Origin: Cellulomonas citrea
GTDB taxonomy: Bacteria; Actinomycetota; Actinomycetes; Actinomycetales; Cellulomonadaceae
Reading direction: 5' to 3'
NCBI RefSeq assembly: GCF_009829685.1
Contig: NZ_VWSD01000012.1
Location: 1 to 38,772, forward strand
DNA length: 38,772 bases
Below the pieces are notes generated by a model, which worked only from the letters and a program-made list of their open reading frames with translations, did no database searches and was not told the DNA's origin. The position numbers and the translations under genes were made by a program. Numbering within the stretch: the first letter of the stretch is position 1; every line of letters starts with the position of its first letter. This document shows, one piece after another, positions 1 through 38,772 of this stretch.

Positions 1-194
1 GGCTCTGCCGCTGCAGGCGCGTCCTCGGCGGGCACGTCCTGCGCCGGCGCGGGCACGGCGGCCTCGTCGGCGTCGGGCTGGGTGTCGGCGGCGCCGTCGG
101 GCGCGGTCGAGGTCTCGTCCGTCGTCGGGTCGGTCACCACGGTGTCCGTGGCGGCCTCGTCCGGGTCGGCGGGCGCGGGCGGGGTGTGGGTCAC
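1..194 (-). CDS. N-terminus of acidic Ala/Pro/Asp/Glu-rich protein, probably DUF349 family (partial)
   Basis: The minus strand is open from a GTG at 194 to the window edge (64 codons). The GTG overlaps the cyclophilin stop codon by four bases (GTGA), which implies translational coupling. The visible part is a low-complexity acidic tail rich in Ala, Pro, Asp, Glu and Thr, with no recognisable domain. In many actinobacteria the gene after this cyclophilin encodes a DUF349 protein with just such an N-terminal tail, and relA lies beyond it. The family name therefore rests on synteny and composition only; the domain itself would lie outside the window. Confidence 0.6.
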   Translation of the reverse strand, partial: MTHTPPAPADPDEAATDTVVTDPTTDETSTAPDGAADTQPDADEAAVPAPAQDVPAEDAPAAAE

Positions 195-955
195 TTCGTC
201 TCCACGTTCTCGATCGTCACCGGCGACGCCGGGGTCTGCGTGCCGCTGGTCGTCCCGGCGGCTGCGATGGCCCGGACGACGTCCAGGCCGGAGGTCACGT
301 GACCGAAGACGGTGTAGCCGCCCGCGCTGTCGGCCGGGATGGTCGTGTCGTCGTACACGATGAAGAACTGGCTGCCCTGGGACGCAGCCTGGCCGCTCAC
401 CCGGGCCATCGCGATCGTGCCGGCGGGATAGACGCCGTCGGCCGGGGCGTTCTCGATCGGGCCGAAGCTGTAGCCGGGCCCACCGCTGCCGGTGCCCGTC
501 GGGTCACCGCACTGCAGGATGTGCATGCCGGTGTCGAGCCGGTGGCACGTGGTGCCGTCGAAGAAGCCCTGGGCGGCCAGCTGGGTGAAGCTCGCCACCG
601 CCTGCGGGGCGGCGGCGCCGTCGAGGCTGAGGCCGATCGTTCCCTGGCCGAACGTGAGGGTCCCCGTCCACTGCCGGTTCTCGGACAGGGCCGCTGCTGG
701 CACGGTCGCGGTGGGCTGCGGCGAGGACCCGAGGTCGGATGCGCTCAGGCTCGGCGACGGGGTGGTCGCCTGCGCCGTGGACCGGGACCGGACCGCCACG
801 ACGACGACCGCGCCCAGCACGACGACGACCCCGAGAACCATCGCGACGACGCGGCGCCGGCGGCGGCGCCGCTCGGCCGCCTCGGCCAACCGTGCGGCCC
901 GCTTCTCGTAGCGACGGCGCTCGTACTCGCGCTCGCGCTCCCGCTTGGTCGTCAC
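191..955 (-). CDS. Membrane-anchored cyclophilin-type peptidyl-prolyl cis-trans isomerase
   Basis: Encodes 254 aa from a GTG with GAGGAG four bases upstream. A very basic N-terminus (residues 4-35, mostly Arg/Glu/Lys) precedes one transmembrane segment at about 36-55. A Ser/Pro/Thr linker to about residue 90 leads to a cyclophilin domain at about 95-252. Family landmarks are the CHRL block carrying the catalytic Arg, CGDPTGTGSGGPGY, GSQFFIVYDD and YTVFGHVTSGLDVV. Cyclophilins isomerise X-Pro bonds. The positive N-terminus and single helix place this domain outside the membrane, where it would assist folding of exported proteins. It appears to be cotranscribed with the downstream probable DUF349 gene. 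The specific clients are unknown. Confidence 0.93.
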   Translation of the reverse strand: MTTKREREREYERRRYEKRAARLAEAAERRRRRRRVVAMVLGVVVVLGAVVVVAVRSRSTAQATTPSPSLSASDLGSSPQPTATVPAAALSENRQWTGTLTFGQGTIGLSLDGAAAPQAVASFTQLAAQGFFDGTTCHRLDTGMHILQCGDPTGTGSGGPGYSFGPIENAPADGVYPAGTIAMARVSGQAASQGSQFFIVYDDTTIPADSAGGYTVFGHVTSGLDVVRAIAAAGTTSGTQTPASPVTIENVETK

Positions 956-989
956 TGCACTCCTCGAGGGTGTCCGGTTGGCCCGGGAC

Positions 990-995
990 AGTCTA
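990..995 (-). promoter_or_regulatory. Candidate -10 box (TAGACT) for the cyclophilin gene
   Basis: TAGACT read on the minus strand fits the actinobacterial TANNNT -10 pattern and would give a leader of roughly 28 bases before the GTG at 955. No convincing -35 hexamer is seen at 16-18 bases, so this is a weak call. Confidence 0.33.
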
Positions 996-1042
996 GGCAG
1001 CGCAGCGGCGCAGTCCCACCACCTGGGAGGTCACAGTCCGCG

Positions 1043-1048
1043 TAACGT
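1043..1048 (+). promoter_or_regulatory. Candidate -10 box (TAACGT) for a leaderless transcript of the hydrolase gene
   Basis: TAACGT ends seven bases before the ATG at 1056, and no Shine-Dalgarno sequence precedes that ATG. The same TANNNT-N7-start arrangement occurs at rarA (7396) and the intact aroK (36583). This fits initiation of transcription at or next to the start codon. No clear -35 was found. Confidence 0.45.
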
Positions 1049-1055
1049 CGGTGCG

Positions 1056-1721
1056 ATGGAGCTGCTCGAGGTCCTGTCACCCGTGCTCGGCGCGCGCTGC
1101 ACGCTGATCGGTGGTGCGTCGGGTGCGCTCGTGGTCGACCCGGGCGTCGGTGTCGCCCCGCGGGTCCGCGAGCTGCTCGCGGCGCGCGGCTGGACCGTAT
1201 GTGCGGTGCTGCTCACGCACGGGCACCTGGACCACACCTGGGATGCCGGGGTGCTGTCCGACGAGCTCGACGTGCCCGTGCTGGTGCACCCGGGGGACCG
1301 CTACCGCCTCGCTGACCCGTTCGGCACGTTGGGCATCGACCCGGCGCTGCTCGGGCTGGACCCGTCGACGTACCGGGCGCCGGGCCGGGTGCTCGGGCTC
1401 GACGACGAGGTCGTCGCCGGACTCCTCGAGCTCGGGTCCGGGTGGGTGGAGCCGTGGCACGCACCCGGGCACACCGAAGGCTCGACGGTGTACCTCGTGC
1501 ACGTCGACGACGGCCCCCCGGTGGTGCTGTCCGGCGACGTGCTGTTCGCGGGCACGATCGGACGCACCGACCTGCCCGGCGGTGACGAGGGCGCGATGGC
1601 CCGGACGTTGACGCAGCTGGCCCAGCGGCTCGACCCGGGCAGCCCGGTCCACCCGGGCCACGGCCCGCGCACGCAGATGGCCCGCGAGCTGGCGACCAAC
1701 GGGTACCTGCGGCGCAGCTGA
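1056..1721 (+). CDS. Metallo-beta-lactamase-fold hydrolase, glyoxalase II-like
   Basis: Encodes 221 aa. The metal-binding signature THGHLDH is followed by the other family ligands in order: the His of APGHTEG, the Asp of LSGDVLF and the His of HPGHGP. These make a complete binuclear metal site. The GTIGRTDLPGGD stretch is typical of the hydroxyacylglutathione-hydrolase-like branch. A longer reading frame opens at 945, but ATG 1056 begins the recognisable domain and has a -10-like hexamer seven bases upstream. The gene lies 35 bases before hisS, as in many actinobacteria. Thioester or ester hydrolysis is likely, but the substrate cannot be deduced. Confidence 0.88.
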   Translation: MELLEVLSPVLGARCTLIGGASGALVVDPGVGVAPRVRELLAARGWTVCAVLLTHGHLDHTWDAGVLSDELDVPVLVHPGDRYRLADPFGTLGIDPALLGLDPSTYRAPGRVLGLDDEVVAGLLELGSGWVEPWHAPGHTEGSTVYLVHVDDGPPVVLSGDVLFAGTIGRTDLPGGDEGAMARTLTQLAQRLDPGSPVHPGHGPRTQMARELATNGYLRRS

Positions 1722-1756
1722 CTCCCGCAGCCCGCCGGTTCTGGGAGGATCGGGGC

Positions 1757-3112
1757 ATGGCACGCCCACGACCCCTGTCCGGTTTCCCCGAGTGGCTCCC
1801 GGAGGGTCGGCTCGTCGAACGCCATGTGCTCGACGTGCTGCGCCGCACCTTCGAGCTGCACGGCTTCGCCGAGATCGAGACCCGCGCGGTCGAGCCGCTC
1901 GACCAGCTGCTGCGCAAGGGGGAGACCTCGAAGGAGGTCTACGTCCTGCGCCGGCTGCAGGCGGACCCGGACGCGGTCGACAAGGACCCCCTCGGGCTGC
2001 ACTTCGACCTCACGGTGCCGTTCGCCCGGTACGTGCTGGAGAACGCCGGTCACCTGCACTTCCCGTTCCGCCGCTACCAGATCCAGAAGGTCTGGCGCGG
2101 TGAGCGCCCCCAGGACGGCCGGTTCCGGGAGTTCACCCAGGCCGACATCGACGTGGTCGGTGCCGACACGCTCGGCTACCACGACGAGGTCGAGATCCCG
2201 CTGGTGATCGCCGACGCGTTCGCCGCGCTGCGCGAGATCGGCGTGCCCCCGGTGCAGATCCTGGTGAACAACCGCCGGGTCGTCGAGGGCTTCGCCCGCG
2301 GTATCGGGCTGGAGGACGTCGACGCGGTGCTGCGCGCGGTCGACAAGCTCGACAAGATCGGGCCGGCGAAGGTGGCCCAGCTGCTCGTCGACGAGGCGGG
2401 GGCGAGCCCGCAGCAGGCCCAGGCGTGCCTCGACCTGGCGGCCGTGCGTGGGCAGGACGAGTCCGTCGTCGAGCGCGTCCGGGAGCTGGCCGAGGGCCTC
2501 GGTGCGACGAACGACCTGCTCGAGACCGGGCTGACCGAGCTCGGCACGCTCATGGCCGAGGCCGCGCGGCGTGCCCCGGGCGTCGTGGTCGCCGACCTGA
2601 AGATCGCCCGCGGCCTCGACTACTACACGGGCTCGGTCTACGAGACGGTGCTCGTGGGCCACGAGGGGCTCGGCTCGATCTGCTCGGGCGGGCGGTACGA
2701 CACCCTGGCGACCGACGGCGCCCGGACCTACCCGGGGGTGGGCCTGTCGGTCGGCGTCACCCGGTTGGTGTCCCGGCTGCTGTCCGGCGGTCTGGTGCGT
2801 GCCACGCGCTCGGTGCCCAGCGCCGTCCTGGTGGCGGTCACCGACGAGGAGCACCGGGGGCAGGCGCTCGAGGTCGCGGCGGCGCTGCGTGCGCGTGGGG
2901 TGCCGACCGAGGTCGCCCCGACCGCCGCCCGGTTCGGCAAGCAGATCCAGCACGCCGACCGCCGCGGCATCCCGTACGTGTGGTTCAGCACACCCGACGG
3001 CGACGAGGTCAAGGACATCCGTTCGGGGGTCCAGGTGAGCGCCGACCGGGCGGCCTGGACCCCGCCGGAGGCTGATCTGCACCCCCGGGTCGTCCCGGCC
3101 GACGCAGGCTGA
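1757..3112 (+). CDS. hisS: Histidyl-tRNA synthetase
   Basis: Encodes 451 aa, a class II aminoacyl-tRNA synthetase charging tRNA-His. Motif 2 is visible around YQIQKVWRGERPQDGRFREF. The histidine-recognition block is RGLDYYTGSVYE. The motif 3 region runs through SICSGGRYD and GVGLSVGVTRL. The C-terminal part (about residue 350 onward) fits the anticodon-binding domain, with a GKQIQHADRRGIPYV segment. GGGAGGA precedes the ATG at good spacing. The sequence branch (KDPLGLHFDLTVPFARYV) is the longer-motif type found in some actinobacteria rather than the E. coli type. It probably shares a transcript with the upstream hydrolase. Confidence 0.97.
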   Translation: MARPRPLSGFPEWLPEGRLVERHVLDVLRRTFELHGFAEIETRAVEPLDQLLRKGETSKEVYVLRRLQADPDAVDKDPLGLHFDLTVPFARYVLENAGHLHFPFRRYQIQKVWRGERPQDGRFREFTQADIDVVGADTLGYHDEVEIPLVIADAFAALREIGVPPVQILVNNRRVVEGFARGIGLEDVDAVLRAVDKLDKIGPAKVAQLLVDEAGASPQQAQACLDLAAVRGQDESVVERVRELAEGLGATNDLLETGLTELGTLMAEAARRAPGVVVADLKIARGLDYYTGSVYETVLVGHEGLGSICSGGRYDTLATDGARTYPGVGLSVGVTRLVSRLLSGGLVRATRSVPSAVLVAVTDEEHRGQALEVAAALRARGVPTEVAPTAARFGKQIQHADRRGIPYVWFSTPDGDEVKDIRSGVQVSADRAAWTPPEADLHPRVVPADAG

Positions 3113-3126
3113 GCGACCGGGCGGAC

Positions 3127-3132
3127 TAAGAT
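3127..3132 (+). promoter_or_regulatory. Candidate -10 box (TAAGAT) upstream of aspS
   Basis: TAAGAT lies in the 69-base gap after hisS and would give a leader of about 42 bases. No good -35 is visible. A hisS-aspS readthrough transcript is equally possible. Confidence 0.35.
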
Positions 3133-3181
3133 CGACGCCGCGCCCGGAGCGGGCGCGGCCACCGCGAGCGAAGGACTATTC

Positions 3182-4954
<1,773 letters not shown>

Positions 4955-4969
4955 GCTCCGAGCGCACCC

Positions 4970-5010
4970 GCCACCGCCCATCCGCTCCTCGTGACCGGGT
5001 GGGCGGTGGC
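4970..5010. terminator. Terminator hairpin after aspS
   Basis: An 11-bp perfect stem (arms 4970-4980 and 5000-5010) encloses a 19-base loop, 15 bases past the aspS stop. No U-tract follows, as is usual in GC-rich actinobacteria. It lies between convergent genes and may act on both strands. Confidence 0.6.
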
Positions 5011-5033
5011 TGTTCTCCCGTGAGCACGGGCCC

Positions 5034-5070
5034 GGGCACGGCGGCTCGACGAGCTCGGGCCGCCGTGCCC
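5034..5070. terminator. Second terminator hairpin between aspS and the MMPL gene
   Basis: A 12-bp perfect stem (arms 5034-5045 and 5059-5070) has a 13-base loop that itself contains CGAGCTCG. It lies 37 bases downstream of the minus-strand transporter stop, so it probably terminates that gene while the first hairpin serves aspS. Confidence 0.65.
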
Positions 5071-5107
5071 GCCGCGGTCGAGCCACGGGCGGGGTCGAGT
5101 CGTCGAC

Positions 5108-7342
5108 CTAGTGCAGCAGCACTGAAGCGCGCTCGTGCCAGCGGCGCAGCGGCCCCGGGGCCCACCAGTTGGCCCGTCCCAGCAGTGTCATCGTGGCCGG
5201 CACGAGGATCATCCGGACCAGCGTCGCATCGATGAGGACGGCGACCGCGAGGGCGAACCCCACCTCCTTGATCACCAGCAGCCGGCCGGCGACGAAGCCT
5301 CCGAACACGACGATGACGATGGTGGCGGCCGAGGTGATGATCCGCGCCGACCGCTGCAGGCCGAGACGTACGGCGGTCGCGTCGTCGCGCCCCTCGCGGT
5401 GCAGGTCGAGGATGCGCGAGAGCAGGAACATCTCGTAGTCCATCGCGAGGCCGAAGGCGAACGCGACCACGAGCACGAGCACGTAGGTCTCGATGCCCCC
5501 GGTCGAGGTGAAGCCGAGCAGCCCGGCGAGGTGACCGTCCTGGAACCCCCACACGAGCACCCCGAGCGACGCGCCGAGCGACAGCGCGTTGGTGAGCAGG
5601 GCCTTGATGCCGATGACGACCGAGCCGGTCATCACGAACAGCAGCACGAGCGTGGTGAGCGCCACGATGCCCACGGCCCACCAGACCCCGGAGCGGACGG
5701 CGTCGACGAAGTCGATCTGGTTGGCGGCCTGCCCGGTGACCCAGGTCTCGAACCCGGGCTGCATCGCACGCACCTGACGAACCACGCCTGCGGCGACCTG
5801 GTCCCCGGGGTCCTGGGTGGCGGCGCGGACGCCGATCGCGACGTAGTCGCCGACGGCTACCGGGGGCTCGACACCGGCCACCCCGTCGAGCTGGCCGAGC
5901 TGGGCGCTCCAGGCGGTCGCCTCCTCGACGGAGGTGCGTGCCACGACGGTGACGGCCGGTGAGGTGGTGGCCGGGAAGTCCGCGGCGAGCAGGTCGACGA
6001 ACTCGCGCTGGTTGCTGTCCTGCGGCAGCAGCTCGATCCCGGAGTTGCGCACCTGCAGGTGCCCCAGGGGCAGCGCGAGCAGGACGAGGACGGCGAGCAC
6101 GCCGCCGAACCAGAACCAGGGCCGGCGCTGCACCCTGGTCGCCAGCCGGTTGAACACCCCGTCGTCGTTCGCGACGTCGGCGGTACGGGCGAGCACGGCC
6201 CGCAGCCCGGGCACCCGCGACAGCACGCCCGGGCGGTGCAGGCGGCGTCCGCTGAGCGCGAGCAGCGCCGGGACGAGGGTGAGGGCGGTGGCCAGTGCCA
6301 CGAGCACGACCCCGACGCCGGCGGCACCGACGGCGCGCAGGATCGCCGGCCGGAACACGAGCAGACCGCTGATGGAGACCGCGACCGTGATCGCCGAGAA
6401 GGTCACGGTGCGCCCCGCGGTGGCCACCGTCGTCTCGACCGCCCGGGCGACGGCGCCGTCGCCGCGTCGTCGGCGCGCACCCCGTCCGCCGTCGTCGAGC
6501 AGCGCGTGCAGCTCCTCGCGGTACCGGGACACGATGAGCAGCCCGTAGTCGATCGACAGCCCGAGACCGAGCACGGTGACCACGTTGACGACGGCGGCGT
6601 CGACGTCCATCAGGTAGGTGAGGCCGAGCAGGGTCGCCAGCCCGCCCGCGATCGAGGCCAGCGCTCCGGCCATCGGCATCGCGGCCGCGAGGAATCCGCC
6701 GAACACCGCGACCATGACGAGCAGCGCGATCGGCAGCGCGATCCGTTCCCCTACGGTGAGGTCCTCGCGGACCTGGTCGGTGATGGCCGCCACGATGAGG
6801 GAGGACGAGCCGACGACGCCGGTGACCTTCGGCGCCAGCGGGCGCAGCTCGTCCGGTACGGCGGCCAGGCGCGTGGTGACCGCATCGAGCGCCGTCTGGT
6901 GCTCGACCTCGGTGAGCGAGGGGTCGAGCTCGACGACGAGCAGGAACCCGTCGCCGGACGTCGCGAGCAGAGGCGGTGCCGCCGGGTTCGCGGTGCCACC
7001 GGGCAGCGCCAACGGGTCGACGACCGAGAGCACGCCGGGGATGCCTGCGAGGTCGCTGCGGACCGGGAGCAGCGTCTCGTCGAGCCCCTCGGTGCCGGGG
7101 TCGATGCCGGTGAGCGCGATCGTCACGCTCTCGCCGACGTTGCGCGACGAGCGCAGGATCTGCTCGCCGGTCTGGCTCTGCGAGCCCGGCACCTCGAGCT
7201 GACCGGTGGTCACCCGGTCGAAGACGCTCTGTCCGTGCACCCCGAGCACAGCCAGGGCGTACCCGGCGGCGACCAGCACCACCCACACGCCGACGACAGC
7301 GAGGGGCCGACGTGCCGCCAGACGGCCGAGCGATCGGAACAC
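5108..7342 (-). CDS. MMPL/RND-family membrane transporter
   Basis: Encodes 744 aa from a GTG. The open frame runs far upstream across rarA, but the recognisable protein begins [20 protein letters not shown], with the first membrane helix at about 13-36. The duplicated RND layout is clear: a large extracytoplasmic loop, a block of about five helices (from about 200), a second loop and a second helix block (from about 560). Each half carries a membrane Asp-Tyr pair, D265-Y266 (GLSIDYGLL) and D635-Y636 (GLAMDYEMF). These match the proton-relay pairs known from MmpL proteins. An Arg/Gly-rich cytoplasmic loop follows the first block. It probably exports a lipid or hydrophobic compound; the substrate is unknown. 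It is transcribed divergently from rarA. Confidence 0.93.
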
Positions 7343-7395
7343 GCGCGCATCGTCGCACGTCCGGGCCCTGGTCCGCGCCCCCGGTCTGGCATGCG

Positions 7396-7401
7396 TAGGC
7401 T
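7396..7401 (+). promoter_or_regulatory. Candidate -10 box (TAGGCT) for leaderless rarA
   Basis: TAGGCT ends seven bases before the GTG at 7409. This matches the arrangement at 1043 and 36583 and argues that the in-frame ATG at 7391 is not used. Confidence 0.45.
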
Positions 7402-7408
7402 CGTGGTC

Positions 7409-8800
7409 GTGGACCTGTTCGACGCCCTGGGTGCGACCGACCGGGGCACACCGGCCCCCGTCGAGGGCGCCCCGCTCGCGGTGCGGATGCGGCCGCGCAC
7501 CCTCGCGGAGGTCACGGGGCAGGACCACCTGCTCGGCCCAGGCTCCCCGCTGCGCCGGCTGGTCGAACCGCCGGAGGGGGCCGGTGTGCCTCCCTCGTCC
7601 GTCGTGCTGTGGGGTCCGCCGGGCACCGGGAAGACGACGTTGGCGTACCTGGTCGCGACGAGCTCGCGGCGTCGGTTCGTCGAGCTCTCCGCGGTGACTG
7701 CCGGTGTCAAGGAGGTGCGGGCGGCGATCGAGGACGCGCGGCGACGGCTGGCCTCGGGCGGGCAGGAGACCGTCCTGTTCATCGACGAGGTGCACCGCTT
7801 CAGCCGCACCCAGCAGGACGCCCTGCTCCCGGCGGTGGAGAACAGGTGGGTCACCCTGGTCGCGGCGACGACCGAGAACCCGTCCTTCTCGGTGAACGCG
7901 CCGCTGCTGTCCCGTTCGCTGCTGGCGACCTTGCACCCGCTGTCGGAGGACGACGTGGCACGGCTCGTGCTGCGCGCCGCGGCTGACGAGCGTGGTCTGG
8001 GGGGTGCGCCCGCGCCGTCCGACGAGGCTGTCGCGGCGATCGTCCGGCTGGCGGGGGGCGATGCGCGCAAGGCCCTCACGCTGCTGGAGGCGGCCGCCGG
8101 TGTGGTGCAGGACGAAGCGTCCGCCTCCGGCGAGCCGGCGGTGATCGGTCCGCAGGACGTCGAACGTGCCGCCGACACGGCCGTCGTGCGCTACGACCGG
8201 GCCGGTGACCAGCACTACGACGTGATCAGCGCCTTCATCAAGTCGATGCGCGGATCGGACGTGGACGCCTCGCTGCACTACCTGGCGCGGATGGTCGCGG
8301 CGGGGGAGGACCCGCGGTTCATCGCGCGCCGGATCGTCATCGCCGCGGCCGAGGACGTCGGGATGGCCGACCCGTCGGCGCTGCAGACGGCGGTGGCCGC
8401 GGCCCAGGCGGTGGCGTTCATCGGGATGCCAGAGGCGCGCATCGTGCTGGCCGAGGCCGTGGTGCACCTGGCGACGGCACCGAAGTCCAACGCGGCGTAC
8501 GTCGGGATCGACCGGGCGCTGGCCGATGTGCGCGCCGGCCGGATCGGCACCGTGCCGGCGCATCTGCGCGACGCCCACTACGCGGGTGCGCAGGGCCTCG
8601 GGCACGGTGCCGGCTACCGCTACGCGCACGACGAACCGGCCGGCGTCGCGGCCCAGCAGTACCTGCCGGACGAGCTGCTCGGGACGCGGTACTACGAGCC
8701 GACGGGCCGCGGGTTCGAGCACCAGGTGGCCGAGCGCCTCGAGCGCATCCGGGCCCTGCTGGCGGGCCGTCCGGGCCCCGGCGCGGGGGCGGCGCGCTGA
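7409..8800 (+). CDS. rarA: Replication-associated recombination protein A, AAA+ ATPase (RarA/MgsA)
   Basis: Encodes 463 aa from GTG 7409, giving the family-typical VDLFDALG N-terminus. An in-frame ATG at 7391 is the alternative, but it overlaps the -10-like hexamer and lacks a ribosome-binding site. Domains in order are the AAA+ core with Walker [10 protein letters not shown], Walker [16 protein letters not shown] and sensor 1 ATTENPSF. The C-terminal clamp-loader-like region follows with [37 protein letters not shown] and PKSNAAY. Length is normal. RarA acts at stalled replication forks and interacts with single-strand-binding protein and clamp-loader components in well-studied bacteria. Confidence 0.96.
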
Positions 8801-8805
8801 TCCGG

Positions 8806-9002
8806 TAGGATGGACCGGTTCGCCGACGGGCAGCTGCCCTGCGATCTCATGGCACGTGCTCATGGGTCGCGGTGCATCTCGTCCGGCCGGCGCCACCTGG
8901 GGTCCTAGCCGCGCGGTCCCGCGCATCCATGGTCGGCCCCACGCCCAGCCGCAGCATGCGGTCCGGGTGTGACGTGAACACGACAGGAAGAGAAGCACAC
9001 AG
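8806..9002 (+). promoter_or_regulatory. rpsD promoter candidate and long 5' leader
   Basis: TAGGAT at 8806-8811, just after the rarA stop, is a good -10 match. It would start a leader of about 185 bases, by far the longest in the window. The leader holds small dyads, for example CCGCA/TGCGG at 8949-8961 and GTGT/ACAC at 8967-8981. AGGAAGAG at 8985-8992 is the ribosome-binding site, ten bases before the ATG. In other bacteria S4 represses its own mRNA through a leader structure. Autoregulation here is an inference; the sequence does not match an S4 leader that I can recognise. Confidence 0.45.
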
Positions 9003-9629
9003 ATGACGAGTGTCACCCGCTCGCGCCGCCAGGTCCGCCTGAGCCGCGCGCTGGGCCTGGCCCTGACGCCCAAGGCCGTCAAGCACTTCGAGAAGCGGCC
9101 GTACCCGCCCGGTGAGCACGGCCGTGCCCGTCGTCGCACCGAGTCCGACTACGCCGTCCGGCTGCGCGAGAAGCAGCGTCTGCGCGCCCAGTACGCGCTG
9201 CGCGAGAAGCAGCTCGCCCGGGCCTACGAGTCCGCCCGCAAGGCCCCGGGCCTCACCGGTGAGGCTCTCGTCGAGGACCTCGAGACGCGTCTGGACGCCC
9301 TGGTGCTGCGCGCCGGGTTCGCCCGCACCATCCTGCAGGCCCGCCAGGCCGTGACCCACCGTCACGTGCTGGTCGACGGCAAGATCGTGGACCGCCCGTC
9401 GTTCCGCGTCGGCGAGGGCCAGACGCTGCAGATCAAGCCGAAGAGCCAGGCGACCACGCCGTTCCAGGTCGCCGCCGCCGGCGCCCACCGCGACGTGCTG
9501 CCGACCGTCCCGGGCTACCTGGACGTGCAGCTCGAGAAGCTGTCCGCCGTGCTCGTGCGTCGCCCGAAGCGCGCCGAGGTGCCGATCACGTGCGAGGTCC
9601 AGCTGGTCGTCGAGTTCTACGCCCGCTGA
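9003..9629 (+). CDS. rpsD: 30S ribosomal protein S4
   Basis: Encodes 208 aa, full length. The N-terminal S4 part contains [21 protein letters not shown], and the S4 RNA-binding domain is at about 95-160 ([28 protein letters not shown]). The C-terminus, [11 protein letters not shown], is the usual ending. S4 binds 16S rRNA early in small-subunit assembly. The N-terminal domain has no Cys, so this is a zinc-independent (C-minus) form. It stands alone with its own promoter candidate and terminator, away from the rpsM-rpsK-rpoA operon where it lies in many bacteria. Confidence 0.98.
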
Positions 9630-9640
9630 TCCACGCGCCG

Positions 9641-9672
9641 AACGCCCCGTCGCACCCGTGCGGCGGGGCGTT
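9641..9672 (+). terminator. Terminator of rpsD
   Basis: A near-perfect 15-bp GC-rich stem (arms 9641-9655 and 9658-9672, one G-U pair) begins 11 bases after the rpsD stop. The innermost pair would open to form the loop. The right arm is followed by TTCGT rather than a clear U-tract. Confidence 0.8.
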
Positions 9673-9691
9673 CGTGCTCGTCGGCTGCTTG

Positions 9692-9697
9692 TAGGGT
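9692..9697 (+). promoter_or_regulatory. Candidate -10 box (TAGGGT) for the DUF948-alaS operon
   Basis: TAGGGT with a preceding TTG lies just downstream of the rpsD terminator and 48 bases before the DUF948 ATG. It would restart transcription for the DUF948 - DUF6167-like - alaS series. No clear -35. Confidence 0.4.
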
Positions 9698-9744
9698 CGT
9701 GGGGTGCCCGTCGAGGGCGCACCCGAGGAGACAGGAGGACGCCC

Positions 9745-10092
9745 ATGTCCGGTGGCGACATCGCGGGGCTGATCGCAGCCGTCGCCTTCGTGCTGCTCGT
9801 GGGTGTGCTCGCGGTCCCGCTGGTCAAGCTCGGCCGGGTGCTGGACGAGGCCCGGGTCTCGGTGCACGACCTCACGGAGCACACGCTGCCGGTGATCGAC
9901 GAGGCCGCGGCGCTGGTCGCCTCGTCCAACGGTCAGCTGGAGAAGGTCGACCAGGTGACCACGGCCGCTGCCGAGGTCACCGAGAACGTCTCCGCGCTCA
10001 CCGCGCTCTTCGCGGCGACCGTCGGACGTCCGATGCTCAAGGTCGCCGCGTTCAGCGCGGGGGTGCGTCGGGTCCTGGGCGGTGCCCGCTGA
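9745..10092 (+). CDS. DUF948 small membrane protein
   Basis: Encodes 115 aa with a strong AGGAGG six bases before the ATG. One N-terminal membrane helix (about residues 6-28) is followed by an amphipathic, coiled-coil-like region rich in Val, Glu and Ala. This is the layout of DUF948 proteins, which have no established biochemical function. The gene is coupled by a TGATG overlap to the next small membrane protein. Both sit upstream of alaS, as they do in many Micrococcales. Confidence 0.85.
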   Translation: MSGGDIAGLIAAVAFVLLVGVLAVPLVKLGRVLDEARVSVHDLTEHTLPVIDEAAALVASSNGQLEKVDQVTTAAAEVTENVSALTALFAATVGRPMLKVAAFSAGVRRVLGGAR

Positions 10093-10463
10093 TGCGCCGC
10101 CTGCTCTGGATCGGCGTCGGCGTGGGCCTCACCGTCCTGGTCGCCCGTCGCGGCCGGGCGTGGCTGGCCGAGGTGGTCCCCGAGCCCGCGACCGGCACGG
10201 TCGACACCGCGATCTCCGTGGCGAAGGTGCTGCGGCACGCCCGCTCCGAGTTCGACGCCGGCTGGGCCGCCAAGGAGACCGAGCTCATGACCGCCCTGGT
10301 CGGCGACCGCGACCCGAGCACGCTCGCCGCTGACGGCGCGGCCGCCCGTGAGGCGTTGCGCGCCCGCCGTGCGCACGAGGACCGCTGGTCCCGGCGCATC
10401 TCGGAGGACTGGGCCGACCAGCCCACCGAGGACCCCGACGACGACGACGGCTACGCCTTCTAG
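10092..10463 (+). CDS. Small membrane protein, DUF6167-like
   Basis: Encodes 123 aa. A short hydrophobic N-terminal segment (about residues 4-18) carries a basic RRGRAW patch. A helical region is followed by an acidic tail ending in DDDDGYAF. The ATG shares its A with the DUF948 stop, so the two are translationally coupled and may act together at the membrane. The family assignment rests on the position between the DUF948 gene and alaS and on overall layout. No catalytic motif is visible and no function can be stated. Confidence 0.75.
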   Translation: MRRLLWIGVGVGLTVLVARRGRAWLAEVVPEPATGTVDTAISVAKVLRHARSEFDAGWAAKETELMTALVGDRDPSTLAADGAAAREALRARRAHEDRWSRRISEDWADQPTEDPDDDDGYAF

Positions 10464-10506
10464 CCACCCCCTGCCCCGCGCCCACCGCGAACCACGAGGA
10501 CCCCCG

Positions 10507-13191
<2,685 letters not shown>

Positions 13192-13202
13192 GCGACGACC
13201 CG

Positions 13203-13748
13203 ATGCTCGACGCCGAGCCCGGACCGCAGATGCGGCACGTCCGGCTCGGCGTCGATGTCGGCACCGTGCGGGTGGGACTGGCCTGCTCCGACCCGGACGG
13301 GCTGCTCGCCACCCCGGTCGCAACGCTCGAACGGCCACGCTCGATCGACCTGATCGTGCACGAGGTGCGCGAGCGAGGCGCGGGTTGTGTGTACGTGGGG
13401 CTGCCGCGGCACCTGTCGGGCCGGGAGGGTGCATCGGCCTCGGCGGTGCGCGCGTACGCTGATCAGCTGGCGCTCGCCGTGACGCCTGTCATGGTGAGGC
13501 TCGTCGACGAGCGGCTGTCCACCGTGAGCGCCCACCAGGCGCTGCGGTCGGCCGGTCGGTCGACGAAGAAGCACCGTGCGGTCGTCGACCAGGCGGCCGC
13601 GGTGGTGATTCTGCAGGATGCGTTGGACGCGGAACGTGCGTCGGGCTCCCGGCCCGGCGAGGTGGTCGAGACCGACCCGCCACGTCGCCGCACCGGGCGG
13701 GGGAGCGCGCAGGAGGTTTCGGACGACACAGGAGTGACACCGACGTGA
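13203..13748 (+). CDS. ruvX: RuvX/YqgF-family Holliday junction resolvase-like nuclease
   Basis: Encodes 181 aa with an RNase H-like fold. Conserved blocks are LGVDVGTVRVGLACSD near the N-terminus with the first acidic residue, VGLPRHLSG, VDERLST and DQAAAVVILQ with the last acidic residue. The family takes part in 16S rRNA 5'-end maturation in E. coli and was predicted to resolve Holliday junctions. The C-terminal 40 residues are a low-complexity polar extension. The start ATG 13203 lies 12 bases past the alaS stop; an internal ATG at 13230 is possible. The stop overlaps the mltG start by four bases. Confidence 0.93.
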   Translation: MLDAEPGPQMRHVRLGVDVGTVRVGLACSDPDGLLATPVATLERPRSIDLIVHEVRERGAGCVYVGLPRHLSGREGASASAVRAYADQLALAVTPVMVRLVDERLSTVSAHQALRSAGRSTKKHRAVVDQAAAVVILQDALDAERASGSRPGEVVETDPPRRRTGRGSAQEVSDDTGVTPT

Positions 13749-15526
13749 GCGACGAGCAGACGCCCGGATGGCCGCCCCGCGGACCGTCCGGTGGCTTCGG
13801 CGACGATGGCAACGAGCCCGAGACGATGACCTCGGCCACCCGACGAGTCACTCGTCGCGAGCTGCGTGAGGCCGAGGCGCGGCGTGCCGCGGCGGCAGCG
13901 ACACCGTCGGCTGCGCCACCCTCGAACGGCCCGGTCCCGCCGGCCACTCCCGAGGCACGGCAGCCGGTGCTGCCCGCGCCGGGCGCCTCCCCGTGGGGCC
14001 AGGCCGCCCCGTCCCGTCCGGCAGAGGCGCCGTCGCTTCCGCCGGCCCGTCCCCGCTGGACGCAGCCTCCGAGCAGCGGCGGCGCGGGGTCGTTGCCCCC
14101 GGTCACCCCATCGGTCGGCCCGTTCCCCCCGGTGACCGGGTCGGCAGGTCCGGCCGCCGACGCCGACCTCCCGGCGCACCCGCCGGTGCAGCACCAGCAG
14201 ACCGGCCAGCCTCCTGCGCCCGCGGCGGGGCCCGGTCGCTTCCCCTCACGCGCCGAGGTGCCCACGACGGGGATCCCGGCCGCCGGCACCTGGCCCACGG
14301 AGGAGTCCCGGACACCCGGCGCGCCCGCGGCGGGCCCGTCCTGGCCGGCGCAGCCGGTGGGTGTCGAACCGACTCACACTGCGGTCGATGTCGCCGACGA
14401 CTCGCCCCTCGCGCTGCTGGGCGGCGGGTCGGAGCCGCCCGTGGAGCACCACGAGTCCACCAGGCGGCGCGGTCACCGCGCGCGGTCCCTGCTCGTCCTC
14501 GTGGTGGCGATCGCGATGGTGGCCGGGGTCGGCTACGTCGCGAAGATGGTGTTCTGGCCCAGCGGCGGATCGACCTCCTCGGTCGAGGACTACCCCGGGC
14601 CGGGCGGGCCGACGGTGCAGGTCGTCGTCAACGCCGGCGACACCGGCGCGGAGATGGCCAAGACTCTCCAGCAGGCCGGTGTGGTGGCCACGACGAGTGC
14701 GTTCACCAAGGCCTACAAGGCGAACCCCGATGCCGCCAAGATCCAGCCGGGCACGTACAACCTGCTGCTCAAGATGAAGGCGTCGGACGCGGTGGCCGCG
14801 CTCCTGGACCCGGCGAGCAAGGCTTCGCTCAAGGTGACCATCCCCGAGGGCCTCACCGCGGCGCAGATCCTGCAGAAGATCTCCGAGAAGACGACGATCC
14901 CGCTCGCCGACCTGCAGGCTGCTGCCGCAGACCCCGCGGCGATCGGGCTGCCCCAGCAGGCCGGCGGCAAGGTCGAGGGCTGGCTCTTCCCGGCCACCTA
15001 CGAGGTCGACCCGAAGGCCACGGCCGCGTCGGTGCTCTCGCAGATGGTCGCCAAGACGACCCAGGTGCTCGCTGCCAAGGGTGTGGCCGCCGATCAGCAG
15101 GAGGCCGTGCTCATCAAGGCCTCGCTCATCGAGAAGGAGGCGAGCCGCGACGAGGACCGCGCCACGATGGCCCGCGTGATCGAGAACCGGCTGGCGAAGA
15201 ACATGCCGCTGCAGATCGACTCGGCGACGGCGTACGGACTGAACAAGTCGGGGCTGGACCTGACCGCGAGCGAGCTGGCGGACACGTCGAACCCGTACAA
15301 CCTGCGAGTGCTCACGGGGCTCCCGCCCACGCCCATCGCCTCGCCCGGCGAGGCGTCGATCGACGCGGTGCTGGCACCGGCGGACGGCAGCTGGCTGTTC
15401 TGGGTGACGGTCAACCTCGACACGGGGGAGACCGTGTTCACGGACAACTACTCCGACTTCCAGGCCGCGAAGAAGCAGTACAACGACTGGCGGGCGGCCC
15501 AGCAGAGCGCGACGGCGACCCCGTGA
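13745..15526 (+). CDS. mltG: Endolytic murein transglycosylase MltG with a long proline-rich cytoplasmic N-terminus
   Basis: Encodes 593 aa from a GTG that overlaps the ruvX stop (GTGA). The first 245 or so residues are a Pro/Ala/Ser/Gly-rich, probably disordered cytoplasmic region. One membrane helix follows at about 247-268. The extracellular MltG/YceG domain includes a LysM-like part (VVNAGDTGAEMAKTLQ, IQPGTYNLLLKM) and the catalytic Glu block KASLIEKEAS. ITNRL-type conservation appears as VIENRLAKNMPLQID, then ATAYGL and SPYNTY-like SNPYNLRV. MltG cleaves nascent glycan strands and sets their length. The N-terminus is much longer than in E. coli (340 aa), as often in actinobacteria. Confidence 0.95.
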   Translation: MSDEQTPGWPPRGPSGGFGDDGNEPETMTSATRRVTRRELREAEARRAAAAATPSAAPPSNGPVPPATPEARQPVLPAPGASPWGQAAPSRPAEAPSLPPARPRWTQPPSSGGAGSLPPVTPSVGPFPPVTGSAGPAADADLPAHPPVQHQQTGQPPAPAAGPGRFPSRAEVPTTGIPAAGTWPTEESRTPGAPAAGPSWPAQPVGVEPTHTAVDVADDSPLALLGGGSEPPVEHHESTRRRGHRARSLLVLVVAIAMVAGVGYVAKMVFWPSGGSTSSVEDYPGPGGPTVQVVVNAGDTGAEMAKTLQQAGVVATTSAFTKAYKANPDAAKIQPGTYNLLLKMKASDAVAALLDPASKASLKVTIPEGLTAAQILQKISEKTTIPLADLQAAAADPAAIGLPQQAGGKVEGWLFPATYEVDPKATAASVLSQMVAKTTQVLAAKGVAADQQEAVLIKASLIEKEASRDEDRATMARVIENRLAKNMPLQIDSATAYGLNKSGLDLTASELADTSNPYNLRVLTGLPPTPIASPGEASIDAVLAPADGSWLFWVTVNLDTGETVFTDNYSDFQAAKKQYNDWRAAQQSATATP

Positions 15527-16362
15527 GCGGACGTCGCTCACCGCTGCGTGCAGCGGTCTACGGGCATCCGATCGCGCACTCGTTGTCGCCGGTGCTGCAC
15601 CGTGCCGCCTACGCCGCGCTTGGGCTGGACGGCTGGACGTACGACGCGTTCGACGTGACGATCCCGCAGCTGCCCGAGCACATCGCCCGGCTCGACGCGG
15701 GGTGGGCCGGGCTCTCGCTCACGATGCCGCTCAAGGCGGCGGTGCTCGACCTGGTGGACCACGTCGAACCGCTCGCCCAGGTCGTCGGCGGTGCCAACAC
15801 CGTCGTCGTCGATGCCCAGGGGCGTCCGTCCGTGGCGGCGAACACGGACGTCTACGGCATCGTGCAGGCCTTCCGAGAAGCGGGCGTGACCACGGCCAGC
15901 ACGGCCGCGGTGCTCGGCGGCGGTGCGACGGCGTCCGCGTCCCTGGCAGCGCTGGCCCAGCTCGGGGTCGCTGCGCCGGTCGTGTACGTGCGGTCGGTCG
16001 CACGCGCCGCCTCGCTCATGCCCGCCGCGCACCGGATGGGCATCGACATCACGCTGCGTCCGCTGCACGAGGCGCACCGGGGCGTCACCCAGGTGGACCT
16101 CGTCGTCTCGACCGTCCCGGAGGACGGCGCCGACGTCGTGGCGGCCGAGCTCGGCCCGCTGTCCGGGGTGCTGCTCGACGCCCGGTACGACGTGCGGCCC
16201 ACGCCGTTGCTGCACGCCTGGCAGCGTTCCGGCGGTGTCGGCATCACCGGTGAGCGGATGCTGCTGCACCAGGCGTGCGAGCAGGTGCGCCTCATGACAG
16301 GGCACGACGCACCGCTGGCGCAGATGGACGCCGCCCTGGAGGCCGCGCTCGCCCTGACCTGA
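15523..16362 (+). CDS. aroE: Shikimate dehydrogenase (biosynthetic AroE)
   Basis: Encodes 279 aa from a GTG overlapping the mltG stop (GTGA). Shikimate-binding SLSPVLH and the catalytic Lys in LSLTMPLK are present, as is the Asp of AANTDVYG. The nucleotide-binding loop is VLGGGATASAS. The turn after the second strand reads VRSVARA, resembling the NRTxxRA that contacts the NADP phosphate in biosynthetic AroE. The C-terminal block is GITGERMLLHQA rather than the usual DGLGMLxxQA, a divergence typical of actinobacterial AroE. It reduces 3-dehydroshikimate to shikimate. A second, YdiB-like homologue lies at 33529. Confidence 0.93.
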   Translation: MSGRRSPLRAAVYGHPIAHSLSPVLHRAAYAALGLDGWTYDAFDVTIPQLPEHIARLDAGWAGLSLTMPLKAAVLDLVDHVEPLAQVVGGANTVVVDAQGRPSVAANTDVYGIVQAFREAGVTTASTAAVLGGGATASASLAALAQLGVAAPVVYVRSVARAASLMPAAHRMGIDITLRPLHEAHRGVTQVDLVVSTVPEDGADVVAAELGPLSGVLLDARYDVRPTPLLHAWQRSGGVGITGERMLLHQACEQVRLMTGHDAPLAQMDAALEAALALT

Positions 16363-16368
16363 TCACTC

Positions 16369-16397
16369 CTCAGTTCCACGGGTCCGGCTGCCGATGA
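16369..16397 (+). promoter_or_regulatory. Sigma-28 family (FliA/WhiG-like) promoter candidate for pilB
   Basis: CTCA at 16369-16372 and GCCGATGA at 16390-16397, separated by 17 bases. The general family consensus is TAAA-N15-GCCGATAA. Related elements precede the pilin gene (20614) and pilM (26167). A start at about 16404 would give a leader of about 32 bases. A small dyad CTGCC-GATGA-GGCAG (16388-16402) overlaps the -10. Confidence 0.55.
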
Positions 16398-16435
16398 GGC
16401 AGATGGACCGTGGGCGAGGCGTGGGAGGCACCGGG

Positions 16436-18109
16436 GTGAAGCAGCTGGGCGAGATCCTGCTGGACGAAGGACTGGTCACCGAGAGCCAGCTGTTGGCGGC
16501 GCTCGACGCGCAGGTCTCCATGGGTCAGTCGTTGGGACGCACGCTCGTCGAGCTGGGCATCCTCACGGAGGACCAGCTCGTGCGCGCGCTGGCCGCGCAG
16601 GTCGGCATGCAGTTCATCGACCTCGACGACTACCCGGTGGACCGCGCCGCGGTGAGCGTGGTGCCCCCGTCGCTGTGCCGGCGGTACACGGTGCTGCCGG
16701 TGGCCTTCGTCAGCGGTCAGCTGGTGATGGCCACGTCCGACCCGGGCAACGTGGTCGCCGTCGATGACGTGCGGACGGCGTCGGGGATGTCCGTGGTGCC
16801 GGTGGTCGCCACCCGGGACAACCTGCTGCGTGCCCTCGACCGGTTCTGCCGCGCCGACGAGGAGATGGGCGACCTCTCCTCGGCCTTCGAGGACTCGCAG
16901 CTGCCGCAGGACACCGACCTGTCGCGGATGGGCGACATCGTCGAGGACGACGCCCCGATCGTCCGCTACGTCAACCTCATGGTCACCCAGGCGATCACCG
17001 ACCGGGCCTCGGACATCCACGTCGAACCAGCCGAGCACGACCTGCGGGTGCGGTACCGGATCGACGGCGTGCTGCACGAGATGCAGCGCTCGCCCAAGCA
17101 GATCCAGGGTGCCGTGATCAGCCGGATCAAGATCCTGTCCGACATCGACATCGCCGAGAAGCGCAAGCCCCAGGACGGCCGGATGTCGGTCGTGCACAAC
17201 GGCCGCAAGATCGACCTGCGCGTCGCGACCCTGCCCACGGTGTGGGGCGAGAAGGTCGTCATGCGCATCCTCGACAACTCCACCGCGAGCCTCGACCTGC
17301 GGGACCTGTCCTTCCTCGACGACAACTACGCGACCTACCAGGCGGCCTACTCCAAGCCCTACGGGATGATCCTGGTGACCGGGCCCACCGGCTCGGGCAA
17401 GTCGACCACCCTGTACGCGACCCTCAACGCGGTGTCCCGCCCGGAGATCAACGTCATCACGGTCGAAGACCCCGTCGAGTACCGCCTGCCCGGGATCAAC
17501 CAGGTGCAGGTCAACCCGAAGGCGGGGCTGACCTTCGCCGGTGCGCTGCGGTCGATCCTGCGGTCTGACCCGGACGTGGTGCTCCTCGGTGAGATCCGCG
17601 ACCACGAGACCGCCCAGATCGCGATCGAGGCGGCGCTCACCGGGCACCTCGTGCTCTCGACGCTGCACACGAACGATGCGCCGTCGGCGGTCACCCGGCT
17701 CGTCGAGATGGGCATCGAGCCGTTCCTCGTGGGCTCGGCGCTCGACTGTGTCGTCGCCCAACGTCTGGCGCGGCGCCTGTGCGAACGGTGCAAGGTCGCG
17801 TACCGGCCGGATCCTGCCGAGCTCGTCTCCGCGAGGTTCCCGTGGAACCCGGGGGAGCCGCTTCCCGAGCTGTACCGTCCCGGCGGCTGCCCTGCCTGCT
17901 CGCGCACCGGGTACCACGGCCGGTTGGCGCTGCACGAGGTGATGCCGGTGACGGAGGCGATCGAACGGCACGCAGTGACGCACTCGTCCAGCTCGGACAT
18001 CGCCGAGACGGCGGCCGCCGAGGGGATGGTCGGTCTGCGTGACGACGGCTGGCGCAAGGTGGCGCTCGGTCGCACGTCCGTCGAGGAGATCCTGAGGGTG
18101 GTCGCGTGA
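16436..18109 (+). CDS. pilB: Type IV pilus assembly (extension) ATPase PilB
   Basis: Encodes 557 aa. The chosen GTG has GGGAGG seven bases upstream; an ATG 42 bases earlier lies at the promoter element and is unlikely. An N-terminal MshEN/GspE-N domain (about 5-140) precedes the secretion ATPase core. Walker A is GPTGSGKSTT (Lys322), the Asp box is VITVEDPVEYRLPGINQ, and the Walker B/His region is LGEIRDHETA with STLHTNDAPSAVTRL. The tetracysteine zinc site CERC plus CPAC is characteristic of PilB/GspE and absent from PilT. It drives pilin polymerisation. The stop overlaps the pilT GTG (GTGA). Confidence 0.95.
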   Translation: MKQLGEILLDEGLVTESQLLAALDAQVSMGQSLGRTLVELGILTEDQLVRALAAQVGMQFIDLDDYPVDRAAVSVVPPSLCRRYTVLPVAFVSGQLVMATSDPGNVVAVDDVRTASGMSVVPVVATRDNLLRALDRFCRADEEMGDLSSAFEDSQLPQDTDLSRMGDIVEDDAPIVRYVNLMVTQAITDRASDIHVEPAEHDLRVRYRIDGVLHEMQRSPKQIQGAVISRIKILSDIDIAEKRKPQDGRMSVVHNGRKIDLRVATLPTVWGEKVVMRILDNSTASLDLRDLSFLDDNYATYQAAYSKPYGMILVTGPTGSGKSTTLYATLNAVSRPEINVITVEDPVEYRLPGINQVQVNPKAGLTFAGALRSILRSDPDVVLLGEIRDHETAQIAIEAALTGHLVLSTLHTNDAPSAVTRLVEMGIEPFLVGSALDCVVAQRLARRLCERCKVAYRPDPAELVSARFPWNPGEPLPELYRPGGCPACSRTGYHGRLALHEVMPVTEAIERHAVTHSSSSDIAETAAAEGMVGLRDDGWRKVALGRTSVEEILRVVA

Positions 18110-19317
18110 GCACCATGTCGCAGCAGCCCGGGCCTGCACGTCCAGCCTCGTACGAGGGTGCGCGAACAGTCGTCACGCCTCGAGCGGGTTCCGCCCCCGA
18201 GGCCGGTGACCTCGACCTGGACGCCACGCTGCGAGCGATGGTCGCGGCCGGGGCGTCCGACCTGCACCTGACGACCTTCGCCCCGCCGATGATGCGCGTG
18301 TCCGGTGCGCTGACCCCGGTGGAGGGCTTCGGGCCGCAGACGCCCGACTCCTTGCGCCGCGCACTGTTCGCGATCCTCACCCAGAAGCAGCGTGAGCGGT
18401 TCGAGTCCGAGCTCGAGCTGGACCTTTCCTACTCGGTGCGCGGCCTGGCCCGGTTCCGCGTCAACATGTACCTGCAGCGGACGTCGGTCGGGGCGGCCTT
18501 CCGTCTCATCCCCTACGAGATCAAGCCGCTGGAGAAGCTCGGGATGCCGCCGATCCTGGCGTCGTTCGCCGGGCTGCCGCGGGGGCTCGTCCTGGTGTCC
18601 GGTCCCACCGGTTCCGGCAAGACCACGACGCTCGCCGCGCTGATCGACCTGGCGAACCGCACCCGCGCCGACCACATCATGACCGTCGAGGACCCGATCG
18701 AGTTCCTGCACCGGCACAACAAGGCGATCATCAACCAGCGCGAGGTCGGCCAGGACACGCTCTCGTTCGCCGCGGCGCTCAAGCACGTGCTCCGGCAGGA
18801 CCCGGACATCATCCTGGTCGGTGAGATGCGGGACCTGGAGACCATCTCGGTGGCCCTCACAGCCGCCGAGACCGGGCACCTCGTGTTCGCGACCCTGCAC
18901 ACCCAGGACGCCGCGCAGACGATCGACCGCATCATCGACGTGTTCCCGTCGGCGCAGCAGGAGCAGGTGCGCACCCAGCTGGCGGGTGCGCTGCAGGCCG
19001 TCGTCTGCCAGAACCTGTGCCGACGTTCCGACGCGCCCGGCCGGGTCGCCGCGACCGAGGTGATGATCGCCACCCCGGCCATCCGCAACCTCATCCGCGA
19101 GGGGAAGACCCACCAGGTCTACTCGATGCTCCAGGCAGGAGCCAGCCAGGGCATGCACACGATGGACCAGCACCTGGCGCACCTGGTGCGCGACGGTCAC
19201 ATCAGCTACGAGACCGGCATCGAGGCCTGCCACAACCTCGAGGACTTCACCCGGCTCGTCGGGCGACCGACCGGGTACAGCCAGGGCGCGGTGCGGGTCC
19301 AGCAGGGAGGCATGTGA
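18106..19317 (+). CDS. pilT: Type IV pilus retraction ATPase PilT
   Basis: Encodes 403 aa from a GTG overlapping the pilB stop; ATG 18115 is an alternative. After about 35 variable residues come the PilT N-domain and ASDLHLT. Walker A is GPTGSGKTTT (Lys172), followed by VEDPIEFLH, LVGEMRDLETI and FATLHTQDAAQTIDRIIDVFP. The retraction-specific C-terminal motif AIRNLIREGKTHQ is exact, and no zinc tetracysteine is present. PilT depolymerises the pilus and powers twitching or DNA uptake. Its presence argues for a dynamic pilus rather than a one-way secretion pseudopilus. Confidence 0.95.
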   Translation: MSTMSQQPGPARPASYEGARTVVTPRAGSAPEAGDLDLDATLRAMVAAGASDLHLTTFAPPMMRVSGALTPVEGFGPQTPDSLRRALFAILTQKQRERFESELELDLSYSVRGLARFRVNMYLQRTSVGAAFRLIPYEIKPLEKLGMPPILASFAGLPRGLVLVSGPTGSGKTTTLAALIDLANRTRADHIMTVEDPIEFLHRHNKAIINQREVGQDTLSFAAALKHVLRQDPDIILVGEMRDLETISVALTAAETGHLVFATLHTQDAAQTIDRIIDVFPSAQQEQVRTQLAGALQAVVCQNLCRRSDAPGRVAATEVMIATPAIRNLIREGKTHQVYSMLQAGASQGMHTMDQHLAHLVRDGHISYETGIEACHNLEDFTRLVGRPTGYSQGAVRVQQGGM

Positions 19318-20546
19318 TGTCGAACGAGACGAAGACCTTCGAGTACTCGGTCCGCGACCAGGGCGGCAAGGTCGTCAAGGGGCGGGTCCAGGCCTCCGAC
19401 CAGGTGGCCGTCGCCCACCGGCTGCAGGAGATGGGTCTGGCCGCGGTGGCGATCACCGAGGTCAAGACGAGCGGTCTCAACGCCGAGATCCACATCCCCG
19501 GGATGACCGACAAGATCGGTCTCAAGGACCTGTCGGTGATGGCCCGTCAGCTGGCGACGATGATCAACGCCGGCCTGTCGCTGCTGCGGGCGCTGGCGAT
19601 CCTCGCCGAGCAGACGCCGAACCCGGCCCTCGCGAAGGTCGTCGCGCAGGTCCGCAACGACGTCGAGGTGGGGCTGTCGCTGTCGGTGGCGCTGAGCAAG
19701 CACCCCAAGGTGTTCCCACCACTCATGGTGAACATGCTGCGGGCCGGCGAGGTCGGCGGGTTCCTCGACCAGGCGCTCCTGGCCATCGCCGACAACTTCG
19801 AGGCCGAGGTCAAGCTGCGCGGCAAGATCAAGAGCGCGATGGCCTACCCCGTGATCGTGCTCATCATCGCGCTGCTGGCGGTCATCGGGATGATGCTGTT
19901 CATCCTGCCCACGTTCGCCAAGATGTACGACGGCTTCGGTGCGCAGCTGCCGTTCTTCACGCGGGTCCTGGTCGCGATCTCGAACGGGATGAAGATCGGG
20001 ATCCTGCCGACCATCGTCGTGGTGGTGCTGTTCAGCGTGTGGTGGTCCCGGCACAAGCACGACGAGGGGGTGCGCCGCCGGCTCGACCCGCTCAAGCTCA
20101 AGCTGCCGATCTTCGGCGAGCTCAACCGCAAGATCGCGGTGTCCCGGTTCACCCGGAACCTCGGCACCATGCTGCACGCCGGCGTCCCGTTGCTGCAGGC
20201 CCTGGACATCGTCGGCCAGACCAGCGGCAACGTGGTGGTCGAGGACGCCGTCAAGGACATCGGAGAGTCGGTGCGCCAGGGGCGCTCCCTCACCCAGCCG
20301 CTGTCGCACCACGACGTCTTCCCGCCGATGGTGGTGCAGATGATGTCCGTCGGCGAGGACACCGGTGCGCTGGACGTCATGCTGGCGAAGATCTCGGAGT
20401 TCTACGACCAGGAGGTCGAGGCCACGACGGACTCCCTCACGAGCCTCATCGAGCCACTCATGATCGTCGTCATCGGCGCGATCGTGGGCGCGATGGTCGT
20501 CGGGATGTACCTGCCGATCTTCCAGGTCTTCGACGTCATCAAGTAG
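19317..20546 (+). CDS. pilC: Type IV pilus inner-membrane platform protein PilC
   Basis: Encodes 409 aa, GspF/PilC family. The ATG shares a base with the pilT stop (TGATG) and has AGGGAGG six bases upstream. Two T2SSF domains are visible, the first at about 70-195 (FARQLATMINAG-type, here MARQLATMINAGLSLLRAL). The second is at about 270-395 (SRFTRNLGTMLHAGVPLLQAL). Each is followed by hydrophobic segments, for example about 175-200 and 380-405. PilC couples the cytoplasmic ATPases to the growing fibre. Length and repeat structure are normal. Confidence 0.95.
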   Translation: MSNETKTFEYSVRDQGGKVVKGRVQASDQVAVAHRLQEMGLAAVAITEVKTSGLNAEIHIPGMTDKIGLKDLSVMARQLATMINAGLSLLRALAILAEQTPNPALAKVVAQVRNDVEVGLSLSVALSKHPKVFPPLMVNMLRAGEVGGFLDQALLAIADNFEAEVKLRGKIKSAMAYPVIVLIIALLAVIGMMLFILPTFAKMYDGFGAQLPFFTRVLVAISNGMKIGILPTIVVVVLFSVWWSRHKHDEGVRRRLDPLKLKLPIFGELNRKIAVSRFTRNLGTMLHAGVPLLQALDIVGQTSGNVVVEDAVKDIGESVRQGRSLTQPLSHHDVFPPMVVQMMSVGEDTGALDVMLAKISEFYDQEVEATTDSLTSLIEPLMIVVIGAIVGAMVVGMYLPIFQVFDVIK

Positions 20547-20613
20547 GGGTGTGCCGTGTCATCGGCCCAGGTGACAGGCCATGCGTCCGTCGGGGTGACA
20601 CTGCTCTCGCGGT

Positions 20614-20641
20614 CTCAGGTCTCACCAGTCGATGCCGATGG
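20614..20641 (+). promoter_or_regulatory. Sigma-28 family promoter candidate for the major pilin operon
   Basis: CTCA at 20614-20617 and GCCGATGG at 20634-20641 with a 16-base spacer, in the 162-base gap between pilC and the pilin gene. Initiation near 20648 would give a leader of about 60 bases. Confidence 0.55.
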
Positions 20642-20650
20642 TGACTGGTG
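20623..20650. repeat. Inverted repeat overlapping the pilin promoter
   Basis: CACCAGTC (20623-20630) and GACTGGTG (20643-20650) form a perfect 8-bp dyad with a 12-base centre. The GCCGATGG -10 candidate lies in the centre. It could be an operator or, if transcribed from upstream, an RNA hairpin that ends the pilBTC message. Confidence 0.5.
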
Positions 20651-20708
20651 TCAGGCCTCCTTCGGGCGGTCTGGTCACGAACCCCGTACCGACGGACTGG
20701 AGTTGACT

Positions 20709-21131
20709 GTGATCGCACGAATTCGCAAGTCCATGGACGAGCGCGACGGGGGCTTCACCCTCGTCGAGCTGCTCGTCGTCATGATCATCATCGGCATCCT
20801 GGCGGCCATCGCCATCCCCGTGTTCCTCAACCAGCAGAAGAAGGCGCGGGAGACGTCGGCCAAGGCTGATGTGTCGACCATCGGCAAGGAGATCGCGGCG
20901 TACTACGTCGACGGGACCGGAGCGCTCACGGTCAGCACGAGCTCCGGCAGCTGGACTCTGAAGGACACTGCCGCAGTGACCGACGGGAAGCTCTCCGCCG
21001 GCAACACGGCCGCCGGTTCCGGTACCAGCAACACCTCGTACTGCGCCTACGTCTACACGAGCGACAAGGTCTCGTGGCAGTACAGCCAGGACGGGCTGGC
21101 CAAGGGCAGCTGCGGCGCCACGATTCCGTGA
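20709..21131 (+). CDS. pilA: Major type IV pilin (PilA-like)
   Basis: Encodes a 140-aa prepilin from a GTG with a GGAG-type site six bases upstream; ATG 20733 is an alternative. A 15-residue leader rich in charged residues ends in Gly-Gly. The mature protein would begin FTLVELLVVMIIIGILAAIA, with Phe1, Glu5 and the long hydrophobic N-terminal helix of type IVa pilins. The mature globular part is only about 100 residues and is rich in Ser, Thr, Ala and Gly. Two Cys (in SYCAYVY and GSCGATIP) could form the C-terminal disulfide loop. It is followed directly by a strong hairpin, which fits high expression relative to the minor pilins. Confidence 0.92.
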   Translation: MIARIRKSMDERDGGFTLVELLVVMIIIGILAAIAIPVFLNQQKKARETSAKADVSTIGKEIAAYYVDGTGALTVSTSSGSWTLKDTAAVTDGKLSAGNTAAGSGTSNTSYCAYVYTSDKVSWQYSQDGLAKGSCGATIP

Positions 21132-21150
21132 TAGGGGTCTAGGGCTCGGC

Positions 21151-21190
21151 ACGGGGGTGTGCCGGCCGACAACGGTCGGCACACCCCCGT
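21151..21190 (+). terminator. Strong terminator or attenuator after the pilin gene
   Basis: A 17-bp stem with one G-U pair (arms 21151-21167 and 21174-21190, loop GACAAC) starts 20 bases past the pilin stop. The minor pilin genes follow with no clear independent promoter, so partial readthrough would lower their expression relative to the major pilin. Confidence 0.8.
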
Positions 21191-21225
21191 TCCACGGTGA
21201 TCGAGAACCATCCGGGGGAGTGAGC

Positions 21226-22821
21226 ATGGCAGCGCACCAGCGTCAAGGAGCACCACTCCCTGCACGTGGCGACGACTCCGGCTTCAGCCTCATCGAGGTG
21301 GTCGTCGCGATGGTGCTGTTCGCCGGCTTCGCCGCTGCGCTGCTCACCCTTCTGCTCGCGAGCCAGGCGATGGGCGTGTCGAACCGCAACCGGATCGCCG
21401 CCGCGAACCTCGCCGCGCGTGAGGTCGACACCGTCCGGTCCACCTTCTTCGCCTCGACGACCGCGGCACAGGACCTGGTGAACCAGGGCACCGTCACCAA
21501 CCCGGACCCCCTGGCGGGCGGCACCGTGGGCTCCCCGCTCGTCGTGGACGGCACCGCGTACACGGTGGTGCGCACGTCGGTCTGGAACCCCGTCCTCGGC
21601 GCCACGTCCGCATGCGACGGCGGGTCCCTCTTCAGCAACGCGGCCGTGCTCGTCACGGTCACCGTGACGTGGCCAGGCATGGGATCGGTCGAGCCGGTCA
21701 AGAACTCAGCGCTCCTGTCGCCCGGCAAGGGCAACGGGCTGTCAGGCACCGCTGCGTTCGCGGCAGTCAAGGTGGTCGACTCCACGGGAGCGGCCAACCC
21801 GGGGCGCGGCGTCAAGGTCGTGGGCGACAACGGTGACACCCGGTCCGGCCTGACCGACGACGCGGGGTGTGCCGTCGTCCAGCTCGCCCCCGGATCCGGC
21901 GGTGCGCAGTACCGGGCCGTGCTCACCGACACCGGGTACATGGACATCGTCGGCGGTGTGACCAACCCGGACCGTTCGTTGGGCCTGGTACTTCCCGGCA
22001 CGCTCAACACGGCAGCCGGCACGACCCCCTTCACCTACGACCGGCCCGGTCACCTCGCGCTGGCGGTGGTGGACGCCGGGGGCGCCCCCGTGGACGACGC
22101 CGCGGTGGCGGCACTCGGTCTGCGCGCTCAGGTGCGGAGCACCGGGTCGGGACCGGCCATCGACCAGACCGTCACCCTCATCGGCTCCTCGACCGCCGTG
22201 CCGACCGACCTGTGGCCGACCACCTATGCCGTCGACTTCAACCCGACCGGTGCGACCCCCGCACCGGCCCCGGTGGCGACGAAGGTCAGCCCCGGGCAGA
22301 CGACGACCGTCACCCTTCAGCTGCCCGCCGCGAAGGTCCAGGTGACCGGTGGTCCGCCGGCGCTCACCTCCGTCGTCGTCGTGGCCGCCGGGACCCCCTG
22401 CGGGCCCACCTCCAGGCGGGTCAACCCGGCAGGGTTCTCGGTGCTGCCCGGGACCTGGGACCTGTACGCCGACGGCACGGGGTACAGCTGCTCGCCCGGT
22501 CCCACGTCGATCAAGGTCGCGGCCGGTGACACGACCACGGTCGCGTGGAGCGCGACGACGCTCATGGTGACCGGGTCGACCGACCCGCGGGTTCTGCGGG
22601 CCGTCCCGTCCGACGCGGTGACCGCACCGGCGTGCCCGGCGAGTGCAGCCCAGAGCACGGCCCTCGTGCTCACCGACGCCCGCACCGCCGCGCAGCAGGT
22701 GCCGGCCGGCAGCTGGTACCTCTACTGGGCCAACGCCGCCGGAGCGTGCCAGGCCCTCGTCGGGACGGGGCCCGTCGCCGTGCCGTACGGACAGGCGACG
22801 ACCGTGGCGGTGACCCCATGA
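21226..22821 (+). CDS. Large PilV-like minor pilin with repeated beta-rich C-terminal modules
   Basis: Encodes a 531-aa prepilin. The ATG has GGGGGAG six bases upstream; a GTG six bases earlier is less well placed. A 19-residue leader ends in SG, and the mature sequence begins FSLIEVVVAMVLFAG with Glu5. The pilin-like head continues to about residue 190. The rest is unusual: a region resembling carboxypeptidase-regulatory-like folds (about 185-270), then three related beta-rich units at about 275-370, 371-443 and 445-531. The units end in similar strands (PGQTTTVTL, AGDTTTVAW, YGQATTVAV), and the last two each contain a Cys pair. An adhesive or tip role is inferred. The stop overlaps the next ATG (ATGA). 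Confidence 0.82.
   Translation: MAAHQRQGAPLPARGDDSGFSLIEVVVAMVLFAGFAAALLTLLLASQAMGVSNRNRIAAANLAAREVDTVRSTFFASTTAAQDLVNQGTVTNPDPLAGGTVGSPLVVDGTAYTVVRTSVWNPVLGATSACDGGSLFSNAAVLVTVTVTWPGMGSVEPVKNSALLSPGKGNGLSGTAAFAAVKVVDSTGAANPGRGVKVVGDNGDTRSGLTDDAGCAVVQLAPGSGGAQYRAVLTDTGYMDIVGGVTNPDRSLGLVLPGTLNTAAGTTPFTYDRPGHLALAVVDAGGAPVDDAAVAALGLRAQVRSTGSGPAIDQTVTLIGSSTAVPTDLWPTTYAVDFNPTGATPAPAPVATKVSPGQTTTVTLQLPAAKVQVTGGPPALTSVVVVAAGTPCGPTSRRVNPAGFSVLPGTWDLYADGTGYSCSPGPTSIKVAAGDTTTVAWSATTLMVTGSTDPRVLRAVPSDAVTAPACPASAAQSTALVLTDARTAAQQVPAGSWYLYWANAAGACQALVGTGPVAVPYGQATTVAVTP
22045..22818 (+). repeat. Three tandem protein-level repeats in the PilV-like minor pilin
   Basis: Units of about 75-95 residues share a start of the type (L/V)xVTG or LALAVV, a central LP-G-W-x-LY or LWPTTYAV strand and a closing V-x-x-G-x-x-TTV strand. 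The second (LPGTWDLYADG) and third (VPAGSWYLYWAN) are clearly related to each other; the first is more diverged. Confidence 0.6.
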
Positions 22822-23546
22822 GGCAACAGAGACCGGTCCGCGTGAAGGACGACAACGGGACCAGCATGGTCGAGCTGCTCGTCACGATGATCGTCGCCGC
22901 GATCGTCCTGGCGGCGACGGTCGCCACCAGCAGCGGGCTGCAGCGGTCGGCCGCACAGGTCGTCGCCCGCCAGGACCAGACCGACATCGGGCGTCAGGCC
23001 GCCGACCGGATCAGCACCACCCTGCGCTCGGCCGCAGCGCCCGGTCAGCTCTCGATGTCGTGCACCGCGGGGTGCGGCGCCGGAACCGCCTTCCTCAGCG
23101 CGTCGGGAACGTCGGTGTCGTTCCTCTCGAACTTCGGCAACGAGAACGGCGCGACCGGCCCGATCAAGGTGACCTACTCCGTGCCGGCGACGGGGACCAC
23201 CGCGGGCCACCTCGTCGAGACGGTCCAGAAGGCGACCCTGGCCGGCGGCGCGTACTCCTTCTGCGACGCGACGAAGGCGAGCTGCCTGTCGACGACGGTC
23301 ACCACCACCGACCTGACGCCCGGGGCCACGGTGAAGACCAGCCCGGTCGTCTTCGGCTACCTGAGCTCGACCGGCACCCAGCTGCAGAGCGCCGGGGGCG
23401 CGCTCACCGCGACCGAGCTGCCCAGCGTCATGGTGGTCGACCTGAGGATCTCGGTGCAGCGCACGGGTGCGACGCAGGCCAAGCCGACCACGTACCTCGG
23501 GCGCATCGACCTGCCGAACCAGCAGACAGTCCTGACACCACGATGA
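22818..23546 (+). CDS. PilW-like minor pilin
   Basis: Encodes a 242-aa prepilin; the ATG overlaps the preceding stop (ATGA). A 14-residue leader ends in NG, and the mature N-terminus would be TSMVELLVTMIVAAIVL. It has Glu5 but Thr instead of Phe at position 1, so methylation would fall on Thr. The region TSSGLQRSAAQVVARQDQTD continues the long helix. The globular part is Thr/Ser/Gly-rich with four Cys (SMSCTAGC and SFCDATKASC), possibly two disulfides. Its position between the PilV-like and PilX-like genes and its layout support a PilW/PilJ-type minor pilin. Confidence 0.82.
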   Translation: MRQQRPVRVKDDNGTSMVELLVTMIVAAIVLAATVATSSGLQRSAAQVVARQDQTDIGRQAADRISTTLRSAAAPGQLSMSCTAGCGAGTAFLSASGTSVSFLSNFGNENGATGPIKVTYSVPATGTTAGHLVETVQKATLAGGAYSFCDATKASCLSTTVTTTDLTPGATVKTSPVVFGYLSSTGTQLQSAGGALTATELPSVMVVDLRISVQRTGATQAKPTTYLGRIDLPNQQTVLTPR

Positions 23547-23560
23547 TGAGGAGCACGCGG

Positions 23561-25339
23561 ATGAGCCGCCGTGGAGCGTTGCGCCGTCTGCGCGGCGGTG
23601 ACGAGGGGTCGACGCTCGTCCTGGTGGTGGGCACGATGGTCGTGCTCTCGCTGGTGCTCCTCACGACGCTGGGCTACGTGGTCCGATCCCAGAAGTACGC
23701 CAGGAACGACCAGGACCAGGCGTCCGCGATGTCCGCTGCGCAGTCGGGTGTCGAGGAGCTGCTGTCGCGTCTCAACGCGAACTCGGCGTACGGGTCGACG
23801 CTCGACTGCAGCAACACGGCGCTGCAGGGGCCGACGGTCCCCGGCGGGACCGCATGCGGGTGGGGCTCGACCACCGCGGTGGGATGGGTGCCGGTGGTCC
23901 CCGGAAGTACCGACCCGACGGCGGCCGCGTTCCACTACTCGCTCGACCTGTCCACCAGGCTGGCCCAGGGGCGCATCACGGTGACCGCGACGGGTCGGTC
24001 CAACGGCGTCTACCAGACGGTGCAGTCGATCGTCGGGGAGCAAGGTGCGTCCGACTACGTGTACTACACGGACTTCGAGTCCGCCGACCCGACGAACACC
24101 GCGGTGTATCCCTCGAGCTGGAGCGGGTACAGCTCGGCCGCCAAGACCGCCTGCGGAGGCAACGGCTACGACAAGGCGTACCACTGGTGGCGCGACTCGA
24201 GCGGGCACGCCCGGTCGGACTACAGCTGCAAGGAGATCACGTTCATCGGTGGCGACGTCATCGACGGGAAGGTGTTCACCAACGACACCATCTGGGGCAG
24301 TGCCTCGGGCGGCGTCAAGCCGTCGTTTCTCTCGCAGGTGACGACCGCGAACCCCAGCTGTGTCAAGCTCGGCGCGACCAACTCCGACTGGGAGCAGAAG
24401 TGCCTGCGCAGCGGGTCCGTGGCGAACTTCAACTCGATCGCCCCCCAGTACCACGCCCCCGACTACCTGTCGGACACGTCGGACGCGTTCGCCGCCTACC
24501 CCGGCTGCCACTATGTCGGCGCGACCAGGATCATCTTCAACGGCACCCAGATGAAGGTGTGGAACCGGTCGACCGCGAACGGCGGGACCGCACCGGTCGC
24601 GGTTGCCAAGTCCGGTGGCTCGGCACCCAGCTGCGGGACCGGGACGGACATCAACGGCCAGACGGTCGCGATCCCGAGCGGTCTGGTGATCTACGTCGGT
24701 GACTCGACGAAGGCGACACCCGGGGCGTGCAGCACCGGCCAGATCGACGGGACCCTGCCCCTCGCCAACGACGTGACGATGACCACGACGAACAAGCGCT
24801 GCGAGAAGGGCAACCTCTACGTCGAAGGGGCCTTCGACGGGCAGGTGACCCTGGCCACGTCGCAGTCCATCGTCGTGACCGGCGACCTCGTGCGGTCGGG
24901 CGGCCCCACGGGTGACGACCTCCTGGGACTCGTCGCGCAGAACTCGGTGGAGATCTTCCACCCCGTGAAGGCCGACGGCTCCGAGATCGACACGGCGACC
25001 TGGCCGCACCGCATCACCGACCCTGCCGTCGGCGCGCTCAACCCGACCAAGGGGATTCAGGTCGCGGCTGCCATCCAGACCCTGCAGCACTCGTTCTACG
25101 TGCAGGAGTACGACGAGGGGTACGGCGGTGGCAAGAAGCTCTATGTCGCCGGGTCGATCGCTCAGCGTTGGCGTGGTGCCGTCGGTACGGGGTCGGGGTC
25201 GACCGGGTACCTGAAGAACTACAGCTACGACCAGCGGCTCACCTACGTGCTTCCGCCCTACCTGCCCCGCTGGAAGGACTCGCGCTGGTCGCTGCGCTCC
25301 CTCGGTGAGATCCCGACCCCCGGCAGTCTGAAAGGCTGA
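23561..25339 (+). CDS. Large PilX/GspK-like minor pilin lacking Glu5
   Basis: Encodes 592 aa. ATG 23561 has GAGGAG seven bases upstream; ATG 23543, which overlaps the previous stop, is possible and adds six residues. A basic leader ends in DEG, followed by STLVLVVGTMVVLSLVLLTTLGYVV. Position 5 is Leu, not Glu, as in GspK and PilX-type initiators. The helix continues (ARNDQDQASAMSAAQSGVEELLSRLN) into a very large soluble domain of about 500 residues, rich in Ser, Tyr, Trp and Cys. This domain has no motif that I recognise. It is several times larger than E. coli-type PilX and may form the pilus tip. Confidence 0.8.
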   Translation: MSRRGALRRLRGGDEGSTLVLVVGTMVVLSLVLLTTLGYVVRSQKYARNDQDQASAMSAAQSGVEELLSRLNANSAYGSTLDCSNTALQGPTVPGGTACGWGSTTAVGWVPVVPGSTDPTAAAFHYSLDLSTRLAQGRITVTATGRSNGVYQTVQSIVGEQGASDYVYYTDFESADPTNTAVYPSSWSGYSSAAKTACGGNGYDKAYHWWRDSSGHARSDYSCKEITFIGGDVIDGKVFTNDTIWGSASGGVKPSFLSQVTTANPSCVKLGATNSDWEQKCLRSGSVANFNSIAPQYHAPDYLSDTSDAFAAYPGCHYVGATRIIFNGTQMKVWNRSTANGGTAPVAVAKSGGSAPSCGTGTDINGQTVAIPSGLVIYVGDSTKATPGACSTGQIDGTLPLANDVTMTTTNKRCEKGNLYVEGAFDGQVTLATSQSIVVTGDLVRSGGPTGDDLLGLVAQNSVEIFHPVKADGSEIDTATWPHRITDPAVGALNPTKGIQVAAAIQTLQHSFYVQEYDEGYGGGKKLYVAGSIAQRWRGAVGTGSGSTGYLKNYSYDQRLTYVLPPYLPRWKDSRWSLRSLGEIPTPGSLKG

Positions 25340-25342
25340 GGC

Positions 25343-26119
25343 GTGCTCGTCGCCCTCGCCGCCCTCGTCGGCCTGCTGATCGGGTCGTTCCTCAACGTCG
25401 TGGTCTACCGCGTGCCCGCGGGTCTGTCCGTCGTCCGGCCGCCGAGCGCCTGCCCGAGGTGCGAGCACCCGATCCGCCCGTACGACAACATCCCGGTGGT
25501 GTCCTGGCTGGTCCTGCGTGGCCGGTGCCGCGACTGCCGGGAACCCATCTCGGTGCGCTACCCGATGGTCGAGGCAGGGACCGCGCTGGTGTTCGCGGTC
25601 GCGACCGCGCTCACGGGACCGACATGGGCGTTGCCCGTCGTCCTCTACCTGTGCGGGCTCGGGGTCGCGTTGGCGCTCATCGACCTCGACGTCCACCGGC
25701 TGCCCGATGCGCTCGTGCTGCCCTCGTACCCCGTCGTTGCCGTGCTCCTGGTGCTCGCGGCCGCCGCCCCCGGAGGTAGCGCCCACTGGTCGATGCTCCT
25801 GCGGGCGCTGCTCGGCGGGCTGCTGCTCGGTGGGATCTACTTCCTGCTCGCCGTGGTCAAGCCCGGCGGCATGGGGATGGGCGACGTCAAGCTCGCCGGC
25901 CTGCTCGGGGCGGCGCTGGCCGCGGTCGGGTGGGGAGCGTTCGCGGTCGGCAGCTTCGCCGCGTTCCTCCTGGGTGGCGTCGCCGGGATCGTGCTCATCG
26001 TCGTCGGTCGCGCCGGGCGGCGCACGGCGATCCCGTTCGGTCCCTGGATGCTCCTCGGCGCAGCCGTGGGCGCCGTCTGGGGCGAGCCGCTGTGGGCGGC
26101 GTACCTCGGAGCGTTCTGA
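25343..26119 (+). CDS. pilD: Prepilin peptidase / N-methyltransferase (PilD)
   Basis: Encodes 258 aa from a GTG three bases after the preceding stop. The N-terminal methylase-type domain has GSFLNVVVYRVP and two CxxC pairs (CPRC and CRDC) for zinc. The A24 peptidase domain has both catalytic aspartates, in LIDLDVHRLPD and GMGMGDVKLAG, among about eight hydrophobic segments. It cleaves prepilin leaders after Gly and methylates the new N-terminus. It would process the four prepilins encoded just upstream, and it probably ends that operon. Confidence 0.95.
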   Translation: MLVALAALVGLLIGSFLNVVVYRVPAGLSVVRPPSACPRCEHPIRPYDNIPVVSWLVLRGRCRDCREPISVRYPMVEAGTALVFAVATALTGPTWALPVVLYLCGLGVALALIDLDVHRLPDALVLPSYPVVAVLLVLAAAAPGGSAHWSMLLRALLGGLLLGGIYFLLAVVKPGGMGMGDVKLAGLLGAALAAVGWGAFAVGSFAAFLLGGVAGIVLIVVGRAGRRTAIPFGPWMLLGAAVGAVWGEPLWAAYLGAF

Positions 26120-26166
26120 GGGCGAAGCCCCAGTTCAACCGCACGGGGGTCGAGTGCGGCAGGTCG

Positions 26167-26194
26167 CTCAAGGTCGGCCCTCTCAGGCCGATAC
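26167..26194 (+). promoter_or_regulatory. Sigma-28 family promoter candidate for pilMNO
   Basis: CTCA at 26167-26170 (followed by AG) and GCCGATAC at 26187-26194, spacer 16. The -10 matches seven of eight positions of GCCGATAA, the best of the three. The start codon follows about 26 bases after the expected start site. A TCGGCC/GGCCGA dyad (26174-26191) overlaps the -10. Confidence 0.6.
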
Positions 26195-26226
26195 ACCGGG
26201 GGAGACCAGTTCCGGGAGGGGCAGCG

Positions 26227-27282
26227 GTGGGAGCGACACGCGTCATCGGTTTGGACATCGGCACCACGACGCTGCGAGCCGTCGAGCTCCAGTTCGGCAA
26301 CGGCGGACCCGGTGCAACCGCGCACCCGGCGCTGCTGCACCACGCGCAGACGCAGCTCCCGCCGGGCGCGGTGCGCGACGGCGAGGTCGTCGAGGCGTCG
26401 ATCGTGGCCGGGGCGCTCAAGGAGCTCTGGGCGCGCGGACACTTCACGTCGAAGGACGTCGTGCTGGGCGTGGGCAACCAGCGAGTGCTCGTCCGTGACC
26501 TCGAGATGCCGTGGATCCCACCGGCGGACCGCCGCACCGCGCTGCCCTTCCATGTCGCCGACGCGCTCCCGATGCCGCTCGACGACGCGATCCTCGACTT
26601 CCTGCCGACCTTCGAGGGGGATGACGGTGCCGGCGGCCACGTGATGCGCGGGATGCTCGTCGCAGCCCAGCGGCGCACGGTCGAGACCAACGTCGAGGCG
26701 GCCGAGGCCGCGGGGTTGCGGCCGGTGATGGTCGACCTCAACGGGTTCGCGCTCACCCGTGCGGTCTCGCACGACGAGCTCGCCGACCAGGTCGTGGCGA
26801 TCGTCGACTTCGGGGCCTCGGGCACCACCGTGGTGATCGCCGATCGCGGGACGCCGCGACTGGTCCGGATGCTGCCCATGGGTGGTCAGGCGATCACGAG
26901 CACGCTGGCCTCCACCCTCCAGGTCTCGCCCGCCCAGGCCGAGGCCATCAAGCAGGAGCAGGGCATGCTCTCCGAGAACGGCCCCGCCCGGGACACCCTC
27001 GCCGGGATGGTGCGTCAGCTCATCGAGTCCGTCCGCAACACCTTCGTGTACTACCAGGGCAACCATCCGGGCGCCGGTATCGCCACGACGGTCGTCACAG
27101 GTGGTGGCGTCGCGCTTCCCGGCCTGGGCCAGTACCTGGCGAGCGCGACGCGCGTCCCGGTGGTGCTCGGCGACCCCCTGGCGCGGCTCCGCCCGGAGAA
27201 GCACGTCGACGGCGCGGCCCTCAGGGCCCGCTCCGCCTCGCTCGCACTCTCGATCGGACTCGCACACGGAGCTGCCGCATGA
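26227..27282 (+). CDS. pilM: Type IV pilus assembly protein PilM (actin-like ATPase)
   Basis: Encodes 351 aa from a GTG with GGGAGGG six bases upstream. The actin/FtsA fold signatures are GLDIGTTTLRAVEL (phosphate 1), VDFGASGTTVVI (phosphate 2) and VVTGGGVALPGLGQYL (adenosine). PilM is cytoplasmic, binds the N-terminus of PilN and links the alignment complex to the ATPases. The stop overlaps the pilN ATG (ATGA). Confidence 0.94.
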   Translation: MGATRVIGLDIGTTTLRAVELQFGNGGPGATAHPALLHHAQTQLPPGAVRDGEVVEASIVAGALKELWARGHFTSKDVVLGVGNQRVLVRDLEMPWIPPADRRTALPFHVADALPMPLDDAILDFLPTFEGDDGAGGHVMRGMLVAAQRRTVETNVEAAEAAGLRPVMVDLNGFALTRAVSHDELADQVVAIVDFGASGTTVVIADRGTPRLVRMLPMGGQAITSTLASTLQVSPAQAEAIKQEQGMLSENGPARDTLAGMVRQLIESVRNTFVYYQGNHPGAGIATTVVTGGGVALPGLGQYLASATRVPVVLGDPLARLRPEKHVDGAALRARSASLALSIGLAHGAAA

Positions 27283-27968
27283 GCACCACGACACTGCGGC
27301 GCACGAAGCCCGGGGCGACGCCCCCCCATGCGCCGTTGCCGCTCGCCCAGGTCAACCTGCTGCCCCAGCACGTGCGAGACGCGCGCAAGGTGCGCGCCGT
27401 CCGGCGCCTGCTCGGGCTCGGGCTCATCGGTCTTCTCGCACTCGGCGCCGTCAGCTACGGGGCCGTGATGTACGAGGGTCACGACGCCCAGGAGCAGCTC
27501 ACCACCGCCCAGACCGAGTCCGCGAGGCTGGCGACCGAGGAAGCCAAGTACGCCGAGGTGCCGCAGGTCAAGGCCAAGGCAGCGCAGGTGAAGGCCGCGC
27601 GAGTCGCAGCGACCACCCAGACCGAGATCCTCTGGCAGCCGGTGCTCGCATCGTTCACGGCCTCCTTGCCGTCCGGAACGACCGTCCAGACCCTCACCTC
27701 CAAGCTCACCGAGCCGACGACCACGAAGGCCGACCCGCTGGCCGTCGCCGGCGTCGCCTCGTTGCAGTTCACCGCACGTTCGGACACCGTCCCCGACGTC
27801 GCCGCCTGGATGGACAGCCTCGCCGCCATCCCGGGCTTCACCGACGTGCGGATCTCAGCCGCGACGCAGACCGACGACAAGGGGCGCACCTCCTACGACG
27901 TGCAGGGCACTCTCCAGCTCTCGGACGCGTTGCTGGCCCACCGGTTCGACAAGGCAGGGAGCAAGTGA
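27279..27968 (+). CDS. pilN: Type IV pilus assembly protein PilN
   Basis: Encodes 229 aa. The cytoplasmic N-terminus holds AQVNLLPQ, the conserved segment that docks into PilM. One membrane helix (about 47-67) is followed by a coiled-coil region (about 68-115) and a ferredoxin-like domain with FTASLPSGTTVQTL and AAWMDSLAAIPGFTDV. It is a bitopic component of the PilM-N-O base and is coupled to both neighbours by overlapping start/stop codons. Confidence 0.9.
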   Translation: MSTTTLRRTKPGATPPHAPLPLAQVNLLPQHVRDARKVRAVRRLLGLGLIGLLALGAVSYGAVMYEGHDAQEQLTTAQTESARLATEEAKYAEVPQVKAKAAQVKAARVAATTQTEILWQPVLASFTASLPSGTTVQTLTSKLTEPTTTKADPLAVAGVASLQFTARSDTVPDVAAWMDSLAAIPGFTDVRISAATQTDDKGRTSYDVQGTLQLSDALLAHRFDKAGSK

Positions 27969-28639
27969 TGGGGCTGACCAAGCTGCGCACCTGGGTCATC
28001 GGTGCCGTCCTGCTCGCTCTCGTCCTGGTGGCGGGTCTGTGGTTCCTGCTGCTGTCGCCGGCTCTTGATGCCGCCGCGAGCGTGCGGGCCGAGGCCGAGG
28101 CGACGTCCTCGGCGAACGAGGTCCGGTCGATCGGCCTCACCGCGCTCAAGACCCAGAGCGAGCAGCTTCCGCAGATGCGGGCCGACCTGCAGGCTCTGCA
28201 GGCCGCGGTACCGTCCTCCGCCCAGATCCCCGAGCTGCTGCGTCAGCTCCAGGACACGGCGGCGGCCCACCAGGTGACCCTGCAGAGCGTCCAGGTGCAG
28301 ACGCCGACGACCGCGACCGCCGCGCCGTCACCGGCCGCCACACCGTCGCCCAGCGCGTCGGCGACACCGACGGCAGCGCCCGCGCCAGCGCCCGCGTCCG
28401 GCCTCGTGCTCATCCCGGTGGTCATCCAGACGGCTGGGGAGCGCGGCAACCTCGATGCCTTCCTGAGCGACCTGCAGACTGCGATGGCCCGTCTGGTCGT
28501 CGTCACCGGGGTGAACGAGACCCGGTCGGACGCGGCGAGCGGACCGCCCTTCACCGACCAGATCACCGGCGCCCTCCTCGTCCTGCCCGATCCGAACGCC
28601 TCCGCGACGCCGAGCCCGACGGCGACGGCCGCTGGCTGA
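27968..28639 (+). CDS. pilO: Type IV pilus assembly protein PilO
   Basis: Encodes 223 aa; the ATG shares a base with the pilN stop (TGATG). A short cytoplasmic N-terminus and one helix (about 9-30) are followed by a coiled coil (about 33-85) and a ferredoxin-like domain. An Ala/Pro/Ser/Thr-rich linker of about 35 residues interrupts that domain at about 115-148, between SVQVQTP and LVLIPVVIQ. The protein ends in another short Pro/Thr-rich tail. PilO pairs with PilN outside the membrane. No PilP or PilQ follows, as expected without an outer membrane. Confidence 0.88.
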   Translation: MGLTKLRTWVIGAVLLALVLVAGLWFLLLSPALDAAASVRAEAEATSSANEVRSIGLTALKTQSEQLPQMRADLQALQAAVPSSAQIPELLRQLQDTAAAHQVTLQSVQVQTPTTATAAPSPAATPSPSASATPTAAPAPAPASGLVLIPVVIQTAGERGNLDAFLSDLQTAMARLVVVTGVNETRSDAASGPPFTDQITGALLVLPDPNASATPSPTATAAG

Positions 28640-28673
28640 CCGCCCCACCTCCGGGCCGTGAAAGGATCGGCCC

Positions 28674-29861
28674 ATGCTGCGTTGGTTGACCGCGGGTGAG
28701 TCGCACGGCCCGGCCCTGGTGGGCATCCTCGAGGGGATGCCGGCCGGGGTCGGTGTCGTCTCCGGTGACGTGCAGGCCGCGCTGGCCCGCCGTCGGCTCG
28801 GGTACGGGCGTGGTGCCCGGATGTCCTTCGAGCAGGACGAGGTGCGTCTGCTCGGGGGCGTCCGGCACGGTCTGACCCAGGGCGGGCCGGTCGCCGTCGA
28901 GGTGGCGAACACCGAGTGGCCGAAGTGGTCGCAGGTGATGGCCTCCGACCCGGTGGACGACGTCGAGGCGCTGTCGCGGGCCCGCAACGCCCCGCTCACC
29001 CGGCCGCGTCCGGGTCACGCCGACCTCGTGGGGATGCGCAAGTACGGGTTCGAGGACGCCCGCCCGGTGCTCGAGCGGGCCAGTGCGCGCGAGACCGCGA
29101 TGCGGGTCGCGCTCGGCACGGTCGCGGCCAAGCTCCTCGAGCAGGCCGCCGGGGTGCGCCTGGTGTCGCACGTCGTGGCGATCGGCCCGGTCGCCGTGCC
29201 CGAGGGCGCGCCGCTGCCGGTGCCCGACGACGTCGACCGGCTGGACGAGGACCCGGTGCGCTGCCTGCACGCCGAGACGAGCGCGGCGATGGTGGCCGAG
29301 ATCGACGCGTGCCGCAAGGACGGTGACACGCTCGGCGGTGTGGTCGAGGTGCTCGCCTACGGCCTGCCGTCGGGGCTGGGCAGCTACGTGCACGCCGACC
29401 GGCGGCTGGACGCCCGGATCGCTGGTGAGCTCATGGGGATCCAGGCCATCAAGGGGGTCGAGGTCGGCGACGGTTTCACCACGGCGACCCGGCGCGGTTC
29501 TGCCGCGCACGACGAGATCGACCGGGTCGACGGTCACCTGGTGCGGGCCACCAACCGGGCCGGCGGCATCGAGGGCGGCATGTCCACCGGTGAGGTGCTG
29601 CGGGTCCGCGCCGCCATGAAGCCCATCTCGACGGTGCCCCGCGCGCTGCGCACGGTCGACGTCGCGACCGGCGAACCGGCCCAGGCCCAGCACCAGCGCT
29701 CGGACGTGTGCGCGGTGCCGCCGGCGGCCGTCGTGGCCGAGGCGATGGTGGCCCTCGTGCTGGCACAGGCGCTGCTGGAGAAGACCGGCGGCGACAGCCT
29801 CGCGGAGGTGCGGCGCAACCTGGCCGCCTACCTGGACTCCGTGCCCGAGCTGCTGCGGTGA
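28674..29861 (+). CDS. aroC: Chorismate synthase
   Basis: Encodes 395 aa, with GAAAGGA before the ATG. Family signatures are [19 protein letters not shown] at the N-terminus, [30 protein letters not shown] and [15 protein letters not shown]. The protein converts EPSP to chorismate using reduced FMN. It lies 34 bases after pilO, and its stop overlaps the next gene (GTGA). A short gap and no clear promoter leave open that it is partly read from the pilus operon. Confidence 0.97.
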
Positions 29862-30388
29862 GCCCGCAGGTCGCGCTGGTCCTTGTCGGCCCGCCCGGCG
29901 CGCCGGTCGCGGAGGTGGCCGCGGTGCTCGCCGAACGCTGGGGCTCGCCTCTGGCCGACACCGACGTCCTGGTGACCGGTCGCACGGGCCGCACCCCCGC
30001 CGACCTGCTGGTGCAGGACGGCGAGGAGGCGCTGCGCGAGGTCGAGCGGGCCGTCGCCCTGCCGGTGCTGGCCGCCGGCACCGGTGTGGTGGCGTTGGGC
30101 AGCGGCGCGGTGGAGGACGAGCAGGTCCGCGCCGTGCTGGCCGCCTGGTCGGCCGGCGGGGGTCATGTCGTGCTGCTGGACCTGGCGCCCACGACGGCCG
30201 CTCGCCGGGCCGGGTTGCACGCGGGCAGCACCGCCCTCGTGGGGACCAGGGCCCGCTGGCGCGCACTGTTCGACGCCCGGCACCCGCGCTATCTCGAGGT
30301 GGCGACGGGCGTGGTCGCCGTCGACGAGCTCGACGTGGCCGGTGCGGCCGATGCAGTGGAGGCCTCGCTCGTCGGTCCGCACGACTGA
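29858..30388 (+). CDS. Degenerate shikimate-kinase-like protein (P-loop lost)
   Basis: Encodes 176 aa from a GTG overlapping the aroC stop. The overall shikimate kinase plan is recognisable: [31 protein letters not shown], and a lid-like [20 protein letters not shown] with HPRYLEVA. The nucleotide-binding loop reads GPPGAPVAE where GxxGxGK(S/T) is expected, so both the Lys and the Ser/Thr are gone. The Gly triplet is GSG, and the lid lacks the usual Arg-Pro pair. There is no frameshift and the frame is full length, so it may be an inactive paralogue kept for a structural or regulatory role. An intact shikimate kinase lies at 36596. Confidence 0.85.
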
Positions 30389-30416
30389 GCGCCGATCCGA
30401 CCGACGACCGTTCTGC

Positions 30417-30454
30417 GTCCTGACCGCGGGCGGGCCGCCGCCCGCGGTCAGGAC
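30417..30454. terminator. Bidirectional terminator between the aroC unit and the flavoprotein gene
   Basis: A perfect 17-bp stem (arms 30417-30433 and 30438-30454) with a GCCG loop lies between two converging genes, 29 bases after one stop and 6 bases after the other. It separates the aroC unit from the inserted module. Confidence 0.85.
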
Positions 30455-30459
30455 CAGTC

Positions 30460-32577
30460 TCAGCGCCGCTGGGCGGCGGCGACGTCGGGGGAGAGCAGCC
30501 CCTCGCGTTCGAGCGCGAGCAGCACGTCACGCCCGCCCGCGGTGGCGTCGATGATCCGGCCGACCCGGGCCGAGTCGCCGATGTTGAGCACCTCGACGCC
30601 GCTTCCCGCGAAGTGCGCGACGAGGTCGCGGTACGGCTCGTCGACGGCGCGCATCCCCAGGCACACGAACGCGAGGTCGAAGCCGTGCTCGACCGTCGCG
30701 CCGTCGGGCGCCTCGAGCACGAGGTGGTCGTCCTTGACCTCGAGCAGCGAGGTCGAGGTCCGCACGTCGACGTCGTGCTTCTCCAGCATCTCCACCATCT
30801 GCATGCGCGTGATGAGGTCGAGGTCCGCACCCACGGTGCCCAATCGCTCGACGAGAGTCACGCGGGCCCCCCGGGCGGTCACGTGCTCGACCACATCGAG
30901 CCCGACGGCCCCGGCGCCGACCACAACGACCTGGCGTCCGTCCAGGTCGAGGTCCTCGGCGTGCGCGGTGGCGCCGAGGATGGAGTAGACGGCGCTGCCG
31001 GGCTGGTCGATCCGCTCGCGCAGACCGGGCACGGGTGGCACGAGCGGTGCCGACCCGGTCGCGTTGACGACGAGGTCGGGGGACAGGGACGCCACGACCG
31101 ACGGGGTGCCCCAGGTGCCGGTGCGCACGTCGACGCCGACCCGCGCGGCCCGCCGGGCCAGGTGGTGCAGGAACCCGGCGATGCGCCGCTTGGCGGGCAG
31201 GTGCACGGCGTCACCCACGACACCGCCCACCACGTCGCGCCCCTCGAGCAGCACGACGTCGCAGCCGACCTCGGCCGCGGTGCACGCGGCCTCGAACCCG
31301 CCGACCCCGCCGCCCACGACGACGACCTTCGCCGGCCGGGTGACCCGCCGATCCTGGTACGCCTCGTGGCCGATGATGTCGGGGTTGACGGTGCAGCGGA
31401 TCGGACGGTCGAGCCGGATGCGGTGGTCGGCGCAGCCGATGTTGCACGAGATGCACGCCAAGATCGTGTTGGCGGCCCCGTCGGCGACCTTGCGCACCCA
31501 CCACGGGTCGGCGATGAGCCCGCGGCCGATGGCGACGAGGTCGGACTGCCCGTCGGCGACGATCCGCTCGGCGACCTTGGGGTCGCGGATGTTGCCGCTG
31601 ATGATCGTGGGCCGGCCGAACTCCTCGCGGAACCGGCGGGCCATGTCGGCGCGCCAGCCGTCGGGCAGGTCCATGGAGTCGATCTGGTACTGCAGGTTGA
31701 AGGCGAGGGCGGCGGAGACGTCGATGACGTCGATCTCGTCGACCATGTACCGCATGAGCTCGACGGACTCGGCGAGCGTGTTCCCGCCGGCCACCAGGTC
31801 GTCCGCGCTGATGCGCACGAGCACCGGGTAGCGCGGCCCGACCTGCGCGCGCACGGCGGCGAGCACCTCGCGCACGATCCGGGCCCGGTTCTGCGGGCTG
31901 CCGCCGTAGGAGTCGGTGCGGGTGTTGTAGTACGGCGACAGGAACTGGCACAGCAGGTAGGAGTGCCCGGCGTGGATCTCGACCGCGTCGAACCCGGCCC
32001 GCTGCGCACGGCGTGCGGCGGCGGCGAAGTCGGCGACGACCTGGGCGATCTGCTCGACGTCCATCGGGACGGGGGAGGTGCCGCCCGGCTTGGACGGCCG
32101 CTCTCCGGAGGACTGTGCGGGCACCCCGGTGCGCGCGGGGTTCGCCGAGGCACCGGCGTGGTTGAGCTGGATGGCGACCTTGGACCCGTGCCGGTGCAGC
32201 TGCTCGGTGAGCTCCCACAGCCGCGGGACGTACCGGTCGTGGTCGATGCGCAGCTGCGTCGTGCCGTTCGACCCGGCGGGATAGCTCACGCAGATGTTCT
32301 CTACGATGATGAGCCCGACGCCGCCGCGGGCCCGCTGGGCGTAGTAGGCGATCTGGGTGTCGGAGACGGTGCCGTCGGGCAGCGCGAAGTTCGTGCCCAT
32401 GGGGGGCATCACCACGCGGTTGCGCAGGGTCATGCCGCGCACCGAGAACGGCGACAGCAGCGCAGGCGTCCGGGGGTGCGGGTCGCACGGTGCGACCGGC
32501 ACGGCGACCGGGGCCACGTCCAGACGACGGGGCCGGGCCAGGCCTGGGGCGGACGGGATCCCTCCGGTGACGGTCAC
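30460..32577 (-). CDS. Old-yellow-enzyme/4Fe-4S/FAD oxidoreductase (2-enoate or 2,4-dienoyl-CoA reductase family)
   Basis: Encodes 705 aa from a GTG with GAGGAG five bases upstream. After a 35-residue extension comes an FMN TIM barrel (about 38-370) with VVMPPMGTNFA, QLNHAGA and HAGHSYLLCQFLSPYYN. The iron-sulfur site is C375-x2-C378-x3-C382-x12-C395. The C-terminal dinucleotide domains have VVVVGGGVGGFEAA and VVVVGAGAVGLDVVEH. Family members reduce activated C=C bonds with NAD(P)H, or act on amines. Beside a YdiB-like dehydrogenase, dehydroquinase and carrier, an enone such as 3-dehydroshikimate is a plausible but unproven substrate. A dyad lies just upstream of its ribosome-binding site. 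Confidence 0.88.
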   Translation of the reverse strand: MTVTGGIPSAPGLARPRRLDVAPVAVPVAPCDPHPRTPALLSPFSVRGMTLRNRVVMPPMGTNFALPDGTVSDTQIAYYAQRARGGVGLIIVENICVSYPAGSNGTTQLRIDHDRYVPRLWELTEQLHRHGSKVAIQLNHAGASANPARTGVPAQSSGERPSKPGGTSPVPMDVEQIAQVVADFAAAARRAQRAGFDAVEIHAGHSYLLCQFLSPYYNTRTDSYGGSPQNRARIVREVLAAVRAQVGPRYPVLVRISADDLVAGGNTLAESVELMRYMVDEIDVIDVSAALAFNLQYQIDSMDLPDGWRADMARRFREEFGRPTIISGNIRDPKVAERIVADGQSDLVAIGRGLIADPWWVRKVADGAANTILACISCNIGCADHRIRLDRPIRCTVNPDIIGHEAYQDRRVTRPAKVVVVGGGVGGFEAACTAAEVGCDVVLLEGRDVVGGVVGDAVHLPAKRRIAGFLHHLARRAARVGVDVRTGTWGTPSVVASLSPDLVVNATGSAPLVPPVPGLRERIDQPGSAVYSILGATAHAEDLDLDGRQVVVVGAGAVGLDVVEHVTARGARVTLVERLGTVGADLDLITRMQMVEMLEKHDVDVRTSTSLLEVKDDHLVLEAPDGATVEHGFDLAFVCLGMRAVDEPYRDLVAHFAGSGVEVLNIGDSARVGRIIDATAGGRDVLLALEREGLLSPDVAAAQRR

Positions 32578-32591
32578 GTCATCTCCTCGCT

Positions 32592-32615
32592 AATGAACCA
32601 TGCGGTTAGTTCATT
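32592..32615. promoter_or_regulatory. Operator-like dyad upstream of the flavoprotein gene
   Basis: AATGAAC (32592-32598) and GTTCATT (32609-32615) form a perfect 7-bp inverted repeat with a 10-base centre, 15 bases before the GTG. The AACC/GGTT inside extends the symmetry. This is a typical TetR-type operator form. A related dyad with the same spacing lies at 33466. Confidence 0.6.
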
Positions 32616-32669
32616 GTGGCGAGCACGCCCGTCCGGCGAGTGAGCACTAGGTCCTGAGGACTGCGGGGC

Positions 32670-33356
32670 TCAGCGACCCGGGTCGGCGAGCACGAGGCGA
32701 AGCACCGTGGTCTCGATGAGCGCGAGCACGTGCTCCCGCTCGTCGCCGGCCACCATGTCGCGCCCGAACAGCTCGCGGAACGTGGCACGGTTGCCGACCC
32801 GGAAGAACGACAACGAGCTGATCACCTGGTGCAGGTCGAGCGCCGTGGGGGCGTCGGGGCCGCCGCGGAAGTCGCCGGAGCGTCGGCCCCGCTCGAGCAG
32901 GTCCTCCAGGATGAGCACCGCGGACCGGTTGAGCGCACGCACGTCGTCGTCCATGAGGTGGATCGCGCCACCGGCGAGCGTGTTCTCGAACATGACGAGC
33001 CGGATGAAGCCGGCGTTGTGCTCCTGGTGGTCGAGCGTCGCCCTCACCAGTGCGCGCAGCCCGTCGGCGGGGGCAAGTGCCGCCAGGTCGAGGGCGCCCT
33101 CGGTCTGCCGGATCCGTCGGTAGGACTCGATGAGCGCGGCCTGGTACAACCGCTCCTTGGACTCGAAGTAGTAGTAGACCATCCGCTTCGTCGTGGCCGT
33201 CCGCTCGACGATGGCGTCGACCCGCCCGCCCAGCAGCCCCCGCTCGGAGAACTCCTCGATGGCTGCGTCGAGGATCGCGGCCCGGGTGCGCTCGGCGTCC
33301 CGCCGCGGGGTCGGGCCCGTCGGGTCCGGTGCGGTGGAGTCCTGCTCGTGGGTCAT
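32670..33356 (-). CDS. TetR-family transcriptional regulator
   Basis: Encodes 228 aa. After a disordered N-terminus, the helix-turn-helix domain runs from about 19 to 70. It has RAAILDAAIEEFSERGLLG, VDAIVERTATTKRMVYYYF and ESKERLYQAAL. The C-terminal ligand-binding domain (about 90-225) is helical and diverse. It is divergent from the YdiB-like gene and in tandem with the flavoprotein gene, with a candidate operator before each. It probably represses both units and is relieved by a small molecule, perhaps a quinate/shikimate metabolite. The ligand is inference only. GAGGAG precedes the ATG. Confidence 0.92.
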   Translation of the reverse strand: MTHEQDSTAPDPTGPTPRRDAERTRAAILDAAIEEFSERGLLGGRVDAIVERTATTKRMVYYYFESKERLYQAALIESYRRIRQTEGALDLAALAPADGLRALVRATLDHQEHNAGFIRLVMFENTLAGGAIHLMDDDVRALNRSAVLILEDLLERGRRSGDFRGGPDAPTALDLHQVISSLSFFRVGNRATFRELFGRDMVAGDEREHVLALIETTVLRLVLADPGR

Positions 33357-33465
33357 GCGTCCTCCTCGGGTGCGGGCGTCGACGTGCGCCGGCGGCCGCC
33401 GTGGGTCGTGCGGATGTGGTCAGGACCTAGGACCCCGCGTGGTCGGGCATCGGCAGCGTCAGACT

Positions 33466-33487
33466 GTGGACTACCAAGTGAGTTCAT
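33466..33487. promoter_or_regulatory. Second operator-like dyad, upstream of the YdiB-like gene
   Basis: GTGGAC (33466-33471), ten bases, then GTTCAT (33482-33487). The right half equals that of the dyad at 32592, and the left half agrees in four of six bases with ATGAAC. It sits in the 172-base gap between the divergent tetR and dehydrogenase genes, 41 bases before the latter. Confidence 0.45.
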
Positions 33488-33528
33488 AAGCGCTCCGCAC
33501 AGGTGCGCCGCCGACGGAGGGTGAGGTC

Positions 33529-34407
33529 ATGTCGGACGAAGTAGCCCAGCGGATCACCGGGCACACCGAGCTGCTGGGGCTGATCGCCTCCCCGATCCGG
33601 CACAGCCAGTCGCCGCGCATGCACAACCTCGCCCTCGCCACGCTGGGGCTCGACTACGCCTACCTCGCGTTCGAGGTGGACGACGGTGAGCTCGCAGGCG
33701 CGGTCGCCGGGCTCAAGGCGCTCAAGGTCCGCGGCTGGAACGTGTCGATGCCGAACAAGATCGCCATCCTGCCCCTGCTCGACCACCTGTCCCCGGCGGT
33801 CCGCATGGTGGGCGCGTGCAACACCGTCGTCAACGACGACGGCGTGCTCACCGGCCACGTCACCGACGGCATCGGCTACGTCGCCGCGCTGCGCGAGAAC
33901 GGGATCGAGCCCGCCGGTGCGCACCTCACGCTCATCGGAGCCGGGGGAGCGGGCACCGCCATCGCCATCCAGGCCGCGCTCGACGGAGTGGCCCGGCTCG
34001 ACATCTTCAACCGCCGTGACGCCGTCTGGGCGATCGGCGAGAAGACCGTGGCCACCATCCGCGAGAACACCGGCACCCAGGTCGAGCTGCACGACCTCGA
34101 CGACGTCGCCGCGTTCCGCACGGCCGTCGCCGACTCCGCGGTGCTCGCCAACGCCACGAACGTCGGCATGGGAAAGCTGCTGGGGGTCTCCCCGCTGCCG
34201 GACACGGCGGTCCTTCGTCCCGACCTGTTCGTGTCGGACGTCGTCTACGCTCCGCCGCGGACGGCCTTCCTCGACCAGGCGGAGGCCGCCGGCTGCCGGA
34301 CCATGAACGGCCTCGGCATGATGCTCCACCAGGGCGCAGCGGCATTCGAGCTGTGGACCGGCACACCGATGCCCCTGGACTACGTGCGCGAGCACCTGCT
34401 CGCCTGA
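33529..34407 (+). CDS. YdiB/QuiB-type quinate/shikimate dehydrogenase
   Basis: Encodes 292 aa with a strong GGAGGGTGAGG before the ATG. It resembles E. coli YdiB more than AroE: LIASPIRHSQSPRMHN, VSMPNK with catalytic Lys77, NTVVNDDG and TDGIGY with Asp113. The nucleotide loop is GAGGAGTAIA. The turn reads FNRRD (Asp164), like the Asp in YdiB that allows NAD use. The biosynthetic copy at 15523 has an Arg/Ser-type turn instead. The C-terminus is NGLGMMLHQGAAAFELWTG. It probably oxidises imported shikimate, and perhaps quinate, to the 3-dehydro compounds. It heads a probable operon with aroD and the MFS gene. Confidence 0.93.
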   Translation: MSDEVAQRITGHTELLGLIASPIRHSQSPRMHNLALATLGLDYAYLAFEVDDGELAGAVAGLKALKVRGWNVSMPNKIAILPLLDHLSPAVRMVGACNTVVNDDGVLTGHVTDGIGYVAALRENGIEPAGAHLTLIGAGGAGTAIAIQAALDGVARLDIFNRRDAVWAIGEKTVATIRENTGTQVELHDLDDVAAFRTAVADSAVLANATNVGMGKLLGVSPLPDTAVLRPDLFVSDVVYAPPRTAFLDQAEAAGCRTMNGLGMMLHQGAAAFELWTGTPMPLDYVREHLLA

Positions 34408-34468
34408 CACCCCTGCCGGGCACGCGAGAAGGACCTCGTGCACCCGACGCCCCCGAGAGGAGCACCAC

Positions 34469-35224
34469 ATGAGCTCGGTCACCGTCCGTGGGGTCGAGAT
34501 CGGTTCTGGTCTGCCGAAGGTCATCGTGCCGTTGGTCGGCACGGACGTCGAGGCGGTGCTCGCCCAGGCGGCTGCCGCCGTGGCGGCCGCGCCGGACCTC
34601 ATCGAGTGGCGGCTGGACTTCCTGGCCGACCGGTCCCCGCGGGCCGTCGTGGCCGTGGCCCGTGCGCTCGCGCCGGTGCTCGGCGGACGCCCGCTGCTGG
34701 CCACCTTCCGCACCGCCGACGAGGGCGGGCAGCACCCGATCGCACCCGACCTGTACGTCGAGCTGTACGGGGCCCTCGTCGAGGCAGGTCTGGTCGACCT
34801 GGTCGATGTCGAGATCGAGCGGGAGGCCACCGCGGTGGACGCCGTGATCTCCCAGGCCCGCGCGGCGGGGGTCGCCGTCGTCGGCTCGTACCACGACTTC
34901 GGTGGCACGCCGAGCGTGCCGGTCATGGTCGCCAAGCTGCGCACCATGGTCGACCGGGGCGTCGACATCGCCAAGATCGCCGTCATGCCGCACGACGCGG
35001 GTGACGTGCTCGCGCTGCTGCAGGCCACCTGGACGGCCCGCCAGGAGCTGCCGCGCCCGCTCATCACGATGTCGATGGCCGGCACGGGCGTCGTGTCCCG
35101 GCTGGCCGGTGAGGTGTTCGGCTCCGCCGCGACGTTCGGCACCGTCGGCCAGGCGTCCGCGCCCGGCCAGGTCGAGGTGCCCGCGCTGCGCGCGACGCTG
35201 CAGCTCATCCACAGCGCAGTCTGA
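34469..35224 (+). CDS. aroD: Type I 3-dehydroquinate dehydratase
   Basis: Encodes 251 aa, normal for the type I (Schiff base) class. The key residues are visible: Glu in EWRLDF, Arg in TFRTADEGG, general base His142 in SYHDF, Schiff-base Lys169 in DIAKIAVMP, and the C-terminal SRLAGEVFGSAATFG and SAPGQ. GAGAGGAG lies upstream of the ATG. It interconverts 3-dehydroquinate and 3-dehydroshikimate. Actinobacterial biosynthesis commonly uses the unrelated type II enzyme, so a type I copy beside a YdiB-like enzyme and a carrier suggests use of external quinate or shikimate. Confidence 0.95.
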   Translation: MSSVTVRGVEIGSGLPKVIVPLVGTDVEAVLAQAAAAVAAAPDLIEWRLDFLADRSPRAVVAVARALAPVLGGRPLLATFRTADEGGQHPIAPDLYVELYGALVEAGLVDLVDVEIEREATAVDAVISQARAAGVAVVGSYHDFGGTPSVPVMVAKLRTMVDRGVDIAKIAVMPHDAGDVLALLQATWTARQELPRPLITMSMAGTGVVSRLAGEVFGSAATFGTVGQASAPGQVEVPALRATLQLIHSAV

Positions 35225-35229
35225 CGACG

Positions 35230-36570
35230 GTGACCAGCACCCCCGGCACGACGGCCGTGCCCCTGCCCGGGACGAACGCGCCCGCGGCCCGGTACACCGG
35301 CCCGCGACTGCGCTACCTCGTCCTCGTCCTGCTCGCGTTCGGGACGTTCGTCAACTACCTCGACCGGATCAACCTCACGGTCGGCGCCACGCACATCCAG
35401 GCCGAGTTCGGCATCTCGGACGCGGCGTGGGGCATCGCACTGTCGGCCTTCGGCTGGACGTACGCGCTCATGCAGGTGCCCGGCGGTCTGGTGATGGACC
35501 GGTTCGGGGTCACCTGGGTGGGCCGGGTCTGCTCGTGGGCCTGGGTGGTGGCGACCTTCCTCACCGCGACCGTCTCGGGCTTCCTGCCGCTGCTCGCGCT
35601 GCGCCTGCTGCTCGGCGTGGCCGAGGCCCCGGCCTTCCCCATGGCGTCGACGGCGACGAGCTACTGGTTCCCGGTGCGCGAACGTGGGTTGGCCACCGCC
35701 TCGTTCGACATGACCTCCAAGCTCTCCAACGCGATCGGCGTCCCGCTCGTGGCCGTCGTCGTGGCGACGTGGGGCTGGCGTGCCGCGTTCATCGCGACCG
35801 GGGCGCTGTCCGTCGTCTACGCGGTGGCGTTCTGGGTGATCTACCGCAACCCCGACCGGCACCCGCGGCTGACGCCGGTCGAGGCGCAGTACATCGCGGA
35901 AGGTGGCGCCCAGCAGTCCGAGACCCAGGTGAGCCAGCCGAGCCCGATGTCGTACCTGGTGCGCCAGCGCAAGCTGTGGGCGATCGCGCTCACGCTCGCC
36001 GCGTACAACTACACGTTCTTCCTCTACCTCACCTGGCTGCCCACCTACCTCGAGCGCGAGATGGGCCTGGACGTCAAGGGCTCCGGGCTCTACTCGGCGA
36101 TCCCGTGGCTGGTCGGGACGGTCACCGCCGTGCTGATCGGCGGCGTGGCGATCGACCGGCTGATCCGCGACGGGCGCGACCCCTCACGCGTCCGCAAGAC
36201 GTTCCTCGCGGTCGGTCTGCTGCTCGGGATGGCCGTCATCGGCGCGACGACGGCGACGACCGCGGCGGTCGCCGTCGTGTGGATCTCGGTGTCGCTCGGT
36301 GGGGTCTGCATCGCCTCGGCGGTGATCTGGTCGCTGCCCGGGCTCATCGCACCTCCGGGGGCGGTCGGGCGGGTGAGCTCGATGATGGCCTTCGTGGGCA
36401 ACCTGTCCTCGATCGCAGCGCCCATGGTGACCGGGTTCGTCGTGCAGGCCACGGGCTCGTTCACCTGGGCCTTCGTCACGGCCGGCGGGGTGGTGGGCCT
36501 CGGTCTGCTGTCCGCCCTCGTGATGCTCGGGCGCATCGAGCAGCTGCCGGCCGCGGGCGCGCAGGCCTGA
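35230..36570 (+). CDS. MFS transporter, anion:cation symporter-like (organic acid uptake)
   Basis: Encodes 446 aa from a GTG five bases after the aroD stop, with no clear ribosome-binding site. About twelve membrane helices are visible. The first-helix block FGTFVNYLDRINLTVG and the GWTYALMQVPGGLVMDRFG loop are typical of the anion:cation symporter branch of the MFS. That branch imports sugar acids and aromatic acids with protons. The substrate is probably a carboxylic acid; quinate or shikimate is inferred from the two enzymes encoded just upstream. No terminator was recognised after it. Confidence 0.9.
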   Translation: MTSTPGTTAVPLPGTNAPAARYTGPRLRYLVLVLLAFGTFVNYLDRINLTVGATHIQAEFGISDAAWGIALSAFGWTYALMQVPGGLVMDRFGVTWVGRVCSWAWVVATFLTATVSGFLPLLALRLLLGVAEAPAFPMASTATSYWFPVRERGLATASFDMTSKLSNAIGVPLVAVVVATWGWRAAFIATGALSVVYAVAFWVIYRNPDRHPRLTPVEAQYIAEGGAQQSETQVSQPSPMSYLVRQRKLWAIALTLAAYNYTFFLYLTWLPTYLEREMGLDVKGSGLYSAIPWLVGTVTAVLIGGVAIDRLIRDGRDPSRVRKTFLAVGLLLGMAVIGATTATTAAVAVVWISVSLGGVCIASAVIWSLPGLIAPPGAVGRVSSMMAFVGNLSSIAAPMVTGFVVQATGSFTWAFVTAGGVVGLGLLSALVMLGRIEQLPAAGAQA

Positions 36571-36582
36571 TCGGGGCGTTGC

Positions 36583-36588
36583 TAGGGT
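36583..36588 (+). promoter_or_regulatory. Candidate -10 box (TAGGGT) for a leaderless aroK-aroB unit
   Basis: TAGGGT ends seven bases before GTG 36596, the same spacing as at 1043 and 7396. It would give aroK-aroB a promoter independent of the upstream module. Confidence 0.45.
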
Positions 36589-36595
36589 GGCCGCC

Positions 36596-38277
<1,682 letters not shown>

Positions 38278-38295
38278 CGTCGCCGTCGGCCAGAG

Positions 38296-38314
38296 CGTCC
38301 GCAGGCGTCGGACG
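38296..38314 (+). terminator. Weak hairpin after aroB
   Basis: CGTCCG and CGGACG form a 6-bp stem around a seven-base loop, 18 bases after the aroB stop. It is too small for a confident terminator, and no better candidate is seen in the gap. Confidence 0.25.
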
Positions 38315-38359
38315 GACGACGTCCCGGCCACGTGTTCGCAGGAAAACAACCTCCAGGGC

Positions 38360-38377
38360 TTGTTCTAGAGCGAACAA
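38360..38377. promoter_or_regulatory. Operator-like dyad TTGTTC-N6-GAACAA
   Basis: A perfect 6-bp inverted repeat with a six-base centre (TAGAGC) stands out as AT-rich in this GC-rich DNA. It lies 17 bases upstream of the next start codon, so it probably overlaps the promoter and binds a dimeric regulator. The regulator is not in the window. Confidence 0.5.
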
Positions 38378-38394
38378 CCCCGCACACTCGTGCT

Positions 38395-38772
38395 GTGCTC
38401 GTGCTCACCATCGACCAGCGCGGATCGCGACGCGACCGAGACAAGGTCCCGGAGCTGCTCGACCGGCTCGCGGCCGCCACGACGCTCGTCGCCTTCGAAC
38501 GGACGGTCGGCGACGAGGTCCAGGGCGTGCTCGACTCGGTCGAGGCGGCCCTCGACATCGTCCTCGACGTGCTGCGGCACGGCGGGTGGAGCATCGGTCT
38601 GGGGGCCGGCGCCGTCCGGCTGCCGCTGCCCGCCTCACCGCGCGAGGGGGCGGGGGAGGCGTTCGTCCTCGCACGTGAGGCGGTCGAGGCGGCCAAGAGC
38701 CGGCAACGCCCGCACCCCGTCGCGGTCCGCGGTGCGCAGCCGGCGGCCGGTGACGCCGACGGGCTGCTGCAG
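38395..38772 (+). CDS. SatD-like small protein (partial, runs off the window)
   Basis: Open from GTG 38395 to the edge (126 codons). The sequence reads VLVLTIDQRGSRRDRDKVPE, then FERTVGDEVQGVL, WSIGLGAGAV and FVLAREAVEAAKSRQ. The order of a short N-terminal strand, GDEFQG-like block, RxGxGxG-like strand and late ARxAxxxAK helix resembles SatD proteins. SatD was named in a streptococcal acid-tolerance operon and is of unknown biochemistry. The assignment is by eye. The C-terminus, and any partner membrane gene, lie outside the window. Confidence 0.5.
   Translation, partial: MLVLTIDQRGSRRDRDKVPELLDRLAAATTLVAFERTVGDEVQGVLDSVEAALDIVLDVLRHGGWSIGLGAGAVRLPLPASPREGAGEAFVLAREAVEAAKSRQRPHPVAVRGAQPAAGDADGLLQ

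Follow-up and report, generated by a model that had tools for sequence, protein, structure and literature searches.

The locus and its place in the aro cluster

The aro cluster of Cellulomonas citrea contains a block of genes of the quinate and shikimate type together with an ene-reductase-like flavoprotein, which raises the question of what this enzyme reduces there. In the window (the whole stretch of 38,772 nucleotides analysed, contig NZ_VWSD01000012.1), the original prediction described a module of five genes, for the flavoprotein (OYE), a TetR regulator, a dehydrogenase (SDH), AroD and an MFS carrier, lying within the aro cluster. The list of open reading frames and family profiles confirm all five at their positions:

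29855..30388, plus strand: native shikimate kinase copy, 3' of aroC (PF01202 match)
30460..32577, minus strand: OYE/4Fe-4S/FAD ene-reductase-like flavoprotein, 705 residues (Oxidored_FMN PF00724 and Pyr_redox_2 PF07992)
32670..33356, minus strand: TetR-family regulator TetR1 (PF00440 and PF17938)
33529..34407, plus strand: predicted YdiB-type quinate/shikimate dehydrogenase, SDH (best PDB relative 3tnl, E 1.6e-106)
34469..35224, plus strand: type I 3-dehydroquinate dehydratase AroD (TIGR01093 above cut-off)
35230..36570, plus strand: MFS organic-acid carrier (PF07690)
36587..37189, plus strand: aroK, module-type shikimate kinase (kinase tree)
37186..38277, plus strand: aroB, 3-dehydroquinate synthase, final gene of the operon (TIGR01357 above cut-off)

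Since AroD and the carrier gene are 5 bp apart, the carrier gene and aroK 16 bp, and aroK and aroB overlap by 4 bp, SDH-aroD-MFS-aroK-aroB are considered one operon. The SDH, 47.5% identical to E. coli YdiB and closest to what is presumably the Listeria enzyme (3tnl), is predicted from its family to be a YdiB-type quinate/shikimate dehydrogenase; it scores below the cut-offs of the YdiB model (NF009390, 293.4 bits vs. 349) and of the shikimate dehydrogenase model (NF001313, 421.8 vs. 431). AroD passes the type I 3-dehydroquinase test (209.7 bits, cut-off 139.3) and is the sole dehydroquinase found in this 99.9% complete genome (a single PF01487 match, none to PF01220); it must therefore serve biosynthesis too and is not purely catabolic. 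A third SDH-like gene, on contig C382, was set aside, its neighbours looking by eye like fructose-PTS genes.

The block had been noted to lack a dehydroshikimate dehydratase. Extending the search for an AroZ/QuiC/QsuB-type gene to the whole genome, as far as searched, likewise revealed no convincing candidate. Its single PF01261 protein has 2-oxo-tetronate/hydroxypyruvate isomerases as best models, below their cut-offs, and finds no counterpart among the PF01261 proteins encoded in the clusters of relatives (best E 0.56). Among dioxygenases, the search covered the intradiol enzymes of the protocatechuate 3,4-dioxygenase type (PF00775), which have no match in the genome. With neither a recognised dehydratase nor a PF00775 protein, classical Qsu/Qui catabolism via protocatechuate is rejected for the genome as searched. 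A PF01261 protein is present in 6 of 80 related loci, so that a dehydratase exit may exist in other carriers.

The flavoprotein and its partners

Four cysteines of the flavoprotein (C375, C378, C382 and C395), at which a 4Fe-4S cluster is predicted as follows from the family, are invariant in all 22 aligned relatives. Equally invariant (22/22) are H202, H205 and Y207, aligned with EIHAAHGY of 3krz; they constitute the HxxH...Y active-site motif that has its role in enone-type OYE enzymes (YqjM class), in agreement with the original view that the protein belongs to the enone-reducing type. The OYE barrel is common to 2-naphthoyl-CoA reductase (6qkg, "NCR" in the file, which we take to be this enzyme), 2,4-dienoyl-CoA reductase, BaiCD and YqjM, and the longer Fe-S/FAD layout to the first three but not to YqjM. 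Dienoyl- and naphthoyl-CoA reductases are without the HxxH pair, whereas the flavoprotein and 3krz both have it. The protein is neither the bile-acid flavoenzyme BaiCD (NF041087, 471.8 bits vs. a cut-off of 825) nor mycofactocin OYE 2 (TIGR03997, 408.9 vs. 793).

Co-occurrence across genomes had been proposed as a check. Among 80 loci of the OYE subfamily, SDH is found in 68, AroD in 58, both in 56 and at least one of them in 70, whereas neither gene occurs at any of 17 loci holding distant paralogues of OYE. This linkage is not chance. It spans Firmicutes, Enterobacteria and Actinobacteria, so the cassette extends beyond actinobacteria, the group in which a reductive branch had been expected to be largely undescribed. 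The gene content of GC-rich loci was taken from tblastn and a GC3-scored caller, longest-ORF gene strings being relied on for low-GC loci only.

A CoA-linked operon and its probable regulatory ties to the block

In close relatives, the block adjoins an operon of two acyl-CoA dehydrogenases (CaiA1 and CaiA2), a class III CoA-transferase (CaiB), a ligase resembling FadK and cyclohexanecarboxylate-CoA ligase, and FixABCX, an association that is new. Indeed, the OYE gene is contiguous with CaiA1-CaiB-CaiA2-FixC-FixX-ligase-FixA-FixB in genomes G071 and G038 and with CaiA1/CaiB/CaiA2 and Fix genes in C. denverensis (L038) and RIT-PI-Y (L040), and it occurs together with the same CaiB/CaiA1/CaiA2 set at loci L114 and L073. 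The source genome carries the same CaiA/CaiB/ligase/Fix operon, with a paralogous regulator TetR2, on another contig, C388. The block and the C388 operon thus look like the two halves of one system, here on different contigs: the five genes originally taken as the module are real and linked, but form only half of it. A CaiB-like gene on contig C55 was set aside because it lies in a cai/fix-like operon of its own, with an acyl-CoA dehydrogenase and a CoA-transferase of only 26–30% similarity.

Of 150 genomes of the family, OYE occurs in 3 and CaiA1 in those same 3, for which the odds are 1 in 551,300 if the two were independent. CaiA1 was recovered in 16 of 51 genomes with the OYE module; the other 35, including an 88% relative (G180/L036), are without it, and the second half is therefore not always needed. 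The CoA-linked operon occurs in Cellulomonas, Propionibacterium and anaerobes.

TetR1 is 62% identical to TetR2, and two operator-like sites lie in the window:

32591..32616, no strand assigned: palindrome TGAAC-N10-GTTCA, 14–39 bp upstream of the flavoprotein start, score 24.7
33464..33487, no strand assigned: palindrome of the TGAAC-N10-GTTCA type with one mismatch, between TetR1 and SDH, score 35.4 (a site included in the matrix)

A palindrome of the latter type is present in all six Cellulomonas-type TetR/SDH intergenic regions compared, and the scoring matrix was built from such sites picked by eye. The site upstream of the flavoprotein, absent from matrix building, is the second best in the window. 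A site 5' of the C388 MFS gene scores 23.2; a control scan of 376 kb gave two matches scoring at least 13, the best 17.5. Sites upstream of CaiA1 do not exceed this maximum, either in the source genome (10.4) or in G071, RIT-PI-Y and G038 (14.7–16.8), and in both Propionibacterium species (L150, L152) the matrix scan detected no site scoring at least 13 at the CaiA1 locus. The paralogous regulators and the common palindrome appear to tie both loci together. A second common intergenic motif, GGGNC-N4-GTCCY, was seen by eye as a candidate.

A proposed reductive route and its alternatives

Behind this linkage and these co-regulation signals we infer substrates, direction and product as follows. 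The block would make up the first half of a pathway that reduces quinate and shikimate as an electron sink and, on the side, supplies aromatic biosynthesis, a reading to which we give a probability of about 0.55. The plant acids shikimate and quinate are probably taken up, by way of the MFS carriers, and used for electron disposal. Judging from their families, SDH and AroD would interconvert quinate, 3-dehydroquinate, 3-dehydroshikimate and shikimate, and the flavoprotein could use NAD(P)H to reduce the C=C bond in the ring of 3-dehydroshikimate, an enone. As in carnitine reduction and caffeate respiration, the C388 enzymes would convert the ring acid to its CoA ester, primed by the FadK-like ligase and recycled by the class III CoA-transferase, and the two acyl-CoA dehydrogenase-type enzymes would then reduce this ester with electrons supplied by FixAB(CX). 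What results is likely to be a reduced acid of the cyclohexanecarboxylate type, excreted as electron sink. Reduction of C1=C2 by the CoA-linked enzymes would seem to leave the flavoprotein without a task, and it may act on another intermediate. The reductive branch of the original prediction is strengthened, not proven, because the genome holds a CoA-linked operon with a paralogous TetR and the same type of palindrome, contiguous with the block in relatives.

Some of the flux can also be directed to aromatic biosynthesis, since AroD and the module kinase seem to be biosynthetic too. The aroK adjoining the block (70–73% to kinases at the G038 and G176 clusters and to that of G150 on a separate contig) falls in a module-type clade separated from the native copies with a support of 1.000, and on this tree is part of the module. 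The native copy groups with that of G157 (70% identical) as a long branch within the native aroK genes of Cellulomonas, and has probably decayed, with loss of the Walker A motif. An incoming module is thus apparently taking over an aromatic-biosynthesis cluster, providing its sole dehydroquinase and a replacement shikimate kinase. The simpler idea that external shikimate feeds aromatic biosynthesis thereby gains partial support. Taken as the whole explanation, with imported quinate and shikimate passing through SDH/AroD and the module kinase to chorismate and the flavoprotein as accessory detoxifier or redox balancer, it would suit the sole dehydroquinase, the module-type kinase, the presence of aroK and aroB in the operon, and the kinase cluster found in 9 of 80 related loci (its representative by eye a chorismate mutase-kinase fusion). 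We nevertheless regard it as unlikely, as it leaves unexplained both the flavoprotein travelling with SDH/AroD and the CoA-linked operon that shares the block's type of operator.

Complete reduction of shikimate to cyclohexanecarboxyl-CoA, as starter for omega-cyclohexyl fatty acids or a natural product, appears improbable. Its precedent is ansatrienin, whose cyclohexane carboxylic acid moiety was labelled from labelled shikimate according to the available text of PMC8788734. Both C388 acyl-CoA dehydrogenases have acryloyl-CoA reductase as top NCBIfam family and cyclohexane-1-carbonyl-CoA dehydrogenase as second, below cut-off (best scores 223.2 bits vs. 575 for TIGR03207 and 322.7 vs. 650 for NF043006), and the ligase has cyclohexanecarboxylate-CoA ligase, also below cut-off, second to FadK (NF004758, 626.2 vs. 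736); these matches would fit such a route as well as the preferred electron sink. Against it, the C388 proteins that were typed include no recognisable fatty-acid or polyketide enzyme, and the import carriers and CoA-transferase suggest exchange with the medium. The acyl-CoA dehydrogenases and Fix proteins might instead oxidise a shikimate-derived ring acid until the ring opens or becomes aromatic, the flavoprotein acting early. This is possible because both dehydrogenases keep the MCAD-type catalytic Glu (Gly in E. coli CaiA and YdiO), and is consistent with a FixC resembling E. coli FixC and YdiS (annotated as putative ETF-quinone oxidoreductase), yet is hardly probable given that OYE-type enzymes normally reduce C=C bonds and that a search limited to CaiD-like crotonases found none in 16 cluster stretches. 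By eye, the gene that fills the gap from CaiB to CaiA2 in Propionibacterium and Actinomycetaceae looks like an MFS carrier and not a crotonase.

Relation to known systems

The preferred reductive reading has partial counterparts elsewhere. In the E. coli carnitine reduction system, caiTABCDE-fixABCX, class III CoA-transferase, CoA ligase, acyl-CoA reductase and FixABCX are combined as in C388; however, CaiA and CaiB are only 23–30% identical, the carriers differ and no CaiD-like hydratase was found in C388-type clusters. The scores of CaiA1 (116.1 bits) and CaiA2 (193.2) lie below the CaiA cut-off of 540, and that of the CoA-transferase (103.3) below the CaiB cut-off of 413. In the ansatrienin cyclohexanecarboxylate route and caffeate respiration, for which the comparison by sequence covered only caffeyl-CoA reductase CarC (6fah, found as a PDB relative), acyl-CoA-dehydrogenase-type enzymes likewise reduce a CoA-linked acid, shikimate-derived or an enoate, as proposed here.

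The Listeria cassette (L045–L048) has adjacent genes for an lmo0489-type OYE (52–53% identical), SDH (58%) and AroD (44–47%), with LysR in place of TetR, and CaiA1 is absent from the three Listeria genomes searched (G186, G187, G192). The available text of PMC10269891 describes the reaction of lmo0489 as remaining to be elucidated, and titles and abstract openings, mostly outside subscription journals, yielded no function for the OYE-SDH-AroD cassette. The present reading proposes testable functions for this flavoprotein and for the CoA-linked operon of Cellulomonas, Propionibacterium and anaerobes, and names candidate genes by which microbes may reduce quinate and shikimate.

Among the closest relatives of the whole system is E. 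coli K-12 ydiN-ydiB-aroD-ydiF-ydiO-ydiP-ydiQRST-fadK, which brings together MFS, SDH, AroD, CoA-transferase, acyl-CoA dehydrogenase, ETF pair, FixC/FixX homologues and FadK. Besides the SDH, the ligase (47% identical), AroD (47%) and the FixC-type protein (45%) resemble their counterparts. The E. coli stretch is without the OYE flavoprotein, has one acyl-CoA dehydrogenase instead of two and YdiP in place of TetR; YdiF, annotated as acetate-CoA transferase, does not match the class III CoA-transferase. In G038 and G071 the ydi-type functions all lie in one contiguous stretch, and in the source genome they are split between two contigs, with a CoA-transferase of another type. ydiN, ydiF, ydiO, ydiQ, ydiR and ydiS are labelled putative in the K-12 record, and the portions of related literature covered contain no mention of ydiO, ydiF or ydiQ; for these genes, too, a testable function is proposed. 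More tentatively, one may imagine a widespread, unrecognised respiration of shikimate and quinate, from the diet or from plants, to reduced cyclohexanecarboxylates, combining an OYE acting on the free enone with a CoA-transferase/ligase/two-acyl-CoA-dehydrogenase/Fix device for the CoA ester. E. coli ydi-fadK might then serve this respiration instead of anaerobic fatty-acid oxidation, and Oscillospiraceae clusters like L114 might supply the first steps from quinate through cyclohexanecarboxylate to hippurate; in the available text of a 2025 mouse study, the gut bacteria turning quinic acid into hippurate are not identified (PMC12655642). In the enterobacteria Phytobacter and Edaphovirga, CaiA1-MFS-CaiB lies divergent from ydiOQRST-fadK.

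Organization of the module and linkage of its genes

All five genes that the original prediction had placed in the window are present, and two divergent units depart from the gap at 33357–33528:

32670–33356 and 30460–32577, minus strand: TetR regulator, then the OYE/4Fe-4S/FAD flavoprotein
33529–34407, 34469–35224, 35230–36570 and from 36587 on, plus strand: SDH (YdiB-type dehydrogenase), aroD, MFS carrier, aroK and aroB, the spacing being 5 bp (aroD-MFS) and 16 bp (MFS-aroK), and aroK and aroB overlapping by 4 bp

The source genome comprises 3.4 Mb in 434 contigs (estimated completeness 99.9%), the window being the entire contig C33; among named relatives, the nearest that have the block bear the label Cellulomonas or Actinomycetota. 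Genomes were scanned with the flavoprotein alignment and the best 80 of 502 loci retained, some stretches being cut by contig ends. SDH is found in 68 of these 80, AroD in 58, both in 56 and either in 70 (53, 47 and 45 for SDH, AroD and both in the 60 loci spanning 19 kb or more); at 17 loci that hold distant OYE paralogues of the same taxonomic family, neither gene is present. The Listeria cassette has the gene order flavoprotein-SDH-AroD, and a 2023 paper describes the reaction of Listeria lmo0489 as still to be elucidated (PMC10269891).

Dehydroquinase, shikimate kinases and the exit to protocatechuate

AroD is the single PF01487 match in the source genome, where a search for type II dehydroquinase gave nothing; it is therefore not a purely catabolic enzyme. 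Of 40 genomes sampled from the genus, 21 have a type II dehydroquinase; it is absent from the source genome, G150, G157 and G176, the latter three being recognised as carriers of the module or of the second operon described below by its CaiA1 gene or a pair of aroK genes, together with contigs that match loci L039, L037 and L040. G038 and G071, two further carriers, likewise gave no match, nor did 40 of 47 module genomes that were searched. One protein search of the 40 genomes yielded one shikimate kinase match in 34, none in G153 and two in five; the two are separate genes in the source genome, G150, G157 and G176, and adjoining pieces of one gene in G178. In the tree, the window's aroK (36587) forms one clade (support 1.000) with the G038, G176 and G150 kinases; the kinase-like copy after aroC (29855–30388), 70% identical to a copy in G157 (L037), forms a long branch among native copies. 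Having lost its Walker A motif, the latter is probably a decayed native shikimate kinase, and the simplest story suggested by these sequences is that the module landed beside the native kinase, which would have decayed afterwards.

The claimed lack of a dehydroshikimate dehydratase holds genome-wide as far as recognition goes: the sole PF01261 protein has 2-oxo-tetronate and hydroxypyruvate isomerases as top models, with scores below their cut-offs, and does not match the PF01261 proteins from 6 of the 80 related clusters (best E 0.56). The source genome also yielded no PF00775 intradiol dioxygenase. As far as the PF01261 and PF00775 searches go, no exit to protocatechuate is recognised. Six of the 80 loci (L052, L054, L080, L084, L099 and L110) each carry a PF01261 dehydroshikimate-dehydratase-like gene and two OYE-subfamily copies.

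Active site of the flavoprotein

A protein search gave 5008 relatives at E 1e-100 or better, a set wider than the subfamily, of which the best 120 were listed. Across 22 aligned subfamily members, the His-x-x-His...Tyr residues and four cysteines do not vary. Alignment with solved structures places the former onto those of 3krz, an OYE of the YqjM type, whereas the His pair is absent from 2,4-dienoyl-CoA reductase and from 6qkg, the 2-naphthoyl-CoA reductase. These shared and missing residues favour a C=C bond conjugated to a ketone, as in 3-dehydroshikimate, rather than to a thioester as the likely substrate. A bin labelled Lysobacteraceae (L051) contains a flavoprotein 58% identical to that of the window, possibly through mislabelling or transfer.

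A second, CoA-linked operon

The labels CaiA1 and CaiA2 (acyl-CoA dehydrogenases) and CaiB (class III CoA-transferase) were coined here from position and Pfam family. The order in G071 (L117) is MFS, CaiA1, CaiB, CaiA2, FixC, FixX, ligase, FixA, FixB, flavoprotein, TetR, SDH, AroD; G038 (L181 with L116) adds one more MFS gene, another TetR and a shikimate kinase to this set, and the operon also adjoins the flavoprotein in C. denverensis (L038) and RIT-PI-Y (L040). The source genome carries it on contig C388 (L140), with CaiA1 85% and CaiB 74% identical to those of L040. The C33 and C388 loci do not touch, the downstream neighbour of the flavoprotein on C33 being the aroK-like gene.

Carnitine genes were rejected as an assignment, CaiA1, CaiA2 and CaiB scoring far under the carnitine-model cut-offs. 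Both dehydrogenases have acryloyl-CoA reductase as top NCBIfam model and cyclohexane-1-carbonyl-CoA dehydrogenase as second, and the ligase has FadK first and cyclohexanecarboxylate-CoA ligase second, all below cut-off. No CaiD-like crotonase occurs in 16 cluster stretches. The catalytic Glu missing from E. coli CaiA and YdiO is conserved in both dehydrogenases, which counts against an exclusively reductive role.

Inspection by eye places a GltD-like NAD(P)-binding protein with 4Fe-4S motifs, a possible electron donor, between TetR2, the second TetR of the source genome, and the MFS genes of the C388 operon (L140, about 10116–11276, minus strand), with similar proteins in the Propionibacterium and Actinomycetaceae clusters (L189, L190, L191). 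Another cai/fix-like operon, less closely related, lies on contig C55 (L139) of the source genome (acyl-CoA dehydrogenase, CoA-transferase, ETF pair, FixC homologue), and a third shikimate-dehydrogenase-like gene lies, by eye, beside apparent fructose PTS genes (L141, 5902–6729, minus strand).

Co-occurrence of the two halves

Among 150 genomes of the family, a close flavoprotein (at least 70% identity; next best 40%) occurs in the source genome, G038 and G071, and CaiA1, in 150 genomes drawn likewise, in exactly the same three, a coincidence of 1 in 551,300 under independence that is overstated, the genomes being related. CaiA1 was further surveyed in 51 flavoprotein-carrying genomes (48 from the 80 loci plus three). 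It is present in 16, including seven of the eight closest carriers (absent from G180/L036), two Propionibacterium, one Actinomycetaceae, two clostridia, the genomes of L073 and L114, Phytobacter and Edaphovirga; the other 35 gave no hit, and the OYE-SDH-AroD part therefore often occurs without CaiA1. CaiB follows CaiA1 in the genomes of Propionibacterium, the clostridia and the Actinomycetaceae member, with CaiA2 and a ligase close by.

Shared operator-like sites

Six TetR/SDH intergenic sites chosen by eye, including 33464–33487 of the window, went into a 24-column matrix. Outside this building set, the source genome has sites at 32591 before the flavoprotein (24.7) and at C388 14097 before an MFS gene (23.2), and no match of at least 12 in the other 51 kb scanned. 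In other genomes, one such site precedes CaiA1 of the Actinomycetaceae member (29.9) and another falls in the MFS–CaiA1 interval of G150 (26.0); the SDH/OYE clusters L044 (21.1), L050 (23.7, 17.2) and L062 (19.2, 17.2) have them too. By comparison, 376 kb of control loci gave two matches of at least 13, the best 17.5. The palindromes common to both loci of the source genome are predicted, operator-like sites. The second TetR, on C388 and divergent from CaiA1, is 62% identical to that of the window. Against shared control count the weak or missing sites adjoining CaiA1: only 10.4 on C388, 14.7–16.8 in G071, RIT-PI-Y and G038, and none of at least 13 in the Propionibacterium loci L150 and L152. 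By eye, a candidate second palindrome type (GGGNC-N4-GTCCY) is seen at 33420–33436 and in intergenic regions of both operons.

A putative reductive pathway

Gene content, adjacency of the two halves in relatives, their co-occurrence, the operator-like sites, the finding of only one dehydroquinase and the lack of a recognised protocatechuate exit are observed; that they reflect a reductive quinate/shikimate pathway, split over two loci and serving as electron sink, we hold to be somewhat better than an even bet (about 55%). Quinate or shikimate would be taken up, the flavoprotein would reduce 3-dehydroshikimate, the second operon would provide CoA activation followed by reduction, and the reduced ring acid would be excreted. 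A CoA-transferase, ligase, acyl-CoA dehydrogenase and ETF without hydratase characterise electron-accepting cycles, carnitine reduction and caffeate respiration among them, and the C388-type operon shows this combination, no CaiD-like hydratase having been found. Gut microbes convert shikimate to cyclohexanecarboxylate, some lactobacilli form dihydroshikimate, and the ansatrienin route genes encode a CoA ligase, an acyl-CoA dehydrogenase and reductases. In ansatrienin, the cyclohexane carboxylic acid unit is reported to take up label from shikimate (PMC8788734), so some actinobacteria can reduce shikimate. The gut bacteria converting quinic acid to hippurate are, according to a 2025 mouse study, still undetermined (PMC12655642).

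Counterparts in E. coli and its relatives

E. coli K-12 has ydiN-ydiB-aroD-ydiF-ydiO-ydiP-ydiQRST-fadK in a single neighbourhood (L157, L158; 1771500–1788000). The functional content of ydiB-aroD-ydiFOPQRST-fadK is nearly that of our two loci, although the flavoprotein is lacking and YdiF does not match the class III CoA-transferase. In Phytobacter and Edaphovirga (L194, L195), CaiA1 (55–56%), an MFS gene and CaiB (47%) are divergent from ydi-type genes whose products are 60–71% identical to YdiO, YdiQ, YdiR, YdiS, YdiT and FadK, an arrangement that ties the E. coli ydi-fadK genes to the same kit.
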